A DNA stretch of 64,000 nt from Gemmiger formicilis. GTDB lineage: Bacteria > Bacillota > Clostridia > Oscillospirales > Ruminococcaceae. Position numbers and translations under genes: made by a program. Below are positions 1 through 64,000 of this stretch, one piece after another. The stretch spans positions 1 through 64,000 of the forward strand of contig NZ_JACJJP010000014.1 in the NCBI RefSeq assembly GCF_016900095.1. Direction: 5' to 3'. Position 1 is the first letter of the stretch, and each line of letters begins with the position of its first letter. The notes under the pieces were generated by a model. The model was not told the DNA's origin, made no database searches, and saw nothing but the letters and a program-made list of their open reading frames with translations.

Positions 1-15
1 GAAGGCATAAAAAAT

Positions 16-143
16 GCCCCCGAGTAGGGGGCGGCCCGTGGTAAAAGTGTGGTTGCCAGACTTTTCGGGGCTCCCTTTAGGGAGCGATCACAGGAGATAG
101 GCCCTTATAGGGCCTGTTCAAACCACCCGTTCAACGGGTGGTT
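16..143. repeat. Array of four tandem perfect hairpins, possible mobile-element end
   Basis: Four perfect inverted repeats follow one another: 16-21/27-32 (GCCCCC/GGGGGC), 70-75/80-85 (GCTCCC/GGGAGC), 100-104/110-114 (GGCCC/GGGCC) and 121-130/134-143 (a 10-bp stem with a 3-nt loop, followed by TT on the plus strand). The last can act as a terminator. Runs of hairpins of this kind are typical of IS200/IS605 ends and REP-type elements, but no transposase is visible because the window begins here. The mobile-element reading is inference; the hairpins themselves are seen directly. Confidence 0.5.
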
Positions 144-162
144 TTGATTTGGAATTGCGGGA

Positions 163-1572
163 TCAGGCCTCAGATTCAACCTTGTCTTTGGGCAGCAGAA
201 TGTTCATTAGAATGGCCACAAAAGCGGCGGGCACAATGCCGGAACCGCCAAAGATCAGCTGAACCGCCTGGGGCAGACCGGCCAGAACGGCACTGTTGGC
301 GCCGAGGCCGTATCCAAGGCCCAGGGCCACCGAGACGATGGACATGCTGCGGGCCGTCAGGGGCTCCCGGGTGATCAGCTGAATGCCGCTCATCACAATG
401 GAAGAGAACATAATGACCGCAGCGCCGCCCAGAACGCTCTGGGGCATGATGGAAACAATGGCTGCCAGTTTGGGCAGCAGACCGCAGAGAACCAGGAACA
501 CGGCACCACAGGCCAGCGCGGTGCGGTTGACAATCTTGGTCATGGTGACCAGGCCCACGTTCTGGCTGAAAGAGGTGTTGGGCAGCACACCGAACAGGGC
601 GGCGAAGGAGGAGCCCAGACCATCGCACATGACGCCGCCTGCCAATTCCTGGTCGGTGGCCTCGCGGCCCATGCCGCCTTCGGTCACGCCGGAAATATCG
701 CCGACGGTTTCCACGGCAGTCACAATGAACATGATCATGACAGGGATGATGGCCCGCAAGTCAAAGACAGGCTTTACAGGCATCAGCTGGGGTACAGAGA
801 ACCAGTCCGCCTGCGCCACCTTGTCCCAATTGAGAACCCAGGCTTTGGTGTATTCCACGCCGTCGGCGGTGACACCGGTGGTGGACAGGAACAAGGGTAG
901 AATTGCACAGATCACATAGCCGCAAATGATGCCGATCAGAATGCAGGAAGAACTGGCCAGCCCCCTGGCGCCGTGCTTCAAGATCAGGACAATGACCATG
1001 ACGGCCAGGGCAATCAGCAGGTTCTCGATAGAACCGTAATCGGCGGCGGAAGTGCCGCCGCCAAAAGAGCCGACGCCCACACTGATCAGAGACAGACCGA
1101 TGGACAGCACCACCGTGCCGGTGACCACGGCGGGAAAGAACCGGCGCAGCGGCTTCAGAAAAGCGCCCAGGACCGTCTCAAAGAGGCCGCCCAGAATGGA
1201 TGCGCCCATAATGGCCGCATAGGAGACAATGCCGCCGCCCATGACCTTGACCACGCTTTGGAAAACGCCGATAAACCCGGAACTGGTGCCCATGATGATG
1301 GGAACTTTGCCGCCCACAGGTCCGATGGCGAAAAGCTGCACCAGGGTCACAAGTCCTGCCACCAGCATGGCGTTCTGAAGCAGGGACACCTGAATTGCCG
1401 CAAATTCTTCGGCACCGCCGCCGGCGGCGCACAGACTGGTGATGATCAAAATAGGGGTCAGATTTCCCACGAACATGGCCAGCACATGCTGAAGCCCCAG
1501 AGGAATGGCCTGCCGCAAAGGCAGCTTTCCTTCAAATTCGTAGGGAGTCGAGTATTGCTGTGTCTTTTCCAT
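163..1572 (-). CDS. NCS2 family uracil/xanthine permease
   Basis: A 469-residue polytopic membrane protein of the nucleobase:cation symporter-2 family, importing a purine (xanthine or urate) or uracil with a proton or sodium ion. The body is a succession of glycine-rich hydrophobic helices with the typical NCS2 loop near residues 350-365 (NTSFSQNVG followed by TMTKIVNRTA). The start at 1572 is chosen over an upstream in-frame ATG at 1665 because a GGGAGG site sits just before it and because a promoter with an extended -10 box lies between the two. Substrate cannot be fixed from sequence; the xanthine/uracil label is the usual family annotation. It is a single-gene transcript ending near the hairpins at 121-143. 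Confidence 0.9.
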   Translation of the reverse strand: MEKTQQYSTPYEFEGKLPLRQAIPLGLQHVLAMFVGNLTPILIITSLCAAGGGAEEFAAIQVSLLQNAMLVAGLVTLVQLFAIGPVGGKVPIIMGTSSGFIGVFQSVVKVMGGGIVSYAAIMGASILGGLFETVLGAFLKPLRRFFPAVVTGTVVLSIGLSLISVGVGSFGGGTSAADYGSIENLLIALAVMVIVLILKHGARGLASSSCILIGIICGYVICAILPLFLSTTGVTADGVEYTKAWVLNWDKVAQADWFSVPQLMPVKPVFDLRAIIPVMIMFIVTAVETVGDISGVTEGGMGREATDQELAGGVMCDGLGSSFAALFGVLPNTSFSQNVGLVTMTKIVNRTALACGAVFLVLCGLLPKLAAIVSIMPQSVLGGAAVIMFSSIVMSGIQLITREPLTARSMSIVSVALGLGYGLGANSAVLAGLPQAVQLIFGGSGIVPAAFVAILMNILLPKDKVESEA

Positions 1573-1612
1573 TATATCCTCCCGAATGGCTGTAATAAAA
1601 CGAACACACAAC

Positions 1613-1641
1613 ATTATAGCAAAGATGGACGGCAGTTCACA
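1613..1641 (-). promoter_or_regulatory. Extended -10 promoter of the NCS2 permease gene, with PurBox-like site
   Basis: On the minus strand a perfect TATAAT (1613-1618) is preceded by TGC, forming an extended -10. A weak -35 (TGTGAA, 1636-1641) lies 17 bp further upstream. Transcription would start near 1606, leaving a leader of about 35 nt that is too short for a purine riboswitch. Plus-strand bases 1597-1608 read AAAACGAACACA, matching ten of twelve positions of the Bacillus PurR box AWWWCGAACWWT, directly at the start site. Confidence 0.6.
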
Positions 1642-1945
1642 CAATTTTTTGCCAAAAACAGCCATTGTTTTCCAAATTCTCTCTTTTATTCAATAGGGAT
1701 CGTGAAAACGTAAAGTTTCTTGTGGCGGTTGCCGGTAAAATCCGGCTATGGCTGTTTTTTCCGATGATAGAAAAGGCGTAAAGTTAATTCGCTTTACAGA
1801 AAGTGAGCGCAGAAAAAGCGAAAAAACAGGCAGGAATTCCAATTTGCGCAAAAATGACCGTATATAGGGGGAGCTGTACGGAGCAGAATCACCAAAAATC
1901 GCGTTTATACGCACAGTTGCCTTTGCCGGATTCCATTTTTTGTGT
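1642..1945. other. Intergenic region with repeated CGTAAAGTT motif
   Basis: The 421-nt gap between the divergent permease and CarD-like genes holds no gene I can support. It contains the sequence CGTAAAGTT twice (1709-1717 and 1777-1785). The second copy is half of a perfect inverted repeat, GTAAAG (1778-1783) / CTTTAC (1792-1797), separated by 8 nt. This could be an operator. I found no purine riboswitch core here on either strand. Confidence 0.4.
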
Positions 1946-1951
1946 TATAAT
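1923..1951 (+). promoter_or_regulatory. Promoter of the CarD-like gene
   Basis: TTGCCG (1923-1928), 17-bp spacer, perfect TATAAT (1946-1951), 42 nt before the chosen start codon. Confidence 0.75.
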
Positions 1952-1993
1952 AAAAATATACGAAGCTAAGTGAAAGAAAGAAGATGGGGTATC

Positions 1994-2500
1994 ATGTATA
2001 ACGTTGGGGATATTATCGTGTACGGGGAACATGGTGTCTGCAAGGTGGCGGCAGTGGGGCCGCTCCAGTTGGGAGGCCCGGGGGGCCGCCTGTACTATAC
2101 GCTGCGGCCGTATTACCATCCGGAACTTGTGATCTATGCCCCCATTGACAATGACCGGGTGGTGGTTCGTCCGCCGATCACCCGGGAACAAGCCCAACAG
2201 ATTGTAAGTGAATTGCCTCAGGTTCCGGAACTGGAAATTCCGGAGGAAAAGGGACGGGAAACATTGTTTTCCCAGGTTCAGCACACCTGTGATTGCCGGG
2301 CACTGGCAGGCCTGCTGAAGGCATTGTACCATCGCCGCGCCCAGCGCCAGAAAAAAGGGCGGCGGGCCACCAGTGTGGACGAACGATACTTCCATGCCGC
2401 CGAAGATCAGTTGTATGGGGAACTGGCTTATGCGCTGGGAATGAACCGGGAGGAAACGCCGGATTACATCCGTGCCTGTTTGGGGCAAACGGACGCATAA
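1994..2500 (+). CDS. CarD family transcriptional regulator
   Basis: A 168-residue protein opening with MYNVGDIIVYGEHGVCKV, the hallmark start of the CarD/CdnL/TRCF RNA-polymerase-interaction domain, a Tudor-like fold that binds the beta subunit (about residues 1-60). The rest (about 65-168) is helical and should form the CarD DNA-contacting domain, with a basic patch RRAQRQKKGRR. CarD/CdnL proteins stabilise open promoter complexes. A GTG codon at 1970 is also in frame, but the ATG at 1994 places the CarD core exactly at the N terminus. It is monocistronic, with its own promoter and a downstream hairpin terminator. Confidence 0.85.
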   Translation: MYNVGDIIVYGEHGVCKVAAVGPLQLGGPGGRLYYTLRPYYHPELVIYAPIDNDRVVVRPPITREQAQQIVSELPQVPELEIPEEKGRETLFSQVQHTCDCRALAGLLKALYHRRAQRQKKGRRATSVDERYFHAAEDQLYGELAYALGMNREETPDYIRACLGQTDA

Positions 2501-2509
2501 ATTTCAGGT

Positions 2510-2546
2510 CGGGCACAGCGTCTGCTGGCCCGGCCGTTTTGCTTTT
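2510..2546 (+). terminator. Intrinsic terminator of the CarD-like gene
   Basis: Stem CGGGC/GCCCG enclosing a second stem CAGC/GCTG with a GTCT loop, followed by GCCGTTTTGCTTTTT. Confidence 0.7.
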
Positions 2547-2656
2547 TGGGGATACTTGCAGCGTATTTGTGCGCATAGCGGCCCAAACTGAAAAAGAGAG
2601 GCAGAATCAGGCCGGAAAAGCGCCCGAAAATGCTTGCTGGCAACCGGCATCAGCCA

Positions 2657-2685
2657 TTGCTTTTATCTTTTGATGGGTGTACAAT
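2657..2685 (+). promoter_or_regulatory. Promoter of the thiol-ligase-like operon
   Basis: TTGCTT (2657-2662), 17-bp spacer, TACAAT (2680-2685). The transcript would carry a leader of about 60 nt containing a perfect 7-bp hairpin at 2708-2725 (GCGGAAG, ACAA loop, CTTCCGC) ahead of the GGAGGG ribosome binding site. Confidence 0.6.
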
Positions 2686-2753
2686 ACCTATGTGTATGCC
2701 GTAGGGAGCGGAAGACAACTTCCGCCGGGTATGCATGGAAACAGGAGGGTATT

Positions 2754-3992
2754 TTGGCAAACCTGAGAAGACAAAAAGAAGCCCTGGTCAACTATTTTCT
2801 GGCGGGATGCAAGACCGACGGAAGGATGACAGTGGGGCTGGAAGTTGAGCATTTTATTACCCAGGCTGACGGAACTCCGGTCAGCTTTGAGCAGATTCAG
2901 CAGGTCATGCAAACCCTGCAGCAAAGCGGGGATGTGCCTGTGGTGATGGAAGGGGAGTATGTAGGCTTCTACAATGATGCCTATGCGCTTTCGTTGGAAC
3001 CGGCCTGCCAGCTGGAAATCAGTATCCTTCCCCAGCCAAGTGTCAGCCGTCTGATGGCGGTATATGAGGGGTTTGCCGCACGGTTGCACCGGGCTTTGTC
3101 CAAGCTTGGCATGCGCGGCTACAACCTTGGGTACCATCCCACACGGCGTGCATCGGCGCTGCCTCTGATTCCGAAAAAGCGGTACGAGGTCATGGACCGC
3201 TATTTTCAAAAGCGCGGACACCATGGTATGCAGATGATGCGTGCCACTGCCTCCACCCAGGTATCGGTGGATTATTTCAGTGAGCAGGACTTTGTCCGCA
3301 AATACCGTGTGGCCTGCCTGATCGCGCCCCTTCTGGCACTGCTGACGGACAACGCGCCGGTGTATGAGGGAGAACCCAATCATACCTACAGTGTGCGGAC
3401 TTCCATCTGGAATGATGTGGATCCGGACCGCTGCGGGATTCCACCCATCCTGATGGATGAGGATTTCGGCTTTGAAAAATACGCCGATTATATCTTGCAG
3501 AAACCGCTGGTGGTGTCCCGCCGCGGCCCCCGCACCGAAGGTGTGGGCCGCAAGTCGGCCTTTGAAGTCTATCCCTCTTCCATGGGCCGGGAGGAGATCG
3601 AGCATGTGCTGTCCATGTTCTTCTTCGACGTAAGACTGAAAAGCTATATCGAACTCCGTGTGGCCGACAGCATGCCGGCGGCCTATGTGGCCGGTTATGC
3701 CGAATTGGTCAAGGCTGTTTTGTCCAGCCCGGCGGCGCAGGACGGGATTCTGCGCCATTATGCAGGTGTGACGGTGGCGGATATTGAGGCAGCCAAGGTG
3801 GGAATCTGCTGCAACGGATACAAGGCACAAGTGTACGGGCGTCCGGTGGCCGATGAGGTCGCCTGGCTGATGGCCCAGGCCAAAAGCCGGGTGACCACGC
3901 CGGATGCCCGACGCAATCTGGAGCCGCTGGCTGCCCTGGCCGCACAGAAAAAGACCATCCGGGAAACGGTGACTGACTATGAATCACTTTAA
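2754..3992 (+). CDS. Glutamate-cysteine ligase-like enzyme (GCS2 superfamily)
   Basis: A 412-residue protein of the ATP-dependent carboxylate-amine ligase / GCS2 superfamily, which joins the gamma-carboxyl of glutamate to cysteine or another amine. The N terminus has TVGLEVEHF (about residues 26-34), matching the conserved acidic metal/ATP-binding strand of GCS2 enzymes, and CQLEIS near residue 87 matches a second acidic strand. The start is the TTG at 2754, eight bases after GGAGGG; upstream in-frame ATG codons would read through the promoter and leader. It overlaps the next gene by 14 nt, so the two products are probably made together. The substrate is unproven: cysteine is the family default, but other amines are possible. 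Confidence 0.8.
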   Translation: MANLRRQKEALVNYFLAGCKTDGRMTVGLEVEHFITQADGTPVSFEQIQQVMQTLQQSGDVPVVMEGEYVGFYNDAYALSLEPACQLEISILPQPSVSRLMAVYEGFAARLHRALSKLGMRGYNLGYHPTRRASALPLIPKKRYEVMDRYFQKRGHHGMQMMRATASTQVSVDYFSEQDFVRKYRVACLIAPLLALLTDNAPVYEGEPNHTYSVRTSIWNDVDPDRCGIPPILMDEDFGFEKYADYILQKPLVVSRRGPRTEGVGRKSAFEVYPSSMGREEIEHVLSMFFFDVRLKSYIELRVADSMPAAYVAGYAELVKAVLSSPAAQDGILRHYAGVTVADIEAAKVGICCNGYKAQVYGRPVADEVAWLMAQAKSRVTTPDARRNLEPLAALAAQKKTIRETVTDYESL

Positions 3993-5310
3993 CAACGCCT
4001 TGGCACTGGATGCCGAGTATCTTGCCATGGCCCGCCGGGATCCGGCGGCGCTGCGGCGGGACTTTGACGCCATTGTCGAATATATGAAACACTCCACCGC
4101 CATTCACCACGGGGAGTATGTCCGCACCTGCTTCAAGCCGAAACTGCTGACCGAATCCCAGTTTGCGGCCATCAAGGCAGATATGAAAATTCTGTACTCC
4201 ATCTTTGCACGGGTGATGGATGAGTATGAACAGGACGCATCCTATCGGGCTCTGTTCGGTTTTGATTCCCGGGTGGAAGAGCTGATTCTGCGGGCCAACC
4301 GGCAGCCTTCCTTGCTGCCCATGGCGCGTATCGACTTCTTTTACAACGAGGAGACGGGGGACTACACCTTCTGTGAATTCAATACCGATGGCGCCAGCGC
4401 CATGAACGAAGACCGTGAACTGCACAATGCCCAGCAGCTGTCGGCGGTGTACCGGGAATTTACCGCTGCCCACAAAACCCGCCGCTGCGAATTGTTTGAC
4501 AGCTGGGTCGAAACCATGAAGCGGATCTGGCAGCGCGCCGGCGGATACGGGGTTCCCCGTGTGGCCATCGTGGACTATATGGAATGCGGCACGGTCAATG
4601 AGTTCGAAATCTTCCGGCAGCATTTCGAGCAGGCGGGTATCCCGGCGGAAGTCTGCGATGTGCGGGCTCTGCGGTATGACGGCCATAGGCTGACCGGCGA
4701 TTCCGGAGAAAAGATTGATATGATCTACCGCCGGGCGGTAACCAGCGATGTGCTGGCTCATTATGAGGAGAGTACCGCCCTGCTGCAGGCGGCCCGGGAC
4801 GGTGCCGTGCTTCTGGTGGGGGACTTCCACACCCAGATTGTGCACAACAAGGAACTGTTCCGCGTGCTGCATCTTCCGCGCACCTTGCAGATGTTGGATG
4901 AAACACAGCGTGCCTATATAGAGGCCCATGTGCCCTATACGGCGGAATTCGGCGCAGAGCATCTGGAGCAGGTGCTGGAAGATAAAGACCGCTGGATTCT
5001 CAAGCCCACCGATTCCTACGGATCCCGCGGTGTGTATGCGGGAGTGGAGTACGATACCGACCGGTGGGCCGAAATCGTGCGCAGCGTACCCCATACCGGA
5101 TATCTGCTGCAGGCATTCCACACGCCTTATGTGACCGAAAACTACGGTCTCAACGGGGATGTGTTCGGGTTGAACCGGTACTATAATCTGACCGGTATCT
5201 ATACCTATGACGGTGTGGCCCAGGGGGTCTATTCCCGGGTATCCTTGACCCCCATCATCTCTTCTCAGTACAGCGAAAAAACTTTGCCCACCCTGTTGGT
5301 GGAAGACTGA
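3979..5310 (+). CDS. ATP-grasp ligase, glutathionylspermidine-synthase-like
   Basis: A 443-residue protein resembling the preATP-grasp and ATP-grasp halves of the glutathionylspermidine synthase family. Visible blocks: ARIDFFYNEETGDYTFCEFNTDGASAM-type acidic strand near residues 116-140 (compare the family's E-x-N-x-D motif), RWILKPTDSYGSRGV (about 338-352) resembling the ATP-grasp lysine and glycine-rich loop, and a C-terminal YDGVAQGVYSRVSLTPIIS segment. No amidase domain is fused, unlike E. coli Gsp. The start overlaps the ligase gene upstream. It would plausibly add a residue to a gamma-glutamyl product made by that neighbour, making it a functional analogue of glutathione synthetase. This is inference from context. 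Confidence 0.75.
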   Translation: MNHFNNALALDAEYLAMARRDPAALRRDFDAIVEYMKHSTAIHHGEYVRTCFKPKLLTESQFAAIKADMKILYSIFARVMDEYEQDASYRALFGFDSRVEELILRANRQPSLLPMARIDFFYNEETGDYTFCEFNTDGASAMNEDRELHNAQQLSAVYREFTAAHKTRRCELFDSWVETMKRIWQRAGGYGVPRVAIVDYMECGTVNEFEIFRQHFEQAGIPAEVCDVRALRYDGHRLTGDSGEKIDMIYRRAVTSDVLAHYEESTALLQAARDGAVLLVGDFHTQIVHNKELFRVLHLPRTLQMLDETQRAYIEAHVPYTAEFGAEHLEQVLEDKDRWILKPTDSYGSRGVYAGVEYDTDRWAEIVRSVPHTGYLLQAFHTPYVTENYGLNGDVFGLNRYYNLTGIYTYDGVAQGVYSRVSLTPIISSQYSEKTLPTLLVED

Positions 5311-5381
5311 ATGAATGAGGGACGGCTTTTCTGCGGATACTAGCCCAAAGAACCGTTTGAAACGGGAAAGGGGCGCAGTCC

Positions 5382-5903
5382 ATGCGGGAATCATCTTACC
5401 ATGCCATATTGACCGAGATGACCGTGCGCGCTTTGTGGGAAACCCAGAATGTCATCGATTGTATTCCGGATGATCTGTGGGACAAACCCTATGGCGGAGC
5501 ACCGTTATGGCAGCATATCTATCACATGCTGCACGGGCTGGACCAGTGGTTCATCAATCCCCGCGACCGAGATTTTGTGGAACCGCCCATCCATACGCCG
5601 CTTTTGCAGGACCTGGCCATCTATCCGGCCACCCGGCTGAGCCGGCGGCAGATCAACGATTATTTCCATACCATCAAGGCCAAACTTTCGCTATACCTGC
5701 CCGCCCTGCATGATGAGGATCTCTTGCAGCGTCCGGAAGGCTGCGAATGGACCCGCATGACCCTGATTCTGGCCCAATACCGGCACCTGCATCTGCATCT
5801 GGGGATGCTGATGGGATTTGTTCAGGCCGCTACAGGGCTGTGCCCGCGGGTGCTGGATCTGGGTACCGAGATTCCCCTGGGCCCCTATGACCCTTATGAA
5901 TGA
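5382..5903 (+). CDS. DinB-fold protein, possible thiol-dependent transferase
   Basis: A 173-residue four-helix-bundle protein of the DinB/YfiT superfamily. Helix 2 carries W43-x-H45-I-Y-H48-M-L-H51 and helix 4 carries H135-L-H137-L-H139, supplying an H...HxxxH metal triad. Members of this superfamily include bacillithiol- and mycothiol-dependent S-transferases and maleylpyruvate isomerases. That makes its position behind a glutamate-cysteine-ligase-like gene and an ATP-grasp ligase suggestive: it may use the thiol made by its neighbours. The start at 5382 follows a GGAAAGGGG stretch. The stop codon lies 14 nt before the next start. The enzymatic role is inference; the fold assignment is fairly firm. 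Confidence 0.75.
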   Translation: MRESSYHAILTEMTVRALWETQNVIDCIPDDLWDKPYGGAPLWQHIYHMLHGLDQWFINPRDRDFVEPPIHTPLLQDLAIYPATRLSRRQINDYFHTIKAKLSLYLPALHDEDLLQRPEGCEWTRMTLILAQYRHLHLHLGMLMGFVQAATGLCPRVLDLGTEIPLGPYDPYE

Positions 5904-5917
5904 AAGGAAGTTGCCCC

Positions 5918-6379
5918 ATGAAACACTGGCTTCAGCTGACAGTGCTGCTGTTGGTTCTGGCGGTGCTGGTCTCCTGCGCTAAGGCGGAGGAAACACCGGC
6001 ATGGCAGGGGACTCTGCCCAACAGCGGCGTGGTGATGACGGTGTCCGGTGGGGAAGTGGCCGAGTCGGAAACGTTCTGGTGTCCGGACAACCGGCGCCAC
6101 TGGCAGGAAACCTGTCTGCTGACCGCACCGCATTCGGTGACGCTGACCTGGCAGGGTGTTTTTCCTGAGCAGGTGAGCATCGCTTTTGCCAATCCGGACA
6201 GGGACGGCTTTGTGCCGGAGACTGATTCGGATCTGATCGAAAAGGTGGATTATACGCCTCGTGTCACGGCGGACGGCGCCCTGCAATACCGGATCGATAC
6301 AGCTTATTGCTTTATCATCACGGTGAGCACCGAGCGGGGAACCGACTTTTTCCTGTTGGATTGTCGGCGAGAAATCTGA
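5918..6379 (+). CDS. Small predicted lipoprotein of unknown function
   Basis: A 153-residue protein with a classic lipoprotein signal: hydrophobic core from residues 5 to 18 and a lipobox LVSC with the acylated cysteine at residue 20. The mature part contains three further cysteines, which could form one disulfide, and looks beta-rich. I do not recognise a family. It is the last gene of the thiol-ligase-like operon, 14 nt after the DinB-like gene. The start at 5918 has AAAGGAAG about ten bases upstream; an earlier in-frame ATG at 5900 overlaps the preceding stop and would spoil the signal peptide. Confidence 0.75.
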   Translation: MKHWLQLTVLLLVLAVLVSCAKAEETPAWQGTLPNSGVVMTVSGGEVAESETFWCPDNRRHWQETCLLTAPHSVTLTWQGVFPEQVSIAFANPDRDGFVPETDSDLIEKVDYTPRVTADGALQYRIDTAYCFIITVSTERGTDFFLLDCRREI

Positions 6380-6390
6380 ACCATACAAAA

Positions 6391-6420
6391 AACAGCCCGG
6401 CCGGTTTGGTCGGGCTGCTT
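6391..6420. terminator. Bidirectional terminator between lipoprotein gene and mscS
   Basis: Hairpin CAGCCCG (6393-6399) / CGGGCTG (6411-6417). Read on the minus strand it is followed by TTTTTTG, so it is the stronger terminator for the MscS gene; on the plus strand the tail is CTTGCTT. Confidence 0.7.
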
Positions 6421-6423
6421 GCT

Positions 6424-7518
6424 TTACGACTGGGACGTTTTTTCCAGATAGACGCTGGTGGAGGGGAAGGCGAAAGAGCAGCCTTCTTTTTCCATCAGGT
6501 CCATGATCTGCAGGTTCAGACGGTTTTTCATGGCACGAAAATCCGCCAGGCTCAGCGCGGTCACATACATGCGCACGTCGATGTCAATGCTGGAAGCACC
6601 GAAGTTGGTCAGGCAGACCTGGACGGTTTCCGGCTGGGCGGTGGGCTCTGCCTTGCAAAGTTTGGTCAGGGCCCGGCAAAGGGCTTCAATCTTTTCGCGG
6701 GAGGTGTCATAGGTGACGCCGATCACAAAATTCCACAGGCGGCTGTTGCGGTCGGTGACATTCTGGATATATTCGGCGCTGACCTTGGAGTTCTCCACGG
6801 TGATCTGGCAGTTGTCCGGTGTGCGCAGCTTGGTGGAGCGGAAGGAAATCTCCTCCACCGTGCCCTCAAAGCTGCCCAGCATGATGTAATCCCCGATGCC
6901 GAAAGGCCGTTCCATCACCAGGGTGATGCCGGCAATCAGGTTGGACAGGGTGGACTGGGCGGCCAGGGATACAGCCAGACCGGCAACGCCGGCGCCGGCC
7001 ATGAGCCCCGCTACCGGGACGCCGAAAAGCTCTAGCGTGGCCAGGATGGTAATGACAACCACCAATGCCCGGTAAATCTTTTCAAAAAAGCGGGTCATGG
7101 TTTTGTTGCTTTCCAGGTCCAGGCGATTCTGGGCGCTGCGCAGCAGCAAACCGCAGAGGTTCTCGCTGCGCCAGAAGCCCAATCCCAGCAGGAGGATGGC
7201 AACGGCACCGAACACCGGGCCTGCCAGCAAGGCGGTCTGCTGCGGTGTCAGGGGCAAAGGGAAAGCCAGCACGGCCAGATAAATCAGGAAAGCCCGCAGC
7301 AGCAACACCAGGGAACCGGAAAAGCCATCATAGAGGATGCGCAGCCACTCCGGCATAAACCGGAGCAGCCGGGCCCGGATGGTGCGGATCAGCGCCCGGT
7401 ACAACCGGGTGCCGAACACCGCTGCCAGAGCCAGGACAGCGGTGAGCAGAATGCGAAGAAGATCATTGTGGGTGTTGATAAGGCCCATGAAAAGAGTCCA
7501 GAATTCTTGAAATGCCAT
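6424..7518 (-). CDS. MscS family mechanosensitive ion channel
   Basis: A 364-residue small-conductance mechanosensitive channel. Several hydrophobic helices occupy the first ~190 residues, followed by the pore-lining signature GVAGLAVSLAAQSTLSNLIAGI and the beta-domain motif RPFGIGDYIMLGSFEGTVEEISFRST, which are the core of MscS. The C-terminal alpha/beta domain includes a conserved VGVTYDTS-type strand. The start at 7518 has GGGAG nine bases upstream; a TTG 24 nt earlier is less likely. It would release solutes during hypo-osmotic shock. It is monocistronic, with a promoter at 7591-7619 and a terminator at 6391-6420. Confidence 0.9.
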   Translation of the reverse strand: MAFQEFWTLFMGLINTHNDLLRILLTAVLALAAVFGTRLYRALIRTIRARLLRFMPEWLRILYDGFSGSLVLLLRAFLIYLAVLAFPLPLTPQQTALLAGPVFGAVAILLLGLGFWRSENLCGLLLRSAQNRLDLESNKTMTRFFEKIYRALVVVITILATLELFGVPVAGLMAGAGVAGLAVSLAAQSTLSNLIAGITLVMERPFGIGDYIMLGSFEGTVEEISFRSTKLRTPDNCQITVENSKVSAEYIQNVTDRNSRLWNFVIGVTYDTSREKIEALCRALTKLCKAEPTAQPETVQVCLTNFGASSIDIDVRMYVTALSLADFRAMKNRLNLQIMDLMEKEGCSFAFPSTSVYLEKTSQS

Positions 7519-7565
7519 TGATTTATACTCCCGTACAGACAAAAAACAGGCTGAATTTGAGCTTG

Positions 7566-7619
7566 CGTACGATCAATTCCGTACGTGGTAAGGATACCTT
7601 GAATTGCCGGTCGTGTCAA
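7566..7619 (-). promoter_or_regulatory. mscS promoter with inverted repeat at the start site
   Basis: Minus-strand TTGACA (plus bases 7614-7619), 17-bp spacer, TATCCT (7591-7596). Just downstream, around the expected start site, lies a perfect inverted repeat CGTAC (7566-7570) / GTACG (7581-7585), a candidate operator. Confidence 0.65.
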
Positions 7620-7647
7620 GGTCAAAACAATCTGCACAAAAAAGCAC

Positions 7648-7675
7648 TTGCAATCTCTGTAGACTGTGCTATACT
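7648..7675 (+). promoter_or_regulatory. Promoter of the FMN riboswitch-ribU transcript
   Basis: TTGCAA (7648-7653), 16-bp spacer, TATACT (7670-7675), immediately ahead of the riboswitch. Confidence 0.7.
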
Positions 7676-7691
7676 GATGCTCAGAAAGTCT

Positions 7692-7805
7692 GTTTCAGGG
7701 CGGGGTGAAATTCCCCACCGGCGGTAAAGCCCGCGACCGGCTGCTTTGGCAGCCGCTGATTCGGTGAAATTCCGGAGCCGACGGTATAGTCCGGATGGAA
7801 GAAAC
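7692..7805 (+). ncRNA. FMN riboswitch (RFN element)
   Basis: All diagnostic blocks of the RFN element are present in order: AGGGCGGGGTGAAATTCCCC, ACCGGCGGTAAAGCCCGCGA, CCGCTGATTCGGTGAAATTC, GGAGCCGACGGTATAGTCCGG and ATGGAAGAAAC. The closing stem P1 is GTTTC (7692-7696) with GAAAC (7801-7805). It senses flavin mononucleotide and, with the terminator directly downstream, should switch off transcription of the riboflavin transporter when FMN is plentiful. Confidence 0.97.
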
Positions 7806-7836
7806 GGAAGCTTTGCTTTATTTGCTGTGCTTTTCG

Positions 7837-7870
7837 TGCCCTGCTGCATCCTTTGCGGCAGGGCATTTTT
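7837..7870 (+). terminator. Attenuator of the FMN riboswitch
   Basis: TGCCCTGC (7837-7844) pairs with GCAGGGCA (7858-7865) and is followed by TTTTT, between riboswitch and gene. Confidence 0.85.
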
Positions 7871-7957
7871 GCTTGGCAGGAAAAACAGGCCTCCCGACAG
7901 CTGTGGCAACCGGCTTTCACATTTATGATCGGGCCGCAACGGCCGGGAGGTATTTGT

Positions 7958-8554
7958 ATGAAAACCAAAAATCACGTCCGCGAACTCACTGTAACCGCCA
8001 TGCTTTCTGCCATCGGCTTTGTGCTGATGATGGTGGATTTCAGCCTGCCCATGTTCATCCCGTTCTTTGTCAAGATGGACATTTCGGAACTGCCGGCCCT
8101 GCTGGCTTCCTTCAGCCTGGGCCCTGTGTACGGCGCCGCGGTCTGTCTGATCAAGAACATTCTGGCCGCCATCTTCCACGGCTCCACCGGCGGCATCGGC
8201 GAAGTGTGCAACTTCCTGCTGGGGGCTGCGTTCACCGTTACGGCAGGGCTGATCTATAAACATCACAAGAGCCGCAAGATGGCCGTTGTTGGCGCCCTGG
8301 TCGGTTCGGTGGTCATGGCCCTGATCAGCGTGCCGGTCAACTACTTCATCACCTACCCGGTGTATGCCCAGATGTTCGGCGGTATGGATCTGATCCTGGG
8401 CGCGTACCAGGAACTGAACCCCAACGCCACCAGCCTGCTGTTCTGCCTGGTCATGTTCAACCTGCCTTTCACCTTTGTGAAAGGTCTTCTCGATTCTGTC
8501 ATTTGCTTCCTGATCTACAAGCCCCTGTCTCCGATTCTGCACGGCCGCCGCTGA
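7958..8554 (+). CDS. ribU: Riboflavin transporter, ECF substrate-binding (S) component
   Basis: A 198-residue protein with about six membrane helices and the ECF S-component features: an early segment with two alanines (TVTAMLSAIGFVLM) used for contact with the energizing module, and the RibU-like PALLASFSLGPVYGAAVCLIKN block. The FMN riboswitch upstream fixes the substrate as riboflavin with good confidence. The start at 7958 has GGGAGG upstream. The shared ECF A, A' and T components are not in the window, so it is a group II solitary S component. It is the only gene under the riboswitch. Confidence 0.93.
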   Translation: MKTKNHVRELTVTAMLSAIGFVLMMVDFSLPMFIPFFVKMDISELPALLASFSLGPVYGAAVCLIKNILAAIFHGSTGGIGEVCNFLLGAAFTVTAGLIYKHHKSRKMAVVGALVGSVVMALISVPVNYFITYPVYAQMFGGMDLILGAYQELNPNATSLLFCLVMFNLPFTFVKGLLDSVICFLIYKPLSPILHGRR

Positions 8555-8604
8555 GCTTTTGTAGGACACTTGTCCAAAAGTGTCACAAAACGGACGAAAA
8601 ATCG

Positions 8605-8633
8605 TTGACATCCCATCTGGGGTATGGTATTAT
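8605..8633 (+). promoter_or_regulatory. Promoter of the SAM riboswitch-metK transcript
   Basis: Consensus TTGACA (8605-8610), 17-bp spacer, TATTAT (8628-8633), about 20 nt before the riboswitch P1 stem. Confidence 0.85.
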
Positions 8634-8655
8634 ACATCACGACATCAGAATAAGG

Positions 8656-8756
8656 TGACTTATCAAGAGCGGCTGAGGGAACAGGCCCAGTGAAGCCCGG
8701 CAACCTGCGCAATGCGTAAGGTGCCAATTCCTGCGGGAAACCGAAAGATAAGCGTT
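8656..8756 (+). ncRNA. SAM-I riboswitch (S-box)
   Basis: The canonical S-box order is visible: CTTATCAAGAG (P1 5' side, 8659-8664 core), GGCTGAGGGAACAGGCCC, TGAAGCCCGGCAACC, AAGGTGCCAATTCCTGC and GAAAGATAAG (P1 3' side, 8747-8752). It binds S-adenosylmethionine and controls the terminator just downstream, so metK is repressed by its own product. Confidence 0.97.
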
Positions 8757-8760
8757 TTGT

Positions 8761-8796
8761 GCGCGTTTCCCGCCGTGTGTGGGGAACGCGCTTTTT
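8761..8796 (+). terminator. Attenuator of the SAM riboswitch
   Basis: GCGCGTTTCCC pairs with GGGGAACGCGC across an 8- to 9-nt loop and is followed by TTTTT. Confidence 0.85.
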
Positions 8797-8884
8797 GCTG
8801 CGTTTTCCTGCGGCGGAAAACACATGCAAGGTTTTCGTCAAGTTGCCTTTCTGACCAGCATTTTTTCAAGGAGGCAGCTTACCT

Positions 8885-10036
8885 ATGTCCAAGTACCTGT
8901 TTACATCCGAATCCGTTACCGAGGGGCATCCCGACAAAATCTGCGACCAGATTTCCGACGCGGTGCTCGATGCCATTCTGGCCCAGGACCCCGGCGCCCG
9001 CGTGGCCTGCGAAACCACCTGCACCACCGGTCTGGTGCACATCATGGGCGAAATCACTACCAGCTGTTATGTGGACATTCCCGGCATTGCCCGCAGCGTC
9101 ATCAAGGATATCGGCTATGACCGCGCCAAGTATGGCTTTGACTGCGATACCTGCGGTGTTATGACCAGCATCGACGGCCAGAGCCCGGATATTGCCTTGG
9201 GCACCAACGATGAAGTGGCCGGGGCCGGTGACCAGGGCATGATGTTCGGCTATGCCTGCAACGAGACCCCCGAACTCATGCCACTGCCTATCTCCCTGGC
9301 CCACAAGCTGGCCAAACGTCTGGCCCATGTGCGCAAGGACGGCGAAATGGCTTACCTGCGTCCGGACGGCAAGAGCCAGGTCACGGTGGAATACGTGGAC
9401 GGCAAGCCGGTCCGAGTGGACACGGTGGTCATTTCCAGCCAGCACAGCCCTGAAGTGGATCAGCAGCAGCTGCATGCCGACGTGATGGAAAAGGTGATCA
9501 AGGCCACCATCCCGGCGAATCTGCTGGACGAAAATACCAAGTACTTCATCAACCCCACCGGCCGTTTCGTGGTGGGCGGTCCCCAGGGTGACAGCGGTCT
9601 GACCGGCCGCAAGATCATTGTGGATACCTACGGCGGGTATGCCCGTCACGGCGGCGGCGCTTTCAGCGGCAAGGACCCCTCCAAGGTGGACCGCTCCGCT
9701 GCGTATGCGGCCCGCTGGGTGGCCAAGAATCTGGTTGCCGCCGGTCTGGCCGACAAGTGCGAGGTGCAGCTGGCCTACGCCATCGGCGTGGCAGAACCGG
9801 TTTCCATCCTGGTGGATACCTTCGGCACCGGCACGGTGGCGGACGACAAGCTGGAAGCGGCGGTGGAAAAGGTCTTTGATCTGCGGCCCGCGGCCATCAT
9901 CCGTGATCTGGATCTGCGCAAGCCCATTTACCGCAAACTGGCGGCGTACGGCCATATGGGTCGTGAGGACCTGGGCGTCAAGTGGGAGAACACCGACCGT
10001 GTGGACGCGCTGAAAGCGGCGGTTGCCTCCCTGTAA
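8885..10036 (+). CDS. metK: S-adenosylmethionine synthetase
   Basis: A 383-residue cytoplasmic methionine adenosyltransferase, full length for the family. It begins with [25 protein letters not shown], the methionine/ATP-binding signature, and contains [12 protein letters not shown] (about 114-125) and the phosphate-binding [16 protein letters not shown] loop (about residues 257-272). It makes SAM from methionine and ATP. The start follows AAGGAGG by nine bases. It is controlled by the SAM-I riboswitch and ends at a long hairpin terminator. Confidence 0.99.
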
Positions 10037-10066
10037 TCCTCAGCTTTCCACAAAAAATAAAAACAG

Positions 10067-10125
10067 ACAGGCTCTGTGTCCGTCGGCTGTCATTTCCGGG
10101 CAGCCGGGGCGCGGAGCCTGTTTTT
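10067..10125 (+). terminator. Intrinsic terminator of metK
   Basis: ACAGGCTC (10067-10074) pairs with GAGCCTGT (10114-10121). An inner GGCTGT...GCAGCC stem lies in the loop region, and a T run (10121-10125) follows. Confidence 0.75.
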
Positions 10126-10141
10126 ACGTGGTGCGAACAAC

Positions 10142-10169
10142 TTGCAAAACGCCGATTCGGATGTATAAT
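10142..10169 (+). promoter_or_regulatory. Promoter of the acetyltransferase gene
   Basis: TTGCAA (10142-10147), 16-bp spacer, TATAAT (10164-10169). Confidence 0.7.
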
Positions 10170-10221
10170 TATTTGTGTATCAAAAAGAAAATGAAATATG
10201 CAGAAGGGAAGCGCATTGCTT

Positions 10222-10692
10222 ATGAAAATCCGCAGAGCCGAAACCTGTGACATGCCTCGCATTGATGAATTGCTGATGCAGGTGGAGCTGGTCCATCACA
10301 AAGCCCGCCCGGATCTGTTCAAGAACGGCGGCCGCAAGTATACGGACGAAGAGCTGGCCGCCATTATTGCGGATGACAAGCGCCCGATTCTGGTAGCGGT
10401 GGATGATAACAATCGTCTGCTGGGATATGCGTTCTGCATTTTCCAGCAGTATCTCGACAATACCATTATGACCGATATCAAGACACTGTACATCGACGAC
10501 CTTTGTGTGGATGAAGCCTGCCGCGGCCAGCACATCGGCTGTGCTTTGTACGAGGCGGTCCTGGCCTATGCCCGGGAACACGGCTGCTACAACGTGACCC
10601 TGAACGTATGGTCCGGCAACGACAACGCCCAGCGGTTCTATGAATCCTGCGGTCTCAAGCCCCAGAAAATCGGCATGGAAGTCATCCTGTAA
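10222..10692 (+). CDS. GNAT family N-acetyltransferase
   Basis: A 156-residue single-domain GNAT protein. It shows IRRAETCDMPRIDELL at the N terminus, the acetyl-CoA binding motif A as CVDEACRGQHIGCALYEAVLAYA (Q/RxxG-x-A type, about residues 94-116), and motif B as NVTLNVWSGNDNAQRFYESCGLKP. Substrate cannot be inferred. The start at 10222 is preferred to an ATG 24 nt upstream because it matches the start of the GNAT fold; GAAGGGAA lies 12 nt before it. It has its own promoter and shares a terminator with the convergent kinase gene. Confidence 0.88.
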   Translation: MKIRRAETCDMPRIDELLMQVELVHHKARPDLFKNGGRKYTDEELAAIIADDKRPILVAVDDNNRLLGYAFCIFQQYLDNTIMTDIKTLYIDDLCVDEACRGQHIGCALYEAVLAYAREHGCYNVTLNVWSGNDNAQRFYESCGLKPQKIGMEVIL

Positions 10693-10708
10693 AATCTGTA
10701 TCACCAAC

Positions 10709-10750
10709 AAAACGGCCCCGCCGCCCGTACAGGGAGGCAGGGGCCGTTTT
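10709..10750. terminator. Bidirectional terminator
   Basis: Perfect 11-bp stem AAAACGGCCCC (10709-10719) / GGGGCCGTTTT (10740-10750), lying between convergent genes and useful in both directions. Confidence 0.85.
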
Positions 10751-10752
10751 GC

Positions 10753-11277
10753 TTATGGCTTTTCAAGACTATACCGTCGGAAACAGTCGTCCAGTTCCCG
10801 CTGGTTCCGGATGCGGTGCGCTTTTTCCGGCCAGGCTTGCAGCACGTGTTCATAGTGCTGCACCTTCTCTCTGGTCCGGCCGCCCCACAAGACCCAATGA
10901 AGAAATTCGGCGTCGATTTTTTCCGCGCAGTCCTTGGCCATGGACGCCCGGGTTTTTCCGTGGTAGTGCAGGTATCGGGATAAAACTCGGTACAGGCAGG
11001 TCCAGCGCCCGAAATCCAGAAAGAAAATCAGGTCGGACTCGGCCAGACGGCGGTCATAGTACAGATTGGTATAGTTTCCGTCCATGACCCAGCCGTCGGG
11101 ATGGCTGTCCAGAAAGGTGCGCACGTCGGCCAGCTTTTCTTCCCGGTCCCGCTCGCTCCAGCCGGGGCCGAACTGCACTGTGTCCAGGTGCAGAACCGGC
11201 AGATGGTATCTTTGCCCGAACGCGGCGGCCAGGGTGGATTTTCCGCTGCCGCTGTATCCGATAATGCTGATCTTCAT
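10753..11277 (-). CDS. Small P-loop kinase of the DNA topology modulation (FlaR)/adenylate kinase-like family
   Basis: A 174-residue protein beginning MKISIIGYSGSGKST, with a Walker A at residues 7-14, and continuing with HLDTVQFGPGWSERDREE and WVMDGNYTN, blocks shared by the group annotated as topology modulation protein FlaR. Members look like adenylate/shikimate-type kinases; their true substrate is not established as far as I know. The start at 11277 follows GGAAAGGAAGG. It is transcribed divergently from recD2 from a back-to-back promoter and is monocistronic. Confidence 0.8.
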   Translation of the reverse strand: MKISIIGYSGSGKSTLAAAFGQRYHLPVLHLDTVQFGPGWSERDREEKLADVRTFLDSHPDGWVMDGNYTNLYYDRRLAESDLIFFLDFGRWTCLYRVLSRYLHYHGKTRASMAKDCAEKIDAEFLHWVLWGGRTREKVQHYEHVLQAWPEKAHRIRNQRELDDCFRRYSLEKP

Positions 11278-11337
11278 TCCGAACCTTCCTTTCCGGTTTG
11301 GCCTACGATACATCGCCAAACAATGGCACAGACTATT

Positions 11338-11400
11338 ACTATATATAAAAAGGAAAGCCCTGTCAACGGCATTGCCAAATAAGGGGGGATTGGCTATAAT
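11338..11400. promoter_or_regulatory. Back-to-back divergent promoters (kinase gene and recD2)
   Basis: Minus-strand promoter: TTGACA (plus 11361-11366), 17-bp spacer, TATAGT (11338-11343). Plus-strand promoter: TTGCCA (11372-11377), 17-bp spacer, TATAAT (11395-11400). The two -35 boxes are only 5 bp apart, so the two promoters probably exclude or influence each other. Confidence 0.8.
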
Positions 11401-11454
11401 ATAAAAGTATATTGGGTGATTCTGTCCAAAAGACAAAGAAAGGAGGAAATGGCC

Positions 11455-13668
11455 ATGCCCGGGGAACTGCTGAAACTGGAAGGCGTTGTGGAACACGTGA
11501 TTTTTGAAAACCAGGAAACCGGTTATGCGGTGTTCGAAGTCAACGCGGGCGGTACCGACGTGGTCGTTTCCGGCAATGTGGGCAGTATCGACAACGGAAT
11601 GTCGGTGGTGGTGTACGGGCAGATGACCAACCATCCCAACTATGGGGAACAGTTCCGGGCCGAGACCTGCGAAGCGGCACTGCCCCAGGATACGGCGGCC
11701 ATTCAGAGCTACCTGGCCAGCGGTGTGCTGCCCTATATCGGCTCTTCCACCGCCAAGAAGATGGTGGCCAAGTTCGGGGCCGAAACCCTGACCGTGATTG
11801 CGGAGGAGCCGGACCGGCTGTGCGAGCTGAAAGGAATCACGCCCCAGAAAGCCGCGGCCATTTCTAACGAGTTCCGCCGCTTGTACGGTGTGCGGGAGGT
11901 CATCGCCTGGATGGCACGTTTCGGGCTTTCGGCCCAAAGCGCGGTGACGGCCTACCGCGCCTTCGGCCCCCACACGGTGGAAGCACTGAACAATAATCCG
12001 TATATGCTTTGCGGGGAACCGCTGAACCTGAAATTCAGTCAGGTGGATGCCATTGCCAACACCTTGCAGGTGGGGGCGGACAGCAGCCTGCGCATTGCCG
12101 CAGGGCTGCTGTATACTCTGCGGCACAATGCGGGCAACGGGCACACCTGTCTGCCCCGGGCCAAGCTGACCGACGCCACGGCCCGGTTTATCCGCCAGGA
12201 ACCCCAGCGGGTGGAACAGGCACTGGATGAACTGCTGAACACCGAGGAGATGCGTGCCCGCACCTATGAGGGCACCGAGTACATCTACCTGCCGGACCTT
12301 CTCAGTGCGGAGGAGGACATTGCCGCACGCCTTGGCGAAATTTCCACCTATCCCACCGAGGCGCCGCCAACTCTGGAAAATGATATCCGGGTGTTGGAAA
12401 TGGCCCAGGGGTTTGCCTATGCACCATTGCAGCGGGAAGCCATCCGGATGGCCTTGTCCAACCGGGTCATGGTACTCACCGGCGGCCCCGGCACCGGTAA
12501 AACCACCACGGTCAACGCGATCCTGACGCTGTACGAGGGGCTTTACGACCGGGTGGCCCTGTGTGCCCCTACCGGCCGTGCCGCCAAACGCCTGAGCGAA
12601 CTCACCGGGCACAGCGCTTCCACCATTCACCGGCTGCTGGAAGTGGATTACTCCACCGGTACGGTGCGGTTCATCCACAACGAAAAGAACCTGCTTCCCT
12701 TTGACGTGATCATCCTGGATGAGATGAGCATGGTGGATGTCAAGCTGTTCCAGGCCTTGCTGGCGGCGGCGCAGTCCCATTGTCGCATCATCATGGTGGG
12801 GGATGCCGACCAGCTTCCCAGTGTGGGGCCCGGCAACATTCTCAGCGAGATTCTGCGGGCGGATATCCTGCCCACAGTGCGTTTGACCGAAATCTTCCGG
12901 CAGGCGCAAAAGAGCCTGATCATCCAGAATGCCCACCGGATCGTGCACGGGGAGATGCCCCGTACGGGGGGACACGATGACGACTTTTTCATGATCGAAT
13001 CCTTCGGCCCCGCCTGCCAGCGATTGGTGTGCGACCTGGTATCCACCCGGCTGCCCCGCACCTACGGTTTCGACCCCGTGCGGGACATTCAGGTCCTTTG
13101 CCCTACCAAGGTGGGCCCCACGGGCAGTGTGGAACTGAACCGGCGGCTGCAGGCGGTTTTGAACCCGCCTTCGCCGGACAAACCCCAGATCGCCTGGGAG
13201 CAAAGCGGCCGGGTACTGCGGTTGGGGGATAAGGTCATGCAGATCAAGAATGACTATGACATTCCCTATGAGCGTTCCGGTGCCGAAGCAGGTGTGGGCG
13301 CTTACAACGGCGACCTGGGCATCATCACCGAGGTGGACCCGTCGGCCCGCAGTGTGACCGTCATGATGGATGACCGCAAATATGTGTACGGCGCCGATCA
13401 GCTGGCTGAGTTGGAGCCCGCCTATGCGGTGACCATCCACAAGAGCCAGGGCTCGGAATTTCCGGCGGTGATCATCCCGGCAGCGGATGTGCCCGCCCGC
13501 CTGTGCTACCGCAATCTTCTGTATACCGGTGTGACCCGCGCCAGAAAGCTGTGCATCATCACGGGTATGGGGCGCACGGTGCAGGCCATGACCGAAAACG
13601 TCCGGCAGAATCTGCGTTACAGCGGACTGCGCTACCTGTTGGCGGATGCGGTCCGTCATCAATCGTGA
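11455..13668 (+). CDS. recD2: RecD2-type ATP-dependent DNA helicase
   Basis: A 737-residue SF1B helicase of the RecD2 (RecD/TraA without RecBC) type. It has an N-terminal OB-like domain (about 1-75), helix-hairpin-helix repeats (about 75-190), Walker A GGPGTGKT at about 343-350, LDEMSMVD Walker B, GDADQLPSVGPG motif III, and a C-terminal VTIHKSQGSEFPAV motif with the SH3-like insert. It unwinds DNA 5'-3' and in Firmicutes acts in repair and fork restart. The start at 11455 has AGGAGG eight bases upstream; the ATG at 11449 is too close to that site. Its stop overlaps the GTG start of comF (GTGA), so the two are translationally coupled. Confidence 0.95.
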   Translation: MPGELLKLEGVVEHVIFENQETGYAVFEVNAGGTDVVVSGNVGSIDNGMSVVVYGQMTNHPNYGEQFRAETCEAALPQDTAAIQSYLASGVLPYIGSSTAKKMVAKFGAETLTVIAEEPDRLCELKGITPQKAAAISNEFRRLYGVREVIAWMARFGLSAQSAVTAYRAFGPHTVEALNNNPYMLCGEPLNLKFSQVDAIANTLQVGADSSLRIAAGLLYTLRHNAGNGHTCLPRAKLTDATARFIRQEPQRVEQALDELLNTEEMRARTYEGTEYIYLPDLLSAEEDIAARLGEISTYPTEAPPTLENDIRVLEMAQGFAYAPLQREAIRMALSNRVMVLTGGPGTGKTTTVNAILTLYEGLYDRVALCAPTGRAAKRLSELTGHSASTIHRLLEVDYSTGTVRFIHNEKNLLPFDVIILDEMSMVDVKLFQALLAAAQSHCRIIMVGDADQLPSVGPGNILSEILRADILPTVRLTEIFRQAQKSLIIQNAHRIVHGEMPRTGGHDDDFFMIESFGPACQRLVCDLVSTRLPRTYGFDPVRDIQVLCPTKVGPTGSVELNRRLQAVLNPPSPDKPQIAWEQSGRVLRLGDKVMQIKNDYDIPYERSGAEAGVGAYNGDLGIITEVDPSARSVTVMMDDRKYVYGADQLAELEPAYAVTIHKSQGSEFPAVIIPAADVPARLCYRNLLYTGVTRARKLCIITGMGRTVQAMTENVRQNLRYSGLRYLLADAVRHQS

Positions 13669-14435
13669 ACGCGCTGCCGGAACGGCTGGCGGCTCTGATC
13701 TGGCCACGGCGGTGTCCCTTTTGCGGCAAGCTTCTGGGAGCCGATGCGGTGGCCGGCTGCCATTGCCGGAATTGTCTGCCGGAGGTGGAGCGGCTGTCCC
13801 ATGATCCGCCCCGGCTTCCCGCCACGGAGCATGAATTTTACGCGGTGTCGGGGGCAGCCAGCGCTTTTTATTATGCGGATACCGTCCGCTACGCCATTCT
13901 TATGTGCAAGGGACACGGCAACCCCTGGTATGCCAGGGAGCTGGCGGACCTGATGGCTGTGCGTGTGTTCGGTGCACAGGCTGCGCCCGCTGCGGCGGGG
14001 CGTCCGGCGTACACAGCGCCGGGGGAACTGAAACCCTACACCTTGATTGTGCCGGTGCCGCCGCGGCGGCCCGGTACAGGTACCATGCCCCGTCTGCTGG
14101 CAAAACGCCTGTCCCGGATTCTGGACATTCCCGTGGCGTACCCGCTGTACACCACGCGCAAGATGCAGCCCCAGAAAAATCTGGATCTGAATGCCCGCCT
14201 CAGGAACACCCGCGGGGCATATGCCTGCCGCCGCGGAACCGATTTGTCCGGTATGCGTGTTCTTTTGGTGGACGATATTATCACCACTGGCGCCACCGTT
14301 TCCGCCTGTGCCCTGGCTTTGTTGCAGGGCGGTGCAGTTTCGGTGTTTGCGGTTAGCGTGGCCGCCAAGGAAGACTTACCCCCGAACAAACGTCTGCCCA
14401 AGCAAGGGCAAACGCAGGAGAAACAGAGCAAATGA
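13665..14435 (+). CDS. comF: ComF family phosphoribosyltransferase-like protein
   Basis: A 256-residue protein with an N-terminal zinc ribbon (C17-x2-C20 ... C34-x2-C37) and a C-terminal phosphoribosyltransferase fold whose PRPP loop reads LLVDDIITTGATVSACA (about 200-216). This is the ComF/GntX architecture. ComF is needed for DNA uptake in naturally competent bacteria and is thought to act on incoming single-stranded DNA; its reaction is not settled. The GTG start overlaps the recD2 stop by four bases, and the stop overlaps the mreB start by four bases (ATGA), so the three genes form a coupled operon. Confidence 0.9.
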   Translation: MNALPERLAALIWPRRCPFCGKLLGADAVAGCHCRNCLPEVERLSHDPPRLPATEHEFYAVSGAASAFYYADTVRYAILMCKGHGNPWYARELADLMAVRVFGAQAAPAAAGRPAYTAPGELKPYTLIVPVPPRRPGTGTMPRLLAKRLSRILDIPVAYPLYTTRKMQPQKNLDLNARLRNTRGAYACRRGTDLSGMRVLLVDDIITTGATVSACALALLQGGAVSVFAVSVAAKEDLPPNKRLPKQGQTQEKQSK

Positions 14436-15505
14436 AGCAATATGATATCGGCATTGATCTGGGAACCAGTTCCATCATCATTGCAACCGAACAACAGGGC
14501 GTGATCTTCCGTCAACCCAGCGTGGGGGCGGTGGACACCCGCTCCAATACCGTCATCGCTGTGGGGGAGGATGCCCTTCGTATGGTGGGGCGTGCGCCGC
14601 GCTATATTGATATCATCCGTCCGCTGCGGGACGGCGTTATCCAGGACCACCGGATGACCAATGAACTGATTGTGCGGTTCATCAACCAGGTGTGCCCCTC
14701 CCGTCTGATCCGTCCCCGGGTGGCGGTGTGTGTGCCCGCAGCTATTACGGGAATCGAGGCCGACGCGGTGGTGGAATCGGTGATGGCAGCTGGCGCCAAA
14801 CAGGTGTACCTGGTGGACGAGCCGGTAGCCGCCGCCCTGGGAGCGGGACTGGATATCCGCACACCCAAGGGTTGTATGGTCATTGATATCGGTGGCGGGT
14901 CCACCGATATCGCGGTGATCAGCATGGGGGGACGGGTGCGTGCCGCCAGCCTGCCGGTGGCCGGCAACGCCTTTGACAACTGCATCGCCCAGTATGTGCA
15001 GGAAAAATTCAGCATTGCCATCGGCCCGCTGACCGCCGAAGCCTTGAAAAAGCAGGTGGCCTGCTGCTTCCAAAGCGAGTTTGAAGGCGTGATGGAAGTC
15101 CGCGGCCATTCCTGGGAGACCAATCTGCCGGCCCGCCGCCTGATCTATACCCGGGATCTGTACGAGCCGGTCCGGGAACTGGCCGCCCGCATTGCCGCTG
15201 CCGCCCATAATGTGCTGCAAAGCACCCCGCCGGAACTGGCGGCTGATGTGGGCAAAAACGGCATTTTGCTCACCGGCGGCGGGTCCATGCTCCGGGGCCT
15301 GGCCGGATACCTGGCCGGGGAACTGCATGTGGACGTGGCCATTGCCCCCGATCCGCTGAACTGCGTGGCTCGCGGTACGGCGGCCAGCCTGTCTCTGGGC
15401 AAGTATCTGACGGCCGGGTTCCGGGACGCCACACCCAAGGTATGGAAAAGCCGCCTGATGGGGCCCCGTGACCCTTTCCATGCATGGGGTTTTGTGGTAT
15501 ACTAA
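14432..15505 (+). CDS. mreB: MreB/Mbl family rod-shape actin homologue
   Basis: A 357-residue bacterial actin. It shows DIGIDLGTSS (phosphate 1), VIDIGGGSTDIAVIS (phosphate 2) and GILLTGGGSMLRGLAGYLAGEL (adenosine motif) in the expected order and spacing. It polymerises on the inner face of the membrane and positions peptidoglycan synthesis. It sits behind recD2-comF rather than with mreC/mreD, so it may be an MreB, Mbl or MreBH paralogue; sequence alone does not separate these. Translation is coupled to comF. The last ~25 residues are longer than usual for MreB. Confidence 0.9.
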   Translation: MKQYDIGIDLGTSSIIIATEQQGVIFRQPSVGAVDTRSNTVIAVGEDALRMVGRAPRYIDIIRPLRDGVIQDHRMTNELIVRFINQVCPSRLIRPRVAVCVPAAITGIEADAVVESVMAAGAKQVYLVDEPVAAALGAGLDIRTPKGCMVIDIGGGSTDIAVISMGGRVRAASLPVAGNAFDNCIAQYVQEKFSIAIGPLTAEALKKQVACCFQSEFEGVMEVRGHSWETNLPARRLIYTRDLYEPVRELAARIAAAAHNVLQSTPPELAADVGKNGILLTGGGSMLRGLAGYLAGELHVDVAIAPDPLNCVARGTAASLSLGKYLTAGFRDATPKVWKSRLMGPRDPFHAWGFVVY

Positions 15506-15562
15506 ACACTTATGATTTTGTCTTTTTTACACAGATTGCAGCAGTAAAGGAAGAAAACACCT

Positions 15563-18169
15563 ATGCCCGACGCCATTTTGAATGAATATCTTCAACTGCG
15601 GGACCAGTATATCGAATCCTGTTTTACCCGCCTGAACCCGGTACAGCGCCAGGCGGTGTTTACCACCGAAGGTCCGCTGCTGATCCTGGCCGGCGCTGGT
15701 TCCGGCAAGACAACCGTGCTGGTCAACCGCATTGCCAACATTATCCGCTTCGGTCAGGCCCACGGCAGCCGGGAAGTTTGCCGTCCGGTCACCCAGGAAG
15801 ATGTGGACCACCTGCGGGCCACCATGGAAAGCGGACGCATGCCTTCCGCGGACCAGGCGCGCCTGCTGGCGGTGTCTCCGGCCCGGCCGTGGAATGTGCT
15901 GGCCATCACCTTTACCAACAAGGCCGCCGGGGAACTGAAAGACCGTCTGAAAGCCATGCTGGGGGAGACGGTGGGCAGCGACGTTTTCGCCTCCACCTTC
16001 CATTCCGCCTGCGTGCGGATTCTGCGCCGGGACGCCGAGCGCATCGGTTTCCCCACCAGTTTCACCATCTACGATTCCGACGACCAGCAGCGGGTCATCA
16101 AACAGATCTATAAAGAACTGATGATCGATGACAAGTTCCTGCCCCCCAAGCAGGCGGTGGCCCGCATCAGTGCCTTCAAGGACAAGCTGTTGTCTGCCCG
16201 GGATGTGGCGTCTGAACCGCCGAAGGATACCAAGGCGGCGCTGGTCAGCAAAATTTACACCGCCTATTCCGAACGCCTTAAAACCGCCGGCGCCATGGAT
16301 TTTGACGATCTGATCTTCCATACGGTCCAGATGCTGAAAAAAGACGCCGAAGCCCGGGAGTATTACCAGAACAAGTTCCGCTACATTGTGGTGGACGAAT
16401 ACCAGGATACCAGCGTGGCGCAGTTCCATCTGGTTCGCCTGCTGGCCGGCGGTACCAACAATGTGTGCGTGGTGGGTGACGATGACCAGTCCATCTATAA
16501 GTTCCGCGGCGCCACCATTGAAAACATCCTGAATTTTGAAAAGGTGTTCACCGGTGCCAAGACCATCCGCCTGGAACAGAACTACCGTTCCACCTCCAAC
16601 ATCCTGAATGCCGCCAACAGCGTCATCAAAAACAACAACGGCCGAAAGGGCAAGACGCTGTGGACCGAAAACGGCACCGGCGCCAAGGTGCAGCATTACA
16701 CCGCTGCCAGTGAACAGGACGAGGCCAGCCATATTGCCGACATCATCGGCGAAAATCTGCGCAACGGCGCCAGCCTGCGGGACCACGCGGTGCTCTACCG
16801 TATGAACGCCCAGTCCAGCCCGGTGGAAGCGTATTTCGCCCGGGCGGGTATTCCGTACCGCATTGTGGGAGGCCAGCGCTTCTTTGACCGCAAGGAAGTC
16901 AAGGATATCAACTCCTACCTGGCCGTTGTGGTCAATCCCCGGGACGATGTGCGGCTGCGCCGCATCATCAACGAACCCGCCCGCAAGATCGGTGCCACCA
17001 CTGTGGACAAGATTGCGGAGTTGGCGGCTTCCCGCGGGGTTCCCATGCTGCAGATCATCTCGGAAGCCTCCACCTATCCGGCGCTAGCCCGGGCGGCCTC
17101 AGCACTGGGAGCGTTCTATGATATGTACCGCACCCTGTGTGATCTTTCGGTGACCCTGCCTCTGGATGAGTTCGTGGGGGAGGTCATCCGCAAAACCGGA
17201 TACGAGGCCATGCTGAAGGCGCAGAAGGAGGAGGGGGAGACCCGCCTGGAGAACCTGGGCCAGCTGGTCAACTCGGTCAAGACCTACGCCGACCAGAACG
17301 GGGAGGACGCAACCCTTTCCGGCTTCCTGGAAGAGGTGGCGCTGATTGCGGACATCGACTCCTATGATGAGGACGCCGACTCGGTCACGCTGATGACCCT
17401 GCACAGCGCCAAGGGCCTGGAGTTCCCGTATGTCTTTATCATCGGCATGGAAGACGGCGTTTTCCCCGGCGACCTGGCCCGCTACAGCGAGGAAGACATG
17501 GAGGAGGAACGGCGCCTTTGCTACGTGGGAATCACCCGGGCCAAAAAGGAGCTGTATCTTTCTTCTTCCCGAAGCCGGATGATTTTTGGCCAGACCCGGC
17601 GCAATCCGCCGTCCGATTTCCTCAGTGAGATCGATCCCGATCTGCTGGAAGAGACCCAGAGCCCAGAACTGGCGGCGGCCGGCGGCGGATTCGGGGCGGG
17701 ATATGGCACCTATTCTACCAATGTGCCCGGCGGGCGCAGCGGGTATTCCGGCGCGTCCCGAGGCTATCTCAACAGCGAGTACAACGCCGGGTTCGGCAGC
17801 CGTTATGGTTCTTCCGGCGGATTCCGCAGTGGGTTTGCCGCCACCGGCGGCCACGAAAGCCCCCGCGGCGTGGGACATCATACAGTCCCCGGCAGCGGGT
17901 TCGGCGCCGGATACGGTTCTTCCCGCAGTGCCGCCCCGGCCGGGGGCGGCTCCTCCACCTTGCTGGAAACACCGGCCTCCGCCCCCAAAAAGAAGGCGGC
18001 CGGTTTTGCGCCCGGCGACTTTGTGGATCACAAGGTGTTCGGGCGTGGCAAGGTCATCAAGGTCACGCCGGTGGCGGGGGACTGCATTGTGGAAATTCAG
18101 TTTGACCGGGTCGGCGTCAAAAAGACCATGGCAAACTATGCGCCGCTGACAAAACTTTCCAAGGAATAA
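15563..18169 (+). CDS. pcrA: UvrD/PcrA-type ATP-dependent DNA helicase
   Basis: An 868-residue SF1A 3'-5' helicase. Walker A AGAGSGKT is at residues 43-50, with VVDEYQDTS Walker B, GDDDQSIYKFRGA motif III, FDDLIFHTV, TLHSAKGLEFPYVF motif V and GITRAKKELYL motif VI. After the helicase core come about 100 residues rich in Gly, Ser, Tyr and Arg (about 705-805), then a Tudor-like C-terminal domain GDFVDHKVFGRGKVIKV (818-868) of the kind that contacts RNA polymerase in PcrA. It functions in repair, displacement of RecA and transcription-replication conflicts. The ~60-nt gap from mreB contains AAAGGAAG as ribosome binding site. Confidence 0.95.
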   Translation: MPDAILNEYLQLRDQYIESCFTRLNPVQRQAVFTTEGPLLILAGAGSGKTTVLVNRIANIIRFGQAHGSREVCRPVTQEDVDHLRATMESGRMPSADQARLLAVSPARPWNVLAITFTNKAAGELKDRLKAMLGETVGSDVFASTFHSACVRILRRDAERIGFPTSFTIYDSDDQQRVIKQIYKELMIDDKFLPPKQAVARISAFKDKLLSARDVASEPPKDTKAALVSKIYTAYSERLKTAGAMDFDDLIFHTVQMLKKDAEAREYYQNKFRYIVVDEYQDTSVAQFHLVRLLAGGTNNVCVVGDDDQSIYKFRGATIENILNFEKVFTGAKTIRLEQNYRSTSNILNAANSVIKNNNGRKGKTLWTENGTGAKVQHYTAASEQDEASHIADIIGENLRNGASLRDHAVLYRMNAQSSPVEAYFARAGIPYRIVGGQRFFDRKEVKDINSYLAVVVNPRDDVRLRRIINEPARKIGATTVDKIAELAASRGVPMLQIISEASTYPALARAASALGAFYDMYRTLCDLSVTLPLDEFVGEVIRKTGYEAMLKAQKEEGETRLENLGQLVNSVKTYADQNGEDATLSGFLEEVALIADIDSYDEDADSVTLMTLHSAKGLEFPYVFIIGMEDGVFPGDLARYSEEDMEEERRLCYVGITRAKKELYLSSSRSRMIFGQTRRNPPSDFLSEIDPDLLEETQSPELAAAGGGFGAGYGTYSTNVPGGRSGYSGASRGYLNSEYNAGFGSRYGSSGGFRSGFAATGGHESPRGVGHHTVPGSGFGAGYGSSRSAAPAGGGSSTLLETPASAPKKKAAGFAPGDFVDHKVFGRGKVIKVTPVAGDCIVEIQFDRVGVKKTMANYAPLTKLSKE

Positions 18170-18184
18170 ACGGGAGGATACAAC

Positions 18185-18967
18185 ATGCTGGTCAACCTGA
18201 TCGCCCATACCAACGACCCGGAAAAGACGGTGGCCGCTGCGGCCAAGCTGTGCTATTCCGATGCCCATATCGAAACGCTGCTGGATGGCCTTACACCGGA
18301 AAAGACAGCTGCCTTTCTGCAGCGGCTGAACGATGTGGGACATGCCAGTCCCATCGAGCATGCCTCCTTCACCTTTGGTATCGAAGGGGTCAGCCGCACC
18401 TTCCTGGCCCAGGTCACCCGGCATCGCATTGCCTCTTTCAGCGTGCAAAGCCAGCGCTATGTCCGCTTGGAAGATTTCCGCTATGTGATTCCGCCGGAAA
18501 TTGAGGCCATTCCCCAGGCAAAGCAGCAGTTCATTGAATCCATGAACGAGGATGCCCGCCGTTACCTGGACCTGGTGCAGACGCTGGAAGACGCACACAC
18601 TAAGACCTTTATGGCACAGGGGCTGGATGAGAAAGCTGCCCGCGCCAAGGCGTCCAAAAAGGCCAATGAAGACGCCCGTTTTGTATTGCCCAATGCCTGT
18701 GAGACCAAAATGGTTATGACCATGAACTGCCGCAGTCTCATCAATTTCTTCCAGCTGCGCTGCTGCGAGCGCGCACAGTGGGAGATCCGTGCTGTGGCGG
18801 ACCGTATGTTGGAACTGGTGCTGCCCTTGGCCCCGCATATCTTTGCGGCGGCCGGGCCGCGCTGTTTGACCGGGCCCTGCCCCGAAGGCCGCATGTGCTG
18901 CGGTCGTCAGGCACAGGTCCGGCAGAAATATTCCGAAATGAAAGAGAGGGTTCTCACCCATGGGTAA
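18185..18967 (+). CDS. thyX: FAD-dependent thymidylate synthase
   Basis: A 260-residue ThyX. The signature RHR-x7-S is present as R79-H80-R81 through S89, followed by QRY. It converts dUMP to dTMP using methylene-tetrahydrofolate and NADPH via FAD. Residues near the C terminus include a Cys-rich GPCPEGRMCCG, a short extra segment seen in clostridial ThyX proteins. It is fused in an operon with tmk, whose start lies inside the last codons (8-nt overlap), so the enzymes for dTMP and dTDP are made together. Confidence 0.97.
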   Translation: MLVNLIAHTNDPEKTVAAAAKLCYSDAHIETLLDGLTPEKTAAFLQRLNDVGHASPIEHASFTFGIEGVSRTFLAQVTRHRIASFSVQSQRYVRLEDFRYVIPPEIEAIPQAKQQFIESMNEDARRYLDLVQTLEDAHTKTFMAQGLDEKAARAKASKKANEDARFVLPNACETKMVMTMNCRSLINFFQLRCCERAQWEIRAVADRMLELVLPLAPHIFAAAGPRCLTGPCPEGRMCCGRQAQVRQKYSEMKERVLTHG

Positions 18968-19634
18968 ACTGATCATCTTTGAAGGCTTGGATGGTTCCGG
19001 CAAAGGCACACAGACCGATCTTCTGTGCCGTACCCTCCGCGAACGCGGACAGGACCTGCGGCAGATCACCTTCCCGGATTATGAAAGCGATTCCTCAGCA
19101 TTGGTAAAAATGTACCTTTCCGGTCAGTTTGGCCAGAAGCCGGACGATGTGAACGCCTTTGCTTCCTCCACCTTCTATGCGGTGGACCGCTTTGCCAGCT
19201 ACAAGACAAAGTGGGGCGATTTCTATCGCCGCGGTGGGCTGGTGATCTCCGACCGATATACCACCAGCAACGCGGTGCATCAGTGTTCCAAGCTGCCGCC
19301 CATGCATTGGGACGGTTTTCTGGAATGGCTGTTTGACTTTGAATACAAAAAGATGGGCATTCCGGCCCCGGATGCCGTTGTCTATCTTTCGGTGGACGTG
19401 GATGTCTCCCAGAAACTGATTGCGGAGCGCTATCACGGGGACCAGACCAAGATGGACATCCAGGAGAAGGATGCCGAATATCTGGCCCGTTCCCGGGCGG
19501 CCGCCGAATATTGCGCCCGTAAACTGGGCTGGCGGCGGATTGTCTGCACCAAGATGGAAGACGGCGTCAAGACCATGCGCAGCGTGGAAGACATTCACCA
19601 GGAAGTGCTTTCCAAACTGGCGGACGTGCTGTAA
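18960..19634 (+). CDS. tmk: Thymidylate kinase
   Basis: A 224-residue dTMP kinase with P-loop EGLDGSGKGTQ (residues 8-18), the DRY-type motif ISDRYTTSN (about 95-103) and a LID region near RYHGDQTKMDIQEKD. It phosphorylates dTMP to dTDP. It overlaps thyX by eight nucleotides. The usual Firmicute neighbour holB is absent; a GNAT gene follows after 33 nt. Confidence 0.96.
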   Translation: MGKLIIFEGLDGSGKGTQTDLLCRTLRERGQDLRQITFPDYESDSSALVKMYLSGQFGQKPDDVNAFASSTFYAVDRFASYKTKWGDFYRRGGLVISDRYTTSNAVHQCSKLPPMHWDGFLEWLFDFEYKKMGIPAPDAVVYLSVDVDVSQKLIAERYHGDQTKMDIQEKDAEYLARSRAAAEYCARKLGWRRIVCTKMEDGVKTMRSVEDIHQEVLSKLADVL

Positions 19635-19667
19635 AGGATTCAACCGGCAGGGAAGGAGGTGGACCCG

Positions 19668-20513
19668 ATGGCCGCTGTTCTGCGTAAGGCAACTGTGCAG
19701 GATCTGGACACCCTGGCACAGCTGCGCGCACAAGCTTTTGGTACAGACCGGGAAGAGGCCTCTTCCTGGCTTCGGAACATAGCGGGCCTGGACAACGTTC
19801 TGGTTCTGGAGCGGGCGGGAACCGATGGCAAGCCGGGCATTCCGGCAGCACTGCTGGGAGCGGTGCCGGTGGAATGCGGGCACCGGCGGGGCATCTGGTT
19901 CTGCGGCATGCTTACCCGTCCTGAACTGCAAGGACGTGGTCTGATGAGCCACCTTCTGGATTCCTGCCTGCGCGCTTACGCGGCCGGCGGATACGATTTT
20001 GCCGTTGCGGTGCCTCCCTCCCCCCAAGTCGGGCAAAGCCTGAAGAAGCTGGGGTTTCAAAACGCTTTTCCGCTGCGGATGGTGCGCAAACCCATCGAGC
20101 ACAACCTTCGGGCGGTGGCGGAATTTGACAACCTGACCGTGCGGCGCCTGATTGACACCCGCATGCGGTACCAGCCGGCGTGCATCATATTGCCGGAGTC
20201 CACCATAACCGAAATGATCACCCGTCTGTACCGCAAGGGGATGACCATTGTTTCCAACCAGAGGGGATACGGCCTGTTCTGTCAGCAGGATGATGTCTTG
20301 CAGGTGATGGAACTGCAGGCCGACAACGACCACTGCGCCGATCTGCTGTTGCAGGCAGCGCGGGAAAAAACCGGCGCTCATTATGCCAGTATTCTTCTGG
20401 CGGAAAACCAGACCCTGTACCTGGGGGCCGGCAAACGATGCGGGTACGGCATGATACGGTTTCTATCCCAGCCGTTTCCCATCACGGACGTGTATTTCCG
20501 GCTGCTGCAGTAA
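19668..20513 (+). CDS. GNAT family acetyltransferase, two-domain (Eis-like)
   Basis: A 281-residue protein with an N-terminal GNAT domain (about residues 1-125: LRKATVQDLDTLAQLRAQAFG, then GMLTRPELQGRGLMSHLLDSCL as acetyl-CoA motif A) and a C-terminal half that looks like a second, more divergent acetyltransferase-type domain. This layout resembles Eis and related enzymes, which acetylate amines including aminoglycosides, but the substrate here is unknown. The ATG at 19668 has AAGGAGG eight bases upstream. It lies between tmk and mltG in what seems one transcription unit. Confidence 0.75.
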   Translation: MAAVLRKATVQDLDTLAQLRAQAFGTDREEASSWLRNIAGLDNVLVLERAGTDGKPGIPAALLGAVPVECGHRRGIWFCGMLTRPELQGRGLMSHLLDSCLRAYAAGGYDFAVAVPPSPQVGQSLKKLGFQNAFPLRMVRKPIEHNLRAVAEFDNLTVRRLIDTRMRYQPACIILPESTITEMITRLYRKGMTIVSNQRGYGLFCQQDDVLQVMELQADNDHCADLLLQAAREKTGAHYASILLAENQTLYLGAGKRCGYGMIRFLSQPFPITDVYFRLLQ

Positions 20514-20573
20514 AGCGGAGCCCTGTAACAATACACCTGAACAGCAGTTGTGCGGGTGAAAAGGAGCAAAAAG

Positions 20574-21887
20574 ATGAAGATCAATCGTGAACCGGAAAAA
20601 TCTTCTTCCACCAAACAGGAAAAAGCACAGCCTTCCCGCCGTGTTCCGGCGCCGGAACAGCCGCAGCGCCGCGCTTACGATGTGGCCCAGGACGGCGGTT
20701 TTGAGGATCCGGAACCGTATGAGGAAGAGGAAGAAGTGGTTGTGCGCAAGAAACGCCGTTTCCCGGTGGGGCTTGTGATTGTGCTGGTTGTGCTGGCGCT
20801 GGTGGCTGTGGCCGGATGGCAGATGATGCAGTTTTACAGCGAGGTGGACGGCCATGGCTCCGTCGGTCAGGAAGTGACCGTGTCGGTGGAGCAGGGCTCT
20901 TCGGTGGCAGATATTGCCGCAGTGCTCAAGCAGAACAACATCATCAAGTATGACTGGCTGTTCAAGCTGTATACCAAATACAGCGGCCGTGCCAGTGGAT
21001 TGCAGTACGGCGATTTCCAGGTGCATGCCGGCATGTCGTACAACGATATCATCACCACCCTGTCTGAGCAGAAAGTTTTCCGGGACACCGTGCGGGTGAC
21101 CATACCGGAAGGCACCACCGCCGTGGGCATTGCCCAGATCTTTGTGGACCAGGGCCTGGTGGACAGTGTGGACACCTTCCTGAACTGCGCCGAAGGAAAA
21201 GACGGGTCTGATTTCAGCCAGTATGAATTCTGGAATGAGATTCCCGACAATGAGGGCCGCCTGCTGAAGTGTGAAGGCTATCTTTTCCCGGACACTTACG
21301 AGTTCTACTCCGATGCCAGTGTCTATGATATCGTGGACCGTCTGTACTCGGAATTCGATACCAAGACTTCCGGCCTGATGTCCACCATTGAAGAAAAGGG
21401 TACGACTCTGGATCAGGTGGTAATCCTGGCGTCCTTTATCCAGGAGGAAGCGGGGCTTGCTTCGGAGGATGCCAAGGTCAGTGCCTGCTTCCACAACCGG
21501 CTGGAATCCGACGATCCGCTGTGGGCGGAGCATAAGCTGGAATCCAACGCCAGCAGCGATATCATGCAGGACGGTGACAACAACTATCTGTGGAATTCGC
21601 CTATGGCGGAGTATATGGGCTGGCCTCAGGAAGGCACCATTCCCGAAGAGGTCCTCAATGCCTACGACACCTACCGCATCAGCGGTTTGCCGGCGGGCGC
21701 CATTTCCAACCCCGGTATCGATGCCATTGAGGCCGCGCTGAACCCGGACGAAGAGTTCCTGAACGAAGGGTATTTCTTCTTCGTCACCGGCAATCCCAGC
21801 GGGGATTACCCGGGGCAGTACTTCTATGCCAAGACTGCGGACGAACATTACCAGAATTGTGAGAAAGCCGGTTGGCCGCAAGGCTAA
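20574..21887 (+). CDS. mltG: Endolytic murein transglycosylase
   Basis: A 437-residue MltG/YceG protein. It has a charged cytoplasmic N terminus of about 65 residues rich in Pro, Glu and Arg, one membrane helix (about 66-88), a LysM-like domain (VSVEQGSSVADIAAVLK), and the YceG catalytic domain with LASFIQEEA carrying the catalytic glutamate and YRISGLPAGAISNPGIDAIEAALNP at the C terminus. It cuts nascent peptidoglycan strands at the membrane and sets chain length. The start at 20574 follows AAGGAG. The next gene, a U32 protein, is the same neighbour seen in Bacillus (the yrrL-yrrN/O region). Confidence 0.95.
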   Translation: MKINREPEKSSSTKQEKAQPSRRVPAPEQPQRRAYDVAQDGGFEDPEPYEEEEEVVVRKKRRFPVGLVIVLVVLALVAVAGWQMMQFYSEVDGHGSVGQEVTVSVEQGSSVADIAAVLKQNNIIKYDWLFKLYTKYSGRASGLQYGDFQVHAGMSYNDIITTLSEQKVFRDTVRVTIPEGTTAVGIAQIFVDQGLVDSVDTFLNCAEGKDGSDFSQYEFWNEIPDNEGRLLKCEGYLFPDTYEFYSDASVYDIVDRLYSEFDTKTSGLMSTIEEKGTTLDQVVILASFIQEEAGLASEDAKVSACFHNRLESDDPLWAEHKLESNASSDIMQDGDNNYLWNSPMAEYMGWPQEGTIPEEVLNAYDTYRISGLPAGAISNPGIDAIEAALNPDEEFLNEGYFFFVTGNPSGDYPGQYFYAKTADEHYQNCEKAGWPQG

Positions 21888-21900
21888 GAGAGGAGATCGT

Positions 21901-23133
21901 ATGCTTTCACAGCCTGAACTGCTGTCCCCGGCGGGCAGCCTGGAAACCCTGAAATATGCGGTGCTGTATGGAGCAGATGCCGTGTACTGTGCACTGCCGC
22001 AGTTCGGCATGCGGGCGGCACCGCCGAACCTGACCAATGATGAACTGCGGGAAGGGTGTATCTTTGCCCATGCCCGCGGCCGTCGGGTGTACCTGACCCT
22101 GAACACCCTGCCCACCAACGAAGAGCTGGAGCGCCTGCCCCAGGCCATGAAGGATGCGGCAGAGGCGGGCGTGGATGCCTTTATCATCGCCGATCTGGGG
22201 GTCTTGGCCCTGGCCCAGAAGTATGCCCCCGGGGTGGAGGTACATTTTTCCACCCAGGCCGGCATTGCCAACTATGCCGCCGCCACCCAGGCCTACCAGA
22301 TGGGGGCCAAACGGGTGGTTCTTGCGCGGGAACTGAGCCTGACCGATATTGCCTATATCCGGGACCATACACCGCCAGAGCTGGAGCTGGAAGCCTTTGT
22401 GCACGGCGCCATGTGCATGAGCGTCTCCGGCCGTTGCCTTCTGTCCAGCTATATGACGGGGCGCAGCGGCAACCGGGGCGAGTGTGCCCAGCCCTGCCGA
22501 TGGAAGTACTATCTGGTGGAAGAACGCCGCCCCGGGCAGTACATGGAAATCGGGGAAAATGAAGACGGAAGCTATATCCTCAATGCCAACGACCTGTGCA
22601 CCGCGCCGTTTATCGACCTGCTGTGCAAGGCCGGCGTGGACAGCCTGAAGATCGAAGGCCGGGCAAAAACCTTCTACTATGTGGCCTCCGTTACCAGTGC
22701 GTACCGGCGCGCGCTGGATACGTATCTGGCCAATCCGGACAGAGAAGAGTTCGAATTGCCGGATGCGGTCATTGATGAACTGAACCGCACCAGCCACCGC
22801 CATTACTCGCCGGGGTTCTACTTCGGCAAGGAAAAAGCCTTGCAGACGCCCAGCCACAGCTATGTGCGGGACTGGGACTTCATCGGCACGGTGGACAACT
22901 GGGAAAACGGGGTGGCCTCCTGCACCCAGCGTAGCAAATTCTGCCTGGGGGATACCCTGGAAGTGCTGCAGCCGGACGGGTCGGTGATCCGCCTGACTCC
23001 GGACTGGATCAAGAACGAGGAAGGGGAAAGCGTGGATGCCACGCCTCATCCGCTGATGCATTATACCATCCCCTGCGAAACACCCCTCATGCCCTACAGC
23101 TTGCTGCGCATGCAGAAAGCGGAAGACCAGTAA
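21901..23133 (+). CDS. U32 family protein, probable tRNA hydroxylation enzyme (TrhP-like)
   Basis: A 410-residue peptidase-U32-like protein. N-terminal PELLSPAGSLETLKYAVLYGADAVY is the family's opening motif, and the family signature appears as EAFVHGAMCMSVSGRCLLSSYMTG followed by NRGECAQPCRWKY, the cysteine cluster. Members such as E. coli TrhP and Bacillus YrrN/YrrO hydroxylate uridine 34 of tRNA using prephenate-derived chemistry, so protease activity is unlikely. Bacillus encodes two adjacent copies; only one is here. It starts 13 nt after mltG and ends at a bidirectional terminator. Confidence 0.88.
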   Translation: MLSQPELLSPAGSLETLKYAVLYGADAVYCALPQFGMRAAPPNLTNDELREGCIFAHARGRRVYLTLNTLPTNEELERLPQAMKDAAEAGVDAFIIADLGVLALAQKYAPGVEVHFSTQAGIANYAAATQAYQMGAKRVVLARELSLTDIAYIRDHTPPELELEAFVHGAMCMSVSGRCLLSSYMTGRSGNRGECAQPCRWKYYLVEERRPGQYMEIGENEDGSYILNANDLCTAPFIDLLCKAGVDSLKIEGRAKTFYYVASVTSAYRRALDTYLANPDREEFELPDAVIDELNRTSHRHYSPGFYFGKEKALQTPSHSYVRDWDFIGTVDNWENGVASCTQRSKFCLGDTLEVLQPDGSVIRLTPDWIKNEEGESVDATPHPLMHYTIPCETPLMPYSLLRMQKAEDQ

Positions 23134-23142
23134 AATGTAATG

Positions 23143-23190
23143 AAAAGAAGCCGCGCAGGCACCCGAAAACGGACCTGTGCGGCTTCTTTT
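23143..23190. terminator. Bidirectional terminator
   Basis: Perfect 12-bp stem AAAAGAAGCCGC (23143-23154) / GCGGCTTCTTTT (23179-23190), between convergent genes. Confidence 0.85.
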
Positions 23191-25621
23191 ACAATTCGGA
23201 GGATTCCGTTGCCGGCATCTGCCAGAATGCCTCCAGCGTGGCCTGCAGGGCTTGCTCGTTGTATACAGTGCGCAGGTGGGACCAGTGGGGCGGCATTAAG
23301 CGCAGATACTCCGACGCAACAAAACGGTCGTCAAACAAAAGCACAACCCCGCGGTCGGTGGGGGTGCGGATCAAACGCCCCGCCGCCTGCAGGACCTTGT
23401 TCATGCCGGGGTAGCGATAGGCATAATCAAACCCGCAGCCGCGGGTCTGCTCAAAATGGTCCCGCAGCTGTTCCTGCCGGGCTCCGACCTGGGGCAGTCC
23501 GGGGCCTATCACCGCCACGCCGATGAGCCGGTCCCCGGCCAGGTCCACTCCTTCGCCGAACACGCCCCCCAGAACGGCAAATCCAAGCAGACTTCGGGAG
23601 GGCGACGGAGCAAACCGTTCCAGAAAAGCGGCTCGTTGGTCTTCTTCCATGGCGCTTTCCTGCCGGCATACGGCCAGGTCCGGGTATCTCTCGCAAAAGT
23701 TGTCATACACCTTGTCCAGATAGGCATAGCTGGGGAAAAAGGCTAGATAATTGCCGGTCTGCGCCCGCACCATGGTGGCCAGATAATCCGCGATGGCGGG
23801 AATGCTTTTCTCTCGGTCGCGGTACCGCGTGCTGACACTTTGGGCACACAACAGAGCCATGTTCTGTTGGGGGAAGGGACTGCGCAGCGCCACAGCTCGG
23901 GCGTTTTCCAGGCCGCATAAATCCTTGTAGTAGGCAGCAGGTGCCAGGGTGGCGCTGAACAGAACTGCGGCGCGCCCCAGCGAAAAATCGGACGCCAAAA
24001 AGTTGCTGGGATCCAGGCAGAGCAGGGAAGCACGTACCTGGGACCCGTATGCACTGATCTGCAAAACAAAATGGTCGTCGAAGGTTTCCGCCACCCGCAG
24101 CCAGGCACGGGCATCAAAATACAGCTGCAACAGCTCGCTGTGCTGTTCACTGGGGTCGCGGTGCTCATCCAGCCAGATTTCCAGCTGCTCGCACAGCCGT
24201 GTCAGCAGGCGGTCAAAGGATTCGTCAAGATCCGGCATAAACAGGGTCTGGCCGAATCTTGCGTCCTCACGGGCGGCGGCTTCCTCGCAGCGATGACGCC
24301 ACTCTATAAAATGGTCGTTTACCCGGCTCAGAGCCGTTTTCAGCGAGCTTTTGCCTTTCCCCAAGTTCTTCTTTGCCTGGTAGAAAGAAGCCTTCTCCAG
24401 ACTGGCACTGTGCATCTCCCGGGCACGATCCGGCAGGTTGTGGGCTTCGTCGACCAGAAAGAGATAGTCGCCCTTGGACTCGAAGAAGCGTTGCAGCCGA
24501 ACCACGGGGTCAAAGAGATAATTGTAGTCGCCGATGATCACGTCACTCCAGAGGGATAAGTCCAACCCCATCTCAAAAGGGCAGACGCGGTGCTTGCGGG
24601 CGTATTCCTGCAGTACGGCGGCATTCAGGGCGCCGGTGGTGTCATCCAGGGCATCCCATAGGGCGTCTTTAATGCGGTCGTAGTAGCCGTTGGCATAGGG
24701 GCAGGCCTCCGGGGTACACTCCCGGGTTTCGCACAGGCAGATTTTGTCTTTGGCTGTCAGCGTCACGCTGCGCAGCGGCAGGGAAGAATCCTGCGTACGG
24801 AAACGGTTCAGTGCATCTTCGGCCGCCGCGCGGGTGGTGCCGCGAGCCGTCAGATAAAAGACGGGCCCCTTCACCCCGTTTCCCAGAGCTTTGAGTGCGG
24901 GAAAAAGCACGCTCATGGTTTTGCCGATGCCAGTGGGCGCCTGACAGAGCAGCTGCCCGCCATCCCGGCAGGTCGTATAGACCTCGCTGATCATGGCGCG
25001 CTGCCCGGGACGATAGGTGGGAAAAGGAAAAGCAAGCTGCCGCATGCCTTCCCGGCTCTTCTCCTGCCAGTCCGCTGCCAGCCGTGCCCAGGGCGCATAC
25101 CGGTGCAAAAGATTCTGCACAATCTGGTCCAGTTCTTCGGCGGTGTAGGTGTGCTCATACGGTACGGTCAGCTCCTCGTCCACCTGAAAATAGGTGAGCA
25201 GTACCGTGATCCGGGGCAGATCGTTCTGCAGGGCATAGATAGCGGCATACACCTGGCCCTGTGCCCAGTGCTCCGGGGCGTGATTTTCGGTGATCTCTTC
25301 CAGGGGCAAGGTGGTGGATTTGATTTCCTCCACAACGGGAACCCCATCCCGCGTAAAAATACCGTCGGCGCGGCCTTCCAGGGTGTAGGTGATGCCATCG
25401 CATGTATACTCCTGACGCAGGGCAACCTCGGCCTTGTAGTCTTCGTGTACCTTGGCGGCGGCACGCTGCAGCCGGCGATGGATACGGGCGCCCTCGTTGG
25501 CCCGATCAAAGCCGGAAAAACGGCTGTCGATGCTTCCGGTTCGCAGCAGAAACTCAACAAGCCGCCGCACGGAAAGTGCGACGGCCAGAGGGGCCTTGTT
25601 TTCAGAAAGCGTGGCAGACAT
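23189..25621 (-). CDS. PD-(D/E)XK nuclease fused to XPD/DinG-like Fe-S helicase
   Basis: An 810-residue protein. The N-terminal ~200 residues form a RecB/Cas4-like nuclease with every active-site element: H48, D86 in GRADG, E99-I-K101 and the QxxxY-type motif Q121-Y125. The rest is an SF2 helicase: Walker A APTGIGKT (228-235), a cysteine cluster C295/C297, C302, C307 and C347 positioned like the 4Fe-4S cluster of XPD/DinG, DEAH box at 391-394, and motif VI-like QAAGRLIRT near the C terminus. It is predicted to unwind DNA 5'-3' and cut it. The start at 25621 lies 25 nt after the stop of the ATPase upstream; AAAGGA is 14 nt away, so the exact start is less certain. Confidence 0.85.
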   Translation of the reverse strand: MSATLSENKAPLAVALSVRRLVEFLLRTGSIDSRFSGFDRANEGARIHRRLQRAAAKVHEDYKAEVALRQEYTCDGITYTLEGRADGIFTRDGVPVVEEIKSTTLPLEEITENHAPEHWAQGQVYAAIYALQNDLPRITVLLTYFQVDEELTVPYEHTYTAEELDQIVQNLLHRYAPWARLAADWQEKSREGMRQLAFPFPTYRPGQRAMISEVYTTCRDGGQLLCQAPTGIGKTMSVLFPALKALGNGVKGPVFYLTARGTTRAAAEDALNRFRTQDSSLPLRSVTLTAKDKICLCETRECTPEACPYANGYYDRIKDALWDALDDTTGALNAAVLQEYARKHRVCPFEMGLDLSLWSDVIIGDYNYLFDPVVRLQRFFESKGDYLFLVDEAHNLPDRAREMHSASLEKASFYQAKKNLGKGKSSLKTALSRVNDHFIEWRHRCEEAAAREDARFGQTLFMPDLDESFDRLLTRLCEQLEIWLDEHRDPSEQHSELLQLYFDARAWLRVAETFDDHFVLQISAYGSQVRASLLCLDPSNFLASDFSLGRAAVLFSATLAPAAYYKDLCGLENARAVALRSPFPQQNMALLCAQSVSTRYRDREKSIPAIADYLATMVRAQTGNYLAFFPSYAYLDKVYDNFCERYPDLAVCRQESAMEEDQRAAFLERFAPSPSRSLLGFAVLGGVFGEGVDLAGDRLIGVAVIGPGLPQVGARQEQLRDHFEQTRGCGFDYAYRYPGMNKVLQAAGRLIRTPTDRGVVLLFDDRFVASEYLRLMPPHWSHLRTVYNEQALQATLEAFWQMPATESSEL

Positions 25622-25646
25622 GAAACAATCACAAATCCTTTGATAC

Positions 25647-26747
25647 TTACAACTCAAAAATTTCCCGTTCCACATCCTTGCGGATACGGTCGACCACCGT
25701 AAAGTCGGACGCACGCACATAATACTGTTCCAGTGCATCGTGCAGAGTTTTGGCTGCGGCCTGACTTTCACATGTCTTTTCCAAAAGACTGAATACCAGT
25801 TTCTTTTGATACAGCATCAGACGCTTGATGCGGGGGACGGGCTGTTCCGCGGCAAAGCGGGCTGCATGGATGTTCTTTTGACCTTCAAAATTCATGGGAT
25901 GCCAGGGGTTGTTGGTGACAAATCCCAGGCCCAGGGAAGGAATGAAGAGGTGGTCCAGCTTGTTGCGCTGGTCGCTGGCGCAATGACAAAGGTACGCGTC
26001 GTATCCGTTTTTCCGGGCGTGGTCGGCCAGCTGCGCCATCATCAGGGAAGAGGCGGCTCCGTAGGGATCATGCACGGCATACAGGGTAGTGTGCGCCAGT
26101 TGCAGGACGGTTTGGCTGAAGACCAGCAACCCTTTGGGCGTTGGGGCGGACAAAAGGCGATGGTACTGTTTGCCGGGGGCTGCACCGCGCCGGGCAGGCA
26201 TGGTGCGGGCGGCCAGACGCGCCGTGAACTGCCGGAGCTTCTTTTGATCCAACAGGGAAGCTGCCAGGCTGCGGCGACGGATGAGCACGGCGGAGGCCAG
26301 CGCCCAATGGGCGGAAGCCTGCTGCATCAGCTGGGCGTGGTCGTGGCCGATCTGCAGAATTTCTTTTCGGTTGCGGACCAGATCACGGTGGTCCAGGGCA
26401 TCGTACAGTGGAATCAGCCGTTCGGCTGCATCCGGAAATTTGCAGTCCAGCGTGTGGGGGGCGGTGGCATCCAGTACCAAAACGCCCACGTCGCTCATCC
26501 GAACGCCGTCCAGACTGTCTGGGTCGCTGGAACAGTGAATCCGTTCCATCCAGCTTCCGTCACGCCGACAAACGGCGGCATCCCGCTCCAGCAGAAGCCG
26601 CATCAGCGTGGACTTTCCGCAACCGGGACCGGCTTTGATCAGCCAGGGGGTGATTTGATCATCGGCAGCGGCTTCGGCAAACCATCCGGAAAAGCCGCAG
26701 GGGGATAAAGCCCCCAAAAAGAAATCCAAAACCGGCTTGCATTGCAT
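25647..26747 (-). CDS. Duplicated P-loop ATPase of unknown function
   Basis: A 366-residue protein similar to a group of clostridial/bacillar proteins of unknown function with two related P-loop domains. Domain 1 (about 10-120) has Walker A GPGCGKST (40-47) and VLVLDATAPHTLD (90-101). Domain 2 (about 198-290) repeats the same layout (APTPKG, ...HCASDQRNKLDHLFIPSLGLGFVTNN), but the P-loop is replaced by HDPYGAASS (226-234), without glycine-lysine, so it should not bind nucleotide in the usual way. The start at 26747 follows GGGAGG. It is flanked by a UDG gene upstream and the nuclease-helicase downstream. Confidence 0.7.
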   Translation of the reverse strand: MQCKPVLDFFLGALSPCGFSGWFAEAAADDQITPWLIKAGPGCGKSTLMRLLLERDAAVCRRDGSWMERIHCSSDPDSLDGVRMSDVGVLVLDATAPHTLDCKFPDAAERLIPLYDALDHRDLVRNRKEILQIGHDHAQLMQQASAHWALASAVLIRRRSLAASLLDQKKLRQFTARLAARTMPARRGAAPGKQYHRLLSAPTPKGLLVFSQTVLQLAHTTLYAVHDPYGAASSLMMAQLADHARKNGYDAYLCHCASDQRNKLDHLFIPSLGLGFVTNNPWHPMNFEGQKNIHAARFAAEQPVPRIKRLMLYQKKLVFSLLEKTCESQAAAKTLHDALEQYYVRASDFTVVDRIRKDVEREIFEL

Positions 26748-26854
26748 GGTTCAAAACCTCCCTTATTGGCAAGATTCTGAGCCATGCTATGCGGTAAAAA
26801 CAGGGTTTGTGTATAAAACCGTTCTTTACGGAAATGGAAAATGCGTGGGATGGA

Positions 26855-27421
26855 TCAGTATGTGTGATCACACACTTCGTGGATTTTGTCCCGCAGGGCG
26901 GCAAAATCTTCAAAGGCAAGGGGCTTGTTGCCCGGATTGCGCAGCAGAGCGGCCGGGTGCAGGGTCGCCATAAAGAGTGTACCCTGTTTGTCGAAGAACT
27001 TGCCGTGGTCCTTTGTGACGGAAAAGGATTTGTCAATCATCTGTTGGGCGGCAATGCGGCCCAGACAGACGACGATTTTGGGACGAAGCAGCTGGAACTG
27101 CTGGCGCAGCCAGGGCATGCAGGCGGCAGATTCCTCCGGCAGCGGGTCACGGTTTTCCGGTGGGCGGCATTTCACGATGTTGGCAATAAAAATATTGCGG
27201 TTCCGGTCCAGATCAACGGCTTCCAGGTAGCTGTCCAGCAGTTTCCCGCTGCGCCCCACAAAAGGCAGGCCCTGTTCGTCCTCGTTGGCACCGGGACCTT
27301 CTCCCACAAACAGCACTTCGGCGTTGGGAACGCCTTGGCCGAACACCACGTTTTTGCGTGTTTCGCACAGGCCGCAGCGGCGGCAGGAAAGGCACTCGGC
27401 TTTCAATGTTTCAAAATCCAT
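26855..27421 (-). CDS. Family 4 uracil-DNA glycosylase with Fe-S cluster
   Basis: A 188-residue UDG. It has N-terminal cysteines C10, C13, C16 and C19 and a later C-x15-C pair (in [10 protein letters not shown]...AACMPWL), matching the 4Fe-4S binding of family 4 enzymes. It also has the catalytic [20 protein letters not shown] motif and the DNA-contact HPAALLR motif. It removes uracil from DNA at the first step of base excision repair. The ATG at 27421 has GAGG eight bases upstream. The first gene of a likely three-gene minus-strand operon; a 107-nt gap separates it from the ATPase. Confidence 0.92.
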
Positions 27422-27522
27422 AAAAAACACCTCGGATAAAATTGTGTGTCCTCAATCAGGAATGTAAGCATTTCAGCCCGTCGATGGGGCATACTGTTCT
27501 TATATTAAGGAGGAATGAGGTA

Positions 27523-28074
27523 ATGCCTGTGAATTCGGCGACCGTTTTACTGCGGCTCGGGTGTCTGGCCTTCGGCACGGTGGCGGGGGTTCTTTTCCCA
27601 AAACATCTGCTGCTGTCGGCCAGCCGGACTTCGGCGCGTTCCTCCGCGTGGGTATGGCTGGATATTTTGCTGGGTATCTGCAAGGTGGTGGTATCCTGTG
27701 CTGTCGCCTTGCTGGTGGTACCGCTGTCAGTTTCCGTCACATTCCTATATACGGGAACCGGTATCCTGGCGGCTGCAGTTGGCGCCGAACCGGATCAATG
27801 GCAGCATCATCTGCCGGTTGTGTGCGCCTGGATGATCTTGTATCTGCCGTTTACCGGTGTGCTGGCATGCTTGGGGGGCGTCCTGCTGGTTCTTGCCGCC
27901 GAGGTGCCGGGCGTGTCCGTCCTGGCCGTGCTGGTGTTTGCCGCGCCTATGGCGTTGCTGCAGTTCGGCCCGGAAGGGGGACTGGTTTTGCTGGCGACTG
28001 CCGCCATGTGGTGCATCTGGCAGGCCGGATATCACCGCCTGCACCGAAAAAATACGGGGTTGTTTCCGGGGTAA
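27523..28074 (+). CDS. Polytopic membrane protein, possibly a degenerate PlsY homologue
   Basis: A 183-residue protein with about five hydrophobic helices. The order of segments (WLDILLG-I-C-K-V near residue 43, a TGILAAAVG helix, and a terminal YHRLHRKNTG) faintly recalls the acyl-phosphate glycerol-3-phosphate acyltransferase PlsY, but the essential glycine-rich GGKG loop and the GS-x-N-x-GATN region of PlsY are not visible. Function is therefore unknown. The ATG at 27523 follows AAGGAGG. It is a single gene between the divergent UDG operon and the tRNA cluster. Confidence 0.5.
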   Translation: MPVNSATVLLRLGCLAFGTVAGVLFPKHLLLSASRTSARSSAWVWLDILLGICKVVVSCAVALLVVPLSVSVTFLYTGTGILAAAVGAEPDQWQHHLPVVCAWMILYLPFTGVLACLGGVLLVLAAEVPGVSVLAVLVFAAPMALLQFGPEGGLVLLATAAMWCIWQAGYHRLHRKNTGLFPG

Positions 28075-28213
28075 ACCGTATGATATCATCATACCATGGG
28101 GGAAAGAGAAATGCAAAACGGCTTTTTGCGCAGATTTTTTAAAAATAAAACGACGTTACAAAGATGAAAAATGAAAAACTTTCATATTTTTCAAAAAAAA
28201 TGAAAAAAACCTG

Positions 28214-28242
28214 TTGACATTTCGGGATTCGTCCGCTATAAT
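28214..28242 (+). promoter_or_regulatory. Consensus promoter of the tRNA cluster
   Basis: Perfect TTGACA (28214-28219), 17-bp spacer, perfect TATAAT (28237-28242), preceded by A/T-rich DNA (28130-28210) resembling an UP element. The 28075-28299 gap contains no gene I can support. Confidence 0.92.
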
Positions 28243-28299
28243 TATTAACGTTGCAGCCGCCAAGGCCAAGCGCCAAAGACGAAAGCAACCGCTGGTTAT

Positions 28300-28376
28300 G
28301 GCCCGGTAGTTCAGTTGGTTAGAACGCTAGCCTGTCACGCTAGAGGTCGTCAGTTCGAGCCTGATTCGGGTCGCCA
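28300..28376 (+). tRNA. tRNA-Asp (GTC)
   Basis: Full cloverleaf of 77 nt with anticodon GTC in the CCTGTCACGC loop region, D loop AGTTGGTTAGA, T loop TTCGAGC, discriminator G and encoded CCA. The acceptor stem GGCCCGG/TCGGGTC contains two G-U pairs. Confidence 0.97.
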
Positions 28377-28379
28377 TCT

Positions 28380-28455
<76 letters not shown>

Positions 28456-28459
28456 GCGC

Positions 28460-28491
28460 AAGACCCACAGCTGTTAAACTGTGGGTCTTTT
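28460..28491 (+). terminator. Hairpin between tRNA-Thr and tRNA-Trp
   Basis: AAGACCCACAG pairs with CTGTGGGTCTT around an 8-nt loop, followed by TTAT. It could partly terminate transcription or mark a processing site, since tRNA-Trp has no separate promoter visible. Confidence 0.7.
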
Positions 28492-28495
28492 ATGT

Positions 28496-28571
28496 AGGGG
28501 CATAGCTCAGTTGGTAGAGCAGCGGTCTCCAAAACCGCGTGCCGAGGGTTCGAATCCTTCTACCCCTGCCA
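28496..28571 (+). tRNA. tRNA-Trp (CCA)
   Basis: 76-nt cloverleaf with anticodon CCA (TCTCCAAAA), discriminator G and encoded CCA. The acceptor stem is AGGGGCA/TACCCCT, leaving a C-A mismatch at position 6-67 where Bacillus tRNA-Trp has C-G. A strong terminator follows immediately. Confidence 0.96.
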
Positions 28572-28606
28572 AAAAGCCTGACCGATAGGTCAGGCTTTTT
28601 TGTTTG
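28571..28606 (+). terminator. Terminator of the tRNA cluster
   Basis: AAAAGCCTGACC / GGTCAGGCTTTT with a GATA loop, then TTTGTTTG. Confidence 0.88.
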
Positions 28607-28650
28607 TTTTGCGGCGGAAAAGCTATTTGCACTATTTTTCTGCAGACCGC

Positions 28651-28678
28651 TTGATTTTCCGTTCCGATATAGTATAAT
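28651..28678 (+). promoter_or_regulatory. Promoter of the MATE gene
   Basis: TTGATT (28651-28656), 16-bp spacer, TATAAT (28673-28678), 65 nt before the start codon. Confidence 0.65.
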
Positions 28679-28742
28679 TATCACCGCATTGATGCGCGGC
28701 TGTGGCCGCGCCGTTGTATTTTTGGGGATAGGGGAAAACAAA

Positions 28743-30155
28743 ATGACAAAGGATCTTACAAGCGGGATGCCCTTGAAGGTCATCACCATGTTCACGCTGC
28801 CGCTGGTGCTGGGCAATCTGTTCCAGCAGTTCTACTCGTTGGCAGATACCATTATTGTTGGTCGCTTTGTAGGTGTGGATGCTTTAGCGGCCGTCGGCGC
28901 AACCGGATCGGTAAACTATCTGATTCTGGGATTCGTGATTGGCATCTGCAACGGCTTTGCCATTCCCATTGCCCAGTATTTCGGGGCCAGGGATTTCTCT
29001 CAGATGCGCCGGTATGTGGCCAACGCGGGCTGGCTGTGTGTGGCTCTCAGTGTGGTGCTGACCATCGCCACCGTCCTTCTGACCCGGCCGATCATGCAGC
29101 TGATGCAGACACCGGCAGACATCATTGACCAGGCATCCACCTATATCGGCTGGATTTTTGCGGGTATTCCTTTTGTATTTCTTTATAATATGGTTTCGGC
29201 CATTATGCGGGCTCTGGGCGACAGCAAGACGCCGTTGTACTTCCTGATCCTGACCAGTGCCCTGAATATCGGATTGGATCTGTATCTCATTATTGTCTAC
29301 GATATGGGGGTTCTGGGGGCGGCCGTGGCCACGGATCTTTCCCAGGCTATTTCCGGTGTTGGAAGCTTTGTGTATATGCTGCGCCGCTTTTCCGTGCTCA
29401 AGATGGAAGGGGACGAGCGGCGGTATGATTCCGCTGCGTGTGCCCGCCTGTGCGGAATGGGCGTGCCCATGGGGCTGCAGTGCAGTATTACGGCCATCGG
29501 CTCGGTGATCATGCAGAGCGCGGTGAATGTGTTGGGTTCCACGGCGGTGGCTGCCGTCACGGCAGCCGGCAAGACCCAGAATCTGCTGACGGTGCCCCTG
29601 GAAAGTGTCGGCACTGCCATGGCAACTTACGCAGGGCAAAACCTGGGCGCCGCCAAGCTGGGACGTATTCGCCGCGGCACCCACAGCGCCATGCTGCTCA
29701 TCACCATCTATTCGGTGGCGTCAGCCTTGTTCCTGCATTTCTTCGATGTGGTCATTGTCGGTCTGTTTATTGACACGGCTACCGAAACCACCATCGTGAG
29801 CATGGCCCGGGAATATATGTTCTGGAACAGCCTGTTCTTTATTCCGTTGGGCGCCCTGATTGTCTGGCGGTATGTGATTCAGGGCCTGGGCTATTCCACC
29901 CTGGCGATGATGGCCGGTGTGGCCGAAATGGTAGCCCGCACGGCGGTTGCCATTACGCTGGTACCTCGTCTGGGGTATTTCGGGGCGGAACTGTCCAACC
30001 CGGCTGCCTGGGTGGCGGCATGCATTTTCCTGTGGCCGGCCTATCGCTGGACCGTGGGGCAGCTGCAGAACCGGATGCATGCGCGCCGCCTGGCGGCTCT
30101 GCATGCCATCGGGATGGGCGCCGGGCAGGAACTTCCGGAAGAGCAAGCCGACTGA
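28743..30155 (+). CDS. MATE family multidrug/toxin efflux transporter
   Basis: A 470-residue, 12-helix transporter of the multi-antimicrobial extrusion family. It opens with the typical amphipathic LTSGMPLKVITMFTLPLVLGNLFQQFYSLADTIIVGRFVG and has the internally related second half starting near CARLCGMGVPMGLQCSITAIG. It exports cationic compounds using a sodium or proton gradient. The ATG at 28743 has AGGGG nine bases upstream; earlier in-frame codons would run through the promoter. It is monocistronic as far as can be seen, with no clear terminator. Confidence 0.93.
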   Translation: MTKDLTSGMPLKVITMFTLPLVLGNLFQQFYSLADTIIVGRFVGVDALAAVGATGSVNYLILGFVIGICNGFAIPIAQYFGARDFSQMRRYVANAGWLCVALSVVLTIATVLLTRPIMQLMQTPADIIDQASTYIGWIFAGIPFVFLYNMVSAIMRALGDSKTPLYFLILTSALNIGLDLYLIIVYDMGVLGAAVATDLSQAISGVGSFVYMLRRFSVLKMEGDERRYDSAACARLCGMGVPMGLQCSITAIGSVIMQSAVNVLGSTAVAAVTAAGKTQNLLTVPLESVGTAMATYAGQNLGAAKLGRIRRGTHSAMLLITIYSVASALFLHFFDVVIVGLFIDTATETTIVSMAREYMFWNSLFFIPLGALIVWRYVIQGLGYSTLAMMAGVAEMVARTAVAITLVPRLGYFGAELSNPAAWVAACIFLWPAYRWTVGQLQNRMHARRLAALHAIGMGAGQELPEEQAD

Positions 30156-30199
30156 ATACGCTAAAACTGCATAAATATACCAAAATGTGGATGAAACCC

Positions 30200-30228
30200 T
30201 TGCCCTGGGTCATAAAAAGTATTATAAT
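30200..30228 (+). promoter_or_regulatory. Promoter of lysA
   Basis: TTGCCC (30200-30205), 17-bp spacer, perfect TATAAT (30223-30228). Confidence 0.75.
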
Positions 30229-30290
30229 CCAACTATATGTCTAGAGTTGTCAGACAGTACAGAGGGATAACAAGGAAAGGAAGATCATCC

Positions 30291-31565
30291 ATGTCCAATA
30301 CCAAGAGGCCGTTCATCAATCTGGAACAGGCACAGCGTATCATTGCGGATGTGCCGACGCCGTTCCATATCTATGACGAGAAAGGTATCCGGGAAAACGC
30401 ACGCCTGGTCAATAAGGCGTTTGCGTGGAATCCCGGATTCAAGGAATATTTTGCCGTGAAGGCGACGCCGAACCCCTATCTGCTCAAAATTCTGCAGGAA
30501 GAGGGATGTGGCGTGGACTGCTCCAGCTACACCGAGCTGCTGCTGAGCGAGGCCTGTGGTTTTACCGGGTCGGATATCATGTTTTCCTCCAACGAAACGC
30601 CGGCGGAAGACATGAAGAAAGCCTATGACCTGCAAGCCAACATCAACCTGGATGATCTGACCCACGTGGATTTCCTGAACCGCGTGGCGGGAATTCCGCC
30701 GGTGATCTGCTGCCGCTACAATCCGGGTGGTGTGTTTGATCTGGGCAATGGCATCATGGACAACCCGGGGGATTCCAAGTACGGAATGACCGAAGACCAG
30801 ATGGCCGAAGCCTACACCCGTCTGATGCAGTTGGGGGCCAAGGAATTCGGTATTCATGCCTTCCTGGCCAGCAACACCGTGACCGATGATTACTACCCGG
30901 AACTGGCCGGAATTCTGTTCCGCTTGGCCGTCCGGCTGAAGGAGCGCACCGGCGCCAAGATCAAGTTCATCAATCTGTCCGGCGGTGTGGGCATTGCTTA
31001 CAAGCCGGGGCAGCGGCAGAATGATATCATGGCCATCGGCGAGGGTGTGCGCCGTCAGTATGAAGCCATCCTGACCCCGGCCTGCATGGGCGATGTGGCC
31101 ATTTACACCGAGATGGGCCGTTTTATGCTTGGACCTTACGGCGGGCTTGTCACCACGGCCATCCACCAGAAACATATCTACAAAGAGTACATCGGTGTGG
31201 ATGCCTGTGCAGCCAATCTGATGCGCCCGGCTATGTACGGGGCGTACCATCATATCACGGTGCTGGGCAAGGAAGAGGCCCCGGCCGACCATGTGTATGA
31301 CGTGGTGGGCGGTCTGTGCGAAAACAACGACAAGTTTGCCATTGACCGTGAACTGCCCGAAATCAACACCGGGGATGTCCTGTTCATCCACGATACCGGC
31401 GCCCACGGCTTTTCCATGGGGTATAACTACAACGGCAAACTGCGCAGCGCCGAAGTGCTGCTGTGCGAAGACGGCACCCATCAGCTGATCCGTCGTGCCG
31501 AGACACCCGCCGACTATTTTGCTACGTTGGATTTCAGCCCCTTCTACAAGAAGATGGGCTTCTGA
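30291..31565 (+). CDS. lysA: Diaminopimelate decarboxylase
   Basis: A 424-residue PLP-dependent fold III decarboxylase. It has the PLP lysine in YFAVKATPNP (about residue 53), the histidine of FGIHAFLASN, the glycine loop NLSGGVG, and the C-terminal GVDACAANLMRPAMYGAYH and GGLCENNDKFA substrate-binding motifs, with the catalytic cysteine in the last. It catalyses the final step of lysine synthesis, removing CO2 from meso-diaminopimelate. The usual EPGR-type motif reads EMGRF here, as in other clostridial members. The start at 30291 is preceded by AAGGAAAGGAAG. Confidence 0.93.
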   Translation: MSNTKRPFINLEQAQRIIADVPTPFHIYDEKGIRENARLVNKAFAWNPGFKEYFAVKATPNPYLLKILQEEGCGVDCSSYTELLLSEACGFTGSDIMFSSNETPAEDMKKAYDLQANINLDDLTHVDFLNRVAGIPPVICCRYNPGGVFDLGNGIMDNPGDSKYGMTEDQMAEAYTRLMQLGAKEFGIHAFLASNTVTDDYYPELAGILFRLAVRLKERTGAKIKFINLSGGVGIAYKPGQRQNDIMAIGEGVRRQYEAILTPACMGDVAIYTEMGRFMLGPYGGLVTTAIHQKHIYKEYIGVDACAANLMRPAMYGAYHHITVLGKEEAPADHVYDVVGGLCENNDKFAIDRELPEINTGDVLFIHDTGAHGFSMGYNYNGKLRSAEVLLCEDGTHQLIRRAETPADYFATLDFSPFYKKMGF

Positions 31566-31566
31566 A

Positions 31567-31595
31567 CCCGGGACATCCTGTCGGGCTGCTTTTTA
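31567..31595 (+). terminator. Probable lysA terminator
   Basis: Stem CCC/GGG with a GG bulge continuing into GACA/TGTC around a TCC loop, followed by CTGCTTTTT. The next gene begins soon after, so read-through is possible. Confidence 0.5.
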
Positions 31596-31613
31596 TAAGG
31601 GAGGACCGCTGCC

Positions 31614-31955
31614 ATGTTTCAATTTCTTCTGGTGATCGGCCTGGTGCTGGCCTACTACGGTTATGCCGTGACCAGAAATCCGCATATCTGGGGAGACCAG
31701 GGCAAGGACAGCATCAAGGAAGAGTACTGGAAAGAATATGTGCTTCGTAATGGCCGCTTTGTGATGTATGCAGGGTTCCTGCTGGCGGCATTGGCTGCGC
31801 TGGACGCGGCGGTTTCGCTGGCCGGCTGGCTGTATCTGGTGATTCTGCTGGGTGGTTTGGCGTTGCTGGGGTATCCGCTGGCCCATTGGATGAAAAAGAC
31901 CCACGGAACCTGGAACCCCTGGCCGCGCAAGAAGAAAAAGAAAAGCCGGCGCTGA
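31614..31955 (+). CDS. Small membrane protein of unknown function
   Basis: A 113-residue protein with an N-terminal helix (about 3-18), two more helices (about 48-88) joined by a short loop, and a strongly basic C-terminal tail ending in lysines and arginines (KKKKKSRR), which should lie in the cytoplasm by the positive-inside rule. I recognise no family. It follows lysA by 48 nt with GGGAGG upstream, and may be read through from lysA. Confidence 0.7.
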   Translation: MFQFLLVIGLVLAYYGYAVTRNPHIWGDQGKDSIKEEYWKEYVLRNGRFVMYAGFLLAALAALDAAVSLAGWLYLVILLGGLALLGYPLAHWMKKTHGTWNPWPRKKKKKSRR

Positions 31956-31975
31956 GTTTTTCAAGATTGTATAAA

Positions 31976-32019
31976 AAAGACCGTCGCTTCCGCAAACACG
32001 GAAACGACGGTCTTTCTTT
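31976..32019. terminator. Bidirectional terminator
   Basis: Perfect stem AAAGACCGTCG (31976-31986) / CGACGGTCTTT (32005-32015), with inner TTCCG/CGGAA pairing. T runs on both strands serve the small membrane protein gene and the convergent mnmA. Confidence 0.88.
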
Positions 32020-32026
32020 GTGCGAC

Positions 32027-33091
32027 TTATTCGGCGGAAAGGATGAACCCACCACCGAAGACGAATCCGCCGCGATAGAATACGGCGCTCTGGCCGGGGG
32101 CCGGGGCACGTACCGGCTCGGGGAAGGCAACAATCAGGGTACCGTCCGGTGCATGGGAGACCTGGCAGGGGACCGCCTTGGCGGCACTGCGTACCTTGAC
32201 CCGGTAGTCACCCTCAGCCAGAGGCTCACCGTCCGGGGTGGCGATGTTACTCACCACCATGCGGGTGGCATATTCGCCGCCGCTTTCGGCCAACTGAATA
32301 TTGCCGTCGGGCAGAATTTCTTTGACGAACAGCGGGCGGCCCGCAGCGATGCCGAGGCCCTTGCGCTGGCCTACCGTGTAGTGGTCCACCCCGGCGTGCT
32401 CGCCCAGATCTTCACCTTCCGGACCGATGAAGCGGCCGGCCTTGGGTACAAAGCCCCGTCCGCGGATGAAATCGGCATACCCGCCGTCGGGAATAAAGCA
32501 GATTTCCATGGAATCCGGCGTGTCGGCACAGGAAAGTTCAATATCTCGGGCAATCTCCCGCACATCCTCTTTCTCGAAGTTGCCCAGAGGCAGAATCAGT
32601 CGGGAAAGGATTTCCTGGGGCAGACGATAGAGCATGTAGCTCTGGTCCCGGGCCACACTGTCTGCGGTGCACAGACGGCTCTTGCCGTCGTCGCAAAGTT
32701 CCACCCGGGCATAATGGCCGGTAGCAATAAATTTGCAGCCCAGTTCGTCGGCCTTTTTCAGCAAAAGGCGGAATTTTACGGCCGGGTTGCAGAGGATGCA
32801 AGGATTGGGGGTGCGGCCCGCGCAGTAATTTTCGCAGAACGGTGTGATGACTTCCCGCTCAAAATCCTCCTGGGCATCGATGACATGCACCGGAACACCC
32901 AGCTTGGCACCGGTTTCCCGGGCGGACTCGACCGCTCCGTCATGAGCCGGCGAAAAGCGGATCACTGCGCCCTGTACCGCGAATCCCTGCTCCTGCAGGA
33001 TACGCACAGTGACACTGGAATCCACGCCGCCGCTCATGCCTACAAGCACCTTGTCCTGTTCTTCAAATGTGTTGAATCCGAGAGAATCCAT
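32027..33091 (-). CDS. mnmA: tRNA-specific 2-thiouridylase
   Basis: A 354-residue enzyme with the PP-loop GMSGGVDSS, the first catalytic cysteine in NPCILCN, GHYAR, and the second catalytic cysteine in SMEICFIP. It transfers sulfur to uridine 34 of tRNA-Lys, -Glu and -Gln. The C-terminal beta-barrel domain is present, so it is full length. GGAGG lies ten bases before the start. Its upstream neighbour rnhA ends 21 nt away and is probably co-transcribed. Confidence 0.97.
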   Translation of the reverse strand: MDSLGFNTFEEQDKVLVGMSGGVDSSVTVRILQEQGFAVQGAVIRFSPAHDGAVESARETGAKLGVPVHVIDAQEDFEREVITPFCENYCAGRTPNPCILCNPAVKFRLLLKKADELGCKFIATGHYARVELCDDGKSRLCTADSVARDQSYMLYRLPQEILSRLILPLGNFEKEDVREIARDIELSCADTPDSMEICFIPDGGYADFIRGRGFVPKAGRFIGPEGEDLGEHAGVDHYTVGQRKGLGIAAGRPLFVKEILPDGNIQLAESGGEYATRMVVSNIATPDGEPLAEGDYRVKVRSAAKAVPCQVSHAPDGTLIVAFPEPVRAPAPGQSAVFYRGGFVFGGGFILSAE

Positions 33092-33112
33092 ATTCCATTT
33101 TCCTCCGTTGAA

Positions 33113-33577
33113 TTATGCCTGGCGTCCGCCAAAACGTTTGCTCTGTTCCACCGCCATGCGGTCGCAGCGCTCGTTTTCGGGATGCCCGGCGTGGCCTTTC
33201 AGCCAGTGATAGTGGATGGTGTGTTTTTCACTTTCTTCCAGAAGCGGAGCCCATAAATCGGGGTTCAGGGCAGGGGATTTGTCGGCTTTTTTCCAGCCGC
33301 GCGCCCGCCAACCCTTGGCCCAGCCTTTTTCCAGCCCGTTGATCACATATTGGCTGTCGCTGTACAATTCAATGAGGCAGGGCTCCTTGAGCTGACGAAG
33401 AGCTTCCAACAGGCCGGTCAGTTCCATGCGGTTGTTGGTGGTGGAAGCCTCCCCGCCGCTGATCTCCTTTTCGTAGACCTTGCCGGTGCTGGTGCGGAAC
33501 CGCAGTATGGCACCCCAGCCGCCGGGGCCGGGGTTGCCGCTGCAGGCGCCGTCCGTATAGATTTCGATTTGTTTCAT
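33113..33577 (-). CDS. rnhA: Ribonuclease HI
   Basis: A 154-residue RNase H1 with the catalytic acids in order: D in IYTDGACSGNPG, E in NRMELTGLLEAL, D in YSDSQYVI and D in NERCDRMA. It degrades RNA in RNA-DNA hybrids. The basic handle region GWAKGWRARGWKKADKSP is intact. The ATG at 33577 is preferred because AGGAAAGG lies 12 nt upstream; an ATG 27 nt earlier has no ribosome binding site. Confidence 0.95.
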   Translation of the reverse strand: MKQIEIYTDGACSGNPGPGGWGAILRFRTSTGKVYEKEISGGEASTTNNRMELTGLLEALRQLKEPCLIELYSDSQYVINGLEKGWAKGWRARGWKKADKSPALNPDLWAPLLEESEKHTIHYHWLKGHAGHPENERCDRMAVEQSKRFGGRQA

Positions 33578-33672
33578 TGTGTTTTGCAGCCTTTCCTGGT
33601 CCATACTTGATTTGTGCCCCTATTATACCCGTTTTGGCTTTGCGTGGCAACCATCGGGTCGACAAGGTGTAT

Positions 33673-33879
33673 TTGACAAGCCTGTGTACAGGAATTATAA
33701 TAAGACTAATTGCAATGTCATGTTTTTCGCAGGGCCCGGTCGCATCCTGTCGGATGGACTTTTCGCGCCCAACCGCCTGAAGGCAAAAATCATACGATGC
33801 AAAGAACGATCCCACCGCAGCAAGGCGGCGGCCGTGTGCGCGCAGGCCTGCCGGTGTGGAATTTTCCGGAGGTATTTGA
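33673..33879 (+). promoter_or_regulatory. Promoter and long leader of the RNase J gene
   Basis: Consensus TTGACA (33673-33678), 17-bp spacer, TATAAT (33696-33701). The leader to the start codon is about 170 nt. It contains a CATCC/GGATG hairpin near 33744-33757, a GC-rich stretch with a palindrome GCAGGCCTGC near 33843-33852, and a CCGG...CCGG pair around the ribosome binding site. No known riboswitch is recognised. Nothing else is seen between rnhA and this gene. Confidence 0.7.
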
Positions 33880-35856
33880 ATGGAAGAAATGAACCAGAAC
33901 CCCAAGCGTCCGGCGCAAAAGCGCACCCGTCAGAACGGTAACGGTCAGAATCGTCGCCCCCGCGGGGAGGGTAAGGCCCAGAAGGCTGCCAACAACAATA
34001 ACAGCAAAAAGTCTGCGGCCGGTCAGGAACAGAACAAAACTGCCAAGAACATCCGCGCACCTCGTGGCAGCAAAGCAGAAGGCCAGCGCCGCGCACCGCG
34101 GCAGAACAACGGCCAGCCCCGTCTGCCGGCGCCTGCCCAGACGCCCCGCTTGCCGCGCCGCCGCCAGAATGCGCCCATTTATGATGAACCTGCCATTCCC
34201 ATGCACATCTGCCCGCTAGGCGGCCTGGGAGAAGTGGGCAAGAATATTACCCTGTATGAGTGCCAGGGTGATATGATCCTGGTGGACTGCGGCCTGGTTT
34301 TCCCGGATGAGGAAATGTTCGGTGTGGACCTGGTGATCCCCGATTTCACCTATGTGCTGGAAAACAAGGACCGCATCAAGGGCCTTTTCATCACCCATGG
34401 CCATGAGGACCATATCGGCAGCCTGCCGTATCTGCTCAAGAAGTTCAATGTGCCCATCTATACAGCCAAACTGACCATTGGACTGATCAAGAACAAGCTG
34501 GAAGAGCATGGTCTGGCCTCCAGCGCTGAATTCCATGAGATTCGGCCCCGCCAGAAGATCCGTTTGGGCTGCTTTACGGTGGAGCCCATCCACGTGAACC
34601 ATTCCATTCCGGATGCTCTGGCCTTCGCCATCGAGTGTCCCGCCGGTATTGTGCTGCACACCGGCGACTTCAAGATTGACTATACGCCGCTGTCCGGCGA
34701 TGCGGTGACCGATCTGTCCACCATTGCCGAGTACGGACGCCGTGGTGTGTTGGCCCTGCTGGCCGATTCCACCAATGCCGAGCGACCCGGCTTTACCGCC
34801 ACCGAACAGACGGTGGCCGAAGGGGTGCGCCGCCTGTTCCTGCGGGCCGGCAACCGACGTATCATTGTGGCAACCTTCGCTTCCAACATTTACCGTATCC
34901 AGCAGATCATCGAGCTGGCCATGGAAAGCGGCCGCAAGGTGGCTGTCAACGGCCGCAGCATGGTGTCCAACACCGAAATGGCCCGGGAACTGGGATACAT
35001 CCGCGTGCCGGACAATGTGCTGATCGACATCGAAGAGGTCAACAAGTATCCGCCGGAAAAAGTGGTCCTGATCACCACCGGCAGCCAGGGAGAACCCCTG
35101 TCTGCTTTGTCCCGCATGGCGCAGGCCAGCCACCGCACCGTGAAGGTCGGTCCCAGTGACTTCATTATCATTTCTGCCCGGCCCATCCCCGGCAACGAGA
35201 AGACTGTTACCAAGGTGGTCAACGGGCTGTTGTCTCTGGGCGCGGAAGTCATCTACGAAAACATGTACGACACTCATGTTTCCGGCCACGCCTGCCAGGA
35301 GGAACAGAAACTGATCCTGACCCTGGCTCATCCCCAGTATTTCCTGCCGGTGCACGGCGAGTTCAAACAGCTGAAGCGCCATGCCGAAACGGCGGAGCAT
35401 CTGGGCTATATTCCCAAGGGCAATATCTATATCGCGGAAAACGGCCAGAACATCCGCATTTCTCAGGATGGTCTGACTGTGGAAGGGACCGTTCCTTCCG
35501 GTGCCGTGATGGTGGACGGCTACGGCGTTGGCGACGTGGGCAACGTGGTCCTGCGCGATCGTCATCATCTGTCCGAGGACGGCATTATCATCGTCACGGT
35601 GGCGGTGGACGGCCGCACGGGCCAGGTGGTTTCCGGCCCGGAACTGGTTTCCCGTGGCTTTGTGTATGTTCGTGAAAGCGAAGAGCTGATGGACGGCGCC
35701 CGCACCCAGGTGGAGATGGCGCTGGATCGCAGCCTGGCGGAAAACCTGCACGACTGGGCCAGTGTGAAGGCACGTGTGCGGGAAGCGCTCTCCAGCTATA
35801 TTTATCGCCGGACCAAGCGCAGCCCCATGATTTTGCCCATCCTGATGGAAGTGTAA
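33880..35856 (+). CDS. rnj: Ribonuclease J
   Basis: A 658-residue RNase J. After a ~105-residue basic, disordered extension rich in Arg, Asn, Gln and Lys, the metallo-beta-lactamase domain begins (IPLGGLGEVGKN-type motif), with the zinc site H173-G-H-E-D-H178 and beta-CASP motifs such as VLLADSTNAERPGFT and YDTHVSGHACQEE. The C-terminal domain is present. It is a 5'-3' exo- and endonuclease for mRNA decay and rRNA maturation. Typical RNase J proteins are about 555 residues and lack the long basic extension, which may bind RNA. It leads a gene group with gdpP, rplI and dnaB. Confidence 0.95.
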   Translation: MEEMNQNPKRPAQKRTRQNGNGQNRRPRGEGKAQKAANNNNSKKSAAGQEQNKTAKNIRAPRGSKAEGQRRAPRQNNGQPRLPAPAQTPRLPRRRQNAPIYDEPAIPMHICPLGGLGEVGKNITLYECQGDMILVDCGLVFPDEEMFGVDLVIPDFTYVLENKDRIKGLFITHGHEDHIGSLPYLLKKFNVPIYTAKLTIGLIKNKLEEHGLASSAEFHEIRPRQKIRLGCFTVEPIHVNHSIPDALAFAIECPAGIVLHTGDFKIDYTPLSGDAVTDLSTIAEYGRRGVLALLADSTNAERPGFTATEQTVAEGVRRLFLRAGNRRIIVATFASNIYRIQQIIELAMESGRKVAVNGRSMVSNTEMARELGYIRVPDNVLIDIEEVNKYPPEKVVLITTGSQGEPLSALSRMAQASHRTVKVGPSDFIIISARPIPGNEKTVTKVVNGLLSLGAEVIYENMYDTHVSGHACQEEQKLILTLAHPQYFLPVHGEFKQLKRHAETAEHLGYIPKGNIYIAENGQNIRISQDGLTVEGTVPSGAVMVDGYGVGDVGNVVLRDRHHLSEDGIIIVTVAVDGRTGQVVSGPELVSRGFVYVRESEELMDGARTQVEMALDRSLAENLHDWASVKARVREALSSYIYRRTKRSPMILPILMEV

Positions 35857-35907
35857 AGCGGATCTTGTGCGGAGCATACCGCACAGGCAACAACAGCCGA
35901 GGATACC

Positions 35908-37884
35908 ATGAAACACAAAAGAAGTCCGGATAATATCGCCGTGATCATCCTGCTGGCAGCCGCCTGCCTCGCCCTGGCGGTGCCGGTGGCGGTTCTCAAT
36001 CCGATATGTCTGATTGCCCCCGCTGTGGCGGTACTGGTTGTGGCGGTCCTTGTGTTTGTCAACATCCGGCGTCTGCGCCGGTTTGTGGCAAGAAATCTGT
36101 GCGGCCGTCAGTTCGAAAACAGCAAACTGCAGTATTCCCTGGCGGAATTGCCGGTGCCGGTCATGCTGCTGGATGGCAAAACCATTGTCTGGTATAATGA
36201 TCTGTTCCGTGAACAGGTTTTATCGGATGTGGACGCCGTGCAGCCGGCAGTGGAACGATTCCTGCCGGGATTTGATCTGGCTGTGTGCGCCCGCGCCCAT
36301 GGCCAGGATCTGACGGCAAACGGCAACCGTTTTACGGCATACGCCAGCCCTGTGCGCGGGTCCGGCGGCGGAAGTCTTGTGTACCTGATCAACGATACCT
36401 TCTTCAAGGACACGTTGGATGAGTACAATGCCAGCCGCCCGGCCTATCTGAACATCGTGATTGACAGTTACGATGAACTGTTCACCGATATGAAGGATTC
36501 GGAACAGGCGCGGGAACTGGAAGCCATCAACCGCCTGCTGGAAGAGTATTTTGCCCAGACCACCGGATTCCTGCGCCGGGTGTCCAACAACCGGTACATT
36601 GCGGTGGTGGAAGAGCGGGATGCCCGCCGGATGATCGAACAGCGGTTTGATATTTTGGACAAAGTTCGGGCACTGAATCCCAGTGGGATGCTGACCATCT
36701 CCATCGGCCTGGGCCATGGCGGAAAGACTTTGTTCGAATGCCAGGAGATGGCCCGGGAAAGCATTGATATCGCCCTGGGCCGCGGCGGTGACCAGGCCGC
36801 CGTAAAAACCGCGGACGGGTTTGAATTCTACGGCGGTGTGTCCCACGGTGTGGAAAAGCGCAGTCATGTGCGCAGCCGTATCATCGCCAACGCTCTGGCC
36901 GATCAGATCCGCCAAAGTGACAGCGTGATCATTATGGGGCATCGCATGACGGACCTGGACGCTGTGGGTTCTGCCATCGGCGTGCTGCGCATGTGCAAGA
37001 TGTGCGAAGTGCCGTCTGTGATTGCCATACATAGAGATGCAACGCTGGCCGGTGCCTTGCTGGATGTGTTTGACGAAGCAGGGGAAGACCACAATTTTAT
37101 TGAGCCCAAGGAAACGCTGGACCTGATCACACCGGACACCTTGCTCATTGTGGTGGATACCTATCAGAAATATCTTCTGGAAAGCCCGGAAATTTATGCC
37201 AAGTGCAAGCGTGTGGTGGTCATTGACCATCACCGCATGGCAGTGGGACATATCGACAATCCCATTTTGCTGTATCATGAACCCTATGCCTCCAGTGCCA
37301 GTGAACTGGTATGCGAATTGCTGCAATTCATGCCGGCGCAGGGCAATATCACCCCGCTGGAAGCCCAGGCGCTGTTGGCCGGTATTATGCTGGACACCCG
37401 CAGTTTTGCCCTGCACGTGGGGGTGCGTACGTTTGAGGCAGCCGCCTGGCTGCGCAGCCGTGGTGCCAAAACCGCCGAGACAAAGCTGCTCTTCAATGTT
37501 TCCAAAGAAGAATATGAAGCCCGTGCCGCCATTGTGGAGAGTGCCTATATCTACAAAGGCTGCGCCGTGGCGGTGTCCGGGGAACTGGACCCCGGCATGA
37601 GCGTGGTTCTGCCCATGGCGGCCAACGATCTGCTGACCATCAACGGTGTGGATGCCAGTTTTGTGGCGGTGGCCAAAAACGGCGGCGTCAACATCAGTGC
37701 CCGCAGCATGGGGGCGCTGAACGTCCAGGTGATTCTGGAACCGTTGGGCGGCGGCGGTCATCTGACCATGGCAGGTGCGCAGCTGAAGAACTGTACCGTG
37801 GACCAGGCGGAAGCCCGCATTCGGGAACAGATTGACCGGTATCGGGCCGCCCAGGCTGCCAGCAAAGCTGATGCCCGGGTGTGA
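35908..37884 (+). CDS. gdpP: Cyclic-di-AMP phosphodiesterase, DHH family
   Basis: A 658-residue GdpP. Two N-terminal membrane helices (about 10-55) are followed by a PAS-like domain (about 80-165), a degenerate GGDEF domain (about 170-300) lacking the GGDEF signature, and the DHH/DHHA1 phosphoesterase with IMGHRMTDLDAVGSA and D440-H441-H442. It hydrolyses c-di-AMP to pApA at the membrane. The start lies about 50 nt after rnj, and GAGGAT precedes it. The order gdpP-rplI-dnaB is conserved across Firmicutes. Confidence 0.97.
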   Translation: MKHKRSPDNIAVIILLAAACLALAVPVAVLNPICLIAPAVAVLVVAVLVFVNIRRLRRFVARNLCGRQFENSKLQYSLAELPVPVMLLDGKTIVWYNDLFREQVLSDVDAVQPAVERFLPGFDLAVCARAHGQDLTANGNRFTAYASPVRGSGGGSLVYLINDTFFKDTLDEYNASRPAYLNIVIDSYDELFTDMKDSEQARELEAINRLLEEYFAQTTGFLRRVSNNRYIAVVEERDARRMIEQRFDILDKVRALNPSGMLTISIGLGHGGKTLFECQEMARESIDIALGRGGDQAAVKTADGFEFYGGVSHGVEKRSHVRSRIIANALADQIRQSDSVIIMGHRMTDLDAVGSAIGVLRMCKMCEVPSVIAIHRDATLAGALLDVFDEAGEDHNFIEPKETLDLITPDTLLIVVDTYQKYLLESPEIYAKCKRVVVIDHHRMAVGHIDNPILLYHEPYASSASELVCELLQFMPAQGNITPLEAQALLAGIMLDTRSFALHVGVRTFEAAAWLRSRGAKTAETKLLFNVSKEEYEARAAIVESAYIYKGCAVAVSGELDPGMSVVLPMAANDLLTINGVDASFVAVAKNGGVNISARSMGALNVQVILEPLGGGGHLTMAGAQLKNCTVDQAEARIREQIDRYRAAQAASKADARV

Positions 37885-37934
37885 TTTGATTCTGTCTATA
37901 CCATATTTTTTACATAAAGAGGGGAGAAACCACT

Positions 37935-38378
37935 ATGAAAGTCATTCTCAAACAGGATGTCAAGACCATCGGCAAAAAGGACGAAATCCATGAAGTGTCC
38001 GACGGGTATGCCCGCAATTTTCTGTTTCCCCGCGGTCTGGCCGCTCCGGCGGATGCCAATGCACTGAACACCGCGCGCACCAAGAGTGAGGCCAAGGCGC
38101 ACCATGAAGCCGAAGCCCGTGCCGCTGCCGAAGCTCTGGCTGCCCAGATCAAGGACAAGACCGTGGCCATCAAGGTCAAGGGAGGCGCTTCCGGTAAGCT
38201 GTACGGCAAGGTGACCGGCAAGGACGTGGCCGAAGAACTGGGCCGGATGATCGGCACCGAAATCGACAAGAAGAAGGTGGAACTGCCTTCCATCAAGGAA
38301 TTCGGTTCCTATGATGCACAGGTTCGCCTGTATGCCGGTGTGGCTGCCTCCTTCAAGGTGAAAGTGGAAGAGCTGTAA
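37935..38378 (+). CDS. rplI: 50S ribosomal protein L9
   Basis: A 147-residue L9: N-terminal RNA-binding domain [36 protein letters not shown], long connecting helix (about 42-75, alanine- and glutamate-rich), and C-terminal domain. It is full length and sits in its normal place between gdpP and dnaB. Confidence 0.98.
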
Positions 38379-38424
38379 AGCAATATGCCTTTACAGATGA
38401 AAAGCACAAGAAAGGGGAATCTGT

Positions 38425-39819
38425 ATGCCTGCCGGTGAATTGAGTTTATCCAGTCTGGGAATTCAGATGCCCTACAACATGCAGGCCGAGCAGAGCGTGC
38501 TGGGCGCCGCGCTGATGGATGAAACCATCCTCAACCGTCTGATCACCGAACTGGAACCGGACATGTTTTATTCGGACCAGAACCGGGCTATTTATGAGCA
38601 GATGCGTGCCCTGTTTGCGGACAGCGAGGCCGTGGATGTCATCACGCTGGTGGATGCGCTGGCGCAGAACAGCGCATTCAAAGGGGCGGATGACGCCAAA
38701 ATCTACATCGCACACATTGCCGAGACGGTTCCCGCCATCTCCAATGTGGATTCTTACATCAAAATCGTCCGGGAAAAGTACCAGACCCGTCGGCTGATCG
38801 AGGCGGCCCGTTCCACCCTGGAACAGGCGGTGAATGAGCCGGATGCGGATATGCTGCTGGAAAGCGCGGAGCAAAAACTGTATGATATCCGCGGCGGACA
38901 GGAAAAATCCGGCGTCAAGACCATCCGGGAGTCCATTCTGGAAGTCATTGACACCATGCAGAAGCTGAGCGGCGCCGACCGCGACAAGTTTGCCGGTATT
39001 CCCACAGGCTTTCACTATCTGGACAATGTTCTTACCGGATTGGGACGTTCGGACCTGGTGATTCTGGCCGCCCGTCCCGGCATGGGCAAAACCAGTTTCG
39101 CCTTGAATATTGCCACCAATGTGGCCCGGCAGCAGAAAATTCCCACCATCATTTTCAGCCTGGAAATGACCTGCGAACAGCTGACCGATCGCATTCTGTC
39201 CAGTGTGGCGGGCATTGACAGCCAGGCGTTCCGGACCGGACGGCTGAACAACTCCGACTGGAATGATTTCGCCACGGCTACCTCGCTCTTGTACAATGTG
39301 CCCATCTATATGGACGACTCTTCCGGCATCTCTGTGCCGGAACTGAAGGCCAAAATCCGGCAGATCAACCAGGACCCCAAGAAGGAAAAAATCGGGCTGG
39401 TGATTATTGACTACCTGCAGCTGATGCGGAGCGCCAAGCGCACCGAAAGCCGGGTGCAGGAAATCAGCGACATCACCCGGAATCTGAAAATCATGGCCAA
39501 GGAACTGAACGTGCCGGTCATTGCGCTGTCCCAGCTGTCCCGTGCGGCGGAAAAGACCACCGGTCGTTCGGATCATCGCCCCCAGCTGTCCGACCTGCGT
39601 GACTCCGGTTCTATCGAACAGGACGCCGACGTGGTACTGTTCCTGTACCGCGCTGCGTATTATAATCGTCAGAACGGCGAAGCCGAGCAGGCCAACGAAA
39701 ACGAAGCCGAGTGCATCGTCGCCAAGAACCGTCACGGCGAAACCAGTATTGTTCGCCTGGGATGGGACGGCGCCCACACTCGCTTCAGCAATTTGGATGA
39801 GATTCATGAACAGTATTGA
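38425..39819 (+). CDS. dnaB: Replicative DNA helicase
   Basis: A 464-residue DnaB-family hexameric helicase. It has the N-terminal domain with MPYNMQAEQSVLGAAL and the RecA-like domain with Walker A ARPGMGKT, IDYLQLM Walker B, and QLSDLRDSGSIEQDADVV. It unwinds DNA at the replication fork. The last 14 nt overlap the start of tilS. No intein is visible. Confidence 0.98.
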   Translation: MPAGELSLSSLGIQMPYNMQAEQSVLGAALMDETILNRLITELEPDMFYSDQNRAIYEQMRALFADSEAVDVITLVDALAQNSAFKGADDAKIYIAHIAETVPAISNVDSYIKIVREKYQTRRLIEAARSTLEQAVNEPDADMLLESAEQKLYDIRGGQEKSGVKTIRESILEVIDTMQKLSGADRDKFAGIPTGFHYLDNVLTGLGRSDLVILAARPGMGKTSFALNIATNVARQQKIPTIIFSLEMTCEQLTDRILSSVAGIDSQAFRTGRLNNSDWNDFATATSLLYNVPIYMDDSSGISVPELKAKIRQINQDPKKEKIGLVIIDYLQLMRSAKRTESRVQEISDITRNLKIMAKELNVPVIALSQLSRAAEKTTGRSDHRPQLSDLRDSGSIEQDADVVLFLYRAAYYNRQNGEAEQANENEAECIVAKNRHGETSIVRLGWDGAHTRFSNLDEIHEQY

Positions 39820-41209
39820 TGCGCAAAATGTCATCGATAAAACCGAGCAAACTCTGCTTGCCTACTGTAAGCAGCAGGGTTTGTTCAAGTCTGGCGACAG
39901 GGTCATTGTAGCCTGCTCCGGCGGAGCAGACTCCATGGCCCTTTTGCTGTTTTTGCTGCGTTGCCGCCGCGCTCTTTCCATTGAGGTGCTGGCCACCCAC
40001 GTGAACCACGGCATCCGCGGCGCCGCGGCCGATCGGGATGAAGCTTTCGTCTCCCGCTTCTGCGAAGACCGGGCTATCGAGCTGTTTGTATATAACGCAA
40101 AACGTGCCGGTGTGACCGTTCCGGACTCTCCCAGTGAGGAGTGGGCCCGGAATCTGCGCTACGACTGGTTTGACGAGCTGGCCTCCCGGGAAGAAGCCCA
40201 TATTGCCACGGCCCACACCATGTCCGATCAGGTGGAAACGGTGCTGCTGCGCATGGCCCGCGGCACGGGCCTGCACGGACTGGGCGGCATACAACCCCAT
40301 CGCGGGGTCTATGTGCGGCCCCTTTTGTGCCTGACCCGTGCGGAGACCGAAGCATACTGTGCCGCACTTGGGCAAAGCTATGTGCAGGACGAAACCAACG
40401 CCCGGGACACCTATGCCCGCAACCGGGTGCGCCATGACGCGGTGCCGGCGCTGATTTCGGTCAATCCGGCGGCAGAGCGCTGTATTGGACGGCTGTGCCG
40501 TCAGATGCAGCAGTTGGATGCCTGGCTGGCCGCCGAGGCGGCGGCTTTGCTGCAGGCGGCGGCCACTTCCTGCGGGTATGACCTGCAGGTACTGCGGGAC
40601 GCCGACGGTCCTGTGCTGGATGCGGCTTTGCACAGCCTGGTGGCTCCGGTGCGGGATGCGGAGGAAAAATATGTCAGTCTGCTTCGCTTCCTTGTGATCA
40701 AGGGGGAAGGGGCGCTGCAGCTGACCCCGGATGTGACCTTCAAGGTGCAGAAAGGGGTGGCCGGCAAGGAACTGGTGCGCATTGCGCCTTCCGGTGCTGC
40801 CCCGGCTCCGGCTCCGCCGCAGCCGGCTCTGCCGGGCGTTTATCATCTTCCGGGAGGCTACACTGTGGCTTTGCGGGTGGAAAAGTATGAAGAATTTCTA
40901 AAAAATGCACCAATTTTCAAAAAAGACTTAAACTGTTGCGCAGATTATGCTAAAATAAACAAGAATATCCTGTTGCGCACGCGGCAACCGGGGGATGATT
41001 ATCGTCCGCGGGACCGACATGTGCGTAAAACATTGAAAAAATACTATAACGAGCTTGCCGTTCCCATGAAGGACCGCCCGCTGCTGCCGCTTCTGGCAGA
41101 CGGCAGCGAAGTGATCTGGCTGTGGGGCTCCGGGTTTGCCGATGGGTTTGCACCGGACCGGTTCACACGGGAAGTACTTGTTATCCGCACCGAAAAAACG
41201 GAGGTTTAA
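39806..41209 (+). CDS. tilS: tRNA(Ile)-lysidine synthetase
   Basis: A 467-residue TilS with the PP-loop ACSGGADSM (about residues 32-40), THVNHGIRG, and a C-terminal substrate-binding domain (LLRTRQPGDDYRPRDR...KTLKKYYNE). It converts cytidine 34 of tRNA-Ile2 to lysidine. The ATG at 39806 overlaps dnaB by 14 nt and has GGATGAG upstream, so it is translationally coupled. tilS-hpt-ftsH is the canonical Firmicute order. Confidence 0.96.
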   Translation: MNSIDAQNVIDKTEQTLLAYCKQQGLFKSGDRVIVACSGGADSMALLLFLLRCRRALSIEVLATHVNHGIRGAAADRDEAFVSRFCEDRAIELFVYNAKRAGVTVPDSPSEEWARNLRYDWFDELASREEAHIATAHTMSDQVETVLLRMARGTGLHGLGGIQPHRGVYVRPLLCLTRAETEAYCAALGQSYVQDETNARDTYARNRVRHDAVPALISVNPAAERCIGRLCRQMQQLDAWLAAEAAALLQAAATSCGYDLQVLRDADGPVLDAALHSLVAPVRDAEEKYVSLLRFLVIKGEGALQLTPDVTFKVQKGVAGKELVRIAPSGAAPAPAPPQPALPGVYHLPGGYTVALRVEKYEEFLKNAPIFKKDLNCCADYAKINKNILLRTRQPGDDYRPRDRHVRKTLKKYYNELAVPMKDRPLLPLLADGSEVIWLWGSGFADGFAPDRFTREVLVIRTEKTEV

Positions 41210-41212
41210 TTC

Positions 41213-41764
41213 ATGCATTCCATGCACCAAGATATCGACCACATCCTGGTTTCGGAAGAAGATTTGCAGGCCAAAGTGGCAGAACTGGGCGCACAAATCA
41301 GTGCCGATTACGAGGGGAAAGATCTTCTCCTTGTGTCGATCCTGAAAGGTGCGGTTGTGTTTATGGCCGACCTGATGCGCGCTGTGAGCATTCCCTGCGG
41401 CATCGATTTTATGGTTGTTTCCAGCTATGGCGGTGCCAATACCAGCTCTACAGGCCTTGTCAAGATCATCAAGGACCTGGATCAGGATCTGTCCGGCAAG
41501 GATGTGCTGATTGTGGAGGATATCCTTGACACCGGCATTACCCTTTCTCATCTGATGCCCATGCTGCAGATGCGCAAACCCAACAGCCTGCGCCTGTGCA
41601 CCATCCTGAGCAAGCCCAGCCGCCGCAAGGCGGACATTGAACCCGATTATTGCGGTTTTGAGGTCCCTGACGAATTTGTTGTGGGCTATGGCCTCGACTA
41701 TGATGAAAAGTACCGCAATCTCCCGTATGTGGGGGTGCTTAAACCGGAGATCTATTCCAAGTGA
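41213..41764 (+). CDS. hpt: Hypoxanthine phosphoribosyltransferase
   Basis: A 183-residue purine salvage enzyme with the PRPP-binding loop VLIVEDILDTGITLS, the flexible-loop SSYGGANTSST, and FVVGYGLDYDEKYRNLPYVGVL near the C terminus. It makes IMP and GMP from hypoxanthine and guanine. The start lies three bases after the tilS stop, with GGAGG inside the end of tilS. Confidence 0.97.
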   Translation: MHSMHQDIDHILVSEEDLQAKVAELGAQISADYEGKDLLLVSILKGAVVFMADLMRAVSIPCGIDFMVVSSYGGANTSSTGLVKIIKDLDQDLSGKDVLIVEDILDTGITLSHLMPMLQMRKPNSLRLCTILSKPSRRKADIEPDYCGFEVPDEFVVGYGLDYDEKYRNLPYVGVLKPEIYSK

Positions 41765-41827
41765 TCTTCGATTTCATATGTAAGGATGCTGCCGGAAGGT
41801 GGCGTCCGGAAATAAGGAGTTGATCTT

Positions 41828-43888
41828 TTGCAGCATAAGCCACGTCTGAGCGGCATTATCATTACCGCCGTCCTCCTGGTGCTGGTTCTGGTTATGGCAA
41901 CGACCTATACGTCCATGTCCGGTTCCTCCACCAGCACGATGAAGCTGTCCGAGGTAATGGATTACTTTGCCGCCAATCAGGTAACCTATTTCAATCTGGA
42001 TCTGAATACCGGCGTGATCGAGCTGAGCCTGAAAGAAGGCGAGCACGCCCTGCCCGAACAGACGGAAAGCCAGAAGCAGGCTACCGGACTGCTGGCGGAA
42101 TTGTCCGGCAGTGAGGAATATGGTCCGCAGAACGGCGGTGTGATGTCCATCACCTACAAGCTGCCCTATACGGCGTATTTTCTGGAATATGTTCAGGGGT
42201 ATATCGATGCCTACAACGAAGCCAATCCGGACGCCCCCATGGTGTACGACATGGTGGAAATCAAAACCAGCATTCCCTGGTTTGAGATTCTGCTCTATGC
42301 GTTCATGATCGGCAGCGTGGTTCTGCTCTTCATGTCCATGTACCGTGGCGGAGCCGGCGGCGGCAGTATCATGAATGTGGGCCGTGCCAAGGTCAAGGAT
42401 CAGCAGGAGGGACAACGAAAAGCCACCTTTGCCGATGTGGCCGGCGCAGACGAGGAAAAGGCGGAACTTCAGGAAGTGGTTGAGTTCCTGAAGGCCCCCA
42501 ACAAGTTCAATTCCCTGGGCGCGCGCATTCCCCACGGCGTGTTGCTGGTGGGCCCTCCGGGTACCGGTAAAACCCTGTTGGCCCGTGCCTGTGCAGGCGA
42601 AGCGGGTGTGCCGTTCTATGCCATTTCCGGTTCCGATTTTGTGGAAATGTATGTGGGTGTCGGCGCTTCCCGTGTTCGCGACCTGTTTGAAAAGGCCAAA
42701 AAGACGATGCCCTCCATCATCTTTATCGATGAAATCGATGCCGTCGGTCGCCAGCGCGGCGCCGGTCTGGGCGGCGGCCACGATGAACGCGAACAGACCC
42801 TGAACCAGCTGCTGGTGGAGATGGACGGCTTTGACGCTAACGACGGTGTCATTGTCATGGCCGCCACCAACCGTGCAGACATTCTGGACAAAGCGTTGCT
42901 GCGTCCCGGCCGTTTTGACCGTCAGGTCTATGTGGGCCTGCCGGACGTCAAGGGCCGCGAGGAAATCCTGCGCGTTCATACCAAGAATAAGCCTTTGGCC
43001 CCGGATGTCAGCCTGAAGACCATTGCCAAATCCACCGCCGGTTTCTCCGGTGCCGATCTGGAAAATCTGGTCAACGAGGCGGCCCTGCTGGCAGCGCGCA
43101 AAGGCAAAAAGGCCATCACCGAGCCGGAAATCGAGGAAGCTTCCATCAAGGTGGTGGCCGGCCCCGAAAAGAAGAGCCGTGTTGTGACCGATAAAGAAAA
43201 GCGGCTTACCGCTTACCATGAGACCGGCCATGCCATCACCGGCTATTTCTGCAAGACCCATGACCCGGTGCATCAGATCAGCATCATTCCCCGCGGTATG
43301 GCGGGCGGCTACACCATGTACCTGCCGGAGAAGGATCCCAGCTACGTGACCAAGACGGCCATGAGCGAAAGCATTGTGAGCCTGCTGGGTGGTCGCGTGG
43401 CGGAACAGCTGGTGCTGGAGGATATTTCCACCGGCGCTTCCAATGACCTGCAGCGTGCCACCGATACGGCACGGGCCATGGTCACCCGGTACGGCTTCTC
43501 CGAACGGTTGGGCCCTGTGGTTTACGGCACGGATCCCAGCGAGACCTTCCTCGGCCGTGATCTGGGAATGGGCAAAGGATACAGTGAAAACATTGCTGCG
43601 GAGATCGACAACGAGATTCGTGACATTGTGGATGAAGGTTATGAGACGGCACGCCGTATCCTGACCGAGCATATGGCTGAACTGCACAAGGTGGCCGCTG
43701 TTCTGATGGAACGCGAGAAGATCAGCGGGGAAGAGTTCAAGACCCTGATGGAAGGCGGCCAGCTGCCTCCCTTTGATTTGGGCAAAACCGATTCCACGCC
43801 CGCGCAGGGCAACGCCGCTGCGCCGCAGGCTGCGGAACCTGCTGCGCAGACGCAGACGCCGGACGCTCCCGAAGCGCCCCAAGAATGA
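41828..43888 (+). CDS. ftsH: ATP-dependent zinc metalloprotease FtsH
   Basis: A 686-residue membrane AAA+ protease. It has two membrane helices (about 8-28 and 152-172) around a small extracytoplasmic domain, Walker A GPPGTGKT (about 242-249), the second region of homology, and the zinc motif H464-E-T-G-H468. The C-terminal ~35 residues are a low-complexity Ala/Pro/Gln tail. It degrades misfolded membrane proteins and short-lived regulators. The start is a TTG with AAGGAG eight bases upstream; no in-frame ATG gives the first helix. Confidence 0.97.
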
Positions 43889-43909
43889 CAAGGTAAGGTG
43901 GATTGAATC

Positions 43910-44968
43910 ATGGATCAGAATTTTTCTCTTATGGCACAGTCCCGCGCCAACTACTATACGGCGGGAAGCCCTGTTCAGTTCGTTCGGGTGGAGCTGCTCA
44001 AAGGAGATGTTACCGGGGAAGTGGCGGTCTGCCTGACCTTCAAAAACGTAGGCACCGAACCGCTGACCGGCCTTGTGGTTCACTTCAAGTGTAAGGACGC
44101 CGCCGGCCAGATTCTGTGCGAAGACGACTTCTATTATGAAGATCTGAACGCCCAGCCCGGCGATTTGTTCGGCAGTGATGATGCGGTGTTCGTGAGCGAT
44201 ACGCCGGTCTCCAGCGTGGAGACGGAGCAGGACCGCGCCTTCCTGAACGGGCGTGGTGTGAACCTGCGCGAATACAAGCGGGTTCGCTTGCCGCAGCCCC
44301 GGGTGTTGCCCGGTTCCATTGCCAAGATTTTGCAGCAGCGCACCGGAAACCCGCAGCTGACCTGTGTACCGCAGGATACGGAGTATGGCTGGTTCTGTGC
44401 ATGCGGGGCTTTCCATCCCAACGAGGAAGCGGCCCAGGTGTGCAGCGAGTGCGGCGGTGACCGCGCTTACATTAAGGCAAGCTTGACCTCCATTCTGGAG
44501 GAGGCACGCCAGGCGGCGGAGCGCCAGCAGCAGGAGCTGAATGCTGTGGCCAATGCAGCTGCGCCCGCACCGCGGAATACGGCGGCTGCCACGGCTGCCG
44601 CCGCCCAAGCAGCTATTGCCAGCGAAGAAGATGATGTGGTGGATGAACCCACCGCACAGTTCAATCCTTCTGCGGATGCCACCAATGCGGAGATGGCCCG
44701 GGTTCGTCAGTACGCACCCAACGGCCGTCTTTTTGAGGATGACGCCGAAGATGAGGAAGGCACCCGCATGTTCGACACCGATGAGGACGAGGACGAATAT
44801 GATGATGAGCCTTCCGTTCGCCGGCGCGGCCGTTATGCGGATGATGACGAAGAATCTGAAGACGACGTCATGGCCGAGCGGATCATCCGGTGGGCGCCGC
44901 CCATCACTGCGGTGGTCTGCGCCCTGATTGTGGCTGTATCGCTGATTTATTATTTCGTGATTGCCTGA
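43910..44968 (+). CDS. Acidic tail-anchored protein with zinc-ribbon-like segment
   Basis: A 352-residue protein of no family I recognise. Residues about 1-130 look like a beta-rich domain (VAVCLTFKNVGTEPLTGLVVHFK). Residues about 163-185 contain C-x-C ... C-x2-C (WFCACG...QVCSECGG), a possible zinc ribbon. About 190-240 is an alanine/glutamine-rich helix, 245-325 is highly acidic and disordered, and a single membrane helix (about 330-350) ends the protein, so the bulk faces the cytoplasm. It starts 21 nt after ftsH with AAGGTGG upstream and ends at a terminator, so it is probably co-transcribed with ftsH and could be a partner or substrate. Confidence 0.7.
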   Translation: MDQNFSLMAQSRANYYTAGSPVQFVRVELLKGDVTGEVAVCLTFKNVGTEPLTGLVVHFKCKDAAGQILCEDDFYYEDLNAQPGDLFGSDDAVFVSDTPVSSVETEQDRAFLNGRGVNLREYKRVRLPQPRVLPGSIAKILQQRTGNPQLTCVPQDTEYGWFCACGAFHPNEEAAQVCSECGGDRAYIKASLTSILEEARQAAERQQQELNAVANAAAPAPRNTAAATAAAAQAAIASEEDDVVDEPTAQFNPSADATNAEMARVRQYAPNGRLFEDDAEDEEGTRMFDTDEDEDEYDDEPSVRRRGRYADDDEESEDDVMAERIIRWAPPITAVVCALIVAVSLIYYFVIA

Positions 44969-44986
44969 TTTTCGCAACTGAGCATG

Positions 44987-45020
44987 AAGCCTCCGACCCT
45001 TTCCGGGCCGGGGGCTTTTT
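44987..45020 (+). terminator. Terminator of the ftsH transcript
   Basis: AAGCCTCCGACCC pairs with GGGCCGGGGGCTT (one mismatch, one G-U), then TTT. Confidence 0.82.
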
Positions 45021-45062
45021 GTATGCCGGCAAAATCTTTACATCTGAAGAGGCCAAAACCTC

Positions 45063-45091
45063 TTGCCATGTTGCTGTATTAGTCGTATACT
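45063..45091 (+). promoter_or_regulatory. Promoter of the GntR/ABC module
   Basis: TTGCCA (45063-45068), 17-bp spacer, TATACT (45086-45091), 31 nt before the GTG start. GntR/YtrA regulators usually repress their own promoter, so an operator probably overlaps this region. Confidence 0.75.
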
Positions 45092-45121
45092 ACAGGTAGA
45101 GAAAAAAGGAGGTGGAAGACG

Positions 45122-45499
45122 GTGGTCAGCTTTCAGGGAATCCACTTTCATGAAAGGTCGCCGGTATACCAGCAGATTGCGGAATATCTGAAGCGGCAGA
45201 TCATGCTGGGCGTGGTGGAAGATGGGGAACAGATGCCCAGCCGCCGGGAACTGGCAGCCCAGACGGGCATTAACCCCAATACGGCCCAAAAGGCCTACCG
45301 CTTGATGACCGAAGAAGGCTACGTGCAAAACCAGGGCAACAATCTGAGTCAGGTCCACCTGACTCCCGAACTGCGGGACTGGATTGAGGATGAGCTCAGC
45401 CGGGGACTGGTACAGCAGTTCGTGACCGATGCCAAGGAAAATCATCTGTCGTATCGCAAGGTCATCACTCTGATCAGTGATATGTGGGGCGAAGAATAA
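45122..45499 (+). CDS. GntR family (YtrA-like) transcriptional regulator
   Basis: A 125-residue regulator with an N-terminal winged helix (about 10-75: SPVYQQIAEYLKRQIMLG, PSRRELAAQTGINPNTAQKAYRLM, EGYVQ) and a short helical C-terminal part in place of a ligand domain, the YtrA-subfamily layout. Such proteins repress ABC transporter operons and are released in response to cell-envelope antibiotics or related signals. The start is a GTG nine bases after AAGGAGG. It leads the seven-gene module that ends at the terminator at 51058-51097. Confidence 0.9.
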   Translation: MVSFQGIHFHERSPVYQQIAEYLKRQIMLGVVEDGEQMPSRRELAAQTGINPNTAQKAYRLMTEEGYVQNQGNNLSQVHLTPELRDWIEDELSRGLVQQFVTDAKENHLSYRKVITLISDMWGEE

Positions 45500-45559
45500 G
45501 CGCCTATATTTTTTATCATGAGTGTACTATCATAATAATACACGAAAGAAGAGGTTCTT

Positions 45560-46363
45560 ATGAAAAGCTTACTGCGATACACCGCCTGGAACTGGAACAT
45601 GGGGCGCGTTTCTGCGGGGGTTCTGCTGGGGTTCGGCGCAGCGGTGGAATGTGTACTGCTGTTTGCCGCAGCGGCCTCCATCAACCAGGCGGCCATGGAG
45701 TACAACGGAATTGTGGAGGCCTCCGGAACATTGTGGGTCGCATGGCTGGTCTATCTGATGCTGCCCATCAGTGCGCAATGGCCGCAGGAAGCCGCGGGAC
45801 AAAAATCCCGTGTCTCCTATACAATTCTGACCATGCCCATGCCGCGCTGGCAGATTCTGGTTGCCCGTACCCTGTCCACCGCTCTTTGGGTGGCTGTGGG
45901 CTTTGCTGTGCAGAGTTTGTTGCTGGTTCTTATGTATGGCCCGATCACTGCATTGCAATCCACCGTGGCCAACGGATTCTTTTCCTTTGAGGTAACGGCG
46001 CAGGGACGCTTTTGGTGGGCGCTGGCCGATTGCGGACTGTTTCGCCTGATCTTGCCGGCGAATGGCGCGGGGAGCATTCTGGTTCTGCTTTTGATTTTGG
46101 TTCCCGCCTTGATGAGTGCTGCGGCATGCTCCCACCATGGGCGACGCCGGGTGGCTGCGGAGGTCGTTGCCCTGGCAGTACAGATGACTTTGTCTGCTTT
46201 GGCGTATCAGCTGGTGGTGGGGTACATTACCGGAACGCAGGTTTTGGATATGATCCTGAAAAACCGGGCAGCGACGTTCGTATCATTGGGGCTGGCCGGG
46301 CTTGTGGTCATGTCGGTGGTATGGAGCGTTGCTGCTCTCTACCGTTCCGAGATGACGGCGTAA
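45560..46363 (+). CDS. ABC-type membrane protein (permease 1)
   Basis: A 267-residue membrane protein with about six helices, an ABC-2-like permease without an ATPase domain. It starts with a short amphipathic SLLRYTAWNWNMGRVSAG, and a conserved cytoplasmic loop (MPMPRWQILVARTL) lies near residues 94-107. It should pair with the ATP-binding protein five genes downstream. It resembles the second permease of the module in length and layout but not closely in sequence. Confidence 0.7.
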   Translation: MKSLLRYTAWNWNMGRVSAGVLLGFGAAVECVLLFAAAASINQAAMEYNGIVEASGTLWVAWLVYLMLPISAQWPQEAAGQKSRVSYTILTMPMPRWQILVARTLSTALWVAVGFAVQSLLLVLMYGPITALQSTVANGFFSFEVTAQGRFWWALADCGLFRLILPANGAGSILVLLLILVPALMSAAACSHHGRRRVAAEVVALAVQMTLSALAYQLVVGYITGTQVLDMILKNRAATFVSLGLAGLVVMSVVWSVAALYRSEMTA

Positions 46364-46377
46364 AGGAGGACTCTCTG

Positions 46378-47859
46378 ATGGGACACAAAAAATCGCATCG
46401 CCCCTACGGATGGTGCCTTGGCGCCTTGGCTGTGACAATCGCCGTTTTTGCGGCGGGTCAGCTTTTTCTGTGCGTGGCTTATCCCCGCAACGCTGTGGGG
46501 TTCCGCCTGGAGGAGGGGGATGCAGCCAACCTGCAAGGCTTTACTTTACAGGGGCTTTGGCGCCAGAGCGAGACCGCCATGCTGTCCTTCACCTTGAAAG
46601 ACGGCGAACTGTCGACGAAACCCAGACTGAGCAATTCCGAGTCCGATACAACATGGATGATGGCCCGGTGCAATCTTTGTGTGCCGGAAGAAGATTGGCA
46701 GGAAGTGGATGCGGCGGCCGAGGGCAGTTATGTCAGCGGTGCATACGGCGCATACTTTCTGAAAACTTCCTATGAAGGCATGCAGTACAATGCCCAGGTA
46801 ACCCACCTGGAAGCCATGTATACCCTGACAGCCGCCGACGGCACGGATCGTTCCATTCGTTTCAGTCTTGGCGAACTGGAAACCGCTGAACCGGTTACCG
46901 TCACTGCGGAATTGTACGGTGAAAAGGGAAACCAGGAGTCGTACGGATATTTTGTTTCAGCGGGCGCGGTGCAGGATATTGACGCAGATATCCGGGATGT
47001 ACAGGTGCTCAGTTCCACGGACCAGGTGGCTTTGTACATCCAGGGTGGTAACGGGGAATCCGGTGGAATTTACTGTGTACGGAAATTCTGTACCTCGGAC
47101 GAAATCCGGAAACAAGTACCGGAAGTGACCGTGCATGGAGTATCGGTTCCTTCTCAGACGGAACCTTACGGATCTATAGAAGAGGTTTGCCCCTTTGAAG
47201 AAGGGGAAGAAATGGTTGTCTGTGACAACCAGGAAAACACCCGGCTCCGGACCGGGCGCTGGATGTTGACACAAACACAGGACGGAACTCTTTTTCTGCG
47301 TTTGTTGGACGAAGAATGGCGGCCGATGAACCGCATCGAATTGGACACGAAATTGACAGCGGGACAAACCGTCACAGCGTTGCCTGCCATGCGTTCCGAC
47401 GAAATTGTCTTTACCGTGGCTGATGAGACCGGTGCAGGCAAGACAGTCCTGCTTCGGATGCAGGACGAGAACATCGGGATGCAGGAAGAATTGGCCCTGG
47501 TACCCGAATCCCCACCGATTACCGCCGGGTTCAGTGAGGACGGCAGCCGCATCATGACGGTACAGGAAACAAAGAAAGAGCTGACTGGAACAGTGCCGGG
47601 TTCGGTGCAGGAACATTATCTTTCTTCGCAGTCTCTGACGGAAGAACTGCAGTGCTCCGCCATGGCTGTGACCGGCTGGCAGATTCAGGTGTATTCGTCG
47701 CAGAACAGTGCAACGCCCGTTCTGACCGCCAGCCTGGAATACGGCCTGCCGCAAAGATGGAGAGAAGAAGTGTGGATGAACGGCATCTACGATTCCGAAA
47801 GAACGATTTATCTTTTCAGGGTAATCCCGGCCTGGCAAACAGAGGAGGCACCGGCATGA
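46378..47859 (+). CDS. Membrane-anchored extracytoplasmic protein 1 of the ABC module
   Basis: A 493-residue protein with one N-terminal membrane helix (about 13-34) and a large outside domain, beta-rich with repeating strands like a propeller. I recognise no family. It is a paralogue of the 471-residue protein two genes on: shared blocks include F-T/S-LKDGELS versus CTLKEGQLTGK near residue 80, GIYCVRKF versus GIWRVEKS with following T-x-DEI/EEEI, and SEDGSRIM versus SEDGQSIL near the C terminus. The start has AAGGAGGA upstream, and the stop overlaps the next gene (ATGA). Confidence 0.7.
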   Translation: MGHKKSHRPYGWCLGALAVTIAVFAAGQLFLCVAYPRNAVGFRLEEGDAANLQGFTLQGLWRQSETAMLSFTLKDGELSTKPRLSNSESDTTWMMARCNLCVPEEDWQEVDAAAEGSYVSGAYGAYFLKTSYEGMQYNAQVTHLEAMYTLTAADGTDRSIRFSLGELETAEPVTVTAELYGEKGNQESYGYFVSAGAVQDIDADIRDVQVLSSTDQVALYIQGGNGESGGIYCVRKFCTSDEIRKQVPEVTVHGVSVPSQTEPYGSIEEVCPFEEGEEMVVCDNQENTRLRTGRWMLTQTQDGTLFLRLLDEEWRPMNRIELDTKLTAGQTVTALPAMRSDEIVFTVADETGAGKTVLLRMQDENIGMQEELALVPESPPITAGFSEDGSRIMTVQETKKELTGTVPGSVQEHYLSSQSLTEELQCSAMAVTGWQIQVYSSQNSATPVLTASLEYGLPQRWREEVWMNGIYDSERTIYLFRVIPAWQTEEAPA

Positions 47860-48641
47860 AAATGATTGGAAAAATGATAGGGTGGCACTGGCGCCTTGTG
47901 TGGGTTCCCTTTGGGCTGCTATGCGGTGTGTATGGTGTGCAGCAAGCGGTTCTTGTACTGTTGTCCGCCTCCAGCAAGGATTTGTTCGGCAACGGGCTGA
48001 CGGAGCTGTTTTTGCGCTGCGGGCAGATGCCCTTGTTCTTTGTGGCGATGTTTCTGGTTGCTGTGATTGCGGCAGCCGCCGCCCGTTCTTCCGGGCGCGC
48101 CCATAGTCTGTATACCGTTTATACATTGCCGCATTCCCGCAGAAATCTCCCGGTTGTGCAGTTTTTGCTGTGTCTGCTCCTTTTGCTGTTGTTTGGTGCA
48201 TGGCAGCTCATTCTGTATGCGGTTCTGTACCTGCCGGTGACCATGGTTTCCGCCGGCGTTACCGCCGAGATGGTGTCGGTTGCCTTGCCGCAGGGAAGCC
48301 TGCTTGCCGAATTCAACGCCAACCCGCTGATGCAGCTGTTGCTCCCCGTCAGCCCCAAAGGCTGGGGAGGCCTGATTGCTTTCCTGGGGGTTCTTTCCCT
48401 GGAATCGGCCTGCATGGCGTGCTGCCATGGTATCCGGCGCGTGTTTGTTTCCCTGGCGGCGCTGGTGGGGGCCGGTACTGCATCCAGCACTTTGTATCTG
48501 TGGTATCACCTTGTCGTATATGCCATAAAGAGTCCGGGAGAATGGCTGCTGCTGGCATTTTTGGCGGGGACGGCTGCCTTGTCGGCGATCCTCACACTGT
48601 TCAATGCTTGGTGGTCCGTCAAGCGAACCGAAGCTCTATGA
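47856..48641 (+). CDS. ABC-type membrane protein (permease 2)
   Basis: A 261-residue, about six-helix membrane protein, counterpart of permease 1. It has a basic N terminus MKMIGKMIGWHWRLVW and a cytoplasmic loop with YTLPHSRRNLPVVQF similar in position to the MPMPRWQILVAR loop of permease 1. The ATG overlaps the stop of the preceding ectoprotein gene by four bases, so production of the two is coupled. Probably forms a heterodimer with permease 1 over the single ATPase of the module. Confidence 0.7.
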   Translation: MKMIGKMIGWHWRLVWVPFGLLCGVYGVQQAVLVLLSASSKDLFGNGLTELFLRCGQMPLFFVAMFLVAVIAAAAARSSGRAHSLYTVYTLPHSRRNLPVVQFLLCLLLLLLFGAWQLILYAVLYLPVTMVSAGVTAEMVSVALPQGSLLAEFNANPLMQLLLPVSPKGWGGLIAFLGVLSLESACMACCHGIRRVFVSLAALVGAGTASSTLYLWYHLVVYAIKSPGEWLLLAFLAGTAALSAILTLFNAWWSVKRTEAL

Positions 48642-48657
48642 AAGCGGGGAGATTGAC

Positions 48658-50073
48658 ATGAAGCATAGCAAAAGAAATCCGGGCCTGGGGCTGCTTGCCC
48701 TGAGCATTGTAGCCGTTCTGATGTTCGTACTGGGGACGGTGGGACGACTGTGGGGGCTGCAGGATCTGCGGGCAACCATACAGGATGAAACCGGCGATTC
48801 CCGGTTTCTGGAGCCCTTTTCCTTCACAGCCTATACCTTGTTTCAGGCAGAAAATGCAGTGGCGGAGTGCACCTTGAAAGAGGGACAATTGACCGGCAAG
48901 ACACAGGCAGAAACCGCGATGCTTCCCAGTGATGCACAACTGCCCGATGATTTTCGGGCTACCAATCTGATTGCCGTCGCACCCGAAGAACGGGATACGG
49001 TCAATGCGTCTGTGGACTTCAACGGGGACACCGCTTTCGCAAAAGCCCGGAAGCTTTGGGTCATGCGGGAACTGGAACTGCCGGATGGAACCTATCTGCG
49101 TTTCCACCTTGCGGATTATCAGTGCGACACGGGCGCGACCGTACTGGCTTATCCCGGAGGCAGAAGCGGGTTAGACTGGGAGCTTGTAAGCAACGAATAT
49201 CCGGAAGAGTTTTCTGCGTGGATCCATATGCCCACCGCGGAATGGAATGAAAAATGGTATATCGGCATCGGATCGGACAGCACCCACTACCCTTGTGGAA
49301 TCTGGCGCGTGGAAAAGAGCCTGACCGAGGAAGAAATTGAGGCACTGCCGACGGATGGAACGGTACAATATGGTGACAATACACTGCCCGTTGTGTGTGA
49401 AACCACGGAATACGGGGACATCCAGCTGTTCTACCAGCCGCAGAATCTGAGCAATATCCTGGAATGCGTTCCGGTCGGACAGTTTTTGGGCGTTGTGTAT
49501 CTGGACACCGATCAAAGCATTCTGTTTGATCTGGTGGACGAAAACGCAAAGTGCATACAGACGGTCACATTGCTGGAACAGGCGGGGGAAGACCCCATCA
49601 CAAACTGTACCAAAACACAGAAGGCGGATCAGGTCTGCTTTTCGCTGGGAAAAACCACAGAGGGGGAAAGATGGATTGCCCTTCTGCGTGCAGATGAGCA
49701 GGGAAACCTGGAAACCATCCTTCTGCCGGGAGATCTCCTGCAAGACGGCAATCGGTTGGCGGGAAGTACCCTGACCCAGCTCAGTGAGGATGGCCAGAGC
49801 ATTCTGTTTGTGAATCAGGAACAAGCCCAGGTGCAGGTACAGCACTTTGAGTGGGATGGTCAGGAAAAATGCTATTCCCTGGGATACCGGATGACCGTAT
49901 ACGACCTGGCGCAGAAAGAAGTTTTATACAGTGGTATGCTGGATACAGGCGTGGAGAAGTATTGGGGACGATATCTGGGGAACAGCAACATCGGGTTTGG
50001 TCTGGCAGGGGAATTGTTGACCGTCAACCGTGACTGCTATACGATTTTCTCCCAGAAACCACAGGAGGGTTGA
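48658..50073 (+). CDS. Membrane-anchored extracytoplasmic protein 2 of the ABC module
   Basis: A 471-residue paralogue of the 493-residue ectoprotein upstream: one N-terminal membrane helix (about 9-30), then a beta-rich outside domain of about 440 residues. Function unknown; a sensor or binding partner for the permeases is a reasonable guess. The start at 48658 has GGGGAG upstream; the gene begins 16 nt after permease 2, matching the spacing of the first pair, which indicates that a permease-ectoprotein pair was duplicated. Confidence 0.7.
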   Translation: MKHSKRNPGLGLLALSIVAVLMFVLGTVGRLWGLQDLRATIQDETGDSRFLEPFSFTAYTLFQAENAVAECTLKEGQLTGKTQAETAMLPSDAQLPDDFRATNLIAVAPEERDTVNASVDFNGDTAFAKARKLWVMRELELPDGTYLRFHLADYQCDTGATVLAYPGGRSGLDWELVSNEYPEEFSAWIHMPTAEWNEKWYIGIGSDSTHYPCGIWRVEKSLTEEEIEALPTDGTVQYGDNTLPVVCETTEYGDIQLFYQPQNLSNILECVPVGQFLGVVYLDTDQSILFDLVDENAKCIQTVTLLEQAGEDPITNCTKTQKADQVCFSLGKTTEGERWIALLRADEQGNLETILLPGDLLQDGNRLAGSTLTQLSEDGQSILFVNQEQAQVQVQHFEWDGQEKCYSLGYRMTVYDLAQKEVLYSGMLDTGVEKYWGRYLGNSNIGFGLAGELLTVNRDCYTIFSQKPQEG

Positions 50074-50076
50074 TCG

Positions 50077-50808
50077 ATGATCGAGGTAAAGAATCTGGAA
50101 AAGACCTGGCGGCGTGGGCGTTCCCGCGTGGGCCTTCACCCCACCAGTTTTACGGTGCCAGACGGACAGATTGTGGGCATTCTGGGGGACAACGGCGCCG
50201 GGAAAACAACACTGCTGCGCTCTATGGCCGGACTGCTGCACCCGAATGCGGGGGCTGCTTTGTTTGACGGAAAACCTGCCGTAAAGCAGTATGAGCGCAT
50301 CAGCTATATCACGGGGGAGGGCAGCTACTATCCCAACCTGACGGTGGGGGAGTACGGCGCCTTCCTGGAAGATCTGCATCCTGCCTTTGATCCCAAGCGT
50401 TACTATGAATTCCTTCAATTTTTCCAACTTCCCGCCGATGTGCGGATCACACGTCTGTCCACCGGCCAGAAAGCGCGGGTGGAACTGGCGGCCGGCTTTG
50501 CCAAGCGGGTGGATTACTACCTGATGGACGAGCCGTTTCTGGGCAAGGATGTATTTACCCGCAAGGATTTCATCAAATTGATGAGTGCGGTGCTTCATGG
50601 ACAGGAGACAATCCTGATCACCACCCACTATCTGGATGATATCGAGCATTTCCTGGACCGGGCCATTGTACTCCACCAGGGAAAAATCGCAGACGACTTC
50701 ATGATGGAGGAACTGCAGCAACAGGGCCAGACGCTGGTGGACCGCATGGCCAAAACCTGCGGCTGGGACCCTCAGAGATATCTGCAATTCGGCGAAGAGG
50801 AGGGCTGA
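50077..50808 (+). CDS. ABC transporter ATP-binding protein
   Basis: A 243-residue ATPase: Walker A GDNGAGKT (37-44), Q-loop near TGEGSYYPNLT, signature LSTGQ (127-131), Walker B YYLMDEP (147-153), and the H-loop in TTHYLDDIE. Family members include YtrB and the PmtA/C-type exporters. Only one ATPase gene is present for two permeases. The start follows the preceding stop by three nt with GGAGGG upstream. Confidence 0.93.
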   Translation: MIEVKNLEKTWRRGRSRVGLHPTSFTVPDGQIVGILGDNGAGKTTLLRSMAGLLHPNAGAALFDGKPAVKQYERISYITGEGSYYPNLTVGEYGAFLEDLHPAFDPKRYYEFLQFFQLPADVRITRLSTGQKARVELAAGFAKRVDYYLMDEPFLGKDVFTRKDFIKLMSAVLHGQETILITTHYLDDIEHFLDRAIVLHQGKIADDFMMEELQQQGQTLVDRMAKTCGWDPQRYLQFGEEEG

Positions 50809-50810
50809 TT

Positions 50811-51044
50811 ATGGATTCGGATAACGGCAAAAGACTGACCCCAAGCGAACAGGCATTATGGGATACCCTGTGTGATAACCGCGGCAAGGCGGTACCGCGC
50901 GGCCAACTTTTGGCCGTTGTCGGATACCCGGCGGGGATCAACACCCGCACGCTGGATGTCCATATCCAGCATCTGCGGCGGAAAATGGGGCAGGAAGCCC
51001 GCATCGAAACGGTGTTCCGGATTGGGTACCGTCTGGCGGTGTAA
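50811..51044 (+). CDS. Orphan OmpR/PhoB-type winged-helix DNA-binding domain
   Basis: A 77-residue protein consisting almost only of a transcriptional-regulator C-terminal-type wHTH. It reads LTPSEQALWDTLCDNRGKAVPRGQLLAVV, then NTRTLDVHIQHLRRKMG (recognition helix) and IETVFRIGYRL (wing), the exact tail of OmpR-family response regulators. There is no receiver domain, and the upstream base is the ATPase stop followed by GGAGGG, so it is a complete standalone gene rather than a broken one. It would bind DNA without phosphorylation control. Last gene of the module. Confidence 0.85.
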   Translation: MDSDNGKRLTPSEQALWDTLCDNRGKAVPRGQLLAVVGYPAGINTRTLDVHIQHLRRKMGQEARIETVFRIGYRLAV

Positions 51045-51057
51045 GAAGCAGCCAACG

Positions 51058-51097
51058 AAAAACAGACCGTGGAAGACGTATCCACGGTCTGTTTTTT
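51058..51097. terminator. Bidirectional terminator
   Basis: AAAACAGACCGTGGA / TCCACGGTCTGTTTT, a 15-bp perfect stem with T runs on both sides, between the ABC module and the convergent pseudouridine synthase gene. Confidence 0.9.
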
Positions 51098-52058
51098 ACG
51101 GTTGGTTCAGTGCGTCAAACCGGCGCACGATTTCCGGATCGCTCAATTTGATGACCTGTCCGGAAAGACGGTGCAGGCTGTTGGTTTCGGGAATTCGGCC
51201 GAAGGTCAGCCGCTGGGCGCACAGCGCCTGTGTTTTGAAGCCGGTCCGCTCGTTCATCGAACGGTTGCCGTACTTGATGTCCCCCAGAACGGGATGCCCC
51301 AGAAAAGCCAGATGAGCACGGATCTGGTGGGTGCGCCCGGTCAGCAGTCCGATGCGGCAGAGGGTGAAGGGTCCGTTACGCCGGATGGGCGTCACCTCGG
51401 TGATAATCTGCTTGTACCCTTCGGATTCATGGACATGCACCCGGACTTTGTTGCCTTTTTCGCTGTGCTGCAGCCAGGCAATATGCCGCCCGGCGGGCGG
51501 CGTACCGATGGTGATGGTCAGATACTCCTTTTTCAGCCAGTCTTCCCGGATGATCTCGTTCATATCCCGCAGGGCCGTGTAGCTTTTGGCTGCGATGACA
51601 AGACCTTCGGTGCCACGGTCCAGCCGGTTGCACAGGGCCGGGGCAAACCGATTTTCGGCTTTGGGATCGTATTTGCCTTCTTCGATCAGGCGAGCGGTGA
51701 AAGCATCCACCAGATTGGGGTCTCCGGTGCGGTCACTGTGGCACAGCAGATGGGCGGGCTTGTATAAAACCGCAATGTCCTCATCCTCGTATACCACCGT
51801 CACAGGGGGCTGGCGGCGGGGTGGCTTCTTTACGCTGGTCACCGGCACAGCGGGGAAGAATTCGTCATTGATATATAGCTCAATCACATCGCCGGTTTGC
51901 AGCCGGGTATCCGGCTCACCCCGTTTGCCGTTGACCTTGATCCGCTTGTTGCGGAAACTCTTGTACATCATGCTCCGGGGCATGCCGGACGTGACCGCTT
52001 CCACAAATCGGCTCAGCCGTACTCCGTTTTCGTTTTCTCCCGCCGTAAACCTTTTCAT
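51096..52058 (-). CDS. RluA/RluD family pseudouridine synthase
   Basis: A 320-residue enzyme with an N-terminal S4 RNA-binding domain (about 10-62) and the RluA catalytic domain, with aspartate D147 in NRLDRGTEGL. It isomerises uridines in 23S rRNA or tRNA. Most family members have HRLD-x-x-T-S-G; here the histidine is asparagine and the serine glutamate, a variant also found in related clostridia. The start at 52058 has GGAG ten bases upstream. It is divergent from radC. Confidence 0.9.
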   Translation of the reverse strand: MKRFTAGENENGVRLSRFVEAVTSGMPRSMMYKSFRNKRIKVNGKRGEPDTRLQTGDVIELYINDEFFPAVPVTSVKKPPRRQPPVTVVYEDEDIAVLYKPAHLLCHSDRTGDPNLVDAFTARLIEEGKYDPKAENRFAPALCNRLDRGTEGLVIAAKSYTALRDMNEIIREDWLKKEYLTITIGTPPAGRHIAWLQHSEKGNKVRVHVHESEGYKQIITEVTPIRRNGPFTLCRIGLLTGRTHQIRAHLAFLGHPVLGDIKYGNRSMNERTGFKTQALCAQRLTFGRIPETNSLHRLSGQVIKLSDPEIVRRFDALNQP

Positions 52059-52075
52059 CCTTGTTACACTCCACT

Positions 52076-52104
52076 TTGCAAAACAGTATTTATAGTATAT
52101 AATA
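52076..52104 (+). promoter_or_regulatory. Promoter of radC
   Basis: TTGCAA (52076-52081), 17-bp spacer, TATAAT (52099-52104). Confidence 0.65.
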
Positions 52105-52136
52105 GAAAAAGTCAAACGTAAAGGATGTGCACCCAT

Positions 52137-52898
52137 ATGGCACGGGGCAAAAAGGAAAAACCGATTCACGCCAACCACCGTTCCCGCATGCAGGAACGGG
52201 TGCGCCGGGAGGGCCTTTCCGGCCTGGCTGCCCATGAAGTGCTGGAATATCTGCTGTATTTTTCCATTCCGCGCAAGGACACCAACGAACTGGCCCACCG
52301 ATTGATCCAGCATTTCGGCAGCTTCTGCAACGTGTTGGATGCCAGTGAGGAAGAGTTGTGCAAGGTGGAAGGAATCGGCCCGGCCAGTGCGCGACTGATT
52401 GCCGGGATCCGCAAGTTTGACCAGTATTATCTTTTGCAGCAGCGCCAGGGACATGCCCGCCCCCTGAACAGTGAAGAAGCCCGCATTGAATATGTAAAAC
52501 CTCTGTTTTACAGCGAACACAATGAAATCTGTTATCTGATTGCCATGAATGATCAGTATATGCCTTTGCGGGATATCCGGGTATCGGAAGGTGTGCCCAA
52601 CCATGTGGGCATCAACACCCGCAAGATGGCACGGGAGGCAGTTGCCAGCGGGTGCACCTGTGCATTTCTGGCACACAACCATCCCACCGGTCTGGCGGTG
52701 CCATCCAGTGCCGATGTGTATGCCACCCGTCTGGCGGCAGGGGCCTTGCAGCCGCTGGGCATTCATCTGGTAGATCACATCATTGTGGCGCCGGTGGATG
52801 CGGGAAGCATGATGAAGCAGTTTCAGGCTCTGCCTGATTCCATGGGCCAGACTGCCTTGGCCAGTGAGCCGGGCGGCGGGGCTGAACCCGAAAAGTAA
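52137..52898 (+). CDS. radC: RadC family JAMM/MPN-domain protein
   Basis: A 253-residue RadC. The N-terminal helix-hairpin-helix region (about 15-90) contains KVEGIGPASARLI, and the C-terminal JAMM metalloprotease-like domain has H-N-H-P-x-G (in AHNHPTG) followed by the conserved aspartate about ten residues later, with VGINTRKMAREAV before it. Its role in repair is doubtful; the biochemical function of RadC is not settled. The ATG at 52137 is preferred to one 12 nt earlier that abuts the AAAGG ribosome binding site. Confidence 0.9.
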   Translation: MARGKKEKPIHANHRSRMQERVRREGLSGLAAHEVLEYLLYFSIPRKDTNELAHRLIQHFGSFCNVLDASEEELCKVEGIGPASARLIAGIRKFDQYYLLQQRQGHARPLNSEEARIEYVKPLFYSEHNEICYLIAMNDQYMPLRDIRVSEGVPNHVGINTRKMAREAVASGCTCAFLAHNHPTGLAVPSSADVYATRLAAGALQPLGIHLVDHIIVAPVDAGSMMKQFQALPDSMGQTALASEPGGGAEPEK

Positions 52899-52905
52899 AC
52901 CGAAG

Positions 52906-52941
52906 CAAAAAGCGCCGCCCCCGGATAGGGGGCGGCGCTGT
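52906..52941. terminator. Terminator between radC and hpf
   Basis: AGCGCCGCCCCC / GGGGGCGGCGCT around a GGATAG-type loop. A run of T follows on the minus strand (for hpf); the plus-strand tail is poor in T. Confidence 0.8.
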
Positions 52942-52951
52942 ATTGAGTCAG

Positions 52952-53467
52952 TCAGGATTGCGGAATCAGAACACCGTAACCGCCATCGGCACGGCGATAC
53001 ACAACCTGGATTTCACCCGAATCGGCACTGCGGTACAGGAAGAAGGTGTGCCCCAGAAGTTCCATCTGCATGATGGCTTCTTCGGTGGTGCAGGGCTTGA
53101 CGGCAAAGTGCTTTTCACGCACAATGGTCAGCGGTTCTTCCGGTTCGTTGACGGGGGCTTCCTGCGCGACGGCTGCGGTCAGCTTGTCGCCCAGACGTTT
53201 GCGGTGCTTGACCACGCGGCGCACCAGAAGATCTACGGCATCACTCAGGGCGTCCTCCATCCGGTCAGAGGCCTTTTCAGCACGCATGGTCAGCGTGCCG
53301 CTGCGCAGGGTCAGTTCAACCGTCTGCCGGCTTTTCTCTACCGTTACCGTAACCTGCGCCTGTGCTTCTTCCGGGAAAAACTTGTCCAGCTTGGACAGCT
53401 TTTTTTCCGCCAGTTCAATGAAGCTGGGTTTCAGCGTTACGCGACGACCGGTACATGTGACTTTCAT
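52952..53467 (-). CDS. hpf: Ribosome hibernation promoting factor, long form
   Basis: A 171-residue long HPF. The N-terminal domain (about 1-95) matches the ribosome-binding HPF/YfiA fold, a charged linker follows, and the C-terminal dimerisation domain (about 115-171) has IVREKHFAVKPCTTEEAIMQMELLGHTFFLY. It dimerises 70S ribosomes into inactive 100S particles when growth slows. AAGGAGG precedes the start. Confidence 0.96.
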   Translation of the reverse strand: MKVTCTGRRVTLKPSFIELAEKKLSKLDKFFPEEAQAQVTVTVEKSRQTVELTLRSGTLTMRAEKASDRMEDALSDAVDLLVRRVVKHRKRLGDKLTAAVAQEAPVNEPEEPLTIVREKHFAVKPCTTEEAIMQMELLGHTFFLYRSADSGEIQVVYRRADGGYGVLIPQS

Positions 53468-53545
53468 AGGACAACCTCCTTATTTGGCACCGGAAAAACG
53501 GTGCCCGGTCTTGGCAGCCGCGGTGGGGTTATGTACCAAACTGCG

Positions 53546-53566
53546 GTTACCGTAACTTTATTATAG
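53546..53566 (-). promoter_or_regulatory. hpf promoter region with inverted repeat
   Basis: Minus-strand TATAAT (plus 53560-53565 as ATTATA) sits next to a perfect 11-bp inverted repeat GTTAC-C-GTAAC (53546-53556) located at or just after the expected start site, a candidate operator. The -35 is unclear. Confidence 0.45.
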
Positions 53567-53661
53567 CAACCTTTTCACAAAAAGTAAAATGTTTTGCATG
53601 AATTGAAGAAAATTTTTGTAAAAAGTTCACACACGGCGCGCCGCGCGGAAAGGACAGACGG

Positions 53662-55512
53662 ATGAACCAATACGACGTGCTTCAAAAATATTTCGGCCAC
53701 GACAGCTTCCGCCCCGGGCAGGAAACGCTGGTCAATGCCATTCTCACAGGGCACGATGTCCTGGGCGTCATGCCTACCGGTGCCGGAAAATCGGTCTGCT
53801 ACCAGGTTCCCGCCATGCTTTTGCCGGGGCTGACGCTGGTGATTTCGCCGTTGATCTCCCTGATGCAGGACCAGGTGGCTGCCCTGCGTCAGAGCGGTAT
53901 CGAGGCCGCCTGCATCCATTCGGGTATGGAGGAGCAGGAATATTGGAATATTGTACAAGGGGCACGTCTGGGACAATACAAGCTGCTGTATGTGGCACCG
54001 GAACGTCTGGAAACAGACGGATTTCTCTCCCTGGTCAGCGGGATACGGGTGTCGCTGGTAGCGGTGGACGAAGCCCACTGCGTGTCTCAGTGGGGGCAGG
54101 ACTTCCGCCCCAGCTATCTGCGCATTGCCTCTTTCCTGGAAAAATTGTCGCCCCGTCCGCCGGTGGGGGCCTTTACCGCCACCGCCACGGGACAGGTCAA
54201 ACAGGACATTGCCCGGCTGTTGGAATTGCGGGATCCTGTATCCATCACAACGGGTTTTGACCGGCCCAATTTGTATTTTGCGGTGGAACGGCCGCGTGAT
54301 AAGGACCGTTTTGTGGAAGACTATATTCTGGACCATCCTGACAAAAGCGGCATTGTGTACTGTGCCACCCGCAAAACGGTGGAGCTGGTATGTAACCAAC
54401 TGCGCAGAGCCAAAATAGCAGCCACACGGTATCATGCCGGTCTGGAGGCGGAAGAACGCCGCAAAAATCAGGAAGACTTCGTCTATGACCGGAGGCGTGT
54501 CATGGTGGCCACCAACGCCTTCGGCATGGGGATTGATAAATCCAACGTGGGATTCGTCATCCATTACAACATGCCGAAAAACATTGAAAACTACTACCAG
54601 GAAGCCGGTCGTGCGGGGCGGGACGGCAGCAGTGCCGAGTGTATCCTGCTGTACTCACTGGGGGATGTGCAGACAGCCCGTTTTCTGATTCAGAACAGCC
54701 ATGACAATGAGGAATTGTCCGAAGAACAGGCCGTACAGATTCAACGCCTGGATTTGCAGCGTCTGGACCGGATGGTTGCCTACTGCAAAACCACCCGCTG
54801 CCTGCGTGGCTTTCTGCTGGAATATTTCGGCCAGCGGCAGACGGGTAACTGTGGCAACTGCAGCAACTGCCGCGGCGATTTCGTGCAGACCGATATCACC
54901 ACCGAGGCGCAGAAAATCCTGTCCGGGGTGGCTCGCATCGAAAAGCGCTGGCCGGGCGGACTGGGCGTGGTGGCATTGGTCCAGATGCTGCGGGGCAGCA
55001 AGGACAAAAACACCCTGAAGCGGGGACTGGATACGCTGCCTACCTACGGCATCATGCAGCACACGTCTCCCGCCCGCATGCGGCTGTATCTGGACGCCCT
55101 GGAAGAGCAGGGATATATCATCAATACCCAGGGAGAATATCCGGTGGTGCGCCTGGCGGCAGACGCGAAAGAGGTTTTGTTCAACGGAAAAACGGTGACC
55201 ATGACCGAGCGCAAGGCAGCGGAAAAATCGAACAAGACATCGAAAACCAAGGAAGTCGGTGTACAGGCCGATCTGCCACAGGACTTGTATGAGCGCCTGC
55301 GTGCGGTGCGCAGCGAACTGGCCCAGAAACAGCATGTGCCGGCGTATATCATCCTTTCCAATGCCTCCTTGGCAGAGATGGCCTCCAAACGTCCCCGAAC
55401 TACGGGAGACCTGATGCGGATTTCCGGTGTGGGTGAGGCCCGCGCCCATCGTTACGGGCAAAAATTCTTACAGGCCATCGCCGAATATATGGCACAACAT
55501 CCGCAGGGATGA
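53662..55512 (+). CDS. recQ: ATP-dependent DNA helicase RecQ
   Basis: A 616-residue RecQ. It has motif 0 (FRPGQETLVNAIL), Walker A PTGAGKS, DEAHCVSQWGQDFRP, the zinc-binding cysteine cluster CLRGFLLEYFGQRQTGNCGNCSNC (about residues 377-400), the winged helix, and a C-terminal HRDC domain (RAVRSELAQKQHVPAYIILSN). It unwinds forks and recombination intermediates 3'-5'. It starts 195 nt after the divergent hpf gene and is followed by uvrB. Confidence 0.97.
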   Translation: MNQYDVLQKYFGHDSFRPGQETLVNAILTGHDVLGVMPTGAGKSVCYQVPAMLLPGLTLVISPLISLMQDQVAALRQSGIEAACIHSGMEEQEYWNIVQGARLGQYKLLYVAPERLETDGFLSLVSGIRVSLVAVDEAHCVSQWGQDFRPSYLRIASFLEKLSPRPPVGAFTATATGQVKQDIARLLELRDPVSITTGFDRPNLYFAVERPRDKDRFVEDYILDHPDKSGIVYCATRKTVELVCNQLRRAKIAATRYHAGLEAEERRKNQEDFVYDRRRVMVATNAFGMGIDKSNVGFVIHYNMPKNIENYYQEAGRAGRDGSSAECILLYSLGDVQTARFLIQNSHDNEELSEEQAVQIQRLDLQRLDRMVAYCKTTRCLRGFLLEYFGQRQTGNCGNCSNCRGDFVQTDITTEAQKILSGVARIEKRWPGGLGVVALVQMLRGSKDKNTLKRGLDTLPTYGIMQHTSPARMRLYLDALEEQGYIINTQGEYPVVRLAADAKEVLFNGKTVTMTERKAAEKSNKTSKTKEVGVQADLPQDLYERLRAVRSELAQKQHVPAYIILSNASLAEMASKRPRTTGDLMRISGVGEARAHRYGQKFLQAIAEYMAQHPQG

Positions 55513-55539
55513 CACCGGTCCGGTTTTTGCAAAAAAGGC

Positions 55540-55594
55540 TTTACGCCGTGACCAAACCATGCTATAATCAGACAGGAATACAACTTAATGTTGT
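55540..55594 (+). promoter_or_regulatory. uvrB promoter and downstream inverted repeat
   Basis: TTTACG (55540-55545), 17-bp spacer, TATAAT (55563-55568). A perfect inverted repeat ACAAC-TTAAT-GTTGT (55580-55594) lies just after the start site. It is not the known Firmicute LexA box (CGAAC...GTTCG), but could bind a repressor. Confidence 0.55.
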
Positions 55595-55624
55595 GAATTA
55601 GAACGTGATCGGAAAAATGGGGGA

Positions 55625-57685
55625 ATGGGTGTGAACGAAGAGAAAACCACCGAACTGCAGGGCGTCTTTCATCTGAAAGCACCTTTCTCGCCGACGGGCG
55701 ACCAGCCGCAGGCCATTGACGCCCTGGTGAAGGGGATCGAGGCCGGCGACAAAGGCCAGACATTGCTGGGCGTAACCGGTTCCGGCAAAACCTTCACCAT
55801 GGCCAATATCATTGCCCGATGCAACCGGCCCACCCTGATTCTGGAGCCGAACAAGACCCTGGCTTCCCAGATCTGCACCGAGATGCGCAGTTTCTTTCCG
55901 GATGATGCCGTGGAGTATTTTGTTTCCTACTACGACTATTACCAGCCGGAAGCCTATATTCCTTCCACCGATACCTATATTGAAAAGGACAGCGCCATCA
56001 ACGATGAGATTGACCGGTTGCGCCATTCGGCCACCGCAGCCCTTTCGGAACAGCGCAACGTCATCATTGTGGCCAGTGTTTCCTGCATCTACTCCTTGGG
56101 TGACCCCATCGATTACCGAAGCATGGTCATCAGCCTGCGTCCCGGTATGCAGATGGAGCGGGATGAACTCTGCCGCCGGTTGGTCAAGCTGCAGTACGAG
56201 CGCAACGACATGAATTTCATCCGCAACAAATTCCGGGTGCGGGGAGACATCGTGGACATTCACCTGGCCTACAACGATGAGTTTGCCATCCGGGTGGAGT
56301 TTTTCGGGGATGAAATCGATCGTATCAGCGAGTTTGACCCGCTGACGGGGGAACGGCGCAACATTGTGCGCCATGTGGCCATCTTCCCGGCCAGCCACTA
56401 TATTGTGGGACCGGAAAAGATGAAGGAAGGGCTTACCAAAATCAACGAGGAGATGGAACGGCAGGTCAAGTTCTTCACCGAGGAAGGCAAGCTCATCGAA
56501 GCCCAGCGGATTGCCCAGCGCACCAAGTACGATATGGAAATGCTGCAGGAAGTGGGCATGTGCAAAGGCATTGAGAACTACTCGGCGGTCTTGTCCGGGC
56601 GTGCCCCCGGGTCCACGCCCACCACACTGCTGGATTACTTCCCTAAGGATTTCCTTTTGATGGTGGACGAAAGTCACGTCATGCTGCCCCAGATCCGGGG
56701 TATGTTCGGCGGTGACTACAGCCGGAAAAAGACGCTGGTGGAATACGGGTTCCGCCTGCCGTCTGCCTTCGACAACCGTCCGCTGAAATTCGAAGAGTTT
56801 GAATCCAAAGTCGGTCAGACCATCTTTGTCAGCGCCACCCCCGGTAGCTATGAGCGGGAGCATTCCTCCCGGGTGGCGGAGCAGGTCATCCGGCCCACCG
56901 GTTTGCTGGATCCGCTGATCAGCGTGCGCCCGGTGGAAGGGCAGATTGAAGATCTTCTGGGTGAGATCCGTCTGCGCATCGACCGCGGCGAGCGCGCCCT
57001 GGTCACCACCCTGACCGTCAAGATGGCTGAGGACCTGACCGATTTTTTGGAAGAGCACGGTGTCAAGACCAAGTATATGCACCACGAGGTGGACACCTTT
57101 GAGCGCATGGAGATCATCAAGGATCTGCGCACCGGCGCTATTGACGTGATTGTGGGCATTAACCTGTTGCGCGAAGGATTGGACCTGCCGGAAGTGTCCC
57201 TCATCGCCATTCTGGATGCGGATAAGGAAGGGTTCCTGCGCAGCGAGACCAGCCTGATTCAGACCATCGGCCGTGCCGCCCGAAACGCCAACGGTGTGGT
57301 GCTGATGTATGCCGATGAGGTGACCCCCAGCATGGAGCGCGCCATCACCGAGACGGAACGCCGCCGTGCCATTCAGGATGCCTACAACAAGGAACACGGC
57401 ATCACTCCCAAAACCATCGTCAAGGCCATTGGCGGTGGGCTGGAAATCAGTATGTCCGAAGAGAACAAGAAGATGCGCCGCAACCGGATGAGCCGCGCCG
57501 AGCGGGAACAGACCATTGCCCGCCTGACCAAGGAGATGAAGGAAGCCGCCCGGCTGCTGCAATTCGAGCATGCTGCCTTCCTGCGTGACGAGATCGAACG
57601 GCTGCAGCGGGGCGAGGATCCCACCAACAAAGAAGAAGCGCCTCACCGCACGGCGGGAAAGGCCAGAAAAGGCAGGAGGAAATAA
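55625..57685 (+). CDS. uvrB: Excinuclease ABC subunit B
   Basis: A 686-residue UvrB. It has Walker A GVTGSGKT (about 44-51), the beta-hairpin [21 protein letters not shown] that clamps damaged [16 protein letters not shown], the helicase motif VI region ([10 protein letters not shown]), and a C-terminal UVR coiled-coil motif ([34 protein letters not shown]) that binds UvrC. It works with UvrA and UvrC in nucleotide excision repair. A GTG at 55631 is in frame and better spaced from GGGGG, so the start may be six bases later. Confidence 0.98.
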
Positions 57686-57688
57686 ACA

Positions 57689-60610
57689 TTGAGTCCTTCC
57701 AAGAAAATACAAATCGATGCCAACCAGCGCATTGTCATCAAGGGCGCCCGAGAGCACAATCTGAAAAACGTGAATCTGACGCTGCCCCGCAACAAACTGA
57801 TTGTCATGACTGGTCTGTCCGGTTCCGGCAAATCCAGCCTGGCTTTTGATACGATCTATGCGGACGGCCAGCGGCGATATATGGAAAGTCTGTCCAGCTA
57901 TGCCCGGCAGTTCCTGGGCCAGATGGAAAAGCCGGATGTGGATGAGATCACCGGCCTTTCGCCGGCCATCTCCATCGACCAGAAAACCACCAGCCACAAC
58001 CCCCGTTCCACGGTGGGGACCGTGACCGAAATTTATGATTATCTGCGTCTGATGTATGCCCGGATCGGCATTCCCCATTGTCCCATCTGCGGCCGGGTCA
58101 TCTCTCAGCAGAGCGTTGACGAGATGGTGGACGAAGTCCTCAAGCTGCCCGAACGTACCCGGTTCCAGGTGTTGGCGCCGGTGGTGCGCGGACGCAAGGG
58201 CACCCAGGCCAAGGAACTGGACGCCGCCCGCCGCGGCGGCTATGCCCGCGTGCGCATTGACGGCAATATGTATGATCTCGAAGAGGAGATTAAACTGGAA
58301 AAGAACATCAAGCATACGGTGGAAATCGTGGTGGACCGCCTGTCCATCAACGATTCGGTCCGCAGCCGTCTGGCCGACTCCATCGAATCCGCTTTGGCGC
58401 TGACCGGAGGCTTGGTCACCATCGATGTGATCGGCGGGGAACCCATGACCTTCAGTCAGAATTATGCCTGCCCGGAACACGGATTTTCCATTGAGGAACT
58501 GAACCCCCGCATGTTCAGTTTCAACAACCCCTTCGGTGCCTGCGAGACCTGCACCGGCTTGGGTACCTTCATGAAGGTGGACCCGGCCCGGATCATTCCG
58601 GACAAGCGCAAATCCATCCGGGAAAGCGCCATCAAGGCCAGCGGCTGGTATTATGCCGAAGGTTCGGTTTCCGAGATGTATTACAAAGCTCTTGGCAAGC
58701 GGTATGGGTTCACGCTGGATACGCCGGTGAAAGAGATGAGCAAGGAGGCGGTGCACGCCATCCTGTACGGCACCGGCGGCGAGAAAATCGAGCTGCAGCG
58801 GGAAAACATGTTCGGCTCCGGCACCTATTACAATGAGTTTGAGGGAATTGTCCCCAATCTGGAACGCCGTTTCCGCGAAACCAGCAGCGAATGGGTCAAG
58901 GAAGAGATCGCCCTGGTCATGTCCAGCGAGGAATGCCCCACCTGCCACGGACGGCGGCTGAAGCCCGCCAGTCTGGCCGTCACGGTGGGCGGCATCAATA
59001 TTGCGGACTTCTGCGATATGAGTGTGCAGCAGGAGCTGGAATTCATCCGGACCGCCAAGGTGTCCGAGAGGGACGAGCTGATCGGCGCCCCGATTTTCAA
59101 GGAAGTGCGGGAGCGCCTGGGCTTCCTGAACAGCGTGGGTCTTGGATACCTGACCTTGTCCCGCGGTGCGGCCTCCCTGTCCGGCGGTGAAAGCCAGCGC
59201 ATCCGTCTGGCCACTCAGATCGGCAGCGCCCTGACCGGCGTTCTGTATGTGTTGGACGAACCCAGCATCGGCTTGCATCAGCGGGACAATGATAAACTCA
59301 TTGCCACCATGAAGCGGTTGCGGGATCTGGGCAACACCCTGATCGTGGTGGAACATGATGAAGACACCATGCGCCAGGCGGATTTTCTGGTGGATGTGGG
59401 GCCCGGCGCCGGTGTGCACGGCGGCGAAATTGTGGCGGCCGGCAGTGTGGAAGACGTGTGCAAGGCCAAGCGCAGCATCACGGGACAATATCTCTCCGGC
59501 CGCAAGTTCGTGGAAGTGCCCGACCATCGTCGGCCCGGCAACGGCAAATTCCTGCGCGTGGTAGGGGCCCGGGAAAACAACCTGCAAAACATTACGGTGG
59601 ATTTCCCGCTTGGCAAGATGATCTGCGTGACCGGTGTGTCCGGTTCCGGCAAATCTACCCTGGTCAATGAGATTCTGTACAAGACGCTGGCGGCAGCCAT
59701 GAACGGTGCCCGCAGCCGGCCCGGGCAGTGCGAAGAAGTGCAGGGCATGGAATGGGTGGATAAGGTCATCGGTATCGATCAGTCGCCCATCGGGCGCACG
59801 CCGCGTTCCAATCCCGCCACCTATACAGGTGTGTTCGGGGATATCCGGACCCTGTTTTCCAATACCCAGGACGCCAAAGCCCGGGGCTATGGACCGGGCC
59901 GGTTCAGCTTCAACGTCAAGGGCGGCCGCTGTGAAGCCTGTGAAGGCGGGGGCATCCTGCAGATCGAGATGCATTTCCTGCCGGATATTTATGTGCCGTG
60001 CGATGTGTGCAAGGGCAAGCGCTACAACCGTGAAACCCTGGAAGTGCATTACCGGGATAAGAATATCTCGGACGTGCTGAATATGACGGTGGAGGAAGCC
60101 TGCGTCTTCTTTGCCAACCAGCCCAAGATTGCCCGCAAACTGCAGACTTTGCAGGAGGTGGGTCTTGGCTATATCGAACTGGGCCAGGCTGCCACAACGC
60201 TTTCCGGCGGTGAAGCCCAGCGCGTCAAACTGGCCAATGAATTGGCCCGCCGGGACACCGGGCAGACGGTGTATATTCTGGACGAACCCACCACCGGTCT
60301 GCATGTGGCCGACGTGCATCGCCTGGTAAAGGTGCTGGACAAGCTGGTGGATGCCGGCAACACGGTGATTGTCATCGAGCACAACCTGGATGTGATCAAG
60401 CGGGCCGACTATATCATTGACTTGGGTCCCGAAGGCGGCAGTGGCGGCGGTCAGGTGGTTGCCACCGGCACACCGGAGGAAGTGGCCGCGAACCCGGCAT
60501 CCTTCACCGGGCAGTATCTGAAACCGGTTCTGGAACGGGCCCGGCAGTTGCAGGCGCAGGCGGAAGAAGAGCCGGTGAAGGCAAGCCGCAGCAAAGCCAA
60601 AAAGAAGTAA
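57689..60610 (+). CDS. uvrA: Excinuclease ABC subunit A
   Basis: A 973-residue UvrA with two ABC ATPase modules: Walker A GLSGSGKS (about 41-48) and GVSGSGKS (about 649-656), and two signature motifs ([16 protein letters not shown] and [16 protein letters not shown]). The zinc-finger cysteines lie at CPICGRV and CEACEGGG...[10 protein letters not shown]. It recognises damage and loads UvrB. The start is a TTG eight bases after GGAGGA, four nt past the uvrB stop, so the pair is an operon. The transcript ends at the hairpin at 60629-60668. Confidence 0.98.
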
Positions 60611-60628
60611 GAAAAACTTGTTTTTCCG

Positions 60629-60668
60629 GAGCTCCGGCGCCTTCAAAAAGGGCCCGGAGCTCTTCTTT
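60629..60668 (+). terminator. Terminator of the uvrBA operon
   Basis: GAGCTCCGG-C-GCC pairs with GG-C-CCGGAGCTC around a TTCAAAAAG loop, followed by TTCTTTG. Confidence 0.72.
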
Positions 60669-60789
60669 GTTCGGCAAGGAGACAGAACCATGCATTTCTT
60701 GCGGCACCGGGCAAATACACTTGCATCCGGCCACAGGGTCCGATACAATAAGAGACGCAGAGATATCCGCTGTGGGGGAGGAATCCGGA

Positions 60790-61305
60790 ATGCCGAAACT
60801 TCGCAAAACACTGGGGGACGTTCGGTCCCAAACCTGTCGCCGTCTGATGCAGGTAATGGACACCCAAAGCCAGGCGACACTGGCAAAATGGGCCATCGAA
60901 TATGCGCAAGATCGGTACCTGTCCATCTGCGCGCAGGTGTGCCCGGAACTGGTACAAATTGTATCCGTGTGTGCTGCCTGCGCAAAGGAAGGGAAAGGTG
61001 CGGCGCACTGTAAACAGGAATTGCGCAAAGCTGCCGCGCTGGCGCGTGCGTGTACAGGTGCGGAAACACAGGCGGCGGCCAGAGCCGTTGCGGTGGCCTG
61101 TGCAACCTTGCAGACCCCATCCAATGCACTCGGATTTCTGTTTTACGGGGCGGCAGCCGTGGCTTATTCCGAAGGCGGTTTGCAGCTTGGGCAAGCGGAG
61201 TACGACGCAATGGCTGCCGAGGAGTTGGAAAACGCCTGCCGTTCTCTGTGTGACTGTGCCGTGGAAGGAGAACCATCTCCGGTAAAAATCAACTGGAATT
61301 GCTAA
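60790..61305 (+). CDS. Putative immunity protein (Imm-5-like helical family)
   Basis: A 171-residue all-helical protein. It contains LAKWAIEYAQDRYLSI (about 31-46) and AETQAAARAVAVACATLQTPSNALGFLFYGAAAVAYSEGGL (about 96-136), which follow the recurring pattern of the putative immunity family (tryptophan-alanine helix, then AARA...A-T-x-x-T-P...ALG...YGAAA). Members are named from neighbourhood with toxins and are not functionally proven. No toxin gene is adjacent here. The ATG at 60790 follows GGGGGAGG. It is an isolated single gene between uvrA and the kinase. Confidence 0.6.
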   Translation: MPKLRKTLGDVRSQTCRRLMQVMDTQSQATLAKWAIEYAQDRYLSICAQVCPELVQIVSVCAACAKEGKGAAHCKQELRKAAALARACTGAETQAAARAVAVACATLQTPSNALGFLFYGAAAVAYSEGGLQLGQAEYDAMAAEELENACRSLCDCAVEGEPSPVKINWNC

Positions 61306-61354
61306 TGGCACACATAAGAAAACAGGGGTACATTCTTGTGGGGAGAAAGGTATC

Positions 61355-63877
61355 ATGAAAATGGAAGACACAAGGAATCATGATAAGACGCTGTGGCTGA
61401 ACATTGCGCTTATTGTGGCATTTTTTGCGGTGATGTCCCTGGGCATCTACCTGGTGCGGGACAAGCTTCTGTATAACGCCAACGAAATGGGAAACAACCT
61501 GGCGCAAAGCTATTCCAGCGAAGAGGAAACCAGAATTTCGATTTATGAAATGTTCCTGACCATGTGTTCCTTGTATACGGACACATCCATCGACAACGCC
61601 GACCCTGTGCAAGCCATACAGCAGGGGCTGGCGGAATACACTGATTACATGGCGCAGGTGCTGGGGGCAGATATTATCGACCCCTATGCGGTTGTGAACG
61701 GCAAAATCGTGACGGCCAATCCGTGGGAAGGGGACGAAGATTACGACTATTCCCAAAAGGAATGGTATACCGATGCCCTGGAAGCCGATGGAAAAATCGT
61801 CTTTACCGATGTGTATGTGGATGCCATCACCGGCAAACGGCTGGTGACCTTGTCGGTGAAACTGCACGGGGAAGGCAATGTGCTGGCCTTTGATATTCTG
61901 ATGGACAATTTCCACAGCCTGAAGAACAAGATTGAACTGCCCGAAGGCAGCGCCTATTACCTGTTCGACAAAGGTGGTCATCTGCTTTATACCACCGGCG
62001 AATACGACATTGACGACGCGGAAGTGCAACAGTATGCCCAGCAGCTTCTGGCCGGGGTGCGGGACGGTTCCTTTGAAAGCCACACCGATGCCATCCGTGG
62101 GCTGGACGGTCAACAGCAGGGAATTTATTATTATGAGATGAGCAACGGCTGGACCTCCATTGTCACCTTCTCCCTGCGCCAGGTTTTGTACGGTACCAGC
62201 AACAGCACTTCCATGTATCTTTTGTCCGGCATTTTCCTGATTCTGCTGGTGGCGGTCATTATTTCCATCTTGCGGGAATATGTCGAGAAGCGGAAAGTTA
62301 AGTATATTTCGGATACACTCCAGATTCTTGGCGACACCTATTACGCGATTTACCGTATCAATTTTGAGACGGGAACCTATGAAACCATCAAATCTTCCCC
62401 CGATCTGGCGGATCCACTGGGCAAAAGCGGGGAGTATGCGCATTTGCTGCACACGCTCTCCCTGGTGGTAGAAGACGGCACCTATGCGGAGTTCAAGAAA
62501 AACTTCAACCTGGACAACATCCGCCAGCTGGTACAATCCCATATTTACGAATTCGGTGGAGACTACCAACGTCGCTTTTTGCAGGGCCGCAAGTGGGTCA
62601 GCATCAAGATTGTGTATAACAAGGCTCTCGGTTTGAACGAAGTGATCATGTGCTTCCGGGAGATTGATGTGAAGAAGAAAAAGGAACTGCGTCAGCACGA
62701 ACTGCTGGAGCAAGCCCTGGAAAATGCCAAACGGGCCGCCAACAAAAAGACCATGTTTTTCTCCAACATGTCCCACGATATGCGCACGCCGCTGAATGCT
62801 ATTTCCGGCATGACCAAACTGGCACGGCAACATGTACAGGAGCCTGCCAAGGTGGAGGAATATCTGGACAAGATTGAAGTTTCCAGCCGGCAGCTGACCG
62901 CTCTTGTCAACGATATTCTGGATATGGCGCGCCTGGAGCAGGGCGGCCAGGGCGCGCTCAACTGCCAGCCTATGGACCTTGTGCAGACTGTGAACGAGAC
63001 CGCGGACCTTTTCCGCGAGCAGGCGCAGCAGGAAAACCGCCGCTATGAAGTGGTGGTGGATGTGCAGGACCGCGTTGTCAATGCGGACGCCTTCCGCATC
63101 AATCAGGTGCTGAACAACCTTCTTTCCAACGCCTTCAAGTACAGTCGGGAAGGGGACCGGATTCATCTGGAACTGCGCCAGGCGGCACGCCGGGAAAGCC
63201 GTGGCCAGTACCAGATCATTGTGGAAGACACCGGTGTGGGCATGTCGGAAAGCTTCCTGGAGCGCTTGTTCGAGCCCTTTGCCCGGGAAACGGTTTTTGC
63301 CCCCACCAAGGCGACAGGCACCGGTCTGGGAATGCCCATTGTAAAAGGTCTGGTTCAGCAGATGAGCGGCGAAATCACGGTGCAGAGCAAGTTGGGGGAG
63401 GGCAGTCGCTTTGTGGTGTCCCTGCCCCTGCAGATTGTGGATGCCCCGGCGGTGGAAGAGCAGTCTCCTCTGGAAGATCTGGAGCCCTTCACTTTGGAAG
63501 GCAAACGGATGATCGTGGCGGAAGACAATGAACTGAATATGGAAATCACCACCGAATTTCTCTCCATGATGGGGGTGGATGTTCTGCAGGCATGGAACGG
63601 CCGCGAAGCCGTCGAGCGGTTCCGGCAGGAAAAAGAGGGAAGTGTGGACGCTGTTCTCATGGATATGCAGATGCCCGAAATGGATGGCTGTGCCGCCTGC
63701 CGGGCCATCCGGGCCCTGGACCGTCCGGACGCCGCCACGGTGCCGATCATCGCGGTGACGGCCAACGCCTTTGCCGAAGACATCGCCAAAACCACCGAGG
63801 CGGGCATGAACGCCCATATTTCCAAACCTATTGATTTCAAATTGCTGTCGGAACTGCTGCAGAAACTGGCAAAGTGA
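61355..63877 (+). CDS. Hybrid sensor histidine kinase with C-terminal receiver
   Basis: An 840-residue membrane sensor. It has one membrane helix (about 13-33), a large extracytoplasmic sensing domain (about 34-285, Cache-like by its length and position), a second helix (about 288-308), a degenerate PAS-like segment (about 325-425), a HisKA domain with phospho-acceptor H474 in FFSNMSHDMRTPLNAIS, a HATPase with the usual N, G1 and G2 boxes (NQVLNNLLSNAFKYS, DTGVGMS, GTGLGMPIVKGL), and a receiver domain with D770. No histidine phosphotransfer domain or DNA-binding output follows. Signal and target are unknown. It starts after GGGAGAAAGG. Confidence 0.93.
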   Translation: MKMEDTRNHDKTLWLNIALIVAFFAVMSLGIYLVRDKLLYNANEMGNNLAQSYSSEEETRISIYEMFLTMCSLYTDTSIDNADPVQAIQQGLAEYTDYMAQVLGADIIDPYAVVNGKIVTANPWEGDEDYDYSQKEWYTDALEADGKIVFTDVYVDAITGKRLVTLSVKLHGEGNVLAFDILMDNFHSLKNKIELPEGSAYYLFDKGGHLLYTTGEYDIDDAEVQQYAQQLLAGVRDGSFESHTDAIRGLDGQQQGIYYYEMSNGWTSIVTFSLRQVLYGTSNSTSMYLLSGIFLILLVAVIISILREYVEKRKVKYISDTLQILGDTYYAIYRINFETGTYETIKSSPDLADPLGKSGEYAHLLHTLSLVVEDGTYAEFKKNFNLDNIRQLVQSHIYEFGGDYQRRFLQGRKWVSIKIVYNKALGLNEVIMCFREIDVKKKKELRQHELLEQALENAKRAANKKTMFFSNMSHDMRTPLNAISGMTKLARQHVQEPAKVEEYLDKIEVSSRQLTALVNDILDMARLEQGGQGALNCQPMDLVQTVNETADLFREQAQQENRRYEVVVDVQDRVVNADAFRINQVLNNLLSNAFKYSREGDRIHLELRQAARRESRGQYQIIVEDTGVGMSESFLERLFEPFARETVFAPTKATGTGLGMPIVKGLVQQMSGEITVQSKLGEGSRFVVSLPLQIVDAPAVEEQSPLEDLEPFTLEGKRMIVAEDNELNMEITTEFLSMMGVDVLQAWNGREAVERFRQEKEGSVDAVLMDMQMPEMDGCAACRAIRALDRPDAATVPIIAVTANAFAEDIAKTTEAGMNAHISKPIDFKLLSELLQKLAK

Positions 63878-63920
63878 TGCGGCGTACCGGACAGGATGAA
63901 CAGGAGATTTTCTGAACTCT

Positions 63921-64000
63921 ATGCAATATCGCAATGACAAAACCGGCTTTCCCGTCTCCATTCTCGGATATGGATGCATGCGCTTTACCAAAAAAGGAAC
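63921..64000 (+). CDS. Aldo/keto reductase, N-terminal fragment cut by the window end
   Basis: The first 26 codons read MQYRNDKTGFPVSILGYGC-M-R-F, the opening strand of aldo/keto reductases of the type that often carry a C-terminal ferredoxin-like domain. GGAG lies about 15 nt before the ATG. The gene runs off the window, so length and domains cannot be checked. Confidence 0.7.
   Translation, partial: MQYRNDKTGFPVSILGYGCMRFTKKG

Follow-up and report, generated by a model that had tools for sequence, protein, structure and literature searches.

A conserved pair of GCS2-type and permuted ATP-grasp ligase genes in clostridia as a candidate route to a gamma-glutamylcysteine-derived thiol

Which small thiol, if any, is used by many anaerobic clostridia has long been unclear, and a locus of Gemmiger formicilis raises the question of whether two adjacent ligase genes could supply one. 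The locus lies in the window, by which we mean the whole 64,000-nucleotide stretch of DNA that was analysed. The original prediction described it as four head-to-tail genes under one promoter, in which a glutamate-cysteine ligase (GCL) and an ATP-grasp ligase would make a thiol that a DinB-fold protein then uses, with a lipoprotein gene at the end. All four open reading frames are present on the + strand and the first two overlap as described (Table 1); the single promoter was not recovered, the sigma-70-like sites in 2400-6600 numbering two, both on the - strand and without excess over shuffles. In the same interval, 7 terminator-like sites were observed compared with 3.8 (sd 2.2) in shuffles. 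The start of the GCS2 gene is most likely the TTG at 2754, behind AGGAGGG, rather than 2657. The genome had further been said to lack GshF and a bacillithiol set, and the assembly (completeness 99.45%) indeed has no match to PF04262 (GshF and type 1 GshA), PF02955 (GshB) or PF10079 (BshC), the bacillithiol side of the search consisting of BshC alone; no GshF elsewhere in the genome is indicated by PF04262. BshC was likewise found in none of 50 genomes carrying the ATP-grasp gene.

Table 1. Features of the locus, in window coordinates
Feature	Position	Strand	Basis
GCS2-type glutamate-cysteine ligase, 412 aa	2754..3992	+	PF04107 E 1.6e-34; plant GCL closest
Circularly permuted ATP-grasp ligase, 443 aa, glutathionylspermidine synthetase (GSP_synth) kin	3979..5310	+	
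Overlap of GCS2 and ATP-grasp reading frames, 14 nt	3979..3992	+	
Mg-site stretch R117-x-D119 ... E133-x-N135-x-D137-G-x-S140	4327..4410	+	invariant columns, 39 sequences
Nucleotide-binding strand and loop K342-P-x-D-S-Y-G-S-R-G-V352	5002..5034	+	conservation in 39-sequence alignment
DinB-fold protein, 173 aa, H48 and H135xxxH139	5382..5903	+	DinB_2 E 6e-6
Putative lipoprotein, 159 aa, no family	5900..6379	+	lipobox ...LVSC in translation
Terminator-like hairpin, 11-pair stem, 3' of lipoprotein gene	6393..6417	+	

The GCS2 and ATP-grasp genes are conserved as a unit, far beyond chance. GCS2 adjoins the ATP-grasp gene in 63 of 69 ATP-grasp records, in one of which (L084) the two are naturally fused into a protein of 864 aa, and in one further record a MATE gene lies between the two; the co-occurrence in relatives on which the original prediction depended is therefore seen for this pair. 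One locus (L003) was left out as lying on the same contig as another (L055; same length and same position of the match), and two longer, remote proteins of the phylum set (L175 and L176; 822 and 878 aa, E about 1e-21), whose short flanks contain no GCS2, were excluded from this count. The reading frames overlap in 38 of the 46 unfused pairs, with open reading frames counted from the first possible start. Across a draw of 391 genomes from the class, ATP-grasp was found in 29, GCS2 in 43 and both in 26 (Fisher test, 5e-26). Overall, the adjacent pair was seen in 24 clostridial families and ATP-grasp in 25. Distances within the two protein families are correlated (r 0.95 when 43 of the 46 loci are compared; r 0.90 for the 24 loci outside the genus), and 0 of 2000 permutations reached either value.

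All three ATP-grasp genomes of the draw in which GCS2 is missing (G483, G519 and G532) match GCS1, to which classical GshA and GshF belong (P 6e-4 among 348 GCS2-lacking genomes), so that 29 of 29 ATP-grasp genomes have either a GCS2 or a GCS1 ligase. Within a single bacterial family, the order ABM-GCS2-ATPgrasp of two genomes (G374 and G228) corresponds to ABM-ATPgrasp in G519 and G483, where GCS1 is located elsewhere in the genome and no GCS2 remnant was found; in G483, GCS1 is near genes for PALP, a Cys/Met PLP-enzyme and Rrf2. The replacement of GCS2 by GCS1 points to gamma-glutamylcysteine as the common intermediate and lends indirect support to L-cysteine as the probable substrate of GCS2.

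The first enzyme can be assigned to the GCS2 superfamily (PF04107, 120 bits against a gathering cut-off of 21), and it resembles plant GCL both by TIGR01436 (E 6.6e-64; 216 bits, under the equivalog cut-off of 463) and by comparison with PDB entries 6gmo and 2gwc (E 3e-49), while the score against the ergothioneine enzyme EgtA (TIGR03444) is 116.9 bits, under the cut-off of 370.8. An alignment of 32 of the 47 GCS2 sequences contains 30 invariant columns, and in it the active-site residues of the window protein are intact. The plant enzyme aligns over residues 8-318, leaving the C-terminal part of the window protein outside, and is identical at 29 of these 30 positions, the exception being D292, which is Glu in the plant enzyme; unlike plant GCL, the window gene has an ATP-grasp gene directly behind it whose frame overlaps its own. 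In the class draw, 17 of the 43 genomes with GCS2 have no ATP-grasp match, the GCS2 score being weak in 12 and strong in 5 (G210, G243, G296, G342 and G528), and four of the strong ones, when compared, had 0 or 1 of the 30 invariant residues changed, so that gamma-Glu-Cys may be an end product in some of them. One clade of the genus (G154, G160 and G161) lacks ATP-grasp, with a gap of 45 nt between GCS2 and DinB, and its GCS2 genes keep their frame without stops, with 5, 7 and 7 of the 30 invariant residues changed (E82G, E88R/C and Y144D in all three) and a dN/dS of 0.13-0.19 compared with 0.02-0.06 in active pairs. GCS2 looks inactive in these three genomes, the damage counting as a single event. 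ATP-grasp without any GCS2 found was seen in a genome that is 87% complete (G175). In most cases seen, the loss of one gene goes along with a partner that is lost, replaced or damaged.

The window ATP-grasp protein scores under every Pfam cut-off: it reaches E 1.4e-4 and 21.3 bits (gathering cut-off 32) against CP_ATPgrasp_2 (PF14403), and matches neither GSP_synth nor PF02955 (GSH-S_ATP) at E up to 1. Among 39 aligned members, taken from 54 ATP-grasp sequences, 33 match CP_ATPgrasp_2 and 18 match GSP_synth (E up to 0.1 in both cases; best for GSP_synth 3e-14), and 7 match PF02955 weakly (best 3.6e-4). The family profile gave 6 PDB matches at E up to 10, led by Cp1B (9cjn, 7.5e-6), with 3n6x at 4.5e-4, and including trypanothione synthetase and a putative glutathionylspermidine synthase; eukaryotic glutathione synthetase was absent from them. 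Alignment by hhalign with E. coli Gss (probability 89%) places D119, E133, N135 and K291 on Gss D318, E330, N332 and K498, which presumably serve the Mg/ATP site; the alignment with YgiC was poor (19%). The Mg motif E133/N135 lies N-terminal of K291 and K342, all of them invariant, as expected for a permuted fold, and P343, D345, G351 and V352 are each present in at least 90% of the 39 sequences. The nucleotide-binding residues demanded by the original prediction are present by sequence and profile alignment, and the Mg/ATP active-site residues of the window protein are intact by the same comparisons; the predicted model, with a mean pLDDT of 35, is unusable for structural comparison.

From these observations we infer, with a probability of roughly 0.7, that the pair makes gamma-Glu-Cys-X by the successive action of GCS2 and the permuted ATP-grasp enzyme. 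Against this reading weigh the GCS2 genomes without an ATP-grasp match, the converse case of G175, the single origin of the GCS2 damage and, for the ATP-grasp protein, the Pfam scores under cut-off, the poor YgiC alignment and the lack of an identified amine-binding residue. Judging by its family and conserved catalytic residues, GCS2 would combine the gamma-carboxyl of glutamate with cysteine at the expense of ATP, giving gamma-glutamylcysteine, and the chemistry of the superfamily suggests that the ATP-grasp enzyme would phosphorylate the free cysteine carboxyl and join to it an amino group, giving a gamma-Glu-Cys-X thiol. Glycine appears to be the single likeliest X, with a chance slightly short of even, the alternative being another amino acid or an amine. 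In the case of glycine the product would be plain glutathione, with the ATP-grasp protein as a non-orthologous glutathione synthetase and no new metabolite, a reading that has nearly even odds. It accords with a first step of plant GCL type, with the substitution by GCS1 in three of three exceptions, with a genome in which neither GshB nor GshF is matched, and with a gene order that parallels GshA then GshB. The logic of a GCL followed by an ATP-grasp enzyme is shared with GshA plus GshB and with fused GshF, and a fused version exists here too. A very weak match to the NCBIfam glutathione synthetase model NF009110 (E 0.088; 11.8 bits where the cut-off is 408) points the same way. On the other hand, both window enzymes belong to other families than GshA, GshB and GshF, the PF02955 and PDB searches described above argue against a glutathione synthetase, and, of the relatives that have been characterised, GspS and trypanothione synthetase act on amines and Cp1B on amino acids other than glycine. 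The family of the second enzyme looks different from those of known glutathione synthetases, and the route looks unnamed.

It is rather unlikely that clostridia from some two dozen families, and likewise a Selenomonas plasmid, produce an undescribed gamma-Glu-Cys-X thiol in which X is not glycine (e.g., a polyamine or other amine), formed without glutathione by a plant-type GCL and a GspS-like ligase. Glutathionylspermidine synthetase joins glutathione to spermidine and is fused to an amidase in E. coli; a direct ligation of gamma-Glu-Cys to an amine such as a polyamine, with a relative of glutathionylspermidine that lacks glycine as the product, seems distinctly unlikely. The GSP_synth matches of 18 of the 39 members, the trypanothione synthetase and putative glutathionylspermidine synthase in the profile search, the shared permuted fold and the aligned Mg and ATP residues speak for it, as does the annotation as peptide-spermidine ligases of YgiC and YjfC, which we take to belong to the same superfamily. 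Against it, the window copy has no GSP_synth match of its own and no amidase domain among its Pfam matches, and Gss E391/E392, presumably on the spermidine side, correspond to G204/T205. It also differs from glutathionylspermidine synthetase in having a GCL as its partner. The best PDB match, Cp1B of fungal E-64 synthesis, forms a pseudodipeptide from an epoxysuccinate substrate and takes amino acids as acceptors, and the passages of that report considered here mention no GCL partner (PMC12568646). An action of both ligases on a non-thiol gamma-glutamyl substrate, outside thiol chemistry, is quite improbable: GCS2 scores under the curated cut-off both for plant GCL and for EgtA, which leaves its cysteine specificity not assured, but the displacement by GCS1, in one case close to the PALP, Cys/Met PLP-enzyme and Rrf2 genes, and the near identity of invariant residues with plant GCL argue against a non-thiol substrate.

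The DinB and lipoprotein genes behave differently from the pair. The predicted DinB fold with its histidine triad was confirmed (PF12867, 27.1 bits against a cut-off of 24.8; H48, H135 and H139 present), and the predicted model (mean pLDDT 69, pTM 0.68) has as its best Foldseek matches in the PDB proteins with or containing the DinB fold, among them OvsA and EgtB, which we take to be enzymes of the latter kind, all at E above 0.001 and with unrelated proteins lower. Fold and histidines are like those of BstA and mycothiol S-transferase, at 13-15% identity, and the genome has no BshC match. That DinB is the transferase of the product, in a four-gene make-then-use system, we consider unlikely. 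In its favour, of the 22 genomes in the genus that have ATP-grasp, 20 carry DinB next to the pair (in one of the 20 it is cut by a contig end), GCS2 is present in 23 of the genus's 26 genomes with DinB (Fisher test, 5e-4), and H135 and H139 are both lost in the three genomes with DinB in which neither GCS2 nor ATP-grasp was found, while both are retained in all 22 complete DinB proteins of genomes with GCS2; these losses are those of one clade, in which two genomes are 82% and 86% complete. Conversely, the triad is kept in G154, G160 and G161 despite an apparently dead GCS2 and a missing ATP-grasp, and in 8 of 8 DinB relatives from other genera without this ATP-grasp (the broken or partial G045 and G131 left out), and G173 has the pair without DinB. 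Among the 54 loci, with the 18 phylum loci outside this check, DinB and lipoprotein homologues stand beside ATP-grasp within the genus only, so that a four-gene general unit was rejected and both may be regarded as additions seen in this genus, with putative roles; the lipoprotein has no Pfam match above cut-off and is 25-48% identical among its homologues there. The original prediction was thus right on the pair and partly supported on the make-then-use operon.

A gene pair making gamma-Glu-Cys-X would explain thiol synthesis in genomes without a GshAB, GshF or BshC match, and offers a direct, testable answer to the thiol question for part of the clostridia: glycine as X would mean that one more family of glutathione synthetases exists, any other X that a new thiol does. 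Nothing on this gene pair was found among the titles of the literature matches listed, mainly from openly accessible journals; a survey of amidoligase gene neighbourhoods by Iyer et al. in 2009 may mention related pairs. Transporter genes stand beside some pairs, namely MATE (L023, L083), cation efflux (L089, and L090, L094 and L096 of the same cluster) and ABC, and a general transporter link was rejected, no transporter type being general among the pairs. A pattern search of viral contigs gave no relative. Of plasmids, 28 records match, and among the best 20 of these 28 the relatives are 19-33% identical, two of them (L024, L025) with no GCS2 found, apart from that of a Selenomonas plasmid, which is 40% identical and also carries the pair.

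Four ORFs in the window, which encode a GCS2-type glutamate-cysteine ligase (GCS2, PF04107), a circularly permuted ATP-grasp protein, a DinB-fold protein and a small lipoprotein, lie head to tail on the + strand, as the original prediction had it, and the 14-nt overlap that it described between the first two frames is real. The one promoter that it assigned to all four genes is inferred, since no sigma-70-like site was found on the + strand in 2400-6600.

Layout of the ligase pair and its neighbors in the window
Feature	Position	Strand	Remark
GCS2-type ligase	TTG 2754 to 3992	+	ORF
ATP-grasp protein	3979-5310	+	ORF
DinB-fold protein	5382-5903	+	ORF
Small lipoprotein	5900-6379	+	ORF
Terminator-like hairpin	6393-6417		after lipoprotein gene

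GCS2 and ATP-grasp form a conserved unit. Within the genus, 22 of 35 genomes carried the ATP-grasp gene; it was present in 1 of 148 in the family draw (the window's own), 29 of 391 in the class draw (own included) and, by profile search, 23 of 319 in the phylum draw, the last comprising 3 counted before, 2 left out as longer remote proteins and 18 new. Of 69 records in all (the window's own, 21 others from the genus, 28 others from the class, 18 from the phylum and the Selenomonas plasmid pSRC2), GCS2 adjoined it in 63, namely the window's own, 20 from the genus (one, L054, cut by a contig end), 24 from the class (one fused) and 18 from the phylum, the phylum gaps being at most 140 nt. With gaps counted from the first possible start of each ORF, all 46 unfused pairs measured were on the same strand, 38 overlapping, 6 within 50 nt, one 72 nt apart and one 1751 nt apart on the plasmid, where a MATE gene lies between. 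ATP-grasp genomes in the class and phylum draws span 25 numbered families, 24 of which contain an adjacent pair. The five remaining nonadjacent records are G175, in which GCS2 was not found (genome 87% complete), G297, whose GCS2 sits on a different contig, and the three genomes G483, G519 and G532. Counting against strict coupling, 17 of the 43 GCS2 genomes in the 391-genome class draw lack ATP-grasp; 12 of these have weak GCS2 matches, and ATP-grasp was seen in none of the five opened, while 5 have strong matches, with 0 or 1 of 30 invariant residues changed in the four examined.

The window GCS2 matched PF04107 at 1.6e-34, the plant ligase structures 6gmo and 2gwc at 3e-49 and the plant glutamate-cysteine ligase model at 6.6e-64, yet under the curated cut-off of the last. 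Of the 30 columns invariant across 32 aligned family members, the plant enzyme shares 29, carrying Glu in place of D292. The window ATP-grasp copy fell below all Pfam cut-offs; CP_ATPgrasp_2 matched 33 of the 39 aligned members and GSP_synth 18 (best 3e-14), both with E up to 0.1, and the Mg motif precedes the ATP lysines, as in circular permutation. In a PDB search, the family profile reached Cp1B (7.5e-6), a putative glutathionylspermidine synthase (4.5e-4) and trypanothione synthetase (0.019). E. coli Gss aligned at 89% probability (E 2.5e-6 for one comparison), placing its residues R316, D318, E330, N332, S337 and K498 on R117, D119, E133, N135, S140 and K291 of the window copy; YgiC aligned poorly (19%).

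The strongest hint at the chemistry comes from GCS1 (PF04262, the family of GshA and GshF). In these searches PF04107 and PF04262 never matched the same genome among the 391 of the class, and GCS1 was matched in all three ATP-grasp genomes without GCS2 (G483, G519, G532) versus 28 of 345 other GCS2-lacking genomes (one of the 28 below cut-off; P 6e-4). Family f15 carries an ABM gene, GCS2 and ATP-grasp in a row in G374 and G228, while in G519, of the same genus, and G483 the ABM-cluster gene lies 39 and 45 nt from ATP-grasp, with GCS1 elsewhere and no remnant of GCS2 (ABM verified by Pfam in G374 and G483). In G532, GCS1 and ATP-grasp share contig and strand, with one large gene between. Since the two ligase families replace each other, their common product would most simply be gamma-glutamylcysteine. 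Some GCS1 loci also have a remote GCS2-like neighbor missed by Pfam; at L104:2213-5712 (one of those missed), L109:2703-6004 and L110:1775-5325, such a gene adjoins GCS1 and GATase_4 (by Pfam in L104, by resemblance in L109 and L110), the two ligases of L110 being joined in a single 887-aa frame.

We favor, at a probability of about 0.7, the reading that the pair is a two-step pathway which would yield gamma-Glu-Cys-X; glycine as X is a tentative choice, at slightly under even odds. The pair would act in order like GshA and then GshB, but lies outside those families, because tests for GshB and GshF membership were negative. The window genome gave no match to PF04262, PF02955 (GshB) or BshC, and BshC was matched in 0 of 50 ATP-grasp genomes; PF02955 was matched in 9 of the 50 (E up to 0.001), 2 above cut-off and 7 below, one of the latter (G364) inside the ATP-grasp gene itself. 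Excerpts of reviews disagree on Clostridium acetobutylicum, one counting it among glutathione users (PMC4360819) and two describing how it was engineered to synthesize glutathione, with E. coli gshAB named in one of the two (PMC5483285, PMC3462692). No title on the pair was found among the matches listed, which cover few subscription journals, and our claim of novelty extends no further than that literature.

The original prediction of a four-gene make-then-use thiol unit is supported for the pair and is weakened for DinB, which among the loci examined neighbors ATP-grasp in the genus only and whose role as an accessory is possible but unproven. Among the 22 genus ATP-grasp genomes, DinB adjoins the pair in 20, among them one truncated at a contig end, and the lipoprotein does so in 19; neither was seen beside ATP-grasp outside the genus among the 54 loci examined, a check that excludes phylum loci. 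DinB occurs in 26 of 35 genus genomes, 23 of them with GCS2 (Fisher 5e-4). A link is favored by the loss of both H135 and H139 in a single clade (G054, G153 and G178; 98, 82 and 86% complete) with DinB and no GCS2 or ATP-grasp match, against their retention in all 22 complete DinBs from GCS2 genomes (the cut G158 copy not counted). However, three observations count against it: (i) G154, G160 and G161 retain the histidines where the pathway is apparently inactive; (ii) so do all 8 of the DinB relatives examined from other genera, which lack this ATP-grasp (G045 and G131 left out); and (iii) G173 has the pair without DinB. The DinB copies without H135 and H139 (L143:7098-7595, L144:4513-5031, L145:7160-7678) lie at loci different from that of the window copy.

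G154, G160 and G161 have no ATP-grasp match, and their GCS2 stands directly before DinB (gap 45 nt), with 5, 7 and 7 of the 30 invariant positions changed; E82G, Y144D and the replacement of E88 by R or C are common to the three. None is changed in G155, where the contig breaks off at the stop codon of GCS2. G154, G160 and G161 form one clade nested within pair-bearing species, so the ATP-grasp loss and GCS2 change represent one event. With frames open for 410 codons and dN/dS of 0.13-0.19 versus 0.02-0.06 in active pairs (NG86, rough, dS near 1), this GCS2 is apparently a retained noncatalytic protein rather than a decaying ORF. Open-frame, active-site-changed GCS2 copies beside DinB (L121:5032-6264, L123:4836-6068, L124:4812-6044) likely constitute a pseudoenzyme clade.

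Other neighborhoods were also seen. A class-II glutamine amidotransferase adjoins GCS2 at L125:3638-5612, L128:4490-6467 and L129:4702-6790 and GCS1 at L111:4617-6606. Pfam assigns this enzyme to GATase_4 in L128 and L111, and the copies in L125 and L129 are placed there by resemblance. In L128 and L111, Cys/Met PLP-enzyme or methionine-type ABC genes also lie close by. The arrangement may be a gamma-glutamyl cycle of synthesis and cleavage. In two genomes of one genus (L120:4701-7347, L127:4581-7275), GCS2 overlaps a gene called RadA-like from its first residues; one of the two has ATP-grasp on a different contig. Downstream of the pair in L079, and of GCS2 without ATP-grasp at L119:2218-5966, lie ABC transporter genes and a gene for a BMP-family lipoprotein, the names being taken from first residues and the annotation of L023; L023:12807-13991 is a downstream member of the same cluster.
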